Source: Allomyces arbusculus
Lineage: Eukaryota > Blastocladiomycota > Blastocladiomycetes > Blastocladiales > Blastocladiaceae
Direction of reading: 5' to 3'
DNA length: 64,000 nucleotides
Assembly (NCBI GenBank): GCA_027604705.1
Contig: JADHYV010000038.1
Span: 153,750-217,749, forward strand
The notes beneath the pieces were generated by a model, which did not search any database, was not told the origin of the DNA, and saw only the letters and a program-made list of their open reading frames with translations. Position numbers and translations under genes: made by a program. How positions within the stretch are numbered: position 1 is the stretch's first letter; every line of letters starts with the position of its first letter. Shown here piece after piece: positions 1-64,000 of this stretch.

Positions 1-147
1 GTGACGCGGACACCACCGTGGACCGCGGCGATGTCACTTTGACCTTGCTTTCGCTTGCTTTCTGGCGTGGCGCTGATCTCGACCGGCATCCACCGTCTCT
101 TGAATCGACCCCGACTCGCCGCAACCTCCCGCACGCCGAGCTCAACC

Positions 148-996
148 ATGTCGACCACCTCTGCCACCGCCGCTGCCACGTCCACCGAGCCCGCGAGCAC
201 CACGCCGTCCCCCGTCCCCCCGGCCGCGGCGTCGTTCCCGGACCTGCCAACTTACGCGGCGCACCCCGTCTACGCGTCGCTGATCGCGCGCATCCGACGC
301 GCCGAGAAATTCGGGTTGTCCGTGGCCGACGACGACCGGCACTTGTATCGCGCGTTCAAGTTCGGCACATACACGGACGCGAAACCGGAACCTGCCGCGG
401 CCAAGGCGGCGGCGACGCCGGCCAAGGCAAAGGGCAAGGCGACGCCGAGCAGTTCACCAGCGCCGGCAAAGGCGGAGACGGAGCCAGGCGAGGTGACGTC
501 GACAGGCCGCCGTGGCGGGCGCCGGAGTCGAGTGTCGTCGACGAGTGCTGCTGCCAAGCGTACGTTCTTATTTGTTCTAAATCATATACGGGATTGAAAC
601 TGACCGGATGCGTGGGATGATTCAGTTGCGTCGGGCATTCTTGACCAGGGCAAGACGGCCGTCGATTCGGTGCAGAGCGGCCGCGTGAGCAAGCGTAGTG
701 CAGCGTCGGCCAAGTCCACGGCGGCGGCGACTGCCAATGCCGCGGCCAGCAAGCCGGCAGCGACCCCGGCAAGTTTGCTTACGAGTTTGACCGACGAGGT
801 ACGCTTTCTCCACCCGACTTTTACTACGGATCAAGATGAACCAGTTGGTTGACGTCGGTTATTCGCAAATGTGCAGGAAAAGCTTGAGTGGCTGCGGCGC
901 GGCCGCAAGTTCCAAGTTCAGTCGGCCGACATGACGGCGCTTGAGGCGTGGTACACGAGCAAGTACGGTGGCGAGAACGGCACGTCGTCGGTGTAG
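148..996 (+). CDS. Tho1/SARNP-like small nuclear protein (tentative)
   Basis: Three exons: 148-559, 626-798 and 877-996, with GT-AG introns. Phases agree (1, then 0) and the product is about 234 residues. Two short basic motifs stand out, RRAEKFGLSV followed by LYRAFKFG near residue 55, and EKLEWLRRGRKFQV near the C-terminus. They resemble the repeated R-A-x-R-F-G elements of the C-terminal half of Tho1/SARNP/MOS11 mRNA-export proteins. Between them lies a Lys/Ala/Pro/Ser-rich disordered stretch. No SAP domain is visible at the N-terminus, which Tho1 normally carries, so this is either a divergent relative or a convergent low-complexity protein. The start is the first in-frame ATG, preceded by CAACC. 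The promoter lies mostly outside the window. Confidence 0.5.
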
Positions 997-1297
997 GTGG
1001 GAGGGATGGGAAACGGTGTGCGTAGGAGGAGAGAGCGGGTGTGGGTTGTAACTCTTGTAGGGTCCTTCTTGCATCGCAAGCAAGAGGTGCGTCCGGTGCG
1101 TGGATGGGGATGGGGTCGGCCGGGGGAGGACTGCCGAGGAGCGGGGCGCGCGAGGTGCACCCATACAATTTTTTTTTTTGTGGGTTGAGCGTGGGCTGCG
1201 CATGGCACGGCATCAGGGAGACCAAAGCAGCATAGATCACACGGAAATTCGACTATATAAACGCTAGGACAGGACGCAAATATTGCGACGACGAGAT
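997..1297. other. convergent intergenic region
   Basis: Short 3' flanks of two converging genes. It contains a T9 run near 1171 and the AT-rich word ACTATATAAAC near 1251. I see no gene here. Confidence 0.6.
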
Positions 1298-1779
1298 TTA
1301 CTGCTCGCCTGGGAAATCGCGCAGGATGTGCACGCCCTTGGGCGCGCGTGCAGGCGTGCTCGCCGGTGGTGTGTTGGCGGCCCTCTCGGCCGCGGCAAAG
1401 TAGCGCTCGACCTTTTCGGTGTTGACGGTCCAGACGTAGTTGGTGCGCGTGGTCTTGCCGGCCTTGATCTTGCTGGCAGCGTTGTCGGCCGGGGTCGAGG
1501 AAGAGAAGGCAGAGGCGGCAGAGGTAGCGGGGCGGGCGCGGATCAGGTCCTTGCGCTTGAGGTCCTTCAGCAGCTGCTGCTTCATGTAAGTCTTGGTTGG
1601 GATGGTCTCGCCCTTGACGGCCTGGAAGAGGGCCTCGACGTTGAGCGGGCCGCGCTTCAGGAGCGTCGTGAGGACTGGAGGGGGTTGTGGTCGCCGGGTC
1701 GGGTCAGCGATGTGGGGTCGAGCGAAGGCTGCGGCGCAAGGGGGCGGGACTGACCTTGCTTTGCTGGGCCGACGGACAT
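1298..1779 (-). CDS. small basic protein, unrecognised
   Basis: Two exons on the minus strand: 1755-1779 (start codon, 25 nt) and 1298-1674, joined by an 80-nt GT-AG intron in phase 1. The product is about 133 residues beginning MSVGPAKQVLTTLLKRG. Residues 8-55 look like a compact helical, winged-helix-type segment (VEALFQAVKGE, then KTYMKQQLLKDLKRKDLI), followed by an Ala/Ser-rich linker and a basic segment ending TNYVWTVNTEKVERYF. I cannot assign a family. A fungal mitochondrial ribosomal protein is possible from size and composition, but that is a guess. The start was chosen because the tiny first exon restores frame and removes an Ala/Arg-rich upstream frame that looks non-coding. Confidence 0.55.
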
Positions 1780-2572
1780 GGTGCTGGGGGTGCGTATCGA
1801 GTGCAGCAAGTCGCGTGTTATTGGCGGTTGCGGCGGTCCGTGCGCGCTCGTGGGGAACGAATATTGATGTCGATCTAATAATTTGGCCCGAGCTTGGGAC
1901 AGGCAAGGCGGTGCCTGCCCAAAGATGGGGGAGTGCTGGACTGGCGGCCGTCGCTTGCCGGGCAACCACAGCAGGGCGCCGCTCGGCGTGCTCGGCGTGC
2001 TTGTCGTGCGTGCCGCGACGCGTCCACGGCGGCATGTTCTCCCTCGCGGTCCGCAGCGTCGGTCCTCTCGCAACCGCTCTCCGCATCGCGCGCCCCGCCT
2101 GCCCTTCCATCGCCGCCGCGCTGTCCGCCGCCTCGCCGCTCTCTGCTCCGTGCGACCTGCACCAACGCGCGCTGCTCGCACTGCTCGCACGCTCATCGCT
2201 CGCCCGCACCCGATCCTCGTTTGAGTTGGAGTGCCTGGTTCAGCCGGAACCGACGACGACTCGCTCGCTCCCTTCTGCTCGCTTCCTTCGCGCCTCCCGC
2301 CCGGGCCCCGTCCCGCACTCTCCACACTGGCGTCGCTGCTGCTCTCGTCGGTGCACGGCCTCGCCGCCGCCGCCGTTGCCAAGGCCGTTGCCGCCCTGCC
2401 CGCGTGCTCGAGCCCCGCCGCTGCAAAGCGCGACGTGCTCAAGGACGAGGACCTCGACGACATTGACGACCTGGTCCGCACCATTGGGGACACCAGCGCC
2501 AAGGCCAAGGGCGCGCTGCCAGCGACGGCGACTCGTGCCGCGCTCTCGGCGAGTCCGCCACCGCCAATAACG
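1780..2572. promoter_or_regulatory. divergent promoter region
   Basis: The 5' flanks of the genes at 1298-1779 (minus) and 2573-4198 (plus). The plus-strand frame stays open upstream to 2231 but has no ATG there, so part of this stretch may be transcribed leader or an unseen 5' exon. An ATG at 2034 opens a presequence-like peptide, but I could not find a splice joining it in phase. No specific regulatory motif was identified. Confidence 0.4.
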
Positions 2573-4198
2573 ATGCCCAACGCCGAGAACCGAGCCGCCG
2601 CGCCGCCACCCGCATCATCGCAATCGCCCACGACCTCGCTCACCTCCACCGACATGGACGCGCCCTTGTCGCCGCCTGCCGCACGCCCCCTGCGCCGCGT
2701 CCCGTCGCGCCGCAAATCGTTCCCGGACATGCGCCGCCGCCACCGCAAATCCAGCTCGGCCTCGGCCTCCTCTGCTGTAACTGCGGCCGTCTCCACCGCG
2801 GTCGCGCCGAGTCTCGCCGCGGCAGCACCGTCCACCGCAGCAGGAAACGCCACGGCGAGCGGCGTGAAAACGCCAGTTGGTGCGGCGGTCGCGCGGTCGG
2901 TCCTGCCGCTGCTCGTTTCGTCGCCCACGGCCACGGCCACGGGCGCCAAGTCGGGGCTCGTCGGTGCGCCGCGCACGCCGCCCCCACCGCGTATTCTCGT
3001 CACGACGCCCGACTTGGTCGCGGCCGACGACGACCTGCACCATCATGCCGCGCCATCGTCCACCGCACCGGGGGCCGGCACGACGCGTCTACGCCGGTCG
3101 CGGTCCATGTCGGCAGGACACGCGTACACAACCATTTCGCTCGTGGTCCGTGCCGACCCTCCGACACCGCGCGTCGTCGACGAACTCGACTTGGCAATTG
3201 CCGAGGATCCCGTCGACGCGGTCCCGCCCACGCCCACCAAGGACGGCGGGTTCGCCGCAAAGGACGACAAGGATGATACAAGGCATCACGGTCATCACCG
3301 CACTGATCGGCTGTCCGCGTCCGCAGCATCGCTCCTGCCGCAGGGCGCTGCGGCGTCGGCATCCGCCAATGGTGCAACGGCTGCGCCCGCGCGCATCATG
3401 CCACCGTCCGCGCTCAAGCGCGACAGCGCTAAGGACTTGTCGGCAGCCGCGCCGTCGATTCCTGTGATTCCCCATTCGTACCACGGCGACGAGTATGACG
3501 ACGACGCCGATGAGCCATACCAGTCGCCCGCCGTGTTCTTGCAATCGTCCTCGGGATGGGACACGTGTTTCGATTGGTGCCAAACGGTCGACAACGACGT
3601 GCCCGGTACCGTCCTGATCGCGCCCGCCGCGACGCCACCACCGGGCCTGTGTATTGGCGGCAGTAGTCGCAGCAGTACGGCACCGCCGTCACCCTCGACC
3701 ACGGCCACAACTTCGACGCTTGACATTCCTGTCTCGGCCGAACTCGGACCGTTGTTACCGCGCACGGCCTCGGCCACGTCCTTGACCGACCCGCCCTCCC
3801 CGTTCCGCTCCACCCCTGGGTCCCCCCTGCCCGTAAAATCCCCACGTGCGAGCACGGCGCGTGCCGTCCGTTTCTCGCCGGCCCCACCACAAGTATTTGC
3901 GACCTACGCGGCCGACGAGGCCGCGGCGATGCGGCAATCGGTCCCGCAAGCGCGGTTGCTATACCCGGACATGCACGACCTGCTCGCATTCCAGGTGCTG
4001 ATGCGGCGGCAGCATGCGTTTGCGCACGGCGCGAGTAAGTTGCCAGGGCTGAAGACGGACCACGCCGTGTGCGGGTGCGGGCAGCTCGACGCAGATTTTT
4101 CGGGCGTGGGCAAGATGGCGGTCCCGACGCTCGAAGAACTGGAAGGGCCCGTGAAACGGCGCGTCGTGACGGTGTTTTGTGGGTCGGAAGAGGCCTGA
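2573..4198 (+). CDS. Ser/Ala/Pro-rich hypothetical protein
   Basis: A single long frame of about 541 residues from the first in-frame ATG (MPNAENRAAAPP). Most of it is disordered and rich in Ser, Ala, Pro and Thr. It has a basic phosphosite-like patch (RRVPSRRKSFPDMRRRHRK) near residue 40 and an acidic patch (YHGDEYDDDADEPYQSP) in the middle. The last 110 residues look more ordered: VRFSPAPPQVFATY, then YPDMHDLLAFQVLMRRQ, then a Cys pair in HAVCGCGQLD, then VKRRVVTVFCGSEEA. I recognise no domain. The composition suits a cytosolic or cortical signalling or scaffold protein. The true N-terminus may lie further upstream, because the open frame continues to 2231 with an acidic stretch that looks coding. 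Confidence 0.6.
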   Translation: MPNAENRAAAPPPASSQSPTTSLTSTDMDAPLSPPAARPLRRVPSRRKSFPDMRRRHRKSSSASASSAVTAAVSTAVAPSLAAAAPSTAAGNATASGVKTPVGAAVARSVLPLLVSSPTATATGAKSGLVGAPRTPPPPRILVTTPDLVAADDDLHHHAAPSSTAPGAGTTRLRRSRSMSAGHAYTTISLVVRADPPTPRVVDELDLAIAEDPVDAVPPTPTKDGGFAAKDDKDDTRHHGHHRTDRLSASAASLLPQGAAASASANGATAAPARIMPPSALKRDSAKDLSAAAPSIPVIPHSYHGDEYDDDADEPYQSPAVFLQSSSGWDTCFDWCQTVDNDVPGTVLIAPAATPPPGLCIGGSSRSSTAPPSPSTTATTSTLDIPVSAELGPLLPRTASATSLTDPPSPFRSTPGSPLPVKSPRASTARAVRFSPAPPQVFATYAADEAAAMRQSVPQARLLYPDMHDLLAFQVLMRRQHAFAHGASKLPGLKTDHAVCGCGQLDADFSGVGKMAVPTLEELEGPVKRRVVTVFCGSEEA

Positions 4199-4978
4199 CG
4201 TCGCGAGCGCATGGCTGCGTGCTTCTCCACCAACCTCCTCTCTTGTACAGTCTCTCAATCCTCTCTACCTCGCATCTCGCGCACTCTTGATCGCGGTTTT
4301 TGCTCGACTGGTGCTGCTGCTCTTGGTTTGCGCGCCCACACTTCGCGGATTTTTGCCTGGCTCCATCGCTTTTCTGCTCATCCCGTTTTGCACCGTCATT
4401 CTGATTGGTTTTTTTGCTCGTTTGATTCATGTTCTTTGCCTGTTGCTTTCGTGCTGCCTTTCCTCCCCATTCCCCCATGGCCATCTCCCCCACGTTCCAT
4501 TGGGCGCCGACGTCGCAAAGCGGGCCCCATGTCATCTTGTGCATTGTGTCCTCAAGAAACATCCATTCCACGGCCATCTTCATATGCTTTGATCCATGAC
4601 GCGCTTCATGCAGTACTTCCAGCGACACGCGCACACGACATGGCGCACCACTCCATTGTCATCCAACGGCTACGACGCGTTCTTCCTCGACGCCGCGGTC
4701 CGCCATGGCCACCGTTTCTACCGTGTCGTACGCCGCTCAATGGCTCCCGTCGAGCAGTCTCCGCGCTCGCCCCCATCGCCGGCCCTGACAATCCGGTGCG
4801 AGCGACCAGGACCCGTCGCGGCACGTGTGCAAGCGCGCGCGTGCATGGAGAAAGGTGTTCGTGGCCACCGCGCATCCCTTCACACCTTTTACACAGCACG
4901 ACTTGAGCGGCACAAACGAACGAACCGACGTCCATGAGCCTCCACTGCATCCACCACCGACACGTCATCGACCACCCC
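4199..4978. other. convergent intergenic region, no gene seen
   Basis: The stretch between two converging genes. It is T-rich just after the plus-strand stop (4300-4450), as expected for a 3' UTR. Open frames here have random composition. Confidence 0.6.
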
Positions 4979-5497
4979 TCACGGTGCATCTTCCGCCGCC
5001 CGCGCATTCAGCGCCGCCACGACCTCGTCCACACTCTCCACCCGACCCGACGACGGCGCAATGCGCACGACCTTGTCCTTTGCTTTCATGCCCGCGACTA
5101 CCGCCACGTCCGAGACGGGCACCCCCGCGGCTTTCGCGACGAGCGACGCGACCGCGGTATTGGCGGCGCCGTCGCGCGGTGGAGCACGGACGTGCAGAGT
5201 CAGGCCCGTGATGGTGTGGTCAGTGACGGACAGGTCGCCGGAGAAGCGGTCGTCGCGCGCGCCCGGTTGCACGCGGACGTGGATGAGGACAGCGCGCGGT
5301 GCAGTTGTCGGGTCAGGGGTGCTGGTTTTCTTGGACTTGCTGGAGGAGGCTTTCGAGGATTTGGACGCGCGCGGCGGCATGGTCGCCGTTGCTGCTGGCG
5401 AGAGTTGGGCGGCGGGCCGGGCAGCAGCAGGCGCGACGAGGTGCAGCGGTCGGCAACGGGCCAGGACAACGGCGAGCATCGACTTCCGCGCCCCCAC
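4979..5497 (-). CDS. DUF167 (YggU/C15orf40) family protein
   Basis: Intronless, up to 172 residues. The C-terminal 110 residues carry the DUF167 signature: VRVQPGARDDRFSG, then LTLHVRAPPRDGAANTAVA, then GVPVSDVAVVAGMKAKDK with VRI. This small alpha/beta fold is found from bacteria (YggU) to humans (C15orf40), and its biochemical role is unknown. Before it come a Lys/Ser-rich linker and an Arg/Ala-rich head (MGARKSMLAVVLARCRPL) that looks like a mitochondrial presequence. If translation starts instead at the ATG at 5380 (MPPRASKSSK), the presequence is lost. The gene is divergent from S-adenosylhomocysteine hydrolase. Confidence 0.9.
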   Translation of the reverse strand: MGARKSMLAVVLARCRPLHLVAPAAARPAAQLSPAATATMPPRASKSSKASSSKSKKTSTPDPTTAPRAVLIHVRVQPGARDDRFSGDLSVTDHTITGLTLHVRAPPRDGAANTAVASLVAKAAGVPVSDVAVVAGMKAKDKVVRIAPSSGRVESVDEVVAALNARAAEDAP

Positions 5498-5975
5498 GTT
5501 TGGGCCAGGTGCTGCACAGTCGCTGGGGATGGATTGATCAGCTGGTCGTCGTGGCCGCGGTTGTCGGTGCGTGCTCTCGCCGTTGGTGGTCGAGGGGTCG
5601 TTGGCGGCCGCCAGTCAGCAGCGGTGGGGAATTCAGCGACGACGCGCACGCGCCGGCATCGACGTCGACTCGGTCGCGGCGCCCGGTCGAGCGCGGTCGG
5701 CATCGACAGGCGCGGCCCAATGTGGAGTTCAACAGTTGCTGACGAAAGCGCCCAGGCTGGTGCTCTGGTCGGCTCCAACGCGACATCGCTCAGGGCGACG
5801 CTGCACGTGCGCACGCGCCGCCCCAAATGCCACGACGTCGCGCAACCTGATCAGTTGCACCTGCACCAGTCAGGCCCAAGTGCCCGGCTCGCCGTGCTCA
5901 CCCTACAAAAGCGTCCGACTCCCGCGTCCCGGCTCGCGCTCCCTCGCCTCTCCTTGCTCAACTCCGCACTTCACC
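5498..5975. promoter_or_regulatory. divergent promoter of DUF167 gene and SAH1
   Basis: About 480 bp between two start codons on opposite strands, so it must hold both promoters. Polypyrimidine runs (TCGCCTCTCCTTGCTC) sit just before the SAH1 start, a common leader feature of highly expressed fungal genes. No TATA box is evident. Confidence 0.5.
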
Positions 5976-7018
5976 ATGGTCGCTCACAAGTACAAGGTTG
6001 GTCAGTATCGACCCGACCTTCTCAACCCGAATTTGGCCCGGCTGCAAGCAACGACACGACGGCGACGGCCGGCTCGGCGCTCAGCTCCTCCTCCTCGACG
6101 CGCCTGGCTGCTCAATGCTCTGCGACTGCGCGTGACCGTGCGCTCGGCAACGTTTGCATCACCGAGACCGCGTCGTTACGGGCAGCGAGGACTCGATAAG
6201 GAGCACCGTGTCGTCGTCGTCGTGCAAATGCTGCTGCTGCTGCTCGCCCATCCATTTTCCATGACTGCCTCGCAAAACTGACGCTCCTCCATGCTCTTCC
6301 CCAACCAACAGCCGACATCACGCTCGCCGACTTCGGCCGCAAGGAGATTGAGCTCGCCGAGAACGAGATGCCCGGTCTCATGGCCCTCCGCGCCAAGTAC
6401 GGCGCGGCCAAGCCGCTGGCCGGTGCGCGTATCGCCGGTTGCCTGCACATGACGATCCAGACGGCCGTTCTGATCGAGACGCTTGTCGTGCTCGGCGCCG
6501 AGGTCACCTGGTCGTCGTGCAACATCTTCTCGACGCAGGACCACGCCGCGGCCGCGATTGCCAAGGCCGGGATCCCCGTGTTCGCGTGGAAGGGCGAGAC
6601 CGACGACGAGTACATCTGGTGCATTGAGCAGCAGCTGACGGCGTTCAAGGACGGCAAGCCGCTCAACATGATCCTCGACGACGGCGGCGACTTGACGACG
6701 CTCGTGCACGACAAGTACCCGCAGTTCCTCGCGGGCATCAAGGGTCTCTCCGAGGAGACGACGACGGGCGTACACCACCTCTACCGCATGGTCAAGGAGG
6801 GCAAGCTCAAGGTTCCCGCCATCAACGTCAACGACTCGGTGACCAAGTCCAAGTTCGATAACCTCTACGGGTGCCGCGAGTCGCTGATTGATGGCATCAA
6901 GCGCGCGACCGACGTCATGATCGCCGGTAAGGTCGCGATTGTTGCCGGGTACGGTGATGTCGGCAAGGGTTGCGCGGCCGCGCTCAAGGGTATGGGCGCG
7001 CGTGTGATTGTCACGGAA

Positions 7019-7056
<38 letters not shown>

Positions 7057-7591
7057 TTACGAGGTGACGACCATGGAGGCGGCCGTGCAGGAGGGCAACA
7101 TCTTCGTGACGACGACGGGCTGCCGCGACATCATCACGGGCGAGCACTTTGTGCAGATGAAGGACGACGCGATCGTGTGCAACATTGGCCACTTTGACAT
7201 CGAGATCGATGTTGCCTGGCTCAAGGCCAACGCCAAGCAGCACGTCAACATCAAGCCGCAGGTCGACCGGTTCACGATGGCCTCGGGCCGCCACATCATC
7301 CTGCTTGCCGAGGGCCGTCTCGTCAACTTGGGGTGCGCGACGGGCCACCCGTCGTTTGTCATGTCCAACTCGTTCTCGAACCAGGTGCTCGCCCAGATCG
7401 CCCTCTGGAAGGCGGCCCCCGGCGAGTTCACGATTGGCGTGCACATGCTCCCCAAGAAGCTCGACGAGGAGGTTGCGCGCGCGCATCTCGACAAGCTTGG
7501 CGTCAAGCTCGCCACGCTCTCCAAGAAGCAGTCGGAGTACCTCGGCATTGCCGTCGAGGGCCCCTACAAGCCCGAGCACTACCGCTACTGA
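5976..7591 (+). CDS. SAH1: S-adenosylhomocysteine hydrolase
   Basis: Two exons: 5976-6000 and 6312-7591, with a 311-nt intron that is long for this locus. The product is 434 residues, the usual length. It hydrolyses S-adenosylhomocysteine to adenosine and homocysteine in the cytosol, relieving product inhibition of methyltransferases. The joined N-terminus reads [20 protein letters not shown], the expected family start, which fixes the splice. Visible motifs: [13 protein letters not shown] and [16 protein letters not shown] (substrate site), the NAD-binding loop [32 protein letters not shown], and the family C-terminus KPEHYRY. There is no insertion or truncation. Codon use is strongly C/G-ending, consistent with high expression. 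Confidence 0.98.
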
Positions 7592-7940
7592 GCGGAGTCG
7601 GTGGTTGTGGCGGTGTGTTGAGTGGAGGTTGGGTCTAGTCAGTAGCCAACGTCATTTCAATGTATATTCCTTGGGTTTGGTGTCACTTTACGCTCCCTTT
7701 TGTGCTCTTGCCGCCCGTTTTTCGATTCTTGCACCGCTTGCAGCTGCGAATCCGTCACCCGTCAGGACCTATTGAACGTGAGCTCACAAAGCAAAATGCT
7801 CAGAGCTCAACGGCAACCCGATGTCGACCACAAACCTCTCCACCTCCCATCATGGCGGCGATGCACCGTATCGTCGTTTTGCTGCCAGGAGAACTGGTCA
7901 CGACCGGTCAAGGAGGACAGCCCTGGCTTCCCGCCCCGCT

Positions 7941-7957
7941 CCCCCCCCCCCCCCCCC
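7941..7957. repeat. poly-C tract (17 C)
   Basis: Seventeen consecutive C residues preceded by a C/T-rich run. It is one of several long G/C homopolymers in non-coding parts of the window. Length is likely to be polymorphic and error-prone in sequencing. Confidence 0.9.
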
Positions 7958-9328
7958 TCAAATCCACATCGCGCATCATCAAGCGCATGCCAGCGTGGTC
8001 GCTGGCGGAAATGCCGTGGCATGCGTGTCCCTCTGAGGAGTCGACCCTCCCATGCAGAACGGCAAACGCACGTCAACTTTGCAATGGACGCACAACCAGC
8101 ATAACCGGTCGCGGCGCGTACTTTGTGAGTGGAAGAGCAGTCACTCCCGTACCGACTTGCCTGTTGCGTTCCGCGTCGCCGGTGTCGGCACGAAATGCTT
8201 ATGGCGATCAGAGTGACCAACTCGTTCGGAGCGGCTGCCCAGCGCGTGCTCATGCGTGCCGTGAGACTCTCCACTGGCCAGAAGGGGGCGAAAAACCGTA
8301 ATCCAGCGCGCAGGCGGTCGAGCACATGTAACGCTGCGGCGCACCAGGTCGCAACCGACGCGGTCGCGCGAGATGGCATGCAGCAGGCCAGCACGCACCG
8401 GCGCGTTTCCTCTCTCTATCTCTGAGTGCGCACGTAATGTCACTCCGTGCGCGATCCAAGACGGGCGGGCAGGCTCGGCGGCCAAGTTGTTCCACAAGCA
8501 AACACGCGCGGCCAGCCGACATACATCCCATCGTCGTCGTGCGCACACAGCGCTCGCGCATGCGCACGTCGCCGCGCGCGCGCGAACGTGTCAGCCGCGT
8601 GCGGCCTCGGCCAGCTAGCAGCAAGCCAGTCAACCGAGGTCAGCGGCTGACTGGACGTCGCGTGGCGGCGGTCCGGCGGGAAGGCCAGCGCTCAGACTGG
8701 ACAACACACCCGCCAGGTGCAAGCTCGCGCACCTCCCCTTCTCGGCCGGCCATTGTCTTGGTGGAAACCGCAGCGATCGCCGGATCGATACGGCCGCCGG
8801 CGCCGGCAGGGCCGAGTCGCGTCGGGATCAGTTCAGATCAGCACCGCCGCTTGCACGCGCCAAGGACAGGACGCATCAACAAAGAACATTGAACAACCAT
8901 TTCGTGCCTTTTCCAGCTGTGTATATTTCCCAAATCGAAACCAACGCACACAACAAAGGCATTGGCCCCACGACGGGGGCCCCCCGAAAATCCAAACGAG
9001 AATCAAGCGCGCAACGCAAACGCAACAACGCAACCACACCAAAGACCGGACGGGAAGAGAGATTCAAGTCCAACAGGGAACCAAAAAGACTTTTTGAGCG
9101 CGGACCCGGGCTCGGGAGGCCGGTCGCGTGGGGCATAGGGGAGCAGGGCGAGAAACGTATGAACAAGGGAGGGAGGGAGAGGGAATGCGCGGGCCGTGCG
9201 CGGAGCGGGATGCACCCCGCGCTCCCACACCGGCCCACATGGGAACTTAAAAAGGAATTAAACACAACAACGAACCCACTCCGAAACTGGAACCGAGACC
9301 GCGACGCACCACGTGGTCCGTGGGGGGT

Positions 9329-9345
9329 GGGGGGGGGGGGGGGGG
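9329..9345. repeat. poly-G tract (17 G)
   Basis: Seventeen G residues, preceded by a G6 run and a T. It lies in the 3' flank of the Ecl1-type gene and could form a G-quadruplex on the plus strand. Confidence 0.9.
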
Positions 9346-9460
9346 TGGATCGAACACACCTGCCCGCCCGGCGCGCGCGCACGCGCTGCACGCGCTGGAT
9401 CGGGTGGGTCGCAGTCGCGTGCGGGGGGCCGATGGCGACAAGCACATTAGGGTGCGTGCG

Positions 9461-9475
9461 CACACACACACACAC
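9461..9475. repeat. CA microsatellite
   Basis: About seven and a half CA units just downstream of the Ecl1-type gene. Confidence 0.8.
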
Positions 9476-9600
9476 GGGTTGGCAGCGCACCACTTGGCCG
9501 ACGACGATGGGTCCCGCGCGGACACACACGAGAGGCGCGCGCCAGGGCTCCGGCGGCGGAGCGCGGCGGAGTAGGGACAGACAGCGCCATCACGGTGGTT

Positions 9601-10245
9601 CTACCGCAACAGGATCGGGGCCACGAACGCGCCATGAACGTGGCTCGTCGTGCTGCTCTTGGTTGCCGAGAGGCCCGACGACGCGATCCAGCTGCGGCTC
9701 GACGACGACGAGGGTGGCGGGTGACCGTGTGCGCAAATCGGCTTGGGCGGCAGCGTCGTGGCAGCAGTGAAGGAGGGCGAGGTGACGGTGGTTGCGGCAC
9801 TTGGGGTTGTCGGCGTCGCTGGCTGCACGGCAAGCTGCACGGGCACGTGGCGTGCGTGCAGCGACGCGTGTGGTGCGTGCATCGGCGCGTGCGTGTGCGC
9901 TGAAGGCGACGACGCGGGGGAAAGGGCGGGCGAGACGTGCGTCCACGACGACCCGAGCGACGCGCCAAAGGAAGATGCGAGCGGCGTCGTTGGCGGCGGG
10001 GCCAGCGAGGCCCGGCGCGCCGAGAAACTCGGGAAGGCGAGTGTGGGCGATGCGGGCGGCGTCGCAACGTGCGCGGCCGATGCAGCGGTGGATGCACTCG
10101 ACGGGGCCCAGCTTGGTGCAGCGACAACAGGAGCGGGCGGGCCAGTGCGCATCGACTTGGCGAGGTCGACGCGGCGGCACAGCTCCGAGCAGTAGGCGTT
10201 GCCGGCCGTGGCCTTGTCGCAGACGAGGCACCAGTTCGTGTCCAT
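9601..10245 (-). CDS. Ecl1-type lifespan-regulatory zinc protein
   Basis: Intronless, 214 residues. The N-terminus MDTNWCLVCDKATAGNAYCS matches the Ecl1/Ecl2/Ecl3 family of short fungal proteins, first described in fission yeast as extending chronological lifespan when overexpressed. Four cysteines (C6, C9, C19, C23; spacing C-x2-C-x9-C-x3-C) should bind one zinc. Family members often consist of little more than this motif. Here about 190 extra residues follow: an Ala/Ser/Pro-rich region, a His/Pro patch (HTHAPMHAPHASLHARH) around residues 115-135, and a Ser-rich end. The His patch might also bind metal, which is an inference. The start is fixed by the family motif at residue 1. Confidence 0.85.
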   Translation of the reverse strand: MDTNWCLVCDKATAGNAYCSELCRRVDLAKSMRTGPPAPVVAAPSWAPSSASTAASAAHVATPPASPTLAFPSFSARRASLAPPPTTPLASSFGASLGSSWTHVSPALSPASSPSAHTHAPMHAPHASLHARHVPVQLAVQPATPTTPSAATTVTSPSFTAATTLPPKPICAHGHPPPSSSSSRSWIASSGLSATKSSTTSHVHGAFVAPILLR

Positions 10246-13200
10246 TGGTAGTGGTTTGGCGGCGGCGGTGGGTGATCAGAGGCGAGGAGGGGGGCCGGCG
10301 ATGGCAGCAATGGCACGCAGCGTCGGATCCAACGGGAACGTTTGGTTCGTCGCGGTCAGTCGAGGTCGAGGGCGGCCGGGGGGCGGGGGGTGCGCGGCGG
10401 TTAAGTAGGGGCGGCCCCCGGCGGGGCCACGGGAGGGAGTCGGTGGTGTGTTGTCCGTTGTCCTCGCCCGGCGCAGTCGAGGCAGTCAGTCGGTCAGTCG
10501 GGCCCAGGTGGGCGTGCATGGCCGGACGCGCGGGGGCCACACGCGAGAGCTGCGCGGCGAGGACCCAGGCGCGGCCGTGCGGCGCTTTCCCTTCCCTCTG
10601 GTCGCGGTCGGTTGGCGGCGGCACCATCCGCGGCTCATCTGCGCCTGATCAGATCGTTCGTTACGCCGCCACGCCGCCAACGCAAACGCCCGGGCTCCCA
10701 GCTCCTCCCGCCTGCAGTCACACGGGCTCGTCGTCGCCATCCCTGCGCCTTTGCCATCCTCCTCGCTTCACTCGCGGCGATTCGCCACCGAACCAGCGTC
10801 GTACCCAGCACAGCCCGCCGCCAAATATACAAGGCCGCTTCTTGGCCCAAACAACACGCCCAACAAGCACGCCCAACAACTGTTGGCCCCCACCACCAAT
10901 GCCACCGTGGGCAACACCACGCCGTTTCGCATGCATGCTTGGCCTTCCCAAGGCGTCTGCCTGCCGTGGAGCGCCTGGTCAGCCCCGTCAAGTGGGGTTG
11001 GTGACAAACGGGTCGGTGCCCCCGCCTGGCCCGCGCTCTCGAGAACAGAAACGGCAACAGAAGCGGATGACGAGGGTGATGGGTCTTGTCCCACCCAGAT
11101 CAGTCGACCGAGAGTCACGACCTGACCAACCAGGGTTGGGAAACTATTACCTGATCCTCTTCGTCTGCGCCATTGATGCCGCGCGCGGGTTGTTGCGGCT
11201 GCCATCACTGCGCGCGCGGCGGGTTTGGTTCAGTTCGGCGCGCTCGTCGCTGCTGTTCCTCCGGTCGGACCGATCGTGAAGGAGGGCGAAACTTGCCGCA
11301 GGCGCACGCAAAACCGCGCGTGCAAAGCTGCTCTCACACCACCATGACGATGGGCACATCCTATTCGTAATTACGTGCGCAAAAAGTTGCGTGCTCTGGT
11401 CCCACGCGCAACCTGTCCTCGTGGACCATGGTCGTGTGCAACTTGGCGCGGCGTGCAGCATTTGGAACATTGTGGAATGACTCCAGAAATGATTACGTCT
11501 GACCTGCACGACCGCGCGGGTGCTGCGCGTAGCATGTCGCGCAGCCGTGCACCGCCAGCAGCCGACCTCCAGCACGCAACCGGTCGGCCAGGTCGCGGAT
11601 GTGCTCCTCTTCGCAACCGAGACGGCACACGGACCAGTCGGTCGGCGCAGACGCAGAGAGGTGGTGGAGCGCAGCAGCAGGGGAACCCTTGGCAGCAACA
11701 AGTTGCTGATCACACGTTGACTCCACTTTGCGCTTGTTGTCGTGCACCACGCCACGGCGCGCCCAACGCGCGCCCAACCGTGGTCGCGTGGGATTTCCAC
11801 CGAAATTGAGGGAGATACCCGCGTGATCTACAACCGACCTACAGATGTGCGCCGCGCGCGCCACCATCTTGGGGTTGGGTGGGCATGCGTCCCCACGACG
11901 TCGTCGCGCACAATGGCAGGTCCGCTAATGCAAGAGTTGGCTGGACTGTGCCGCTGCAAGGTGCACTGTGTTTTCTTCATTTGAGCTCAGCAAAGGACGG
12001 CCCAGTCGGCAGATGCCACACGCCAAAATATGTGATTTAATCGAGGTTATTCGAGGCGTGCCACCATTTGCTTGGCATGTGTTCGTGGCGTGCAACGTGC
12101 AACAGTCGACCATGGTGGAAATGCTCCGCCGAAATGAAGTTGCCGCTGCATGACCCGGCTGGTTGGGCGGCCGGCAGGTGCCCGCCTGACCAGAGTCATT
12201 TGGCTGTTCATTTGGCGTGTGGTGGCCAACACCAGAGCACAGCGGTGCGGGATCACAATCGTGTGTGGGTCAGCGGCAGCGGTTGGGCGGCGCTGGCGTG
12301 CCCTGCTCACACGCGACCGCCGCGCAAGAAACGGTCATGGCAGCATCCAGCCGCATCTTGTCGTGATGGGTGGGCAGGGATAGTCGGCATGCTTGCGCAC
12401 GACGTGGTCACGCTGATTCAAAGTGATCCGAATTGAACCATGACGGCACGACTGTCACTGTGCAGCACGCCCCCCTGCGGCGTGCACGACGGCGGCAAAA
12501 GAGCAGGATCAAGGCGGACAAGATGGGCTCACAGATGGCGGCGCGGCAGTCTTCATCTGACCACGGCAGCGCGCCCGCCCATGCGGTCTGCCCGGCCTGG
12601 ATCGGCCAGCGATCATTAATGTGATCAACGCGGCTGACCGCACGCATCGTCCACCATCCTTCAACCTTCACGGATGCAACCAGAACGTGTCGAGGAGGCG
12701 GCGGCGTTCTGGCCGGCAGCAACATGCACGAAGAGGACCCATCGTGTTCGCATGGCCGAGCATGGCGGAGCCCAAATGCGTGGCGCTGGGTCCGCGTTGA
12801 CGGGTTGATGAGGTCGGTGCGCGTTGCATTTGTGGGCGTTTTTCAACCAAAACAGGTGTGATATCCATGCACCACTCGGCGGCAGCCGCGGGACGGTGGC
12901 AAAACGCATCAAGTGCCGAGCGGCCGGAAACACTGTCCTCTGCCGGCGGGTTGCACCCCAGAAAGTCGAGGATGGTTCGGGAACTGCAGGTCGAGCGTGG
13001 GCGACGGAATGAGGTCGTGATTGGCGACTTGACGGGCCCATAAGCGGTGAAGTCAATGAGAAGAGCGTGTCATGTTAGAAACATCAGTTGCAGCGTGCCT
13101 ATCACGCTCATGCCTGCGAGACAAGTGCGAGGCAGATCGCGCCATCCATTCCATGACGCCGTCGCGATCGAACCTTGCGTGCGCGCATGGCCACGGCGGT

Positions 13201-13436
13201 CAAGTACTTTCCCCGCATCGGACCTCGACCACCAGGAAAAAAACAACCGCAGACCGCAGGCTGCACGACCACGAGCAACAGTCATCTAGATCTGAAGCAG
13301 CTCGACCTGAACCGCGCCTCCTCGCCCTCCGCCGAGCTCAAGCTGCAGCTACAAAAGCGTTGCGATCAACTCTCTTTGGAGGTCCATAATCTCCCACGAC
13401 GACCACGACCACCCCATCAAGACTCTGACCGCCGCT
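10246..13436. other. 3.2-kb gene-poor stretch
   Basis: Lies between the start of the Ecl1-type gene and the start of DUG2. From 11.3 to 13.0 kb base composition is more even than in the genes, with many CGCAC, GTGTG and CATGG words, but no frame looks coding and no terminal repeats are apparent. It must hold both promoters. It may also hide an unannotated RNA or decayed transposon, for which I see no positive evidence. Confidence 0.5.
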
Positions 13437-16400
13437 ATGACCGTCGTTGCTCGTGTCCAGCCAGGCTCCACTTTACCGCGTTCGACGACCCGTGCCGCTG
13501 CACGCGCCATTGCCTGCAAGTCCAACCGGTCCATTGCTCCAACAAACGAGCCCGGTTCGGTCATGACGCGTCCCAAAGGCGCTCGCCAAGCTGGCGCGAC
13601 AGCTCAGCCGAATCCCGCGAATGGGGCACCAGCACCCTCTTCAACACCAGTGGCGGCACCGAGCAGCGTTCCGCCAAATTCGGCTCGCCCGAATCGCCTG
13701 GTTCGCATGCCGTCGTGGGCAAGTATCGCTGCAGGTACCGCCACGCCGCCGATTCCTGAAGTGCCGCCTGCAGTCCTGGCCGATGCAGCGCCTGCAAGCC
13801 CGCCTGCAGCCGCAACAATATCCAGTGCGTTCAAGCTCGCAAAATTACTGATCATGGATTGCTTGCTGACATTCTGCGTGCTCTCCACCCAGTAGAACCA
13901 GTGGCAGTCCCCGCAACAAAGCCAGCCGATCCCACTCCCGTCGCTTCGCCAGCCTATGTTATCCGCTCGCCTGGCTCGTCGAATCGCGGTCGGCCACGCA
14001 CGCGCACGGCTCCCGTCGGTTCGGCCGTTTCCGCGATCCCAGAGCACGCGGGACTTGCGCAGGGCCATACCATCTCGCTCTCGCGGTCGTCGTCGGTCGC
14101 GACCGCTGCCGCTGCCACGCAGTCGCCCGCGCTCGCACCGTGCGCAAAGTGCTCGTCGGATCCCGCCGATGACGTGCCCAAGCTCAATCCGTTTGCAATG
14201 CCGCTCGTGCACGTGCTCGACTTGGCCGATGCAAGTGGGCGGAGAACGCCCGAGCAGAGCGCGGGGTTGTTGCCCGTGTCGGTGCTGTATGGGCAGAAGT
14301 GGGTCGTAGTCGGGTGCCGCGCGGGTCAGATTGTCGTACGTTGACGATAAGATTCCGAACCAGTGCATTTGTTCGGTTTGGACTCATGCTCTAATTGTCA
14401 CTAGATCGTCGATGCCGTCACGCTGACGCCCGTCGCCACGCTCGACGGCCACTTGCGCGCCGTGCTTTCTCTCGCGTGGTTTGACGACGACAAGGGTGCA
14501 TCCGAGTCGCAGGTTATCAGTAGCAGCGCTGATGGCACTGTTCGGGTGCGTATCATTTCCTCTGATTCCCCTGTGCTTTCCACGTTTTCTGACCACGCAT
14601 TCGGCAACCTCCAGATCTGGGATCTTGCGCAACGCACGTGCACTAGCGTGGTCATTTCCGCCGACGCCGGAAGCGTGTTTGCAACGCAGTACGTGCCCGC
14701 CACGCACACGTTGTACCTCGGGTGCCAGAACACGTCGCTGCAATGGCTGCACCCGTCCGGCACCCCGACCGACCCGGCCGCCGACGCGCGCACGTTGGCG
14801 TACCGCGAACAGTCCTACTTTTTCGCGCCGCGGCCTGTGGCCGCGTTTCTCAACACCACGTCGCTGCCTTCCTCGCCCAAACCTGTCGCACACATTGTCC
14901 CCGATACTGGCGTCCTCGCACACGCGCACGCCGGGTACATCTACGCCGTCACGTCCGCGCCGCGACGCGCCTGGCTCGTCACGGGCGGCGGCGACGGCAC
15001 CGTCAAAGTATGGTCGGTCACGTACTCGGCCCCAACGCTCGTGCGCACGCTGCGCATCAGCGACGACGACGGGGTCGCGTCGTTCGCGCTCGACCAGGCC
15101 GAAACGACGCTGTACGTTGGCCTGCAGAGCGGTGCGATCGCCGTCTGGGACTTGGATACCGCGCAGTGCATCCGACAGCTCGTTGAACACACGGACGCGG
15201 TCACCTGGGTCGCGACGATGCGCGCGTCCGGCGCGGCGCTCGGGCACGGCATGCTCGTGTCGGCGTCGCTCGATGGGTCGATCAAGGTCTGGGCGCAGCG
15301 CAGTAATTACCAGTGTCTTGCGACAGTTAATGCGCAGGCACCCGTGGTTGATGGCGCGCTTGGGGCCGCACATATCGCGACTGTGCACGAAGATGGACGC
15401 ACACGTGTGTGGCAGCTACCCGCGGCGGTCCGCGAGCAGCTGGTGGGAGCGCCCGAAGCGGCTGTTGTTGCACGCGGGGCTGCGGTGGACGACGATGGCG
15501 ATGCGGATGCGTTGCTCTATGCGCTGCGCAACTGGGTCCCATACCGCACGATCTCGGGCGACGACGCGTTCGCCGAGCAGTGCCGTGCCGGCGCGCAGTA
15601 CTTGCGGTCGGTCCTCACGCAGCTCGGCGCCAACGCGAAGTTGCTTCCTGGCGCGCCCGGCCGAAACCCGCTGGTACTTGGTCAATTCACGGGGAAGCCG
15701 CCCGCTGGACACAATCGTGGCCTGCACGTGCTGTTTTACGGGCACTACGATGTCGTGCCTACCGACCCGGAGCAGTGGGAGACGGACCCGTTTACGATGA
15801 CGGGCCATAACGGGTACGGACTGGCGGTTATTGTTGATCTCATGTGTTATCACCTCGCACTTACACTCCCGCTTGACCATACTGTAGATTCTTGTACGGC
15901 CGGGGCGTCAGCGACGACAAGGGCCCAATCCTCGCGGCTATCTTTGCTGTCGCCGACCTGGCGAGCCAAGGCCAGCTGAACGCGACTGTCACGTTCCTGA
16001 TCGAGGGCGAGGAAGAATCCGGGTCAGCGGGGCTTGCTGAGGCCGTCGAGGCGCACGCACACGACATTCTCACCCCATCGGCCGTTGACGTGATTCTCAT
16101 GTCCAACTCGTCGTGGCTCGGCGAAACCGTACCGTGCCTCGTCTACGGGCAGCGCGGTGTCGTGCATGCACACGTTACCGTTGAGGGCGGCGCCGGGAAC
16201 GCTGACCGGCACGCGGGTGTTGACGGCGGCGCCGTTGCCGCGGAACCGCTGCCGGACCTGATCCACGTCCTTGCGAGCCTGCTGGACCCGGCTGCGCCGC
16301 ACGACCGCCGCGTGCGTATCCCCGGGTTCTACGACGCGGTCGCGCCCATCACCCCCGCCGATGACGCACGGCTCGACGCGCTGGTCGCGCGCATCGTCGC

Positions 16401-17043
16401 CGTGGGTGACCACCCCGCGGGCGCCGACCCGGCAGCGCTCAAGCACTCGCTCGTGCAAAAATGGCGCACGCCAACGCTCACCATCGCGCACGTCGGCACG
16501 TCGTCGGGCGCGCAGGCCAAGGCTGTGATTTCGCGCCGCGCGACGGCAACGATCTCGCTGCGCACGGTCCCACACCAGCATACGGCCGATTTGGTTGCGA
16601 GTTTGACGCGGCATTTACATGCGGCGTTTGCGACGTTGCCGCACAGTGCAAATCGATTGAGTGTGGCCGTTTCGACGGCGGCTGATTGGTGGGTAGGAAA
16701 GCCGGACGGCCCGTACTTTGCGGCCGCGGCACGGGCGCTATCGCGTGTATGGGGGCGTGGAGATCCGTTGGCGGTGATGGAGGGCGGGTCGACGTTGCCG
16801 CTGCATTGGTTGCGTAAGCGGCTCGCGGCCGTGGATGCGGATTGCAGAGATGCGGCGACGCCGGTTGTGCCAGTCGTTAATGTCCCGCTCGCGCAGGCGA
16901 GTGACCGCGCGCATCTCGCGAACGAACGCATCAGTGTCGCGAACTTGGTCACGGGTCGTCGCGCGCTGCGTGAGGTGGTGCGGAATTTGCAGGCCGAGTT
17001 TGCGGCGCCGCGTGGCAAGGAGGAGAAAGTCACGAAGGTGTAA
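13437..17043 (+). CDS. DUG2: Dug2-type WD40 / M20 peptidase (glutathione degradation)
   Basis: Five exons: 13437-13824, 13893-14335, 14405-14545, 14615-15813 and 15888-17043. All introns are 68-74 nt, phases agree, and the product is about 1108 residues. In yeast, Dug2 with the amidotransferase Dug3 forms the cytosolic complex that cleaves the gamma-glutamyl bond of glutathione. Residues ~260-640 hold WD40 repeats (VISSSADGTVRIWDL, LVTGGGDGTVKVWSV, MLVSASLDGSIKVWAQ). Residues ~650-1108 form an M20 metallopeptidase domain with metal-site motifs LFYGHYDVVP, YGRGVSDDKGPILAA and EGEEESGSAGLAEA, and EGGSTLPL near the end. A Pro/Ala/Ser-rich head of ~240 residues precedes the WD40 part and is absent from yeast Dug2. 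The splice at 13824/13893 joins that head in frame, but the precise start is uncertain. Confidence 0.92.
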
Positions 17044-17104
17044 TTACGATGTTTGTGCTCTCATCCGTATGAGAGACACTTTGTCTCGCCTCTCCGCTCA
17101 CAGC

Positions 17105-17166
17105 AGTCTTGTGTCCAAATGGTCAGCTCACTACTCAGAGCGTCGGGTTCGACTCCCGACAAGACT
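17105..17166 (+). pseudogene. tRNA-like relic lacking an anticodon arm
   Basis: A perfect 7-bp acceptor stem pairs 17105-17111 (AGTCTTG) with 17160-17166 (CAAGACT). The T arm is canonical (TCGGG, loop TTCGACT, CCCGA), which doubles as a B-box. A D-arm-like hairpin GCTC-ACTACTCA-GAGC precedes it. Only 31 nt separate the acceptor and T stems instead of ~41, and no anticodon arm fits, so this is not a working cytosolic tRNA. It may be a degenerate tRNA, an organellar tRNA fragment, or the head of a SINE. Confidence 0.4.
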
Positions 17167-17233
17167 TTGGGGCGGTCCGCTGCCTCATGGGTTACTGACA
17201 AGATTGTACCAGGGAAGTGTTGAGCTTGGTCTC

Positions 17234-17324
17234 GAGCATGCCTTCGGGTTGCTCTTGAGCAAGTTCGCGGTTCCCACCTGGGCTTCGGCCCAACCCGAGC
17301 TTCGGCTCACCTTGGGCTCTGCCC
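17234..17324 (+). repeat. cluster of UUCG-type hairpins
   Basis: Four hairpins occur in 90 bp. First, GAGCA...TGCTC enclosing CC-TTCG-GG (17234-17254). Second, GGGC-TTCG-GCCC (17280-17291). Third, GAGC-TTCG-GCTC (17297-17308). Fourth, GGGC-TCT-GCCC (17314-17324). All stems are perfect or nearly so. The tandem arrangement recalls double-hairpin elements known from mitochondrial genomes of Allomyces-like fungi. A nuclear location would need explaining. Confidence 0.6.
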
Positions 17325-17347
17325 ACCACTACCCATGAGCGATACCT
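17301..17347 (+). repeat. direct repeat, copy 1
   Basis: TTCGGCTCACC, then, after ~18 extra bases, TACCCATGAGCGATACCTTG followed by ACTGCCC. It matches copy 2 at 17741-17780 with a few substitutions. The extra bases in this copy include the fourth hairpin of the UUCG cluster, as if a hairpin had been inserted into one copy. Confidence 0.6.
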
Positions 17348-17740
17348 TGACTGCCCCAACTACATTTTGCCGTTGCAGTTTCGGCCGTTTCCGTGCTCTG
17401 CGGACCAATCTAGACGGGCGGTGCTTTCTGCTTGTCTGCTTGCACCTGCTCGCTGCAAATGGATGGCGAGCATGATACAGCATCACTGTTCCAGTTCGCG
17501 GTTCCGCACAACTTCACTTACGGTGAGGATGAATTTGAGACCATGGTGCCTCCTTCGGCTTTGGTGCTGAGAGAGTTGTGAGTCGTAGTGCTGCAAATAA
17601 ACAATTGCCAAAAACACGCTCTTGTCACTAGTGGACGCAGACCCATCGACCTTGCCATGTCGAGCAAAAGAGATAAACTATGTGCGCTTCATTCGCATAT
17701 GAAGCAAATACACGCTACGTTCCATTTAAGGAAAAGAGAT

Positions 17741-17780
17741 TTCGGTTCACCCTTACCCATGAGCGACTCCTTAACCGCCC
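17741..17780 (+). repeat. direct repeat, copy 2
   Basis: TTCGGTTCACCCTTACCCAT followed by GAGCGACTCCTTAACCGCCC. It aligns with 17301-17347 but lacks the extra hairpin-containing bases. Confidence 0.6.
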
Positions 17781-17816
17781 TAATTTCTCCTATGTCATCT
17801 TCCTGGGGCGCGGGGA

Positions 17817-17828
17817 GGGGGGGGGGGG
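17817..17828. repeat. poly-G tract (12 G)
   Basis: Twelve G residues after GCGGGGA, in non-coding DNA at the edge of the repeat islet. Confidence 0.85.
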
Positions 17829-18077
17829 TTGAGGGTGCCGCACACGTGTAGTTTATATCCACCTGGCCATCACGCATGCTACAGAACTGCAGCCGCGCAT
17901 GAATCCATGACATCCCACGGCTCAGGTGCCGCTCGTTTCCAATAATCGTTTCTGATGCGAGCCTGACAGTTGCGAGACCAAGGCGTGATGCACGAAGTCA
18001 AACGTTGGGCAAGTAGAATGTTTACCTCGACTGCACTGTTTGAGTCTAATTGAATCCATCCGCGCTTACATCGCAAG

Positions 18078-18172
18078 GCCAGCATGCCCGTCTTGACGGC
18101 CCACGACGCCCGCGCATGAGGAGGACTATGGTACGCTCAAGGTCCCTGAGCTTCCAGCGGCCACGACACCCC
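18078..18172 (+). pseudogene. fragment of the CAP-domain protein gene
   Basis: About 95 bp match, at roughly 90% by eye, the segment of the CAP gene (20340-22631, minus strand) that encodes KASTPVPTATTPAQEEDYGT and then LEVPELPAATTP. The copy lies on the opposite strand, 2.4 kb away. It has one inserted C (in GGCCCACGACGCC, versus GGCCACGACGCC in the gene), which breaks the frame, plus scattered substitutions. No promoter, signal peptide or other part of the gene is present, so it is a relic of an inverted duplication. Confidence 0.85.
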
Positions 18173-18388
18173 ACTGTCCGTAGCTGACCGTCGTCTTTCC
18201 TGCTCTTCGCCACTGTTCACGATTCAGGGCGACGGCCAGTTTTCGTCGAGCATTGACGTAGGCAAGGACTGACAACCACGTTAGCGACACGACGTTCAGC
18301 AAACCGACAATCTGCGCAGCGTGTCATGTTGGGTCCCCTCCCCACTTCACCAGAAAACAACAAGAATACAAAACATCGGCTCATCTCA

Positions 18389-18401
18389 CCCCCCCCCCCC
18401 C
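18389..18401. repeat. poly-C tract (13 C)
   Basis: Thirteen C residues followed by TCTCTC, 29 bp past the stop codon of the Tra2-like gene, in its presumed 3' UTR. Confidence 0.85.
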
Positions 18402-18429
18402 TCTCTCCCTTCTGCGCTTTTGCGCACAC

Positions 18430-19585
18430 TTAGTACCGTTCGCGGCGCGAATAATCGCGGTCGCGGTCATCACGACGCCCGTAATCGCGGTCGTCGCGGG
18501 AACTGCGGCCGTAATCGCGATCGTCGCGCGAACTGCGGCGGTCATCGTACCGCGACGAGCGGTCCCGCGACCGCGACCGCGAGCGGGAACGGTCGCGCGA
18601 CGACCGGTGGTAGTCGCGGTCGTCGCCGCCGCGACGGCCGTAGTCGCGGTCCCGGCCATAGTCGCGGTCACGGTCGCCGTACCCACCGCGGCCACCGCGC
18701 GTCTCGCGCTCACGCATTTCGCCTGGAGTTGGGTGGGGAGTGTGCGGAGGTGAGTGGTGTGGTCAGAAGGAACAGGTGGGGCACGTGAAGGGAGAGGATG
18801 ACGTACGAGCCGAGAGGCGGCCGAGATAATTGCCAGGGGTCTTCGGGCGCGGCTTGGTGCGGCGCGACTGTACATTAGAAAAAGGAAATTAATCGAGTCA
18901 GGTTGGATCGCAGAACACGGCGCCAGGTTCTAGTGCGGCAAGTGCAGGATGACTTAAGACGGTGGAGGCGCACCAGCTCCACAATCATGGAGCGGCCATG
19001 GAACTCGCGGCCATGCTCGCCGGCAATCGCGGCCATAGCCTCCTCGTTGGTCGAGAAGCGAATGAACGCGAACCCGCGGCACTCGCCGAGATGCGGGTCC
19101 TTGACGACCGAAACATCGTCGAGCTAGGTCAGGAGAAGAGAAGGAGCACAAGGGTAAGCAAAGTGGTGCACCGGTATCGCGGCAAGTAGGAATTGCGCAT
19201 GTACCCGGCCGTAGCGCTGGAAAATGTCGCGCAGCTCGTCCTCGGTCGTGCGGAAGCTGAGCCCGCGCACGTAGATCTGGTTGCCCGGGTTCTGCGCGCC
19301 ATCGTCGCTGGCCGAGGTGGAATGGTGATACGGTTGAGGGAGCCGAAGTTGGTTGGTTGCACGGTCGGTTGAATTGGCGTGGATAGAGGTCGTGGGCGGT
19401 TGAGCGGGCAAAGCACGGTGTGGGCACGCCATATCACGACACAGCAAGAAGCTCGCGCTCGCGCTCGCACGAAGCTGCAGGCTTGGGGGTGTTGAGGTTG
19501 AGGTTGAGGTTGAAAAACAGGAGACTCACGCAGCTGGGTCGTCGTAGACGGCGGGGCGCGGGGCACGGTCGGGCGAGCGCGACAT
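18430..19585 (-). CDS. Tra2-like RRM/RS-domain splicing factor
   Basis: Five exons in transcription order: 19530-19585, 19205-19307, 18974-19123, 18807-18867 and 18430-18722. Phases agree and the product is 220 residues. Order of parts: a short Arg/Ser head; one RRM (RNP2 IYVRGL near residue 28, RNP1 RGFAFIRF near residue 68); a linker SRRTKPRPKTPGNYLGR; and a Gly-rich then Arg/Asp/Tyr/Ser-rich RS domain (DRSRSRSRSRDRSS) to the C-terminus. The TPGxYxG linker directly after the RRM is characteristic of transformer-2 proteins. By family it binds exonic splicing enhancers in the nucleus, with the RS domain regulated by SR kinases. It fits a genome with many short introns. Another SR-type protein is the alternative. 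Confidence 0.85.
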
Positions 19586-20339
19586 GATGGTTGACGGTGT
19601 GGTTGGGGGAGCTTGCTGGCAGCAAGGCGAGCGAGGAACAGCAGCGGCAGCTGTGACAGCGAGCCGAATGCAGTTGGTTGGGCACGGTTGTGAGTGCGGC
19701 GGACGGCAAGGAGTAGAAGTTGTCGGCCCGTCCTTGCTCGCGATTCGATTTTTGGGACTTCGCCGTCGCGGCGGTTGTCTGGCCGGCAAAGGCGCGTGGG
19801 AAGGCAGCACGCTCGGTCACGCGGCAGGGCGGCCGTCCCTGCCTTTGTCTGCTCACTCTTTCGGTGGCTTCTGAACGAACAAACAACAACAAATGCGCAG
19901 CAACGGGCAGCAACATGACCACCTTAATCGCGAAGTGGATAACTGGCGGTGGAGCACGAAGAACGGCGGTCAAAGATGGACAGAAGATTTTTTATGCATG
20001 ACCAAGAGGCAGCCGACCGTCCAACCCGCGGCAGCAACTGTGCTGCTCGCGCGCGCAAGGATCATCGACCAGCCCGCCAACATCAAGAGCAAAAACGACG
20101 ACAACGACACCTCGACGTGGATCAAACACCAACCCAACGCCAAACTGTACGCGCGCCGGCGACAGGACACGAAACACAAACGAGCACAAATCAAAAACCG
20201 ACGTGTCGATCAAACCGACACGCCGCACCAGTGCACAAAACATCAAAACCAACACACAGCTGCACCAACTCGGTCAACCGCATCTAACGCGATCATCCTT
20301 CTCCACTACCTCGCACTTCCTACGTATCGTCATGACCGT
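19586..20339. other. 5' flank of Tra2-like gene / 3' flank of CAP gene
   Basis: About 750 bp between two minus-strand genes. The half near 20.0-20.3 kb is A/C-rich and may be the CAP gene's 3' UTR. The half near 19.6-19.9 kb should carry the Tra2-like promoter. No gene is seen. Confidence 0.5.
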
Positions 20340-22631
20340 CTAGTAGAACGAGTCGGCCGCGTCGTCGTTGAGCTTCTTGCCCGGCGCCGCCGTCGTCGTC
20401 GCAGCAGCCGACGACGTGGTCGCCGCGGCCGAGGTGGTCGTCGAAGCAGCAGCGGTCGTCGACGAGGCAGCCTTGGTGGACGAGGCCGTCGCCGTGGCCG
20501 TGGCCGTGGCCGTGGCAGTCGGCTTGACCGTCTCCGACGGCACCACGAGGTCGCCGTACGTGTCGTCCGCGGGCGTCGTGGCCGCCGGCAGCTCGGGGAC
20601 CTCGAGCGTACCATAGTCCTCCTCCTGCGCGGGCGTCGTGGCCGTCGGGACGGGCGTGCTGGCCTTGGGAATCTCACTCACCGAGACGGTGGTCGTCGGC
20701 ACCACAACCACGGGCGTAGTCTGCTGCGGGGTCGTGGGCACCGTGACGGTCGACGTGGGGATCGAGGGCACCGTGACGGTCGAGGGAGTCGAGGGGATCG
20801 TGGCGGTCGACGTGGGGATCGAGGGCACGGTCACAGTCGACGGAATCGACGGGATCGTGGACGTGGGGACCGACGGGACGGTCGGGGTGCGAGTTTCGAC
20901 TGGGACTTCGATCGATCCGTAGTCTTCCTCGACGGGGATCGTCTCGGCGGGCGATTCCGGGACCGAGGGCTTGGTCGACTTCGGGATTTCGGGCACAACA
21001 ATCGTTTGCGTCGGGGTAATCGGCACCGTTTGCGTAGGAACCGAAGGCACGACGGGCACGGTTTGAGTCGGAACGACAGGCACGACAGGCACGGTTTGAG
21101 TCGGCACAACAGGCACGACAGGCACGGTGGCAGTCGGCACGACCGGGACGACCACAGTCGAGGGCACCGTCTTCTTGCACTTGGTGATGGTGCGCGTCGC
21201 CTTGGAGCACTTCTGCGCGGGCACCGTCTTGACGGGCACCTCGACGGGCTTGGTCTCAGCGGGCGATTCCGGCACTTGCACCGTGCTCGTGGGCGTCGAC
21301 GCGGGGTACTCGCAGCCAGGGCCCGGGCACACGGGCGAAGTCGAGGCCGGCGAGTCGGGCACCGACACCGTGCTGCAGTTGGGGCCGGGGCACACGGGCG
21401 TAGTCGAGGCCGGCGAGTCGGGCACCGACACCGTGCTGCAGTTGGGGCCGGGGCACACGGGCGTAGTCGAGGCAGGCGAATCGGGAATCGGCACCGTCTG
21501 CGTGACCGTCTGCGTCGAGGTCGTAGGCGGGACAACGACCGTGTTGGTCTGCGGCGTCGACGGGACCGTGACCGTGACCACGGGAGTCGACGGAGCCGGG
21601 CAGTCGGGCGATCCAGGGCACACCGGAGCGGGCGTCGTCGACGGCGTGGGCGTGACGACCGGGCAGTCGGGCGAGCCAGGGCAAGTGGGCTGGGTCTTCG
21701 TGACGACGACAACGGGCGGCGGGCAGTTGGGCGAGCCGGGGCACGTCTGCACGGGCGTCTGCGTGACAATGACGGGCGGCTGCGTCTTGGTGATGACGAC
21801 GATCGACGGCTTCGGCGCTTCCTTGGTGATCACGACCGTCTTCGGGGGCTGCGGCTGCTGCGTGACGATCACGACCGGCGGCTTGGCCGCGGGCGTCTGC
21901 GTGACGACGACGACCTTGGGCGGCTGGGGCTGCGCCGGCTGGGCAGGCTGGGCAGGCTGGGCGGGCTGGGCGGGCTGCGCCGGCTGCTGCGGGCCCGGGC
22001 ACTGGCCGTTGCACTTCTTGATGCAGGCCTGCGACGAGATCCCAAAGTTCTGGGTCCAGTAATAGGCGTTGCCCATGCCGTTGTAGGTGCCCTTGGCGTA
22101 GGCGATGCCGACCTGGTTGACCTCGGGCTCGAGCATGTTCTTGCGGTGGTACTCCGAGTTCCACCACTGGCAGCTGACCACGTACTCGGCAGCCGTCATG
22201 TCGTCCGAGATCTTGACGTACGGATGCGAGCCAAAGCACGTGCCCTTCTGCGTCGAGTCGATGCCGACGAGGTTCACGGCCACGTTCTCGACGTAACCGC
22301 CCCAGTCGTAGCCAAACGACGAGTAGCGAGCCTTGATCTGGCCGTCCGACTGGTGCGCCATGGTCGACCGCGACGCCTGCCAGTCGGAACCGGCCTGTGC
22401 CGCGTCCTGCAGCGCCTTGTTGATGCAGAGCTCGCCGAGGCCGTGCGCGCGACGGATCTCGTTCAACTTGGTCAGCGCGTACTCGACATACTGCGGCACG
22501 TTGCCGTCAACGTAGGTCTGCTGGCCCGGGGCTGGCGCCTTGCCGGGAACAACGGACCCCGTGCTGCCTTCAACAACGGCGGCCGACGCCGCGAGCAACA
22601 CCGTGCCGATGGCGGCAGCGGAGAACTTCAT
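20340..22631 (-). CDS. secreted CAP/PR-1 domain protein with mucin-like tail
   Basis: Intronless, 763 residues. MKFSAAAIGTVLLAASAAVV is a signal peptide. A CAP (SCP/PR-1/Pry) domain follows at about residues 35-190, with ALTKLNEIRRAHGLGEL, TMAHQSDG, GYVENVAVN, CQWWNSEYHRKNML and YYWTQNFG. Fungal Pry proteins of this fold bind sterols and fatty acids. After a PAQ repeat (about seven units) come some 550 residues of Pro/Thr/Val/Ser-rich repeats, with VCPGPNC, PGSPDCP, VPVVPTQT and PSIPTSTVTV units, a typical O-glycosylated cell-wall stalk. The C-terminus is Ala/Thr/Ser-rich, ending DDAADSFY. There is no clear GPI hydrophobic tail. A long open frame on the opposite strand is a shadow of this composition. 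Confidence 0.93.
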   Translation of the reverse strand: MKFSAAAIGTVLLAASAAVVEGSTGSVVPGKAPAPGQQTYVDGNVPQYVEYALTKLNEIRRAHGLGELCINKALQDAAQAGSDWQASRSTMAHQSDGQIKARYSSFGYDWGGYVENVAVNLVGIDSTQKGTCFGSHPYVKISDDMTAAEYVVSCQWWNSEYHRKNMLEPEVNQVGIAYAKGTYNGMGNAYYWTQNFGISSQACIKKCNGQCPGPQQPAQPAQPAQPAQPAQPAQPQPPKVVVVTQTPAAKPPVVIVTQQPQPPKTVVITKEAPKPSIVVITKTQPPVIVTQTPVQTCPGSPNCPPPVVVVTKTQPTCPGSPDCPVVTPTPSTTPAPVCPGSPDCPAPSTPVVTVTVPSTPQTNTVVVPPTTSTQTVTQTVPIPDSPASTTPVCPGPNCSTVSVPDSPASTTPVCPGPNCSTVSVPDSPASTSPVCPGPGCEYPASTPTSTVQVPESPAETKPVEVPVKTVPAQKCSKATRTITKCKKTVPSTVVVPVVPTATVPVVPVVPTQTVPVVPVVPTQTVPVVPSVPTQTVPITPTQTIVVPEIPKSTKPSVPESPAETIPVEEDYGSIEVPVETRTPTVPSVPTSTIPSIPSTVTVPSIPTSTATIPSTPSTVTVPSIPTSTVTVPTTPQQTTPVVVVPTTTVSVSEIPKASTPVPTATTPAQEEDYGTLEVPELPAATTPADDTYGDLVVPSETVKPTATATATATATASSTKAASSTTAAASTTTSAAATTSSAAATTTAAPGKKLNDDAADSFY
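21340..21486. repeat. 63-bp tandem repeat inside the CAP gene
   Basis: Two identical 63-bp units (21340-21402, 21403-21465) plus a partial, slightly diverged third. Each encodes the 21-residue unit built from SVPDSPASTTP and VCPGPNCST. Exact identity at synonymous sites shows recent expansion or ongoing homogenisation. Confidence 0.9.
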
Positions 22632-23095
22632 GGTGATGGTGATGCGTGGAGGTAGGGTGGAGAGTGTGGTGCGAGCGTGCGCGAGCGTGCGTGCGGGCGA
22701 GTCGAGGACAACGACGACAGCGGCGAGCAACAACAGGAAATCACCGGGCCGGGCACAGAGGCTGGCGCGTCTATAGGTCTATGTAGCGGAGCCGTCGTGG
22801 AGCACGAGCGGACGCGAGGGGCTGGATATAGCGCGTCGTCGAGAGTCTGTCAGTCTGGTCCAGTTGGAGAGAGAAAGGGGGAGGGGGCGGCGGGGATTGA
22901 AGAAGGCGCGGGCGAGCGGGCATTGAGCGGCGGCATGGCGTTCATGTGTGGCCGTGCGAGCGGGCAACCAACCATCGCGAAGGTTTCCGCGAGCAAAGGG
23001 TGCATTGGGCATCTGGCGCTGCGGATCGCGCGGGCTCAGGGAGCGGCGGGCGAGGGCGCGGCGTGGAAACACGGCAGAGAACATGCGCGAGGGCG

Positions 23096-23120
23096 CGTGC
23101 GCGTGCGTGCGTGCGTGCGT
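23096..23120. repeat. GCGT/GTGC microsatellite
   Basis: Several tandem GTGC units upstream of the CAP gene. Confidence 0.75.
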
Positions 23121-23707
23121 GGGCGTCGCCTCGCCCGTTGTTAGGTGGTGGTCGGATTGGTGGTCGGAAGTGGGGAAGTGGCCGCGGTGCGTGGTGGTCG
23201 GCGTGGTGTCGGCGTGGCCGCGGTGGTCGGTGGTCGGTGGTGGTCGGTGGCGGGCGCAGGTGGCGGGTGGCGTTGCGACGCGAGTGGGCGATGCTTTTCG
23301 CAGTCGAGAAGCATAGCCAAACGGCCAGCGACTCGCCGCGTGACACAACGGATGTCGCCAACCCACCTTTCGCCCGAAATTGCGCTGGCCCAACACACGC
23401 CGCAACGCCGAACCACACGGATTCCCGGCCCGCCCACACGCACACGAAACGAGTCGAGACGAAGCGCGACCCGAGCGTAACGCGAAACCCACGCATCGCA
23501 CGCACGAGCCGCGGCGTAACAAGTGCAAATTGGGTCGGAGTCGAGAACAATTTGCGCAGCGTAACGTGGCCACGAGCGTCACCGACCACCACCACTCTGG
23601 CCAAGCGACTGTTGACCGCGGACGCGACGACGGGCCGGGCGACGGCGGGACGACGACGGTGCACACGCGCTCGTAGCAATTCGGCGCCGGTTGGGACACG
23701 CCAGCAC

Positions 23708-23726
23708 CACACACACACACCACACA
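23708..23726. repeat. AC microsatellite
   Basis: A run of AC units, interrupted once, in the region between RVB1 and the CAP gene. Confidence 0.75.
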
Positions 23727-24888
23727 GATGTGACAGACCGCCGCCGGCGCCAAAGGAAGTCGGAGGCGTGCGCACGTTGCCGAGCTGAATGCATGGTCCC
23801 AATCATGCAACTGATTTTGCCACCGCCGCCCTTGAGTCGTCGTCGTCCAAATCAACGGAATCACGTCGATGCGCACCACCACCCTCCACCACCGCCGGTG
23901 GTCAGCACATCCCAACCGTGGCCCGAACTGGACACGACCCGAGCCACCCACCCACTCTTCGTCGGAGATGGCGACGGTTGCCGCCCATTGCCGCCCATGC
24001 CGCACCACTTGTCGTCGAGCCCGCTGGTTGGTTGGTTTGTTGGTTGGTCGATGGCGACCGCATGTCGGGCCCAGGATCCGGCTCGCCCGCGCCGGGCAAG
24101 AAACAGGGTGAAGAGGATACGGGTGCTGATCCAAATAATGGGTGCGCGAGGCAGACACGCACCACTTCTCGAGTAATCGAGACGCGAGGACAACGGCTTA
24201 CGGGTACTGCTGGTCTACGACGACGGGCAGTGTGCGCGCGTTCGTGGTCGACGTCGATCAAGAGGGAGAGAGCGCGAGAGAGGCAGAGTCCGCGACTCGT
24301 CAGCGCCCCGTTGCTGGTGTTTTTATACCCGTTTTGGTTGGCTACCGCCCGGGCCCAATGCGCGGACGCGTATCCGCCGTCTTGTTGTTGTGCCAAAAAA
24401 GTGGAGTGGATTTGCAAAAGTGCTCGCGCATCCTTCCCATTGGTCCGAGTCCTGAGTGATGCTTTCGTGATCCTGCAAGAAGGATCTCGCGCACCGGCGC
24501 GCCGCAACGGCACTCCGCCCTGGCACACGCCAAAACGCGCTTCTCCATCCAGGATCGCCCGAAAGAAGGAAATGACGCGTGGATGGACTTCCAACGTGTT
24601 CCTGTCGGTTTTGATCTATTCTCCGACGGCTATGCGCGCTCTCCCAGCGGTCGCCGCTGCTCATGGTCGCAAGGATGAGTGGATGTACCCTGAGTCCACG
24701 TCTGGCCAACCAATGTTTTCATTTGGCACCCAAGACTCGATCACGATGAATTGATAAATACACGGCGCTGCATCCTCCACGACGTTCGCCAACGCCGCTC
24801 TTGGTCGGTGCGCGGCGGTGATCGCCCGACTGGCAGCCCGTAACTTCCACAAGAAAAAATGAACGTAAAACTCCCAACAATCGCCCAA

Positions 24889-27294
<2,406 letters not shown>

Positions 27295-29313
27295 ATGCAC
27301 TTGGCCGGAACCGTAGCGAGCACCGCGTCGAGCACTGCGGCGAGCCCCATCCCCAGCTTCTCTCGCCTGCCCGCGGCGGAACCCATCGCTCGTCCGACAA
27401 GCCCATCAACAGCGCGGCAGCTGCTCGCCAATGCGCCAGCAGTCCCCTCCACAGATCCGCTACGTAGAAGGTCGTCGAGCAGGCCGGTATCTCCACCGGC
27501 CTACACGGCGGTCGCGGGATCCTCGAGTCATCCCAACGGCGGGATGGCTGCCGTACGCTTTTCTCAAATCCTTGCTCCGTGCTTCGAAATGAATGGTAAC
27601 TGACCCCTTATTCCATAGCAGGCCACGTCGGCGACCGAAGCCGACCTGATCCAGCTCCGGGAAGCCTCGCTCGATGCCTTCCAGGCACTCGTGTGCCGTC
27701 TCGTGCGCGAGGCCAAGGTCTCTGCTGCAACCCCGACGCTGCAGCCCGTCCCATCCACCGCGTCCGCAGCTGCATCGACTGCGGCTTCGGCGCGCGCAGC
27801 CACGAGCATCCCGCCCGTCACCATCATGGACGCCGACCGGCCCACCGTCTCGTCGCAGTCAGATTCCACGTCGTGCACAGGCTCCGACGACATTCTGCCG
27901 CATTCTACATCGCTGCAAGCGACCGCGGCACAGTCGCTCCTGCAATCGCTGCGGTCGCAGCCCGGCGGGACCGACCGGATGCGGTCGGCGACCAGCCCAC
28001 TAACACGTTCGTCGAGCGCTGACCCACTCGCCGTCCCATCTCCAGCAAGTCCCGGTGCCAGTGCGGCACCGACGGCGCCGCCGTCCCCCGGTATGTCGGC
28101 GGGGAAACGGTTTTTCGCATCGCTCTCGCGCCGGCGCGCCAAGACGGCAGACGACGATTGTCGAATCTCGTCGGGCGCGTCGTCGACCGCGCAACTCCTG
28201 GACGTCTTCAGTCCCGCGGAAATCGCGACCCCGCCCGTCGACGACACACCCGCGACTTCTGGGCCCGAGGGAGCGCTCGCGCTCGCTCTGGCGGGGCTAC
28301 TCGAGGACGTGTATATGCTGCTCGACCTGCAACGCGACCCGACTCCCGACGAGTGGGCGGCGGTTGGCGCGTCGATGCACGTGGTTGCCGGGATGTGCGC
28401 TGCGCGCACACCGCTCCCGACCTCTCCGCTCCCAGCCGTCGCGGCGCCATCACCGGACTCGCCGCTGCCCTCGTACGCGGCCGTCATGGACGACTCGTCC
28501 GACGCGTCCACCGTCTACGACATATCCACCCCGCCCCCACCGCCCCCGGAAAAGCACGCCGATGCCCTCGACGGGATGATGCAGGCCGTCATGCCCGGGG
28601 CCGCAAAAGCCCCCGTCGCGTCTGCATCACCTGCCGCCGCGCTCCCTGCCGACCTCGAGCGCGTCATGGCGGCCATCGAGCGGCTGCAGGACCTCGGCGG
28701 CCGGAAACTCAGCAACCAGTGCGTGTCCCTTTCGGGCGCGCAAGAGCACCGGATGGCCTCGGCCGCAACCGAGGGCCAGATCGCGCGACTCGCGCGTGGC
28801 CGGCTCGAGAACCAGCGTGCGATCCACGCACCGCTTGAGCGCGACCGGGTTGCCGAGGCTGTGGCGGTGACCGCCGGCCGAGTCCCTGCGGCATTTGCCG
28901 CGCAGCGTGTCCAAGTCGCGCCGGATACGGTGCGGCGGATAGAACTCGCCCGCCTCGGTGCAGCAATCGACCGGCTCGCGGAACGGTCTAGGATGCGCGA
29001 CCAGGAAGCGGTGGCCCCGAAAGATCGCCGGATTGCTGCACTCGAGACGCTGAGGGTGGACGTGGATCGCGTGGCCAAAGGGTCGGCGCTGAACGATCAG
29101 CGGTACACGTTGTCCGAGGACAAGGAGCGCGATATGTTCCTGGGCCAGGTCCTGCATCGCGTGTCGCGGTTGAATGGGCGGCGACTGGACGACCAGAGCG
29201 CGGACGCGCCGGGCGTGCGCAAGGAACGCGCATTCAATGAAGTGGATGCGATCATGGAACGCATGTGTCGTGATTCGTCTAAGCACGATTCGCAGCGGTA
29301 CCATGTTGTGTGA
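27295..29313 (+). CDS. unknown protein with six ~32-residue repeats
   Basis: Two exons, 27295-27552 and 27622-29313, with a 69-nt intron in phase 0. The product is about 649 residues. The first ~400 residues are Ser/Pro/Ala/Thr-rich and disordered, with one helical segment (TEADLIQLREASLDAFQALV) and a second (ALAGLLEDVYMLLDLQRD) that may be ordered. The last ~230 residues contain six degenerate repeats. Each has a helix-like R-[LV] segment, a central [ND/A]-Q pair, then a charged segment ending in Arg: KLSNQ, RLENQ, AFAAQ, RMRDQ, ALNDQ, RLDDQ. The Q-to-Q spacing is 32, 30, 33, 32 and 32. I recognise no known family. The pattern suggests a solenoid or coiled-coil rod. Confidence 0.75.
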
Positions 29314-29955
29314 GGGCATGAAGGGGTGCGGGCGCGGGCCGTTGATGCTGTTGAATTGTTGGTTGGTTTCGTTTCGTTATGCGTACTGGCGCGCTCGGTG
29401 GGGTGAGGTGTAACAGGAAGCCGTTCTGGATATCAATTTCACGTATTATTTTCGCCAAGATTGATAGATGGTGGGGTCCTCGTTTCCGTTCCCGTTTCCC
29501 GCTGGAGCCACGGGCTCGCCGACGAAAGTTGTGGCGACAAGAGGCAGCACAGGTCAAGACAAACGCAGCGCTGGGGATGGGTAGGTAGTTGGTTGAATAA
29601 ATATCCAAATCACAATCACCGGTTTCCAAAACGGCGCCGAGGTTGAGAGGCCAAGAGCGTCCGAAGGGCTGAGGGAGCGCGAGACGGGGAGAAAAGACAA
29701 GGCAAGAGGAGAACAGCGAGCCCACAGGAAAACGGTCACCAAGGAAAAACAAACATTCAAATCCCACGGAACAAGAGCAGCAGCAACAGAAAGAACAAGG
29801 CGCACGCATGATCACGATGTGCGCGAGTGAGGTGGGGGACGAGGAAAGATAGATAAGAATAAAGATAAACGAAGAAACGGCTAAACGAAGAAACGGCAAA
29901 CTGATCGAATCGGATCGACTTGCGGCGACCGCAAGTCGCCGCCACAGCACCCACC
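29314..29955. other. convergent intergenic region
   Basis: About 640 bp between converging stop codons. The part at 29.75-29.9 kb is A-rich (AGATAGATAAGAATAAAG), consistent with the RCC1 3' UTR. No gene seen. Confidence 0.55.
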
Positions 29956-32172
29956 TTACGACTGGCTCGCGTCCTTCATCGGGGAGTCGCCGTCAGCATC
30001 CTGCGACGCCGGAAACTTGCCGTTGGCGTGGCCATTAGCAACTGCACCGTTGGCGTTGCTCGACGACGCAGTGGCGGCAGCGGAAGCGGGAGCAGGCTTC
30101 TTGGCACCGGGCTTCTCGATCAGCAGCACCGAGTGCTGCGCGCCACACCCGGCCTGGACGACGAGCGCGCCCGACTTGGAAAAGTCGTAGGCCTGCGGCG
30201 TCTCGACATCATCGTCGGAGCCATTACCGAGCTGGCTGTTGATGTTCGTGCCCCAGTGGTAGGCCTTGCCCGCCTTGTCGACGGCAATGTTGTGGTGCGT
30301 GCCAGCGGCGATCTGCGCAATGTTCTCGAGACTCGAAATCACGGTCGAGCGGGCAATCGACGACTTGGTGCGCTTGTGCTGCGTGACGGTGCCGTCCGCG
30401 TCCTTGTAGGTATCAAACACGTCGTCGTTGGTGAGCTCGCCCTGGTGGTTGAGTCGCAGGAACCCGAGCCCAAGCTCGTGGCCATCGGTCCTGCCAAACG
30501 CGAGCACGCGGCCGTCCTCGAGAAGCACGAGCGAGTGGTGCTCACCCGCGTCGACCTGCGCGGCGCGCATCGTGTCCGGGTCCGGGAACCGGATCATCTC
30601 GGGCTTGGCGACCTGCTCCGACTCGTGTCGCGCACACTGGCCAAAGTTGTTGGCGCCAAACGTCCACACATCGCCGTCTTCGTCGATGCACAGCGAGTGG
30701 TACGACCCACAGGCGATGGCCTTGACCGTAGTCTTGATCGTCTTGAGCGCCATGGGCACCAAGCCCGACTCGAGCCGGTGCCGGTGAAACCCGGTCTGAC
30801 CCTGCTCCGAGTTACCCCACGCGTAGACGAGCCCCGTCGACGTGAGCGCCAGCGCGTGATTGTCGCCCGCGGCAATGTCGACAAACTTGTGCTTTTGGAA
30901 GTCGGGGAAGTCGAGCAGTTCCGGCACAAAGACCTTTTCGACACCGGGGCGGAACCCGAGCTTTCCGGCCTGCTCGCCGCGGAACGTACCCCATGCGTAG
31001 ACTTGGCCCGACGCCGTGAGACCGAGCGAGATGGAACCGCCGGCCGCAAGCTTGACGAAGTCGTAGGTCTGCGAGTCGGGGATCTCGCCAATGTCGTTTT
31101 CCTCGCCCGCGGCCACGGGGCGGCCGAGCGCGCCCTCGTCGCCGCAGCCCCACGAGTAGACCTGAATCGTAATTGGTGAGGGAGTCAGTCACAAGGTCGG
31201 GGAATGTCAGATAGGGACTCATCGCGCATGCGATGCGATGCAAAGCGCGGCGAGACGAGAACGAAGCGAATCGCATGCGTACCTTGCCATCAGCCGTCAG
31301 CGCGAGGTTGTGCAAGCCGCCCACGGCGACGTCGACGACGGCGACGCCCTTGAGGTCCGGCACAGGCTTGGGCTTAGCCGCATCCTGGACGTCCTCACCC
31401 ATGCCTAACAACGCAATCAATCAAAGCGAAACGAGTCAGATCCGACGCTCCTTGTGCTGCTGCGGGGGTCAGGGAGAGAAAAACGTACCGAGCTGGCCTG
31501 TCTCGCCACTCCCAAACGCGTACACCTCGCCCGCGCGCTCCTTGCGCTCCGGGACGGCAAGCGGGCCCTCAATCACCTTGACGACCTTAGGCGCCTTGGG
31601 CTCCTTGGCGGGCTTGGGCTCCTTGGGCGCCTTCGGCGCCTTGGCGGCCTTCGGGGCCTTGGGCACTTTGGGCGTCGTCGCGACCTTGGTCGCGGGTGCC
31701 TTCCTGGGCGGGGCCTTCAGCTGCTTCGCCGCCGCCGTCGTCTTCTTCTTCGCGGCGGGCTCTGCGGCGGCCTTGGTCTTCGCCGCAGGCTTCTTGGCTG
31801 TCGTCGTCTTGGTCGTGGCCGCCGCCTTCTTCTTGGAAGGGGCAGTGGCAGGCGCCGCCTCCTCCGCCTTGGACGTGCGCGCCGACCGGCGCGGCGCCGG
31901 GGAAGCGTCGTCGTCGTCATTGGCCTTGGCGGCCTTGGTCGCCTTGCGGCCCTTGGTCGCGTACGGCGTCACCGTCTCGGCGGCTACCAAGCGCGATTGT
32001 ACTCGGTCAGTGGCAAGTTGCAAGGGAAAAAGAGGACCCAGCTCGGCTCTGCGCGCTCCTGGAGCTCGATGGCGCCGCAGCGAGCCGCATCCGGAAGCGA
32101 GAACATGAGGAGGGCATGACAGGACGACGAACCCTTCTTGGTGATGCGGCGCTCGCGCTGCGTGGCCGGCAT
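29956..32172 (-). CDS. RCC1: RCC1-type Ran guanine-nucleotide exchange factor
   Basis: Four exons in transcription order: 32133-32172, 31489-31983, 31283-31404 and 29956-31161. Phases agree and the product is 620 residues. RCC1 loads GTP on Ran at chromatin, setting up nuclear transport and spindle assembly. The seven-bladed propeller starts near residue 170 (GEVYAFGSGETGQLGMGED) and shows the usual blade ends: LHNLALTADGKVYSWGCGDE, NHALALTSTGLVYAWGNSEQ, YHSLCIDEDGDVWTFGANNF, HHNIAVDKAGKAYHWGTNIN. An N-terminal ~165-residue Lys/Ala/Pro tail (KKAAATTKTTTAKKPAAK, then PKVPKAPKAAKAPK) looks like a histone-H1 tail and should bind DNA and serve as a nuclear signal. The C-terminal 60 residues are disordered. 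Four exons were joined using the conserved blade spacing. Confidence 0.95.
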
Positions 32173-33830
32173 CGTGGTGGTTGCAAGTGGTGGAGGGTGC
32201 TTGGGCAAGCTGATCAAAAGGCGTGCGAGCGCGCGTGCGGCTGGACCGGGCGGATCGGTGCGGGAAGTGATGGCGGCGCAGGTGCCGCAGGGGAACGAAT
32301 TGGTTGTGACCTCGGTGGTGGAGGTCTGCGGGGAGAGCGAGAGCGAGAGCGAGAGCAGCGAAGCTGCGTTGGCGATGAAGTCGAGCACGGCACAGCACAG
32401 TTGCGGAGGCCAACTTCAACCAGGCTGGCCAAACTGTCAACCCAACAAGCAACAGCTACGCTGGATGCAACGACCCGCGTGTTTGCGCTCCGCTTCCGCC
32501 GAGCTTGCCTACTTTTTTTTTGGGCCGCAAAAGCACGAAAGCATAACCAGATTGTCTTCATGCTTTCTGTCGTGTATTTTACTCGTCTTTGTTGTTCCTT
32601 CTCAGACCCTGATCAATCGCGCTGCTGCTCTTTGGTCCGCTTCTCGCCCAAACACGCTCAGTTCGTGTTGCGGCACGCCAACCGGCGACCGAAACATGCG
32701 TGTGGACCCTGGCGCGCAACAGCGTTGCTGGGTCGACATCTAATAGAAGATCAGGTTAGCCCTTGCGGTTTGCGTTCATATTTAAATCTGCTAATGTTCG
32801 TGCGCTCCTCAGTCCTCGCGAGGCCTCACCGTGCTTGTCGGCTGCTCTGAGCGGCGCGGCAATGCTTCTCGCCTCGACGGATGCACCCCGGCACAACGAC
32901 AACGTCCTTGAGCGCTGCGGCCATCATCCCTACCCATCCGTGGGCGCGCTCCGTCGTATTAAATCCAGCAACATTGTCGTTGACAAAATGTCGCCCGATA
33001 TGTGCGTCTGGCCCCGCCGAAGCAGCAGTGGGCCAAACAACCAGATCAGGCAACGGACCAGTGTCCTTTTCGATCCCCTGCGTGTTTTTTACAGGCGTGC
33101 CGTGGAGGAAATGCCGACTCGCCCGTCTTTGATCCGCGGTGGAATAAAGCATTGTGTTGAAGAGAAACTCTGAGTCGCGAGTGGCAGCGTGGTTTTGACC
33201 GGCATGACAACGACAGAGAGGGACGCAACAGGTCGCGTGGTCGACCACGCGGGCGTCTCGCATCTTTCTGAGAGACGCGCCGACAAACTCTGGAACGCCA
33301 GGCCACGTCCGGCAATGCCGGCCTGCGCGTGTACTACGAGGGTACGACGACCGCCCCGTTCCGTGGCCGGTGCAGGCGGCGTCGCTCGCGGCGGCCGCGC
33401 GCCGGACTGTCTCGACACAGACCTCCCTTGACGGCACGACGCCGCCACGGTAGCAACGCGTCCCGGACGGATGGACGGCGTCTTGTTGGGGCTCAAGGAC
33501 TGGTGCGGTGCTTGATCCGCTAATCAATCTTCTCCACCGAACAGCGGCACCAGGCCGCTGCGCATTCCTCCTTTTCGTCGATAGTGTGAGCGCCCACGAC
33601 GCCATTTCCGTGACAGATGTCTGCGATGCTCTCTGCCCTCCGATTGTGTGCTTTCTCTTGGCCTGTTCCTGTACCGTGCGTGTTGCGCTGCAGGGCGTAC
33701 AGTATGGCAGCCAGGCCTCGACTCAGCCTAACCTCAAACAGCCCGAACGGCAGCGCGACCGCGCAAGACCTCGTTGCCATTCTTTCCAAAAAAAAATTCA
33801 ACACGCCAAAAACTGTCTCCTTTGCTCCAC
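32173..33830. other. 1.65-kb intergenic region
   Basis: Runs from the RCC1 start to the UTP6 stop. GAGAGCGAGAGCGAGAGCGA near 32335 is a short GA-rich repeat in the RCC1 5' flank. The T-rich patch near 32510-32620 is AT-richer than its surroundings. No gene or RNA gene recognised. Confidence 0.5.
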
Positions 33831-36081
33831 TCACCCCTTGATCAAATTCCACTTGGCCGCCAACTCATCAGCATCCGCCGAGCTCACCGCGCGCGCCGCG
33901 CGCATGTACACCTGCGTCGCCTGCACGAGATCCTTGGCCACTTTGACCTCAAATGTCAAGTACCGCAACCACCACGCGACGCTCCCGGGCCACCGCTGCG
34001 CGCCGAGCATATACAACTCGCGGCTCCGCGCGAGCGTCGTGTCTGGAATCTCAGCGTCCACGAGCGCCGCAAGGACTTCGAGCGACGTGGCCGGGTACGT
34101 GTGCAGCAGGCGGTCGCGGAACGCGCCGCGCTCGGAAACGGGCAAGACGCGGAACGCACTCGTCAGGAAGGCGGCATGCTGCGTGAGAACGCGGTCGGCG
34201 TCGGTGGCCGGTGACGGCGCGGCCTGGACCCGTTTCCATTGCGCGAGCGCGTGTGCGGCCGTGCGTGTCAGGCACATGTCGTCGTCGTCGGGAAGATGGT
34301 CAGAAGGCGGGTACCGCCCGCTGGCGACGAGGGAGTGCACGTGCAGGAGCAGGTCGACGACGTCGCATGCGGTAACGCGCGCGGTGACCGCGGTTGGTGC
34401 CCATGCCGGGTCGATCGTGATCCGGGCGAGAATGAGCGGCAAGTGAGTTGGGAACGCCGAAGTCGCGAGCGACGCGACTGAGTTGGGGGTCACGCCGGCG
34501 AGAGGTTGCGGGAACTTGGGCAGCGACTGCAAGAGCAGTTGGTACGTGGACGCGAGCAGCGGTGCGTCGCCCGTCGGAACGGGTGTTGCCGATCCCGTGG
34601 GTGCCGGGAGGGACGCGTCGGAGACGCGCAGGTAGGCGAGCGCGTGCCGCTGGATTTGCGCGCCAATGTAGGTGCGCAGGGCCTTGTCGACGCGGCCGGC
34701 GACGCGGTTCTGGTCGAGAAGGAACTGCAGCATGACGTCGCGGCGCAACGCGTGCTGGTCGGGTGCCGAGGTGGCGAAATCGTCGTCGTACGCCTGGATC
34801 GCCGCGTGTAGGAGCGCCGGGTACGTCGGGTCGGACGGCGCGACGGTGGCAACGCCCGGGATCACGCGCCATGCGGTAACGAGCAAGGACGCGTGCGCAT
34901 TCCTTGGTGCGAGTGATTCGCGAATCCGGGCGAGCAGGTGGTCGACGAGCGACTGCGCGCCGTGCGCGTTGGCAGCCACGTGCATGCACGCGCGGCACAG
35001 GTCCACGTCGTTGGGCACCGCGACGAGCGCCTCGTCAAAAACGAGTCGCGGGATCGTGTAGGCCACGACCGGGTCGTCATCAGTATCGTCGGCCAATTCA
35101 GACGGCCGTCCGTTGCGCAGTTTCGCGTCGAGTGCCGAATCCGTGTCGCCACCAACACGTGCGAGCGTATCCTCGGCATCGCTGCCGTCCTCATCCTCGT
35201 CCACGTCCATGGCATTTGCAGGTGCATCGCCGAGCACCTGCAACGTGTCGTCCTCCTCCTCGTCCTCCTCCTCGGCCTCGGAAGTCGCGTCGGAATCGTC
35301 CTCGTCGGCAGCGGCCCCCGCTTTTCCCTTCAACTTCTCCGCCAACTCCTTCCGCACGCGGATCTTGGCCACATACATGGTCTCCATCTTAAACCACTCG
35401 GCCCACAACTCCTTGGCCTCGCGGTTAATGTGCACGGCGCGCTGCATCAGTTTCCGCGCCGAGGCCGTGTTGGCATTGCGCTCAAACTCCCACTTGGCGG
35501 CGAGAATCCACAGTGCCGAGTTGCGCGGGTGCAGCTGGATCGCACGCGCAAACACGGACCCCAAGCGTCGGTAGGACTTGAGTTTCTTGGCCATGTCAAT
35601 GTACCGCAGCCACAAGGCCACGTCGCCGGGGAATTTGGCGACGGCGCGGTTGTAGAGGTGGTGGAGGCGTTTCGGGCCGGCATAATCGATGATCGAGGAT
35701 TTGTAGCGGATACCTGGACGAGAGTGCAAATGTGACGATGAGTGTGGTATTGCGTGGGGGATATGGAGGGCGGTGAGAAGACCACGAACCCATTCGGCTC
35801 ACGCGCTTGCGGCGGATCTTCTCGAGGTTCCACTCGTAGTCAATGTACTTGATAAAATCGGCCTTGTTGGCGCCGCGGCGGCGCAGCGCGTACTCGAAGT
35901 TGGTGCGCTGCTTGACAATCGACTTGACCTCGACCTGGCGAGACGAATCGGATCAGCACCCGAGTCGGACCGCAATTGTCGAGCAGAAGTCCGCGCTTAC
36001 CTCGGTGAACAGCTTCTTGCGCTGCGCGTCCCGGAGCTCGGCCACCATGGCCTCGAGCTGGAGCTGGACGCCATCGGCCAT
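33831..36081 (-). CDS. UTP6: U3 snoRNP / SSU-processome protein Utp6
   Basis: Three exons in transcription order: 36001-36081, 35790-35934 and 33831-35713. The product is 702 residues. It begins MADGVQLQLEAMVAELRDAQ, then FEYALRRRGANKADFIKYID, the family's N-terminal signature. HAT repeats follow (LHHLYNRAVAKFPGDVALWL, AIQLHPRNSALWILAAKWEF, QRAVHINREAKELWAEWFKME), with further HAT-like helices in the C-terminal third (YMLGAQRWPGSVAWWLRYL). Utp6 is part of the UTP-B subcomplex needed for 18S pre-rRNA processing in the nucleolus. An acidic insert of ~55 residues (SEAEEEDEEEDD near residue 230) makes it longer than typical (~440-600). Confidence 0.95.
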
Positions 36082-36457
36082 TGTCGTTGGTTGGAGTGAC
36101 GGTTCAGGCACAGGCGGGATCAAATGCGGGCTCGGTCCAATTTCCTGATGTTGGTGCTGGCGCTCCTTGTGGTTGGATTGGCGTCGTGGTCGTGGTGGTG
36201 TGCGATCAGGGACAGTTAGTGAGCAGCACAGGCACAGGCAAGGTGCGACCTAGTCACATGCGCTCAGATGCCCTGTTGTTAGGCCGACCTGGCCTCACAG
36301 CCAGCTCAGGGATCGACTTCAGCAACGTTGCACGCGCCGTCGCCTGATGCCGACAACACGATCAATCCACCACGCGTCGTGATCTGCGCGACACGGAATT
36401 ACGATTTTGAATCAGTTTCCAGCATTGAGCAACTTGCAGCAACGCGACGCAACAGCC
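36082..36457. promoter_or_regulatory. divergent promoter of UTP6 and MTR3
   Basis: 376 bp between start codons of two genes for rRNA processing, one on each strand. A shared regulatory region is plausible, since ribosome-biogenesis genes are often co-regulated in fungi. I did not recognise an RRPE or PAC box. Confidence 0.45.
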
Positions 36458-37617
36458 ATGGCATCAGCAAATATCGACCGCAAACGCATTAATGGGCCCG
36501 AGGTGTCAGTGATCCCGCTGCCGCTCGAAGGCGAAGCCAGCGCCGAGCAAGCACCGCTTTTGAATCAGGATGCGAAGCGGCAAGATGGCCGGAACGTCGA
36601 GACCGTGAGGCCATTTTGTAAATTTCAAGGAGCAACCATCATTAGCGGCAATCGCAATGGACGACTGATCAGGACTCAATTCCAATACTTCCAGTCATCA
36701 AGACCGGCGCCGTACCTGCCGCCGACGGATCCGCGTTCGTCGAACAAGGCAACACCAAGGTCATCTGCGCCGTGTACGTGCTCGTGTGCACGGTTGTGCA
36801 TGTTCCCCACCCAACACGCACGTCTTCTGATCCCGCTTCGCGAACTTCACAGATACGGCCCCCGCCCCGACCGCAAGCTGACCGACACCGACCGAGGTCG
36901 CATGACCGTCGAGTTCCGGCTGGCCCCCTTTGCGCAGGCCAAGCGGCGCGGGTTTGTCAAGGACGTGGTGGAAAAGGAGTACTCGCAGGTGCTCGAGGAC
37001 GCGCTCGCGCCGGCCATTGTCTTCGAGTCGTTTTCCAAGGCGGCTGTGGACGTGTTTGTGACGGTGCTCGAGGACGATGGCACTTTGGCGGCGGTGGCTG
37101 CGGGCGTGAGTGCTGCGAGTTTGGCGCTCGCGGATGCGGGAATCGAGATGTACGATTTGGTTGCGGCGTGCACGGCGGTACGGATGCCTTTTCTCGCACG
37201 TTAGGGGAGAGTTACGGGCAAGAGTGCTGATAATGTGATCTGTGCAATAGGGATTCGTTGACGATATGGTCGTCATGGACCTGACGGCAACCGAGGAGAA
37301 GCTGCGGAAGGGATCGATGTTGCTTGCCTACATGTCGAGTTTGAACCAAGTGTCGCAAGTGATTCAAACTGGGTCGGTGGGCGCAACGACAGCCGAGGAG
37401 GTGCGCTCAAGCCGGCTTCGATGGATCTCCCTCTCGCCCTCGTCAACTGACGGTGGTGTCGCTTCTCCAGGCCATGGACTTTTGTATCGATGCCTGTGCC
37501 GAAATCCACACGCTCATGTCTGAAGCCCTCGTCGCGGCCGCGCACGAGGCGCAATCCCATACCGCGCCGACCAACAACGTTGCGGTCGTGGACGACGACG
37601 ACGACATGGAACTGTAG
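36458..37617 (+). CDS. MTR3: exosome core subunit Mtr3 (EXOSC6-like)
   Basis: Five exons: 36458-36617, 36695-36773, 36853-37177, 37251-37400 and 37471-37617. Phases agree and the product is 286 residues (human EXOSC6 is 272). One of six RNase PH-fold subunits of the exosome ring; these are catalytically dead in eukaryotes. Key motifs: DGRNVETVRPFF then IKTGAVPAADGSAFVEQGNT and KVICAVYGPRPD, then MTVEFRLAPFA, VFVTVLEDDGTLAAVAAGV, LALADAGIEMYDLVAACTAG and FVDDMVVMDLTATEEKLRKG. The C-terminus is acidic (VVDDDDDMEL). Every intron is under 80 nt, and skipping any one breaks a conserved motif. The 3' end converges on HUS1 with only 26 bp between stop codons. Confidence 0.95.
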
Positions 37618-37643
37618 CAACACGATGGTTTATTTAACTTTTA

Positions 37644-38633
37644 TCACAAGATGCGCGCGGGCACATAGTAAGTGAGCACCGATTCGGACTGATTCGGTGC
37701 GGATTGTCCTCCCCTGCCCACATCGTCGGGGAGAGAATCGGGCGCGTCGAGGTGCGCGTAGACGACAGCACATACCTGATGGTGAATTGCGAGAACGACC
37801 TGCGTCGGGTGCGCGACGTGGCATTGCATGACGCGGCTGAAGTCGGCCGTGGCCACTGTAACTTCGGCCAGCTGGTCGGCGCGAAGCGCGGTTGCGAGGG
37901 GCGCGGGACCGGCGTCTTGTCCTCGTTCTACACGATTCCATCGCGTCTCGTCAGTTCGTGCAACAGAGCAGGCGCAGAGCAAAGACAACGCACCATCGAC
38001 CACGCGCGCATGCTCCAGTCGTCCAATCACTGTTTCAAACTGCACGTTGGGCGTCTCGGCACGGATTCGCAGCTCACCGATCCCGTGTCGGCTGGCCAGG
38101 GTCAGGTGCGTCGCGCCCATCGCCTTGATCCGGTCGATCATAGCGCGTAGCGTCGCGAGCGGAGGCAGGGCCACATACACGTCCGACCAAGGCATACGCG
38201 GCTCACGCAACTCATCAATTGCACTTCGCTTCAAAACGCGAATCGGCACATCATGGTGCACGACCACAGGCCGCGCGCCCGCCTTAGACTCTGCGACCAT
38301 GGTCATGGCCAAGACGGGCGCCGGATTGCACGCGAGTTTCACCGTGACCGCATGCGCCGTCGCCATACTCTTGACGGCGCGATGGAGTAATGCCGTGGGC
38401 ACCGATAGCGCAATCTCTGAGTTGGGGTGCGACGATTCCAGCAGCATTTCCTCGAAGAGCAGGTCGGCGGGCGCGTGCGACCAGACCTGCGTTGCGTCGG
38501 CCGCATCCTTGACGACCAGGTAGAATCGGTGTCGCGAAAAGCGCAGCGTGCAGTGCCGCGCGCCGAGCTTGTCGAGTGGAGCCACGAGCTTAGCGAGCGT
38601 CTTGGGCGAGATGACCTTAAATTTCATGCGCAT
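37644..38633 (-). CDS. HUS1: DNA-damage checkpoint clamp subunit Hus1
   Basis: Most likely two exons in transcription order: 37994-38633 and 37644-37927. They are separated by a 66-nt intron (GTGCGT...CTGAC...GTGTAG) that is a multiple of three and stop-free, so the frame also stays open without splicing. Spliced length is 307 residues, unspliced 329. The spliced form gives EHARVVDERGQDAGPAPLAT, a better fit to the short loop found here in Hus1. Family features: start M(R)MKFKVISPKTLAKLV, LRFSRHRFYLVVKD, and C-terminal LTYYVPARIL. Hus1 joins Rad9 and Rad1 in the 9-1-1 PCNA-like clamp that activates ATR/Mec1. Two start codons lie six bases apart; the second gives the family-standard MKF start. 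Confidence 0.93.
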   Translation of the reverse strand: MRMKFKVISPKTLAKLVAPLDKLGARHCTLRFSRHRFYLVVKDAADATQVWSHAPADLLFEEMLLESSHPNSEIALSVPTALLHRAVKSMATAHAVTVKLACNPAPVLAMTMVAESKAGARPVVVHHDVPIRVLKRSAIDELREPRMPWSDVYVALPPLATLRAMIDRIKAMGATHLTLASRHGIGELRIRAETPNVQFETVIGRLEHARVVDGALSLLCACSVARTDETRWNRVERGQDAGPAPLATALRADQLAEVTVATADFSRVMQCHVAHPTQVVLAIHHQVCAVVYAHLDAPDSLPDDVGRGGQSAPNQSESVLTYYVPARIL

Positions 38634-38918
38634 CGTGCAAGCTGTGGGGCGCGGCCGTGCGCGTGCTGGAAGTCGAGACGTAGAGTGCGAGGTGCTGCAG
38701 CCGGTTGCCTGGCCCGCGACGTGTTGCTGGTGGTGGACGTTGCAACTTGATGAAGCCAGGACGGCGGGGCCAGGCCGCCAGGCAGCAGCGTCTCAAGCGC
38801 AGGAGCTCTGACTCACTGGTCAAGCACACGTGCGTTCGACTCATTCCTGTAGATGCCCGCCTGGGCAAGTTGCCAATATCTTCTTTGACGTTGACTATGC
38901 TTCTCGTGCTTTGCAGCC

Positions 38919-41098
38919 ATGGATCGCCGTGCAACTTCCAGCAATAAATCCTTGAGCGCCTCCGCGTCGGCCCAGTCCGAATGGGACGCCCTCAAGGCCA
39001 TGATGGCCTCGGGGTTCGGCAAGAGCTCTGGCTCAAGTCGCAGCCAAGCCAACGTAAGCAAGGCAACAGGGTCAACCAAAGACGACGACAGCGACGACGA
39101 GGATGAACGGGGTGCACCGAAAAGGTCATTTTCGCGAGGTGGTGGTCGTGATGACCGGCCAGCGGGATCCATTCCAAGCTCAAGCAAGGCTCCAGCACGG
39201 CAAGCACCCGACGGAAAGGACCAAGACGACAATGGTGATGACGACGACGATTTTGTCGGCCCGCCGCCACCACCAGCCGACGCTGCCGCTGCCGGTTCGG
39301 ACGACGACGATCTCGACGACAACGAGACCGACGACAACCCGCTCCCGCTCACCAACGAGGTGCACATGCAAGGCCACTCGCGTGCCGTCACAGCGCTTGA
39401 TGTGGATCCGTCGGGCGCGCGGTGCATCACCGGTTCGCTCGACTACACGATTCGCATGTACGACTTTGCCGCCATGGACGCAAACCTGCGCGCGTTCAAG
39501 TCGCTCGAGCCCGTGCCCGGCCACCAGATCCTCGACGTGCAGTGGTCCACGACGGGCGACTCGTTCTTGCTGGCGCCGCACGCGCCGCAGGTGCGGCTGT
39601 ATGATCGTGATGGAGCAATGCGGTACGGATTTTGTGTTCATTGCCTGTGAGGGAAACGAACACTCATTATTACCCCGGCGGTCGGTAGTCACGAGTATGC
39701 GAAGGGTGACATGTACTTGCGCGACTTGCGCAACACGGATGGCCACACGGGTACCGTCACGGCAGTGCGGTGGCGGCCCGGTCACAAGCAGACGTTTGCG
39801 ACAAGTTCATTCGACTCGACCGTTCGGTGCGTATCCTGATGCTCTGCAAGCTTCACCACCCGTCCTCAGTTCATTCTGACCATTGTTGACAACAGGATCT
39901 GGGACGTGGAGCGCCCGCGCAAGCAAGCGCAGGTGATCGTGTTCAAGCACGGCACTGGTGCGCGCGGGATCGCGGCCAAGTCGCCTGTGTCGACGCTTGC
40001 CTACTCGCGCGACGGCAACTATCTTGCCGGTGGTGCCGAAGATGGGAGGTGCGCTGGCCGAATCCGACTCTGCCAGTACATTTCCCGCATCGCTCACCCG
40101 CCTGACCACCGTCCCCCACAGCATCCGCATCTGGAAAGCACAAGGCCCCTACTCGACCGCGGCCTTCCAGCATCACACCGCACACGCATCCGGCAATCCC
40201 ATCACCTCGCTCGTCTTCGCGTGGGACCAGCACACGCTCCTGTCGCGGTCCATGGACGAGACCGTCAAGCTCTGGGACCTGCGCAGCTTCAAACACCCGA
40301 TCCATACGCATTCGATCCCGACCGTCTACCCGACGCAGAACGCCGTCTTCTCGCCCGACGACCAGCGCATCCTTGCCGGGTGGGCGGTCCCGCCGTCGCG
40401 CAAGCAGCCGGCAGCCACCGACGACGCCCATGGCGAATTGCGCGTGCTCGACCGCACCTCGTTTGATCTGGTCACAGCCGTCAAGGTCGGGGGTGGCGGC
40501 GCCGTTCGCGTCGCGTGGCACCCGAAACTGCATCAAATTTTGGTCGGCACGGCGCGCGGCGCGACGGCCGTCATGTACCGCCCGGGATACTCGCAGCGTG
40601 GCGTCACGCTGTGTGTGAGTCGCGCACCGCGCGTGCGTACGGTCGAGGACGATGTGGCCGATTTGGTCATGGAGAAGGCGAGCGAGGTCGCGGTCGATTG
40701 GAAGACGGTCGGGAAGCGGCAGCGCGACGGCAAGGCTAAACCGATGCCAGGTACGATGTAGTTTTTCGTATCAGTGCATCCCCACCGTGCCAGCGGACTC
40801 ACCAGGATCTCCTGCTTTTTTTCTTTCTTCATACCCAGAGCGCCAAAAGCGCACGCCGACCATGGGCGGCGGGTCTCTGTTCGACGCCAAGAATGTGGTC
40901 GACCTGCGCGCCGAGGACCCGCGCGAGGCCATTTTGAAGTACGCCGACGTCGCGGCCAAGAACCCGTACTGGGTCGCGCCGGCCTACAGCACGACGCAAC
41001 CCAAGGCCGTGCTCGCCGACAAGGTGGTCGAGTCGGACGAGGAGGAGCGCGTGATTGACGCCGAAGACCGACAGCGCGCCAAGCGGCGGCGAATGTAG
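38919..41098 (+). CDS. WDR70-type WD40 protein
   Basis: Five exons: 38919-39622, 39689-39826, 39896-40048, 40122-40750 and 40839-41098. The product is 627 residues. After a disordered Ser/Asp-rich head (DDDSDDEDERGAPKRSFS, DDDDDFVGPPPPP) comes a WD40 propeller: NEVHMQGHSRAVTALDVDPS, TGSLDYTIRMYDFAAMD, FATSSFDSTVRIWDVERP, LSRSMDETVKLWDLRSF. The C-terminal tail DPREAILKYADVAAKNPYWV then APAYSTTQPK is diagnostic of WDR70 and lies in the last exon, which proves that the apparent stop after exon 4 is intronic. WDR70 works with CRL4/DDB1 in double-strand-break resection (H2B ubiquitylation) in human and fission yeast. Confidence 0.95.
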
Positions 41099-41501
41099 GT
41101 CCTGATCCGGGAGCGTTGCGCGCAAGGGAATGGATTGTATTGCCTTTCAGTTGCGGAGTGTTGATTCATTAGGTTGAACGCAAGGAGCGTGATTTAGCAT
41201 GAAACTCTGCTTGAATTAGCGAGCGACTTGCCAACGCATAGGCCCGAGCTCATAGACCTCCGTCTAATTTTCAACGAAAGAAGCTACGTGTCAATTTTCA
41301 AAGCGTTCTCCACCCAAGCGTTTGCGCGACTTGTACCCACAATCGGCCAGGAGCACTCTCGCTTACCAACGAGCGGTTTGCCAAGATGTCAAATCCAAGG
41401 ACCAAGAGTGTCCATGAAATGAAAAAGGCAAAAGAACAACAGAATAATCTCGCATTTTTCTGCCAAGAATAGAAACAATTGAACGCGGTCATCATTAACT
41501 C
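41099..41501. other. intergenic, no gene seen
   Basis: About 400 bp between the WDR70 stop and the end of the first broken paralogue. More AT-rich than the genes on its left. Confidence 0.5.
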
Positions 41502-42777
41502 CTAGCCAACTGTCCCATCCGAATGATCGTTTGAGCCAGAATCGGTCGCCCCTTCAGACGTGCGTACAACGAGCACCCCAAGATCCTCGAGCATAAAAGG
41601 CCCATCCAGACGGCTCGAGCGAGGCATATAACGAGTGCTAGGCGGCACGATAACCCTCGACTCGCGAACCCCATTCGGCCCACTCCACTTCATGTCGAGC
41701 AGATACTGGCACGCGAAGTGGTGAGCGGTGCTTAACAGCCCATACTCGCTCCACGCCCGGTGAACCGGTTTTTCGACGTATTTTGCCGGATACCGGAATA
41801 CTTCTGATTCGTCCGGGTGAGCCGCACAAATGTCGACGATATACGTGAATACCGTGACCGGCATCTTTTCGACCATACGGACACGCTGTTCCTCGTCCAT
41901 GACCGGCAAATAAACACCGCGCGCATTTGGCTTGACGCGGCCGTATCCGTAGTGCGCAGCGTGATAGTCGCGATACTGGTCCAGGGTCACGATGCTGTCA
42001 TGTGTTGTTGTGGTGCGCCGGAAGCAAACCAGACTCTGCTACTTCCTCTCAATGTATTCTTCTCGGCGGTACTCGCGTCCTTATATCCCACGACAGGCAG
42101 AGCATGCAACCAACTCAGGGTGGAGAATGGAGAGGACGCGATGGAGAATAACACAGAATGGGAATGGTGGAGAGATGATGGGGATGACAGGATGGGAGAC
42201 GATAGAGACGTGGCAGAGCGTGAGCGTCGGTGTCCACCGGTTCGGTCAGGTTCCCGAGGTGCCGGAGCAGAGGGGTGGCGCCGGCGCCGAGGGAAGGTTT
42301 GCGGGTCGCGTCTCGCACGTCCCGCACTGGTTGCGGAGTGTCCACGTGGAGCACACGCACCAACATCATGCACTGGGCCGATACCGATATGCCCGAGACG
42401 GCTGTCAACATCGTTCAGGAAATGTATCCGGGCGACGAAATGTGGAGGCAAGCTGGCACCAATCGAGCCGGGCGGTAAGCGCGCGGCAAACTCCTTGTCT
42501 GTGAGCGGGCCTTCGTTCCCGAAGTCGCAAACGTGCAAAATGAATTCAAACGCTGGGCGGCGGGCAAAACTTGACCTCGGCATAATTCGTGCGCTTGTGA
42601 ATGCGGTAAATGAATACTGGTCGGCTGGCCAGCGAACTTGGCCCGGTGGACCGGGTTGGAGATGGTGCGCGAAAAGTCGAGTGGAAAGACGCCAGTGACA
42701 AGGTCGCTTGCAGGTGTTTCAGCAGGACACAGCAATTCCTTGGGGTTGAAAATGGATGGGCGAGCGTTCGTGTTCAT
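41502..42777 (-). pseudogene. broken paralogue A of the 49515-50459 family
   Basis: The N-terminal half starts intact at 42777 (FNPKELLCPAETPASDLVTG) and stays in frame to FAGQPTSIH. One extra T near 42617 then shifts the frame, and a loss of about two bases near 42553 shifts it again. The shifted frames still read RIHKRTNYAEVKFCPPP and ILHVCDFGNEGPLTDKEF. About 350-390 nt without family similarity follow (roughly 42000-42400), either an insertion or an intron. The C-terminal half (41502-41990) is intact: YRDYHAAHYG, LPVMDEEQRVRMVEKMPVTV, LLDMKWSGP, FMLEDLGVLVVRT. As read, no single frame spans it, so I call it a pseudogene. Sequencing error at two sites plus an intron would rescue it. Confidence 0.7.
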
Positions 42778-43038
42778 ACTGGTGCAAATTTGAGGAGGTA
42801 GCGTTACATTAACCTCTGCGGTCTATTGAGATTTGCGGGTCCGGCTTTAAGACAGCCAGCACGGCCTTGAGAAGTGGGTCTTGGACGGAGGTGGGCCCAG
42901 TGAGTCCTGACATGTAGTCGCGCAAAAAAAAAAGTGTGACCAATTTCTGCCAACCGACAGCTCGCATATCTAAACTGCTTGTTCTCTTTCAACGTAAACA
43001 ACGTCATACCACTCCTTTCCACCTTCTCCACACGAAAT

Positions 43039-43431
43039 TCAGCGGGCCAAATGTTTGTACGCTCCACATGCTGTCAACAGCATGGTGCGCTGAAAATGCC
43101 GTAACAGGTTGCGACCGCACGACCTGAGCGATTGCAGGTTGTAAATTTCCTCGTCTAAAAGCGGGCCGTCATAGCCCAGGTCACGAACGTGTAATGTAAA
43201 TGAGATTTTACCGGGCGTTGGCTCAAGAACGACCTCGGCAGAGTTGGTAACGCGGTGGATGTGGTGGCAAATGATGGTCGGTGGCGCGAACTTGGCCCGG
43301 TCTTCTGGGTTCGGAATCGCGCACGCAAAATCGATGCGGAAACTGACAGCGACAAATTCGGACATGGGCGTGTCGGGCGGGAACAGGGACTCCTTGTGAT
43401 TGAAGACAGACTGGCAAGCTGGGCTGTCCAT
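43039..43431 (-). CDS. truncated paralogue B of the 49515-50459 family
   Basis: Open frame of 130 residues from MDSPACQSVFNHKESLFPPD. It covers only the family's N-terminal half: FRIDFACAIPNPEDRAKFA, VTNSAEVVLEPTPGKISFTL, HVRDLGYDGPLLDEE. It ends about where the full-length member continues into its C-terminal half. I found no trace of that half between this copy and paralogue A. It could be a functional short form or a 3'-deleted relic. There is no internal stop or frameshift, unlike its neighbours. Confidence 0.55.
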   Translation of the reverse strand: MDSPACQSVFNHKESLFPPDTPMSEFVAVSFRIDFACAIPNPEDRAKFAPPTIICHHIHRVTNSAEVVLEPTPGKISFTLHVRDLGYDGPLLDEEIYNLQSLRSCGRNLLRHFQRTMLLTACGAYKHLAR

Positions 43432-43789
43432 TGTGCGAGTAAGGTCTGGTGTGAGCAACAAGAGGGAGAAGTCAATAGGACGAGTGGAACACCTACTGCT
43501 TGCTGAAATCATGTGAATGGTCACTTTGATACCGCCTTGTGTTGCGGTCTAGTTCAAACAATGCCAGTGTCTAAAGGATCCAACAATTCCAAAGGCATCA
43601 AGACACAATTTATCTATATCCATCACTTCCCCACTATTTTTCGAACCGGCATTACACTCAATCGTCCCTCTACGTTTATTACAAGTGAAGTCGGCTCAAA
43701 GATTGAGCTCACATCATCATCATCACTGTCCTCCTCTTCTTCTTCTGACTGAAACATCCACCCACGTATCCTCATTATCCGACTCGGAA
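43432..43789. other. spacer between paralogues B and C
   Basis: Relatively AT-rich, with a TCATCATCATC/TCTTCTTCTTC run near 43715-43748. No gene seen. Confidence 0.5.
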
Positions 43790-44529
43790 TCAACGCCGTT
43801 TGTACGCGATGCCAGCAAATCGTTCCATAGTCACACGAAAGACGCGGTCCCTAGTGTCCTTGAGCATGAACCCAACTGCGTCCTCAGTGTAATCCGTGAG
43901 CCCCGTTTCTGCGGTAGATGGCACGAATTTGCGCCGCAGATCAAACCCGTCTATCGGCCCACTCCAGCGCAAATTGAGCAGGCACTTGCACGCAAGCTTG
44001 TGCACGACCGAGCCAAACTGCTCTTGGTCCATGACGGTTTTGGTCACGACACGCTCATCATAGACGATATCGCCATACCGTGCCAGGCGAAAGTGGTTGT
44101 ATTCTTGCGAGGACATGGACTTGATGCAGTCCGGCTTGGGCAGACAGTCGAACCGAGAGGTAGCGTCGTTCAGTCATTGGTGCCGAATCATGATAGGCTG
44201 TGGCATATCCCACCCGTGCGATTTAGGCGGCTGCTTGTCATAGATTTCCTCGTCTGAGAGTGGGCCATCGTAGCCGAGGTCGCGAATGTGCAGCGTAAAC
44301 GAGACTTTGCCTGGTGGAGGCTCAAAGACGACCTCGGCAAAGTTGGTGACGCGGTGGATGCGGTAGCAAACGATGGTCGGCTGGGTTGCAAACTTGACCC
44401 GGTGCTCTGGGTTGAGAATGGCGTGTGTGAAACTGATGAAATTGGCCAGCAACAAAGTCGGCCATAGGCATGCCGGGCGCGAAAAGCGGCTCCTTGGGGG
44501 TAGAAGACAGATTGGCGAACTGCGAACAT
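43790..44529 (-). pseudogene. broken paralogue C of the 49515-50459 family
   Basis: Starts MFAVRQSVFYPQ, then needs a shift of one base to read KEPLFAPGMPMADFVAGQF and another to read FISFTHAILNPEHRVKFA. The frame then runs through YRIHRVTNFAEVVFEPPPGK and TLHIRDLGYDGPLSDEE to an in-frame TGA at 44174-44176 (RHQ-stop). Beyond the stop, the same frame continues SRFDCLPKPDCIKSMSSQEY, aligning residue for residue with the intact member. A deletion of about 55 codons then joins VMDQEQF directly to VVHKLACKCLLNLRWSGP. Two frameshifts, one nonsense codon and an internal deletion make this a pseudogene. Confidence 0.8.
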
Positions 44530-44917
44530 GGTGTGGACGTCAAGGTGGGTCCAGCAAATCAATAGGGCAGAGAGGAGAGCAGATGAAGTGGTAGGGAGTG
44601 CATTCTTCTTTCAATTATGAGGCTGATCGCCTTCGGCTTCCGTTCACACAAATTGCACTGCCTCTGCCTACAGAACGGACTTTACCCACTTGCATTCGCG
44701 GCGAAAGCGAACATGTGCTCCGGCCTGTCGTGACGGATATGCTCAGAACATGCCGACTGTTTCGTGTGATGTGGCATCAGCAAGTGCGTTGCCAAATTCA
44801 AGACGGAGCTAGATGTGGAGCAAGCACGCGAGTGCATGTATTCAAAAGTCGAGCGATTGTTCTTGCTCCCCTAGAAACGTCAACGCAACAGAATGAGCAA
44901 CAGGACACAACGAATCC
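44530..44917. other. intergenic, no gene seen
   Basis: About 390 bp between paralogue C and the PRI1 stop codon. Confidence 0.5.
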
Positions 44918-46353
44918 TTAACGAGTTGCAAGTGGCGTACGTCGCAGTTTCCTCCGCACCTCGAGGTCCAGGCCGTCGACAAACGACTTGAAGTACTGCA
45001 GGTGCGGCTTGAGACTCGTCTTAGCCCAATCTACATGCATGCGCGGTCAGCGAACAAAGAAGAGCCGCTCAAATCGATTAAAAAAAGCGCACCCGGTGCA
45101 CTTTCCGCCTCGACATCCATGGCCTCGTTGAGCTCGCGCACGAGCCCAGCGACAGTCGGCACGTCGAGCGGGTCGAATTCGGTGCACCGTGCCGGGTCAA
45201 TTGGCACACAAACGCGGCCCGTCTTCGGGTGCACGCAAAACGGCGCCTTGAGCAAGTGGTTGATGTGCGTCGTGACGTTGGCGTCGAGCCGCGGGTACGT
45301 GTACTGCACGATAATTTCGCGCGGCAACTGCGCTACCTCGGATTTCCTGGCAGATGAGCTCGCGTACGATCCGAGCGACTTGACGAGAATGTTCCACTTG
45401 GCATTGGCAAGCTCGATCGGATCCCGTTTCGACTTCGGGTCCTCGTACTTCTTGTCCAGCGTGGTCCATGCGGACCGCACGCGACTGCGCACCGTGTCGT
45501 CCGGGAGTAGCGCGAGCAGTCGGTCCCTGGTCGCCGCGTGTTCAAGGATCTGCTGGTCACCGAGCACGACGCGTTGGAACGCGTCATGCAAAACGTGGTC
45601 GAGCGCATCCTGCAAAAATGGGTGTAGCGGCGCGTTCGCGGGACCAAGCCAGACCTTCTTTTCTTGGTTCTCACCGCCGCGCACGACCTCAAGGTACCGC
45701 ACGAGCGCCTGGCGCGCGTCGTTGCCGAGCTTGCGCGCCTCCTCGTCGCACACCCAGCAGTGCACACCGCGACGGCCCGAGTAGACCCAGAGCAGGTGCG
45801 TGAACCCAAAATTGTCGCGCAGGGCGCGGTCGAGCAACTGGATGGCGATCGTCATAAACGACCAGCACTTGGTGCAGACGTCGGCGCCCTGGCAGCAGGT
45901 GCGAATGTCGTCGTAGTCGGTCATGTCGATATCGAGCACGAGTTCCTTTTCCTTGGGCACAAAGGCGCCGGGCAGAAGCGTCTTCTTTTGGCGCGGCTTG
46001 ACTGAGTAGACAGCGCCAATGTCGATCTTGACGGGCCGCTTGGCGAGCACTTCGTTGCGCAGTTCGTCGGGCGAGTCGAAGGATTGGAAGCGCACGTAAA
46101 TGTCATTGTCGAGCGTGAAGGAGAACTCGCGGCGCGCGAGCGTGTCCGGGTTCGCATAGCTGAGCCAGCGGGCAAAGTCTTTGAACGGGAAGAAACGGCG
46201 ATAGAACGTGTCGAGCAGCATCGCGGCGGGCAGGTCGCCCGGCACTGCTGGCATCGATGTCGTCGTCGGGGCCGGCACGGGTGCTGGTGCGGGCGCCTTC
46301 GCCTTCTCTTCGCTCGTGGCTGTGGTCGGTTCTGTCGATGCTGAGTTGTCCAT
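44918..46353 (-). CDS. PRI1: DNA primase small (catalytic) subunit
   Basis: Two exons in transcription order: 45093-46353 and 44918-45030 (62-nt intron). The product is 457 residues. It makes RNA primers in the polymerase-alpha/primase complex. After a Pro/Ala-rich head of ~45 residues, the domain starts at LLDTFYRRFFPFKDFARWLS. Motifs: catalytic carboxylates in LVLDIDMTDYDDIRTCC; zinc-type cysteines CCQGADVCTKCW; nucleotide-binding SGRRGVHCWVCDEEAR; and YPRLDANVTTHINHLLKAPF with VHPKTGRVCVP. The second exon adds the family C-terminus DWAKTSLKPHLQYFKSFVDG. Without the splice the protein would run into an unrelated tail after residue 420. Confidence 0.97.
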
Positions 46354-46672
46354 GGTTGCTCAATTTGAGTGCTAGCGCGCGCGACTGTCCTGGCCGTGTT
46401 CCGGGTCACTTCTTGCACCCGTCTGGTCCACGCTGTCGTCGGCGAGCGGTCGAATGGTCGTCGCGCCGTCGTCGTCGACAGCGGTGCTGTGGAGGTCTCG
46501 CCTGAAGGCTGACTCGACTGGTTGATCACTGCAACGAGCCAGGCAAGCGGCAACCAGCCACCTGATGGTAACAACAAGACTGCCTCCAACGTGTCGGCGA
46601 TCACGACGAACTCGCTCAGCCAGAGTGATCAGCACCCTTCGATACGACCACACCCGCAAGACTCAAGCAACG
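46354..46672. promoter_or_regulatory. divergent promoter of PRI1 and the ataxin-10 homologue
   Basis: 319 bp between start codons. No ACGCGT (MCB) site is present, though one might be expected for an S-phase gene. GCGCGCG occurs near 46376. Confidence 0.45.
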
Positions 46673-48284
46673 ATGACCGAACAATTCATCGACGACGTGG
46701 CCGACTTGCACGCTGCCGCGTTGCTTGCTCCGCGCGACCGTGACTGGGAAGAGATCGAGGCCATTCTCATTGACCTTGTCAGCGATCTCGCCAAGTCACT
46801 CAAGTGCCGGTATTGAACCAACTCGTTGTTCGGCCAAATCGGCCGCTCCTTACGCTCCTTGTGGTCGCGACTGATCGATGATGGCCGTCGGCAAAGCGGC
46901 ATCGTGTAGAGCTTGTGCGGCAAGCTCGGAATCTCAATTTTGGGCCGCGCTCGACCTGATTCGTGACGACGCTGGTGCTCCCGCATCAGTCCATCTACTG
47001 GTACTCCGCGCCGTGCGCAATGCGTGTGTCGAGAACCCGACCGCGCAGACTCGGGCCCTCGATCACGGTTGGGCCGATCATTTGCTCGCGAAACTGGACG
47101 CGGTTGTGCGCGGCCAGAGCCAAGGTATCGATGCGCAGGAATTGTGCCCGACAGCCATCGAGGCTGTCGTCAACTTGAGCGCCGATAATCCCGAGGCCGC
47201 GCGCCGATTGCTGGCTGCTGGTGACGACCGTGCCGGCTGGCTGCTGGCTCTCCTGAGCGCACCGGACGAAGCGATTGTGAAAAAGGCGCTCGTCCTCGTG
47301 CTCGTGCTCGTCGTGACGCATGCGCTGCCGTTTACCGAGGCCGACGCGACCTGTTCCGGTGCTCGAGTCCTCGAGCGTGTGTTCTTGGTCGCTACAGCCA
47401 AACCCGGTGTCGCGATCGACGACGACGTCCAAACCGAAGTGCAATCGCCGTACCCAGACGACAGCGACCGTGCACCTGCATCGCCGTACCTTTCCTACGT
47501 GTTTGCAATCGTGCGCGCGCTCGTCATGGACCCACCGCACTTTGTTGCCGTGTTCCGCTGTGTCGCGCCATTGCCGACCGTTCAGGTCGCGCTGCTCGAC
47601 CATGTCCTACTCGTCGCGCAAGAATGCACGCCGCCAACGTCCCCGTTCCCGCCGGCCGTGCTCGACTTCTTGATTACTGAGTTTGCGCAACACGTCGCGA
47701 CCATCACGGCGACCGACGATTCAGCCGACTCGGACGGTGATGCCATCGACAACGCTCTCCCCGTCCCCGTCCTCCTCGCGCAGCTGCACGTTCTCGAGTA
47801 CCTGACACTGCACCACCAGCCCATGCCCTTGCTCGACGCCGTGGTCGCCCTCCTTGGGTACCTCCACACGCACCAGCCGCGCACGACCCTTCGCGACCGG
47901 TCCCCCAACGAAATCACGACCCCCACGGCCGCCGCCGCCGCCGCCGACGCCGGCCCACTGCACGGGATTTTCCACACCAAGAAGACGCTGCTCTTGATGC
48001 TCGCGCAACTCGTCTACTGCAACCGCCCAATGCAGGACCGCGTGCGTGAACTCGATGCGGTCGCGCTTGTGCTTGCGCAGTGCAATTACGACGACCGGCA
48101 CCCGTACCTGCGCGAATACGGCGTCTATGCACTGCGTAATGTGTTGGAGGGAAATGAAGCGAACCAGGCGGTCGTCGACGGACTGCGCGCAATTGATTTG
48201 GCGCCGGGCGTGACTGACGCCTTGAAAGATATGAAGGTGGATCCGGAGAAAGTGCGCGCGCAAGTGATGCGTAAGCAGGGGTGA
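46673..48284 (+). CDS. ataxin-10 domain protein
   Basis: Two exons: 46673-46803 and 46910-48284. The product is 501 residues. Its donor (CAA|GTGCCG) is weaker than others here, but the join restores phase and gives SLKACAASSESQFWAALDLI. It is an armadillo-like helical protein with the C-terminal ataxin-10 domain: TKKTLLLMLAQLVYCNRPMQ, then VRELDAVALVLAQCNYDDRH, then YLREYGVYALRNVLEGNEAN. The budding-yeast relative is Ctr86. In animals ataxin-10 has roles in cytokinesis and neuron survival; in fungi it is poorly characterised. A middle armadillo-like part (PTAIEAVVNLSADNPEAARR) and a low-complexity Asp/Ala linker separate the repeats. Confidence 0.9.
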
Positions 48285-48434
48285 ATGGAATCGATCCGTT
48301 ATTCGTTGCTTGCAACCCACGCCAAGCTGGAAAATGTATCAATACAGCACGACCAGTACAAAATATACACGGCCTTTCTCTCCAACTCCTGCCCCCCCCC
48401 ACCCTCTTCTTTGCCATCAGCACGCACGGCAAAC

Positions 48435-49058
48435 TCAGAACGTTGCCGCATGCGCCTTGGGCAACTGCCGCGCCAAGTACGTCTGCGCCCACACGTCCTG
48501 GCGGCGCGCCGCGTCCATGACCGCTTTCTCGTCCAACATCGCCGCAAACCACGGTGCCTTGTCGCTGTCCGTGACCGGAAACGTCTTGCTGAGCTCGAGC
48601 ACGCGGTACCACGCCTCCTCGGTCCCGACCCCGCCCCACTTCTTCAACGCAACCGCCATACTCGCGAGTGTCGGGAACTGCGCATTCAACGCCAACTCGA
48701 TCCGCCGATGCACGACCGCACGCATTGCGTCCTCTTCGCTTGACGAGACGTAGACGTTGACGGGTCGCGGGAATCCGTGCACGAGGTAGACGACACTTAG
48801 GGCGTCGCGGTGCGTCTCGGTCACACCCGTCTCGTCGTTCTCGTCGTCGTCTTCGGAGGAGGCTGGTGCGATCACGTCGAGAACAGACCGCACGGCGTTC
48901 GAGTCGTCGTGCACGATCGCCACGTCCACGTCGGAGACGGCGGAACCGAGATCCGGCAAACCGCCGGACGCGAGATGCATTCGGTCGGCGAGTTGAGGGT
49001 CGATGGCATGCACGAAGTGCTGGAATTGGTGGAAGAGCGCCGGCTGCGAAATGGTCAT
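48435..49058 (-). CDS. small nucleotidyltransferase-like protein
   Basis: Intronless, 207 residues from MTISQPALFHQFQHFV. The central motif GGLPDLGSAVSDVDVAIVHD has the shape of a nucleotidyltransferase-fold signature: a G-S-rich loop, then D-x-D. A hydrophobic strand with charged partners follows (ALSVVYLVHGFPRPVNVYVS), then a helical C-terminal half with VALKKWGGVGTEEAWYRVLE. The pattern resembles minimal NTase or GrpB-type proteins, but I cannot name the family or a substrate. An upstream in-frame extension to 49169 is Ser/Arg-rich and probably untranslated. The gene converges on the ataxin-10 homologue. Confidence 0.7.
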   Translation of the reverse strand: MTISQPALFHQFQHFVHAIDPQLADRMHLASGGLPDLGSAVSDVDVAIVHDDSNAVRSVLDVIAPASSEDDDENDETGVTETHRDALSVVYLVHGFPRPVNVYVSSSEEDAMRAVVHRRIELALNAQFPTLASMAVALKKWGGVGTEEAWYRVLELSKTFPVTDSDKAPWFAAMLDEKAVMDAARRQDVWAQTYLARQLPKAHAATF

Positions 49059-49514
49059 GATGCTTGCAGGTTGGCGGGTCGATACTTGAGGACGAGCTTG
49101 GTGGCGGGGCGAGGAGCGCGGGCTGGAGATGAGACCGCTGAAGAAGACGAATACGAGCGGCGAGCGCAAGATGCTGGAGGAGAGAGAGAGGGAGAAGCGG
49201 CGCTGGCAGCCCCGTTCTCGAAAGAACTACGTGCGCAAACACGCCCCAGCAAAAACGACCCACATGGGCCCTCGTTGTGGCGAACCTTGCAACTGCCTGG
49301 CCTTTTGTTCCTCACCATCAAACGAAGCACGACCAATCTGTCCACCCGGCGAACCACAGATCCACGCAGTACCTTGTCGGTGCTCGATGTCGTTACGGAA
49401 TTTGGCAGCTGGCGTGCGCTCAAATAGTGGTTTGGGATGAATGACTGAGTCTGGCAAGTCTGTCAACGCATCGCTGGACGGACCAGTTCATTCAATCCAC
49501 AAGATCAAATTCAA
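49059..49514. other. intergenic, no gene seen
   Basis: About 455 bp between the NTase-like start and the stop of the intact paralogue. GAGAGAGAGAGGGAGA near 49178 is a short GA repeat. Confidence 0.5.
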
Positions 49515-50459
49515 TCAATCATCATGACACGCCACGTCTTCCTTCTCCTCCTCCTCCGCTGCCGCATCTCCGCTCGAGCCGGCCGCGTGCCTGCCATCGT
49601 CATCATCGTCCGTGCGCACGGCGAACCGCCCAAGGTCTTCCATCATGTACGCGCCATCAAACTTGCTCTGCGGCGGACAGTACTCAATCCTCGGTTCCAC
49701 GACGCTCACAGGCGGCCGAATCCGGTCGGGCCCGCACCACCGCAAGTCGAGCAGCCACCTGCACGCCAGCTGGTGCACGTAACCCAGAAACCCAAACGGC
49801 CAATGCGTCAGCGAATGATCGGGATACTGCACATGCTCGAGAGCATACTTGAGCACCGCTGCGCCGTCTGGAATTTCGGTGCAAATGGCAAGCATGTAGT
49901 CAAAGACTGTGACAAGAATCGTTTCAATCATGCGCACGTGCTGGTCGAGGTCCATAACCGGCAGCAAGATGCCACGCGCATCGTGCTTGACGGAACCGTA
50001 TTGCAATGCACGGACACGTTTGTACTCGGCCAAGTCGTCCAGGTGTTGGGTCGTTTCTGGTGGGGAAGCGTCAAACCGAGCATAATGGTCGCAGATAAAT
50101 GCACTGCGCAGCTTGAGGTGCGTGGGCAGATTGCGACCAACCGAATGGGGTGGCTCGCGTGCAGCAAATTCCTCGTCTGCAATGGACCCGTCATAACCAA
50201 GTTCGCGAATGTGCAGCGTGTACTCAATATCGCCGGGCGGTGGACAGAAAATGACCTCGACGAAATTGGTCCGCCAGTGAATGCGGTAGTGCACGCTGGT
50301 GGGCTGGTCGGCGAACTCTGCTCGACGGTCACGGTCGGAAATGGCACGGGCAAAGTCGATATTAAAGTATCCAGTGACAAGGTCGGCGGCAGGCGTGTTG
50401 GGCGAGAACAGCAGGTCCTTTGGGTTGAACCCGGACGGGTAGACTTCGGTGGTGGCCAT
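49515..50459 (-). CDS. intact member of an unrecognised two-part family (paralogue D)
   Basis: Single frame, 314 residues from MATTEVYPSGFNPKDLLFSP. The N-terminal half (~1-125) has FNIDFARAISDRDRRAEFAD, SVHYRIHWRTNFVEVIFCPP, EYTLHIRELGYDGSIADEEF. The C-terminal half (~140-285) has RGILLPVMDLDQHVRMIETI, then LVTVFDYMLAICTEIPDG, YVHQLACRWLLDLRWCGP and DGAYMMEDLGRFAVRT. An acidic tail (AAAEEEEKEDVACHDD) ends it. There is no signal peptide or membrane segment. Three relatives lie at 41.5-44.5 kb, all minus strand; blocks such as LGYDG-x(3)-DEE and LLD-x-[RK]W-x-GP are shared among copies. I know no family with this pattern. That decayed copies still align across both halves argues that the coding frame is real. 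Confidence 0.85.
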   Translation of the reverse strand: MATTEVYPSGFNPKDLLFSPNTPAADLVTGYFNIDFARAISDRDRRAEFADQPTSVHYRIHWRTNFVEVIFCPPPGDIEYTLHIRELGYDGSIADEEFAAREPPHSVGRNLPTHLKLRSAFICDHYARFDASPPETTQHLDDLAEYKRVRALQYGSVKHDARGILLPVMDLDQHVRMIETILVTVFDYMLAICTEIPDGAAVLKYALEHVQYPDHSLTHWPFGFLGYVHQLACRWLLDLRWCGPDRIRPPVSVVEPRIEYCPPQSKFDGAYMMEDLGRFAVRTDDDDDGRHAAGSSGDAAAEEEEKEDVACHDD

Positions 50460-52059
50460 GGTGAAAGCTGGCTCGAGACGAGTTCCAGGTGTCTGAGCAG
50501 AGTGAGTAGTGGAACGACGAACTTGGTTCGATCTGCACAACGTCAGACATGTCGGGTCTATTGACATGACGGCGTGATATGTTGCTGGGAGCGCCTTGGC
50601 AGCCGGCCGGTCTGTCAACCACTTGGCTGCATCATTTGGTTCATTTGGTTCAATTCCTTCGCGAGGGTGTGACTCTCTCCAATCGTCTGACTCACTGCAT
50701 CCACGATGTGCCCACCGGCGGTTGGACGGAAGTCCGTTCAGCACCACGCCACTCCATATCCAACCCGCCACGGCCCGGCGCTTTGACCCCGCCCAACGTC
50801 CAGCCCAAGGTGTTAAAGTGTGCTTGCACTTGTGCGAAGTAGCATTGCGCCTGCCGTTACCAGCACAAGGCCGAAATTCAGCTTAGCGGCGAGTTTGAAC
50901 GACATTTATGGGGTCGAAAACGACGGTCAAGTTTGAGCTCTAGGATGCCGGCATTTATGTCAAGTTCCCACTGCCCTGACAACGGCCATTTCTCATTCTG
51001 TGCATCGAGATGGGCCCGCTCCAACCCGATTGTTCCCAAAACCTACATCTACATCAAGGAAATCGCCGATACGCCTCCGTATTCGACGTATTTCCAGCAA
51101 TTCGGAGGTTCAGTTTTTTCCAAATTCGGCGCTTTGGTATGCTGACCCTGACCTGCTTCATCTTACAGGTAAGGCGCCAGGATCTTGGACAACGCGATGC
51201 GGCGCAAGATTGCAATCTTCGCCGTGTCAAGCGTCCTGTCTGTCATTGAGCAGTTGCTCAAACTCAGGCGAAAGGCGGGGACTGGCTGTGGAGCGGTGGT
51301 TCAACCCAGAGGACCCATTCGCGATTGGAAACCCGTGGGTTCGCCGTGAGCGGCCAGATTGGGTGCCTGGACCGCGTTTGCAGCAAAGCCGCACGCCGTG
51401 GCATTGGCGTCACGCCGTGACGTACGCAGCTTGTTGCGCCGCGATTCACTCCCGCTTGGTTCGGCTCCCTGATCCAGTCACGTTGTCGGTATCTGGCGTC
51501 GATGACGTCGCGTCGACAGTCGAATTGGGTGCGCTCGATTTGGTTTGGGTGTGTCGTCTTTGACAAGATGAGACTGACCGTTGATGGCGTTGCGTTCGTA
51601 GATGCCGGGTCCGACAAACAGGACGAAAAGACGCTAGGGTCGGCCAAGGGCACGCGCGGGCCAAAACCATGACCGACGATGGTACGCGCCGCCGTTTGTT
51701 GTGTCGGTTCGCGTGCTTTTGTAACGTAACGGATCCGCATTTTCTGCGTTGCTAGACGACGACGATCTGTTTGCCGACAAGTTGACGGCGGCGACATGAA
51801 CCCGCGTGGCGCGCACTAAAAGCAAGGCAGCAACTACACGCGACGGAGGGAGATCGCGAAAGGGATTTGCCAAATACTGGTCTGCAAATGGGGGTAAATT
51901 TTGAACAAGCGTAGTATATTGTCAATGGCTTGTTCGATTTGGAGAGTCTTTGGGTGCAGTCATCGCGAACAGCGGTCGGTTTCACACTCGCTGATGTTCT
52001 GGAAAAATAAAAGAGCACGAGATCCGAGAAAGTAATCCATTCGACCCTGCACCGACACC
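50460..52059. other. 1.6-kb intergenic region
   Basis: Runs from the start of paralogue D to the SMPD4-like stop. Base composition is close to even and open frames look random. No tRNA, repeat array or gene recognised. It should include the promoter of paralogue D at 50460-51000. Confidence 0.5.
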
Positions 52060-55000
52060 TCACATCTCTTCCGACGCGACCGTATCCATCGTTGTCGCGC
52101 GCGATCTCACCGCGACAATCCTCCGCCTACGCTCACCCGCATCCGCCTCATCCATGTCCACCTCATCCTCATCCCGCCCCTGCCCACACACCACCCGCGG
52201 CGGTGTCCGATCAAAATCGTATGCGAGAACCCACGCGACTGTCGCAACCATCATCCCCAACACGATCCACCCGCGCCAGCCGAGCACAAACAAGTGCACC
52301 GCAACCAGCACCCACGCGATAAACTTGCGATCGGCCACGAACCGCATCGTCATCGGGTGCGTGGCCAAGAAATCGAGAACCGCCAAGAGCGCGTCCATGG
52401 GGACCAACTTCGCGCGATGCGTCCACGCGTCCACGATTCCCGCCGAATTGGGCACGGCGGCCTCCATCTCTGCGCGCTTGCGTCGCACCGCGCGGCGGCC
52501 CTTGATCACCGCCGCAATTAGCGCGTCTGTCACCCAATACGCCGCCTCTACAACCGCCGGCACTTCGGACGTGAAATACAAGTGGCGGTCCACCATCCCC
52601 GGCGCGAGTCGTGGGACTGCCGGCGCCTTGCGCATCCCGTGCTTCAACTGGATCCGCGCCGACGGGGCCAGGTGCCACTTGTCCGCGGTCATGTCCTGCA
52701 CATACGCCGGCAACGAGGCGGCCACGGGCTCGTCCGTGGCCGCAGCGAGCCATGCGCGCGCAGTCGGTGCCGGTGCGGCCGCGTCAGCGTCGATCTGCGC
52801 ACAGATAGCCGCATACTCGTCGTCGGGAATGTCGAAGGTCGCACAGAGCGCCGACGCGATCCGGTCGTAGTAGATACGCTCTTCGTCGAGTTGAGCTGGG
52901 GAGATCCGGGGGGTCGTCCGGCCGCCGCCGGGGCGAACGGTCAGGGCGCCGGCGGACGTGGCCGCGAGCGTGCGCGCGTACCCGGAGATGACCGACGTGA
53001 CGCGGCCTGTGAGTTGGCCCAGCGGCGACGCCGTATCCGCATTCGCTGCCGCGTCTCGCGCCGGTGTCGTCGGCGCCGTGGCCGCAGCAGCCGCACCGCC
53101 GCCGCCATCCCGGTGCAGCAACCACCGGCGATCACTCTCCGCGCGGACCACGAGTTGCAACAACATCCGTGCGGACCCATCCGGCCTTGCCATTTCCTGC
53201 GCGAGGACCGGCTCGTACTCGCTCGCCCCCACCCTCCCCTCAAGTCGCGCAATCGTATCCCCGAGCACCTGCACGAGCTGCACAGTACTCGCGGGCACCC
53301 CCGCCCCACCACCATGCAGGCGCCGAGACCGTTCGACCAGGACCCGTTCAAACGACCGCACCCAGATCAGGGCGTCGGCGACGGTCGCGCCCGACGAGGT
53401 GGTAGTGACGTACTCCCCCATCCGTCGCGCTGCATCGAGTTGCGCGTTGCTCCGCCACAGCGCATCGACGCGTTGATTCCCGAGCGCGAGATAGGACGTC
53501 TTCCTCTCGCGTCGCCGCGCCACCGCCGGCTGGACCGGTGCCGGAGCGCGCTGCACCGGCTGCTTGCTCATGGGGGCAAACACGTCGAGCACTGCGTACA
53601 GAATCCCGGCCTCCGAAGCGGTCCGGACATACGTCGCGCCGGCGCCCTGCACAGGGGACCGTTCGCGTACACCGAGATCGAACGTGCATGCGCGGTCGAG
53701 GAACGCAACGAGGACGTGCGAGTATACCAAGAAGTTTTCGGCCACGAATTGGTGGTGCCGTGCGGTCAGGTCGTCGCCGATCGTGACGAGCGACGTGCCG
53801 CGTGCGGTCGGGGTGATCCACTTGAGCCAGATTTGCACGAGGTGGTAGAGCGATCGGTCGGCGACGGCGTAGTGGCGCATGCCCATACGCAAGAACCGGT
53901 AGATGGTTGGGCTGAGCAGCTGGTACGCGTACCTGTTGGTGCGGAGAAGAGGGAGTGAGCTGCGGGGGGGTCTAGAACTGGTTGAGGGGAGTGAGGAAGA
54001 CGTACTTGAGGGCAATATGCGACATCTTTTCGGGCGACACGTCGCCGCTGAACCGGGACAGGTTCATGGTCAAGAAATGCGCGGGTACCGACGTGTCGAG
54101 CACCGACAGTAGGTCGATGCTCGAGACGTGTGCGACGAGTTCTTGTAGGCCCTTGAGCACGTCGACGGGCACAGCGTGGTACGACTACGCGAACAGCACA
54201 CCGTCAGTCGACTGATCGTGCCCCCCACCAACGTGCAAATCAACATGGGGCATACCAGCATTGCAAAATCCAATCCACGCGGCTGCCCCGCGACCACCGG
54301 CACCGGCGGGACATACGCGTTCTGGTTCAGCCAGCACTCGACCAAACACCCGACAAAGAACTGCGACGCTGCGAGCGACTCGGCGACCAGTCCACTCGCA
54401 CGCGACGGCGCACGATCATAATCGCCAGCACCGCCCGGGACCAACGACACGCGACCAAACACGTTGGCCGCAAAGTAACCGATCGCCGGGCGACTCGCAT
54501 CCGCAGGACCCGCCGTATCGGCCGCAAACCGGCCACGAACGGCGCTCGTCACATAACTGGCCATATCTGCCAAGTGCCGCAGCGGTGATGCGGTCGCTGC
54601 ATCGTTATCGGCTGCGGACGGTGCCGATTCGGCGTGGTGCGCGGCAGCAGCGGAAGCGGAAGCGGCAGCCGCTGCAGCAGCACGGCGTGCCTTGGCCGAC
54701 GGCGGTGCAGTCGACGTGGTCGTGGACGTGGGCAAAAAGTAGCTCAGGTAGGCGCGCAGGATGCGCATGTACCACGTCGACACGCGCATGTCCGGACGCG
54801 CTCCTGCGACGGCCGCCGATGCAGCCGCGGATTGCTTAGACGACGCGCTGCCGAACGGCAAGTACGACGCGGGCGACGTGGGCGTATCGTTCGAAATCGA
54901 CGGCGCGCGCGCGCCGGCTTTCTTGCCATTCGCAAGTGCCCAGGCAAAATAGAACGTGAAAAACTCGAACATGTTGAACGTGACGGTCGGGAGGGCCGTG

Positions 55001-55656
55001 GTCAGCGCCGTGGTCGGCGCAACGAGGAACGAGCCGGTACGGCCGAGAAACGACGAGGTCGATGCGGCGAGCGACGCTAGATCGCCCGTGTAGGCGCTGG
55101 TATTCGCCGCGGTCCCGAGCTCGACATAGGATTTGCCAAACAGTGGCGGGACTTGGGTCGACGTCGACGACGCGCCCGCGAGCCGTGCATGGTAGAGGTC
55201 CGGCAAAGCGTCAAGATTGCCGTCACGCAGCGCATGGGCGGTCGGGTCCGGCAACTTGTCGTGGTGGATCGCGTAGACCCACTGGCGATCGTTGGCGAGG
55301 TCGAGTAAATAGGCAAAGAAGATCGAGGTTGGGTCGAGGAAGCGCGTGATGGCGCGCTCCGTGTCGGGCGGCAAGGGCATGTGCATCCACCCAAGTACTT
55401 TCGAGGAGCCAAACAGCGCCGAGCATAGGGCGGGCAGGGTCGCGTGCATGGCGCGGATGGTTGCGTCGTCGAACAGCGCAGATTGCGCGTGTGCGGCGGC
55501 CAGGAATTGCTCGACACGAGCGAGCGAGGCGCGCGGACTCTTGGGGTCGATCCAGAGGGGGCTTGCGTCTGGGGTGGTCGGCGACGTGCTGCTAGCCGGA
55601 CCCGGCGCGGTCGCGGCGACCAACGAGGGCCGCCTGGCGGCGGCGGCGGACATCAT
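52060..55656 (-). CDS. SMPD4-type (neutral sphingomyelinase-3 family) membrane protein
   Basis: Three exons in transcription order: 54256-55656, 54006-54184 and 52060-53932. Phases agree and the product is about 1150 residues. SMPD4-like features: NMFEFFTFYFAWALANGKKA with WYMRILRAYLSYFLPTST; a FVGCLVECWLNQNAY block; in exon 2-3 SPEKMSHIALKYAYQLLSPT then IYRFLRMGMRHYAVADRSLY and LVQIWLKWITP; FVAENFLVYSHVLVAFLDRA; and near the end DALIAAVIKGRRAVRRKR. One or two C-terminal hydrophobic segments (WVLVAVHLFVLGW, IVLGMMVATVAWVLA) match the family's tail anchor. The animal protein sits in the ER, nuclear envelope and nuclear pore region. Ala/Thr-rich inserts (AAAAAAASASAAAA) make this copy longer than human SMPD4 (~866). 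Confidence 0.85.
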
Positions 55657-56109
55657 TGCGGGCAGTTGGTGCGCGCTCTTGGCGTTCGGAGTCGACCTGT
55701 TGCTGCTGCACTATTTCGTCGTGGTCGTCGTCGTCGTCCTTGGATTTGATCGTGGCGGTCGCATTCGCGGTGGTCGCTTCTGGTGAAGTGATCGAACGCG
55801 TCGCGTCACATGGGCAGGGACTGTGTTCTCTGAAGCATGTGAGCGCACGCGCCCTCCTCCACCGCACGAGAGGCTTCGTTCCTGTCGCGACATGCCCGTC
55901 CACTCACACCCGGCCGCAATCTCGTCGTCGTCGAATTTATCCTCGTTCTTGCTGTCGGCACCCGACCAACACTGCTGGCAGCGCACTTGCCGCCCATCCA
56001 CTGCCTGTTCCCGCTGCCCCGAGTCCATTCGCACCACCCCGCGCTGCACGCCCTGCCGTACCCGACCCTCGCACTTTGATCACGACCCGACCACCCAGCC
56101 CATTTAACC
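55657..56109. promoter_or_regulatory. divergent promoter of SMPD4-like gene and MCM6
   Basis: 453 bp between start codons. One ACGCGT (the MluI cell-cycle box recognised by fungal MBF) at 55796-55801, about 310 bp before the MCM6 start, is followed at once by CGCGTCA. The sequence is short and expected by chance in GC-rich DNA, so the assignment is tentative. Confidence 0.4.
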
Positions 56110-59063
<2,954 letters not shown>

Positions 59064-59278
59064 CGCGACGCGCGTCGTGGAGATGGAGTGGGGGATTTAC
59101 TTTGGCGGTGTTGTTGTCGTAGCGTAAAACATTGAACCAGCTTTCTTTGCCGAAATATGTGTATCAAAGAGAACGGAACTAGCTAGAGAACCCATGGCTG
59201 TGGGTCGGGCACACAACGAAACGATCGACCGAAAACGAAAACCAAAACAGAACGACGCGACTGAACAAAGAAAAAACT

Positions 59279-60586
59279 CTAGGCCACTCTCGACGCGTCT
59301 TCCGCAACCATGGGCGACGTTGCCGGTGATCCCGCCACCGCAGCCGTACTCGCACTCGTCGTTGCGGCCGCTGCGGGCCACAAGTCGACGCCGCACCGCC
59401 GAATTGGGCGCACCGACATCTCGCATTTGCGGAACCAGGCATTCCAAATGTTCTTGGAGTACGTGAACAAGTTGTCGTGCGCGAGCACGAGCCCGCGCAG
59501 TCGGTCGCACGGGAAATCGGCCGACAGGATCGAATGCAGCGCGGCAAAGCACAGCGCGTCGAGGAACGACGGTGCGTCGCCAAAGAAATACGGCCCGTCG
59601 CCCAGCCGTTCGGCGAGGGCAGCGAGCGCGTCAGCGGCTTTCGCATAAAGCTGTTCCGCGGGCGGGATTTCGCCCGCGAACCGCGTTGCGAGATCGGCCT
59701 GCACGTGCTGCCGCATCCCCGCCACGAGCAACGTGTCGAGCGCCGCGGGCCACGCGCTCTTTTGCGGCGCGTAGAGGAGCCGCATCGCGCCGAGTCCATT
59801 CCGGGGCTCAAGCCACCAGTTGTACATGAGCGCGGGCCACAAGTCGGCTTCGATCAGGGCGAGGTACAAGTGCGCGAGCGCGCGCGGCGGTCCGGGGAGA
59901 TCGTCGGGCGTAAGCACGCGCAAATCCGTCGGCCGAGTCCCGCGCTGTGCGGCTTCCGCAACGGCGCGTTCCACTTCATCCGAGTGTGCCTTGGTCGCAA
60001 TGTACCGCAAGAGGCGGTCGCGCAACGCCACAACGCGGCCGCGCTCGGTGACGAGGAACGGAAGGCGGCCGGTCGGGGACATGGCGGCGTTGTCAGCGTC
60101 GACGAGGACCAGCGCGTACGGAATACCCGAAAATTGCAGGTAAGCTTGCCACACGAGGCATTCCGGGTCGGACGAGGCCCAGGCGTTCTTTTGCCGTGGC
60201 CAGCGGGGACGGTGCACGTAGAGCGTGGGCGTCGACGACTCTGGCGACGGAACGGGTTGCAGCGGCGGAAGGAGGGCGAGGGCCGGGACCGGGATCGAGC
60301 GCACGGCGTGGATCGCGGACCGGACATGTGAAGCGAGCGCGCGGAGCGGGTTGGGCGCGTTCAGGGTGCGGTCGTGGTGAGCGTCGTCGTTCTGGTCGTG
60401 CTCTGCCGCGTCGGTCCTTGGCGCGTCGTCCTCTTGCACGTCGTCGGTCGTCTTCAGCTCGTCGTCAGTAGCATCCTTCAACGTCGTGGTCGCGTCGGCG
60501 TGGTCATGATCGGCAGCGCCATTGTTGACGGCATCGTCGGCCACGGCCGTCACGTCGTGGTGATCCAGGTGGTCGCCTTGATCCAT
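59279..60586 (-). CDS. metaxin/SAM37-like outer mitochondrial membrane protein
   Basis: Intronless, 435 residues from MDQGDHLDHHDVTAVADD. The first ~95 residues are extremely Asp/His/Thr-rich. From ~residue 140 a metaxin-type thioredoxin/GST fold appears: ECLVWQAYLQFSGIPYALVL, MSPTGRLPFLVTERGRVVAL. The C-terminal GST-like helical part has YNWWLEPRN, QLYAKAADALAALAERLGDG, PYFFGDAPSFLDALCFAALH, and LVLAHDNLFTYSKNIW. Metaxins are receptor-side subunits of the SAM/TOB complex that inserts beta-barrel proteins. No clear membrane segment is seen at the end. The frame is open upstream to 60838, but that part includes no better start. Confidence 0.9.
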   Translation of the reverse strand: MDQGDHLDHHDVTAVADDAVNNGAADHDHADATTTLKDATDDELKTTDDVQEDDAPRTDAAEHDQNDDAHHDRTLNAPNPLRALASHVRSAIHAVRSIPVPALALLPPLQPVPSPESSTPTLYVHRPRWPRQKNAWASSDPECLVWQAYLQFSGIPYALVLVDADNAAMSPTGRLPFLVTERGRVVALRDRLLRYIATKAHSDEVERAVAEAAQRGTRPTDLRVLTPDDLPGPPRALAHLYLALIEADLWPALMYNWWLEPRNGLGAMRLLYAPQKSAWPAALDTLLVAGMRQHVQADLATRFAGEIPPAEQLYAKAADALAALAERLGDGPYFFGDAPSFLDALCFAALHSILSADFPCDRLRGLVLAHDNLFTYSKNIWNAWFRKCEMSVRPIRRCGVDLWPAAAATTSASTAAVAGSPATSPMVAEDASRVA

Positions 60587-60926
60587 AGCGGGCACGCGGG
60601 CGCGGTGCAGCAGGTTGCAGTTGCGGAGCAGGTCGCCTTTTCGCGTAATGCAGCTGTCGATCGCGTCGTGATCGTTTTGGTCGGGGCAGCGAACTGTTGG
60701 CGACTTGTCGCAGCGCGAGCAGCGCAAGTTGGCAGAGTTGGGTGGCTCGAAGCAACACTCCGCTGCTACGCTGGACAGCCGCGTGATTTGCCTCCACAGC
60801 ACCCTGACGCCTATTTTGCCCATTGCAGCGGGACTCAATGCCGCGATTCGCGCTCGCCGTCAGCGCCGTCGCAACTCGAGTCGTCCACGAGTCAAGAGTC
60901 CCGAGACGACCACCCAGCAGCACACC
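60587..60926. promoter_or_regulatory. divergent promoter of metaxin-like gene and ERCC1
   Basis: 340 bp between start codons on opposite strands. No specific motif recognised. Confidence 0.45.
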
Positions 60927-62470
60927 ATGGGCGACAATCCGCAACCGTCGCAGCCGCCACCACCGCGCAAGCGGTTCGCCATCCCGTCGGCGCACGACGT
61001 CTTTGGGTCGCCTTCGGCCATTGCCTCCGCCGCGTCTTCAGCGTCTTTAGCGTCAGCATCGACACCACTTCCAGGAGTACCAACGACCCCTGCTTCCGGT
61101 TCCAGCGCGCCCTCTACAAATGCTGGCCTTCAACCAACTGCACCGCCGCCGCCAATACCCGCCAGCGTGCTGGATCCGCGCGCGCTAATGGAGCAGGCGC
61201 GGCTCGCGTCGGCAGCTGCAGCAGCTGCAGGGCCTGCCCCCACCCCGGTCCCATCCGTCCCGATTGGCCGCATTGGTCCTGGTGGATCCGGAGGCCGCCC
61301 AGCATGGCAGCAGCGTCCCGCCGCGCAGCCGCGACCCGGGCCTGGCGGCAACGCGAGCGGTCAAGCGGCATGGCGGAAGCGTAAAGAGATGGATCGCGAA
61401 GATTTCTTTGCTCTTCCGCCCGAACCCGACGCTGCCCGCGCTCCCCCACCCGGCGCTGCTGCCGCTGCTCTCGCGGGACCCGCGCCGCCACCGGCCTCGC
61501 TGCACGCCATCCAAGTCTCGCCGCGACAGCGCGGCAACCCCGTGCTCGACCTGATCCGCTCGGTCGCATGGGAATTTGCTGAGACAGACGCCGATTATGT
61601 GGTTGCCCGCACGGCGGGCGTGCTGTTCCTGTCGATCAAGTACCACCGACTGCACCCAGAGTACATTCACACGCGGATCAAGGGTCTCAGCGGGCATTTT
61701 GATTTGAGGATCATGTTGGTGCTCGTCGACGTGGTGAGTTGGGTTGGTCTGGGCCCCCTGTGCGGTTCGGACGAGGTTGCTGACGATGCGAGCGCGGGAT
61801 GGGTGGATAGGACGACTTCAACTCGTCGGTGCGCGAACTAACGCGGATTGCCGTTGTCAATAACATGACCATGGTGCTCGCGTGGAGGCATGTGTGCTGG
61901 GTGTCGTGGATTCGCGTGTTCGGGCGCTGACCACACCGCGATATAGCAAGGAGGAATGCGCCCGGTACCTGGAAATGTACAAGGCCATGGAGCACAAGCC
62001 GCCCGACGTGCTCAAGGGCAAGCAGGAGACCGACTACATGTCACGGGTACGCCTTTGGTGCCGATTCCTCTCGACGTCCGATTGAGTGGCTGGGCTGACC
62101 ATCGATTCTCGTGGTAGCTGTCTGAAACGCTCACCCAAATCAAGGGCGTGAACCGCACTGACGTCCTGACGCTGTCGGCCAACTTTGGCGTACGGCTCTT
62201 TCTGCAGCCACGGCCGAGGGCAAGTGAACCATCGTGCTTACCTTCGGGTCCAATGTAGACCTTTGAGCGCATTGTCGAAGCGACGGAGGCCCAGCTATGC
62301 GAATGTCCCGGAATCGGCGCGAAAAAGGCGCGTTTGTTGCTGGACTCTTTGGGCGATTTTCAGCTCACGCGTCTAGATGGTAGGCAAAGCGCATCTACGA
62401 CGCGTTCCGGCAGCCGTTCTTGGTCGCGGCAGGTGGCGACGGCGCGGTCCCAGAAGACAATGACGGATAG
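60927..62470 (+). CDS. ERCC1: ERCC1/Rad10 nucleotide-excision-repair subunit
   Basis: Six exons: 60927-61733, 61811-61887, 61947-62046, 62118-62189, 62259-62327 and 62384-62470. The product is 403 residues. It forms a structure-specific endonuclease with XPF/Rad1, cutting 5' of lesions; ERCC1 itself lacks the catalytic residues. After a 220-residue Pro/Ala-rich head comes the central domain: QVSPRQRGNPVLDLIRSVAW, FLSIKYHRLHPEYIHTRIKG, MVLAWSKEECARYLEMYKAM. Tandem helix-hairpin-helix: LTQIKGVNRTDVLTLSANFG then CPGIGAKKAKRIYDAFRQPF. Introns 2 and 5 appear to begin with GC (AG|GCATGT at 61888, AG|GCGCGT at 62328). Both are required to join conserved sequence in phase. Without intron 5 removal the protein loses its RIYDAFRQPFL end. 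Confidence 0.95.
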
Positions 62471-63036
62471 TGCCCTGGCGGTCTCGTTGCCTGACGCATG
62501 TCCATATATACACGGATATCTGCATTTGCTGTTCGACATTTGTGTTCATGCTGCCTCTTGCACCTGGGCAGGTTTTGTAGCTGCTTGCCCGCCCTCACTC
62601 GAGCGAATCGGTTCAATGTGGTGTCAAGGGGTAGACCAGCAAGGACAGTGCGCGTACAGCACGCATCGCGCACGCGGCGCTGGGAGGATCGCAGCTCACG
62701 CCATCGCGCGAGGCCGCGCCGCGTGCCTCGTGCCGGAGCGTGGACGGACCGGGCCCGTCTCGCAGACTTGCGGGTTGATGCGGGACGCTGGGCGTGACAA
62801 ACGCGTGTGTGCGGTGTGGTTGACGTTCGACCCGCCGGATCAGCCTGTCGTCTCATGTCGTCGTGAATTCCGTTTCCGAGCGCGGCGTCCAGCACTGCGA
62901 CGTGCCGACGACGCGACCGTAAGCATTACCGCGACGAAAGATACCGCGGCAGCAAGCAGCAGCAGCAGCAGCAGCAACATCATTGACAACCGCGCCAGCC
63001 GACCCAACTGTACACGTCCAATCATCAACCACATTC
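62471..63036. other. intergenic, promoter of the ACSL-like gene
   Basis: 566 bp from the ERCC1 stop to the next start. A short AGC repeat (AGCAGCAGCAGCAGCAGCAG, near 62955) lies in the 5' leader of the ACSL-like gene. No gene seen. Confidence 0.5.
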
Positions 63037-63959
63037 ATGATGCTCGACACGCTCGCCGCCGCGCTCGACCCAGCCTCGGCCGTCCTCGCCTCTGCTCTCG
63101 CCGCGCTCTGGCTGTCGACCCCTCCGCGCGACACCGACGCGCTCGCCTTCCGCGCGCACCGTGCGCGGCACCAGTCGCTCGCCAGCACGACGCGCAACCG
63201 TTACGAATCGGCCGTCTTCCGGCATCCGAGCACGCCGCACGGTCTTCCGCTCGCGCAAGTGCCTGCGATCGCTGGGCGCGCCAAGTCGTTGTGGGAGGTA
63301 ATCGAGACGGGGTTGCGCGGGAACGGCAAGGGGGAGGTGGCCGGTGAAGATGGCGAGCGGATCGGGTTTGGTATGTACATCGCGCTCGGTGAAGATTTGA
63401 TGGTGGATTGGCATGAGCTGAGCTGGCCCAATTAGACACGTTCCTGAACCGGATCGCCGCCGTCGGGTCCGCGCTCGCGCCCATGGCCGGGACCGCGCCG
63501 GTGGTCCTCGCGCTTCCGCACGTCTCGGTCGCGTCCGAGACACTGTTCCTTGCGTGCTTGCGACAGGGGATCCCCGTCGTGACCCCGAACACACTGAATT
63601 CGACCGCGCTCGACGAAGCCGTGGCCGCACACCAGCCGCACGTGCTGGTCGTGGACGCGTCGCTCGCAACCACCCCCGCCGCGCGTAACGCCGATCACGT
63701 CTTGGTCGTGGGCGAGTACGAGACGTTGCCCAAGGGCGCGACCGCATGGGCGGCGTTTGTGTCGCAGGCAGCAGGCACGACGGTGGTGGACGCGACCCCC
63801 GTTCTGGCGACCGACAAGACGCGCGCGTGGTGCAACGACGTGCCGTGCGCTGAAGCGCTCGCGGCTGTGGCCGGGCTCACGGGCCATTGGCTACGCGATG
63901 AGCGGCCATTGCCGGGCGAGGTGGCCGCGATTGATGCGGGGATGGCGGCCGACAATGTG
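63037..63959 (+). CDS. long-chain acyl-CoA synthetase, N-terminal part (runs off window)
   Basis: Two exons seen: 63037-63370 and 63436-63959. A third intron starts at 63960 and runs past the window end, so about 286 residues are visible of an expected ~700. The N-terminal hydrophobic stretch (LDPASAVLASALAALWLSTP) could anchor the protein. NRYESAVFRHPSTPHGLP and SLWEVIETGLRGN resemble the start of ACSL/Faa enzymes. Exon 2 has the AMP-binding family's first part: LALPHVSVASETLFLACLRQ, then GIPVVTPNTLNSTALDEAV. The ATP-binding motif and catalytic core lie beyond the window. The enzyme activates fatty acids to acyl-CoA, usually at ER, lipid droplet or peroxisome membranes. Confidence 0.75.
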
Positions 63960-63978
63960 GTAAGAACCCGTTCGTTCT

Positions 63979-64000
63979 GGGGGGGGGGGGGGGGGGGGGG
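63979..64000. repeat. poly-G tract (at least 22 G) at window end
   Basis: At least 22 G residues run to the last base, within the third intron of the ACSL-like gene. Either a real G tract or an assembly edge. Confidence 0.8.

Follow-up and report, generated by a model that had tools for sequence, protein, structure and literature searches.

A putative Allomyces-restricted gene family with open, broken and element-split copies in Allomyces arbusculus

Closest described systems and relatives of the intact gene

Among described gene families, wtf, in which drivers and suppressors occur and a few intact copies stand among many dead ones, is compared with the family analysed here for its demography only; wtf products are multi-pass membrane proteins, whereas the Allomyces proteins are not predicted to be multi-pass. 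Rapid turnover, non-allelic conversion and transposon-aided spread are described for wtf of Schizosaccharomyces in PMC6526906. The Allomyces family is represented by four minus-strand copies (Table 1) in the window, the whole stretch of 64,000 nucleotides of Allomyces arbusculus contig JADHYV010000038.1 that was analysed.

Two deep subfamilies are found, A (the window type) and B (the GGF31_004306 type). Subfamily A includes three A. javanicus proteins annotated as hypothetical and without assigned function, GGF32_005729 (P0002), GGF32_007228 (P0003) and GGF32_007739 (P0004), which are 85%, 80% and 41% identical to the protein of the intact window gene (49k) over 96–98% of its length; P0003 has ∼20 residues fewer in mid-protein and P0004 a longer acidic tail. 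For the C4 and C44a copies of A. arbusculus, identity to annotated A. javanicus relatives is 71% and 64–73%, respectively, compared with the 85% for 49k. Subfamily B includes A. arbusculus GGF31_004306 (P0005), which is ∼22% identical to the window protein and lacks the acidic tail, and A. javanicus GGF32_001773 (P0006, 218 aa) and GGF32_001772 (P0007, 189 aa), which are both shorter and 48% identical to each other, long gaps included.

A word-based search of 5.8 billion proteins found no homologues outside Allomyces, and no relatives were found in prokaryote genomes or in viral contigs (IMG/VR). The family is not described in the titles and abstract openings of the matches listed for Allomyces and Blastocladiomycota, which leaves its absence from print unproven. 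The first-pass annotation had called the family unrecognised, and this description stands, as no match to a described family surfaced in Pfam, PDB or protein searches. The best explanation as a whole, that the intact gene is a member of an undescribed gene family known so far from Allomyces alone, is probable though by no means certain. A lineage-restricted family with copy turnover is the best-fitting reading and is supported; the locus is a real yet fairly ordinary instance of a young family whose members are gained and lost.

Window copies and their lesions

Table 1. Coordinates of family copies and of the inserted repeat in the window.
Feature	Position	Strand	Remarks
Intact subfamily A gene, 314 aa, acidic tail, no intron required	49515..50459	-	Open frame, relatives, start agreement
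Broken copy '44k'	43711..44529	-	Closest to C4 copy
Truncated copy '43k', N-terminal half only	43039..43431	-	
Broken copy '42k', mobile-element-like insert between halves	41502..42777	-	
Solo-LTR-like repeat, 363 bp, TGTTGG...ACAACA, in 42k copy	42003..42365	-	
Target-site duplication CATGA (minus-strand letters), one side	42366..42370		
Target-site duplication CATGA (minus-strand letters), other side	41998..42002		

The four related stretches reported by the first-pass annotation are real and far above chance: with the 314-aa protein as query, the genome search returned the second half of 42k at E 2.2e-34 and its start at 7.2e-13, the 44k copy at 1.5e-31 and the 43k copy at 1.1e-23. All four window copies lie in the same orientation within 9 kb. 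The intact gene is an open frame of 314 codons, as had been claimed; the frame extends upstream to 50771, and the assigned ATG agrees with the starts of A. javanicus P0002 and P0003. The motifs said to be shared by all four are correct in outline and not in strict conservation, since each copy deviates. The intact product reads MEDLG for LEDLG, 43k has HIHRVTNSAEV and then ends ahead of the second half, 42k has FGNEGPLTDKE in place of LGYDGxxxDEE, and 44k carries KTVMDQEQ, LLNLRWSGP and LKDTR at the second-half motifs.

Frameshifts, a nonsense codon, a deletion and a missing half had been noted correctly for the broken copies; the 363-bp repeat had escaped recognition. The 44k copy has a frame change near 44437, an in-frame TGA at 44174–44176, a loss of ∼50 codons near 44017 and, by eye, a further frame change in its tail; 42k has two frame changes, at ∼42610 and ∼42552. 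The dead 42k copy is split by a solo-LTR-like insertion with TG...CA ends and an exact 5-bp target duplication. This repeat occurs, whole or in part, at 11 more places in the genome, and in the alignment of eight copies, from which L063 was left out, its 5-bp duplication is exact in four, matches at four of five letters in one and is not seen at three, two of which were judged by eye.

Introns are possible in fungal genes, and the broken copies might on that ground be intact spliced genes misread as pseudogenes. This can hardly be the case, given that the gap of 42k is occupied by a dispersed repeat flanked by a 5-bp target duplication, that 43k has no second half, that 44k combines an in-frame stop with lost codons and that none of the five open members of the family requires an intron.

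Copy number, relationships and spread

A genome-wide search for copies, which had been proposed as a check, shows that the family is larger than the window, with at least 17 places in the A. arbusculus genome (5 open frames, 12 broken or truncated) that extend to nine contigs besides C38. Among the 12 broken places, C13:418 kb and C13:453 kb are weakly matched (1.9e-4 and 7.9e-4, respectively). Errors in the assembly could explain part of the frame changes, most of all the lone one at C84. Several copies are situated near contig ends, which could point to subtelomeric positions; three consecutive exact TTAGGG units, the only telomere repeat searched, were not found in the assembly.

The birth-and-death turnover proposed initially is well documented for death, by the 12 broken copies, and less so for recent birth because a majority (8/12) or a large share (5/11) of the inner branches in the trees stay open. 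The C4 and 44k copies pair apart from P0004 with support of only 83/79, and P0006 and P0007 group with C44a (100/99) in no firm branching order, so that loss in one species is possible as well as separate duplication in each.

The closest pair, C4 and 44k, has the coding sequence in common and, with a control for power, no detectable shared flanks. When 400 bp on each side of nine copies were compared, two of the 36 pairs exceeded z 4: the match between 44k and 43k is the neighbouring copy itself, and a match of 29 columns between the downstream sides of 44k and C29 is taken as chance. Copies may thus arise by a route that moves the coding sequence without its flanks, such as retroposition or ectopic gene conversion, probably with some local duplication in addition. 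Being individually redundant, they would decay through frame changes, deletions and inserted elements. A further reading is unlikely: that the coding sequence of an Allomyces-only protein, the fold of which is unmatched here, repeatedly entered the genome via an RNA intermediate, either mRNA of the host or an RNA virus not yet known, so that intronless copies without common flanks were left and a few of them were kept as working genes.

The narrower proposal, that a gene of an unknown Allomyces RNA virus was captured repeatedly, each capture being intronless and having its own flanks, that constraint was exerted in the virus and that most captures decay, is quite unlikely. It is consistent with the flank-free sharing between C4 and 44k, with the lack of any need for introns in the five open copies, with a family GC3 of 0.62–0.72 as compared with 0.72–0.81 in five unrelated frames that are open in the window, and with the mycoviruses that Allomyces carries and the virus-like particles reported in A. 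arbusculus (PMC7482067). However, no viral relative was found in the protein and IMG/VR searches, where RNA mycoviruses are perhaps thinly covered, the clustered, co-oriented window copies look like local duplication, and the presence of annotated A. javanicus relatives similar to three A. arbusculus lineages fits inheritance.

Alternatively, the protein could be encoded by a transposable element or be its cargo, which would explain the dispersal over nine further contigs and fit the LTR-like repeat within one copy. This is very unlikely: common flanks or ends were not detected among the copies, no member matches a transposase, integrase or polymerase family, and the repeat is an insertion in a single copy that was not found within 3–10 kb around the other family copies.

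A lineage-restricted family with copy turnover would offer a small, clean example of protein families rising and decaying, in which an early-diverging flagellated fungus has open copies next to recently dead ones and one split by an element. Copying limited to the coding sequence, if true, would bear on the origin of new genes in such fungi; the broader significance is modest at present.

Predicted protein and selection

At least 18 of the 20 members scanned against Pfam have no match and none has one better than E 0.084, the weak matches being RHH_4 (0.084) and MCP-like_PDC_1 (0.19), in one member each; the PDB sequence search gave no match better than E 0.67. In two predicted models (pTM 0.56 and 0.65), the positions of which were matched via alignment A4, four strands and also four long helices fall at corresponding places in the alignment; subfamily B resembles the window protein in this arrangement as well as in its conserved His, Gln and Glu. 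The 'two-part' protein of the first-pass annotation is supported only in so far as models of low to moderate confidence show a first half rich in strands and a second half made up of helices. The low-confidence middle around His-114 is a strand in one model and a helix in the other. Conserved across both subfamilies are His-61 (15/15 rows), His-114 (12/13), Gln-173 (14/15) and Glu-179 (12/14), counts some of which are lowered by the poorly aligned row C1, 1452–1712, that was kept in A4. This alignment leaves out the stop-bearing pieces C13, C91 and C44b, the C50 middle piece, two relics (C4:6.9–7.5 kb and C13:418 kb) and the N-terminal 42k pieces.

That the protein belongs to a known fold or enzyme family, for example the p300/Rtt109-like acetyltransferase fold, and has diverged beyond the reach of sequence profiles is an unlikely alternative, as all fold-match Z values are far below the 7–8 typical of models without a clear match. 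For the acetyltransferases p300/CBP and Rtt109 in particular, no HAT profile appears in the Pfam matches of the 20 members, and such chains are absent among the best 30 matches of the better model, that of subfamily B.

None of the eight proteins measured (P0006 and P0007 are outside the set) has an N-terminal hydrophobic run. The highest 19-residue hydropathy is 0.81–1.27 in five and 1.6–1.76 in three, the latter values being near the usual membrane cut-off and falling in one predicted helix that carries acidic residues. A selfish killer family like wtf or the spore killers, made up of drivers, suppressors and dead copies, would fit the similar demography of few intact and many dead members, the LTR remnant and a possible spread by non-allelic conversion; it is nevertheless highly improbable, as a multi-pass membrane protein is not predicted when no 19-residue stretch exceeds 1.3 in five of eight proteins and those of the remaining three go no higher than the values given.

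The product is most likely neither a transposase nor a membrane protein. It is predicted to be a soluble intracellular protein of mixed fold, with four strands followed by long helices and a variable tail that is acidic in subfamily A. Its most likely role, yet a guess because the models disagree around His-114, is putative binding of a ligand or partner via a surface including His-61, His-114, Gln-173 and Glu-179.

Comparison of dN/dS between copies, also proposed at the outset, points to purifying selection while the copies were alive. The closest paralog pair shows the protein to have been under apparent constraint, with dN/dS about 0.25, a result that rests mainly on this one pair, C4 and the now dead 44k (0.24 over 87 codons at dS 0.23; 0.27 over 103 codons at dS 0.42). 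The ratio is 0.29 for C4 and 43k (dS 0.98), 0.44 for C4 and the start of 42k (dS 0.75) and 0.79 for the ends of 44k and 42k, both dead (dS 0.92, 59 codons). These are the 5 of 27 stretch pairs with dS ≤1; the other 22 exceed 1 and are little informative. Read against P0004, the open C4 frame reaches a TGA ∼20 residues ahead of the end of the tail.

Members of the family

The four related minus-strand stretches that the first-pass annotation read most simply as a lineage-restricted family, one copy intact and three decaying, belong to a gene family that is real, undescribed and Allomyces-restricted, with strong turnover. A genome search with the 314-aa protein encoded by the open 49k frame located all four, the 44k, 43k and 42k copies matching with E-values of 1.5e-31, 1.1e-23 and 2.2e-34/7.2e-13, respectively. 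The lesions described for these three are seen in the sequence, and the proposed shared motifs hold in outline across the copies but, as a strict pattern, have exceptions.

In the 25.9-Mb, 197-contig genome of A. arbusculus, a saprotroph of the Blastocladiomycota, searches with five members and one A. javanicus protein placed the family at no fewer than 17 places, five of them with open frames (table). The window type (subfamily A) and the GGF31_004306 type (subfamily B) share 20-22% identity and are alignable over most of their length. The single frame change in the C84 copy could be an assembly error. The C4 frame may, as judged from sequence comparison, be shortened, since it stops ∼20 residues before the tail of the A. 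javanicus protein P0004 (GGF32_007739) and similarity to P0004 continues beyond this stop. Beside the open C4 copy, in the opposite orientation, is a second subfamily A sequence, the C4 relic, which has decayed.

Family places, repeat and neighbouring genes
Feature	Position	Strand	Remarks
49k	window 49515-50459	-	A; open
44k	window 43711-44529	-	A
43k	window 43039-43431	-	A
42k	window 41502-42777	-	A
C4	L009 (C4:1-10000) 5302-6228		A; open
C4 relic	C4:6.9-7.5 kb (L009 6858-7482)	+	A
C84	C84:29.7-30.7 kb		A
C29	C29		B; open; 100% identical to GGF31_004306
C40	C40		B; open
C44a	C44:14.5-15.7 kb		B; open
C44b	C44:18.3-18.9 kb		B
C50	C50		B
C1	C1:252 kb		B
C13	C13:443 kb		B
C13 relic	C13:453 kb		B; weak match
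C13 relic	C13:418 kb		assignable to neither subfamily; weak match
C91	C91		B
363-bp repeat	window 42003-42365	-	inside 42k
Hus1-like checkpoint protein	window 37644-38633	-	PF04005, E 1.4e-50
WD40 repeat protein	window 38919-40761	+	
DNA primase small subunit	window 45031-46353	-	PF01896, E 1.2e-51
Ataxin-10-type protein	window 46878-48284	+	PF09759, E 1.9e-23
DUF4269 match	window 48435-49169	-	sub-threshold, E 8.2e-4
Mitochondrial-associated sphingomyelin phosphodiesterase match	window 52060-54015	-	sub-threshold, E 4e-4

Among the neighbours, the WD40 gene probably contains an intron, because the protein spans two open frames.

Relatives in Allomyces

Searches of 5.8 billion proteins found no homologues outside Allomyces, and none were found in the viral contigs and prokaryote genomes searched. 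The A. javanicus proteins P0002 (GGF32_005729), P0003 (GGF32_007228) and P0004 are 85%, 80% and 41% identical to the window protein; subfamily B is represented in the database by A. arbusculus GGF31_004306 (P0005) and A. javanicus GGF32_001773 and GGF32_001772 (P0006 and P0007, with consecutive locus tags). Trees support the groupings of C4 with 44k and P0004, and of C44a with P0006 and P0007, many remaining inner branches being without resolution; 49k was placed with P0002 and P0003 by identity rather than by tree. Two A. javanicus proteins correspond to one open A. arbusculus copy in both cases (P0002/P0003 and 49k; P0006/P0007 and C44a); this 2:1 ratio may reflect either duplication in A. 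javanicus or loss in A. arbusculus.

As a gauge of constraint on the protein, silent and replacement divergence were compared between copies; among 27 stretch pairs (each at least 50 codons and at least 30% identity), dS exceeded 1 in 22. The two C4/44k stretches (87 and 103 codons) gave dS of 0.23 and 0.42 with dN/dS of 0.24 and 0.27, and three further pairs with dS below 1 gave dN/dS of 0.29, 0.44 and 0.79, the last from a short pair in which both copies are dead.

Decay and origin of the copies

What looks like a gap in the 42k copy is in fact a dispersed repeat of 363 bp, which the first-pass annotation had missed. It begins with TGTTGG, finishes with ACAACA and is bordered by a 5-bp duplication, CATGA; whole or partial copies (77-96% identity) occur at a minimum of 11 further places, on contigs C100, C78, C1, C69, C55, C6, C21 and C9. 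An exact 5-bp duplication is present in four of eight aligned copies (the one in the window, L057, L058 and L060) and matches at 4/5 positions in L059; it was not seen in L056, L061 or L062, the latter two judged by eye. These features are consistent with a solo LTR. The presence of the repeat with its duplication shows that the 42k copy is a genuine pseudogene rather than a gene whose intron had gone unrecognised.

The aspect of the family most worth pursuing is copying without flanks. In the closest pair, C4 and 44k, similarity begins at roughly codon 4 and extends almost to the last codons, but none was detected in the 400 bp on each side (upstream z 2.5; downstream z -0.1). Simulated flanks, derived from the C4 upstream sequence at two indel rates (20 trials each), were detected in 20/20 trials at each rate at distances of 0.23 and 0.42, in 16/20 and 9/20 at 0.6, and in 6/20 and 2/20 at 0.8. 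Because the real flanks are dissimilar at a silent divergence where simulated ones are detectable, the copied unit was the coding sequence alone, barring flank evolution roughly twice as fast as that of silent sites. Retroposition, capture from an RNA source and ectopic conversion that overwrites an older paralog would each suffice to produce such a copy; an unsystematic look around family copies revealed no poly-A tract or target duplication. Some local duplication is also suggested by the four window copies, since they lie in the same orientation within 9 kb. GC3 is lower in the family (0.62-0.72) than in five further open frames within the window (0.72-0.81), which is compatible with any of these routes.
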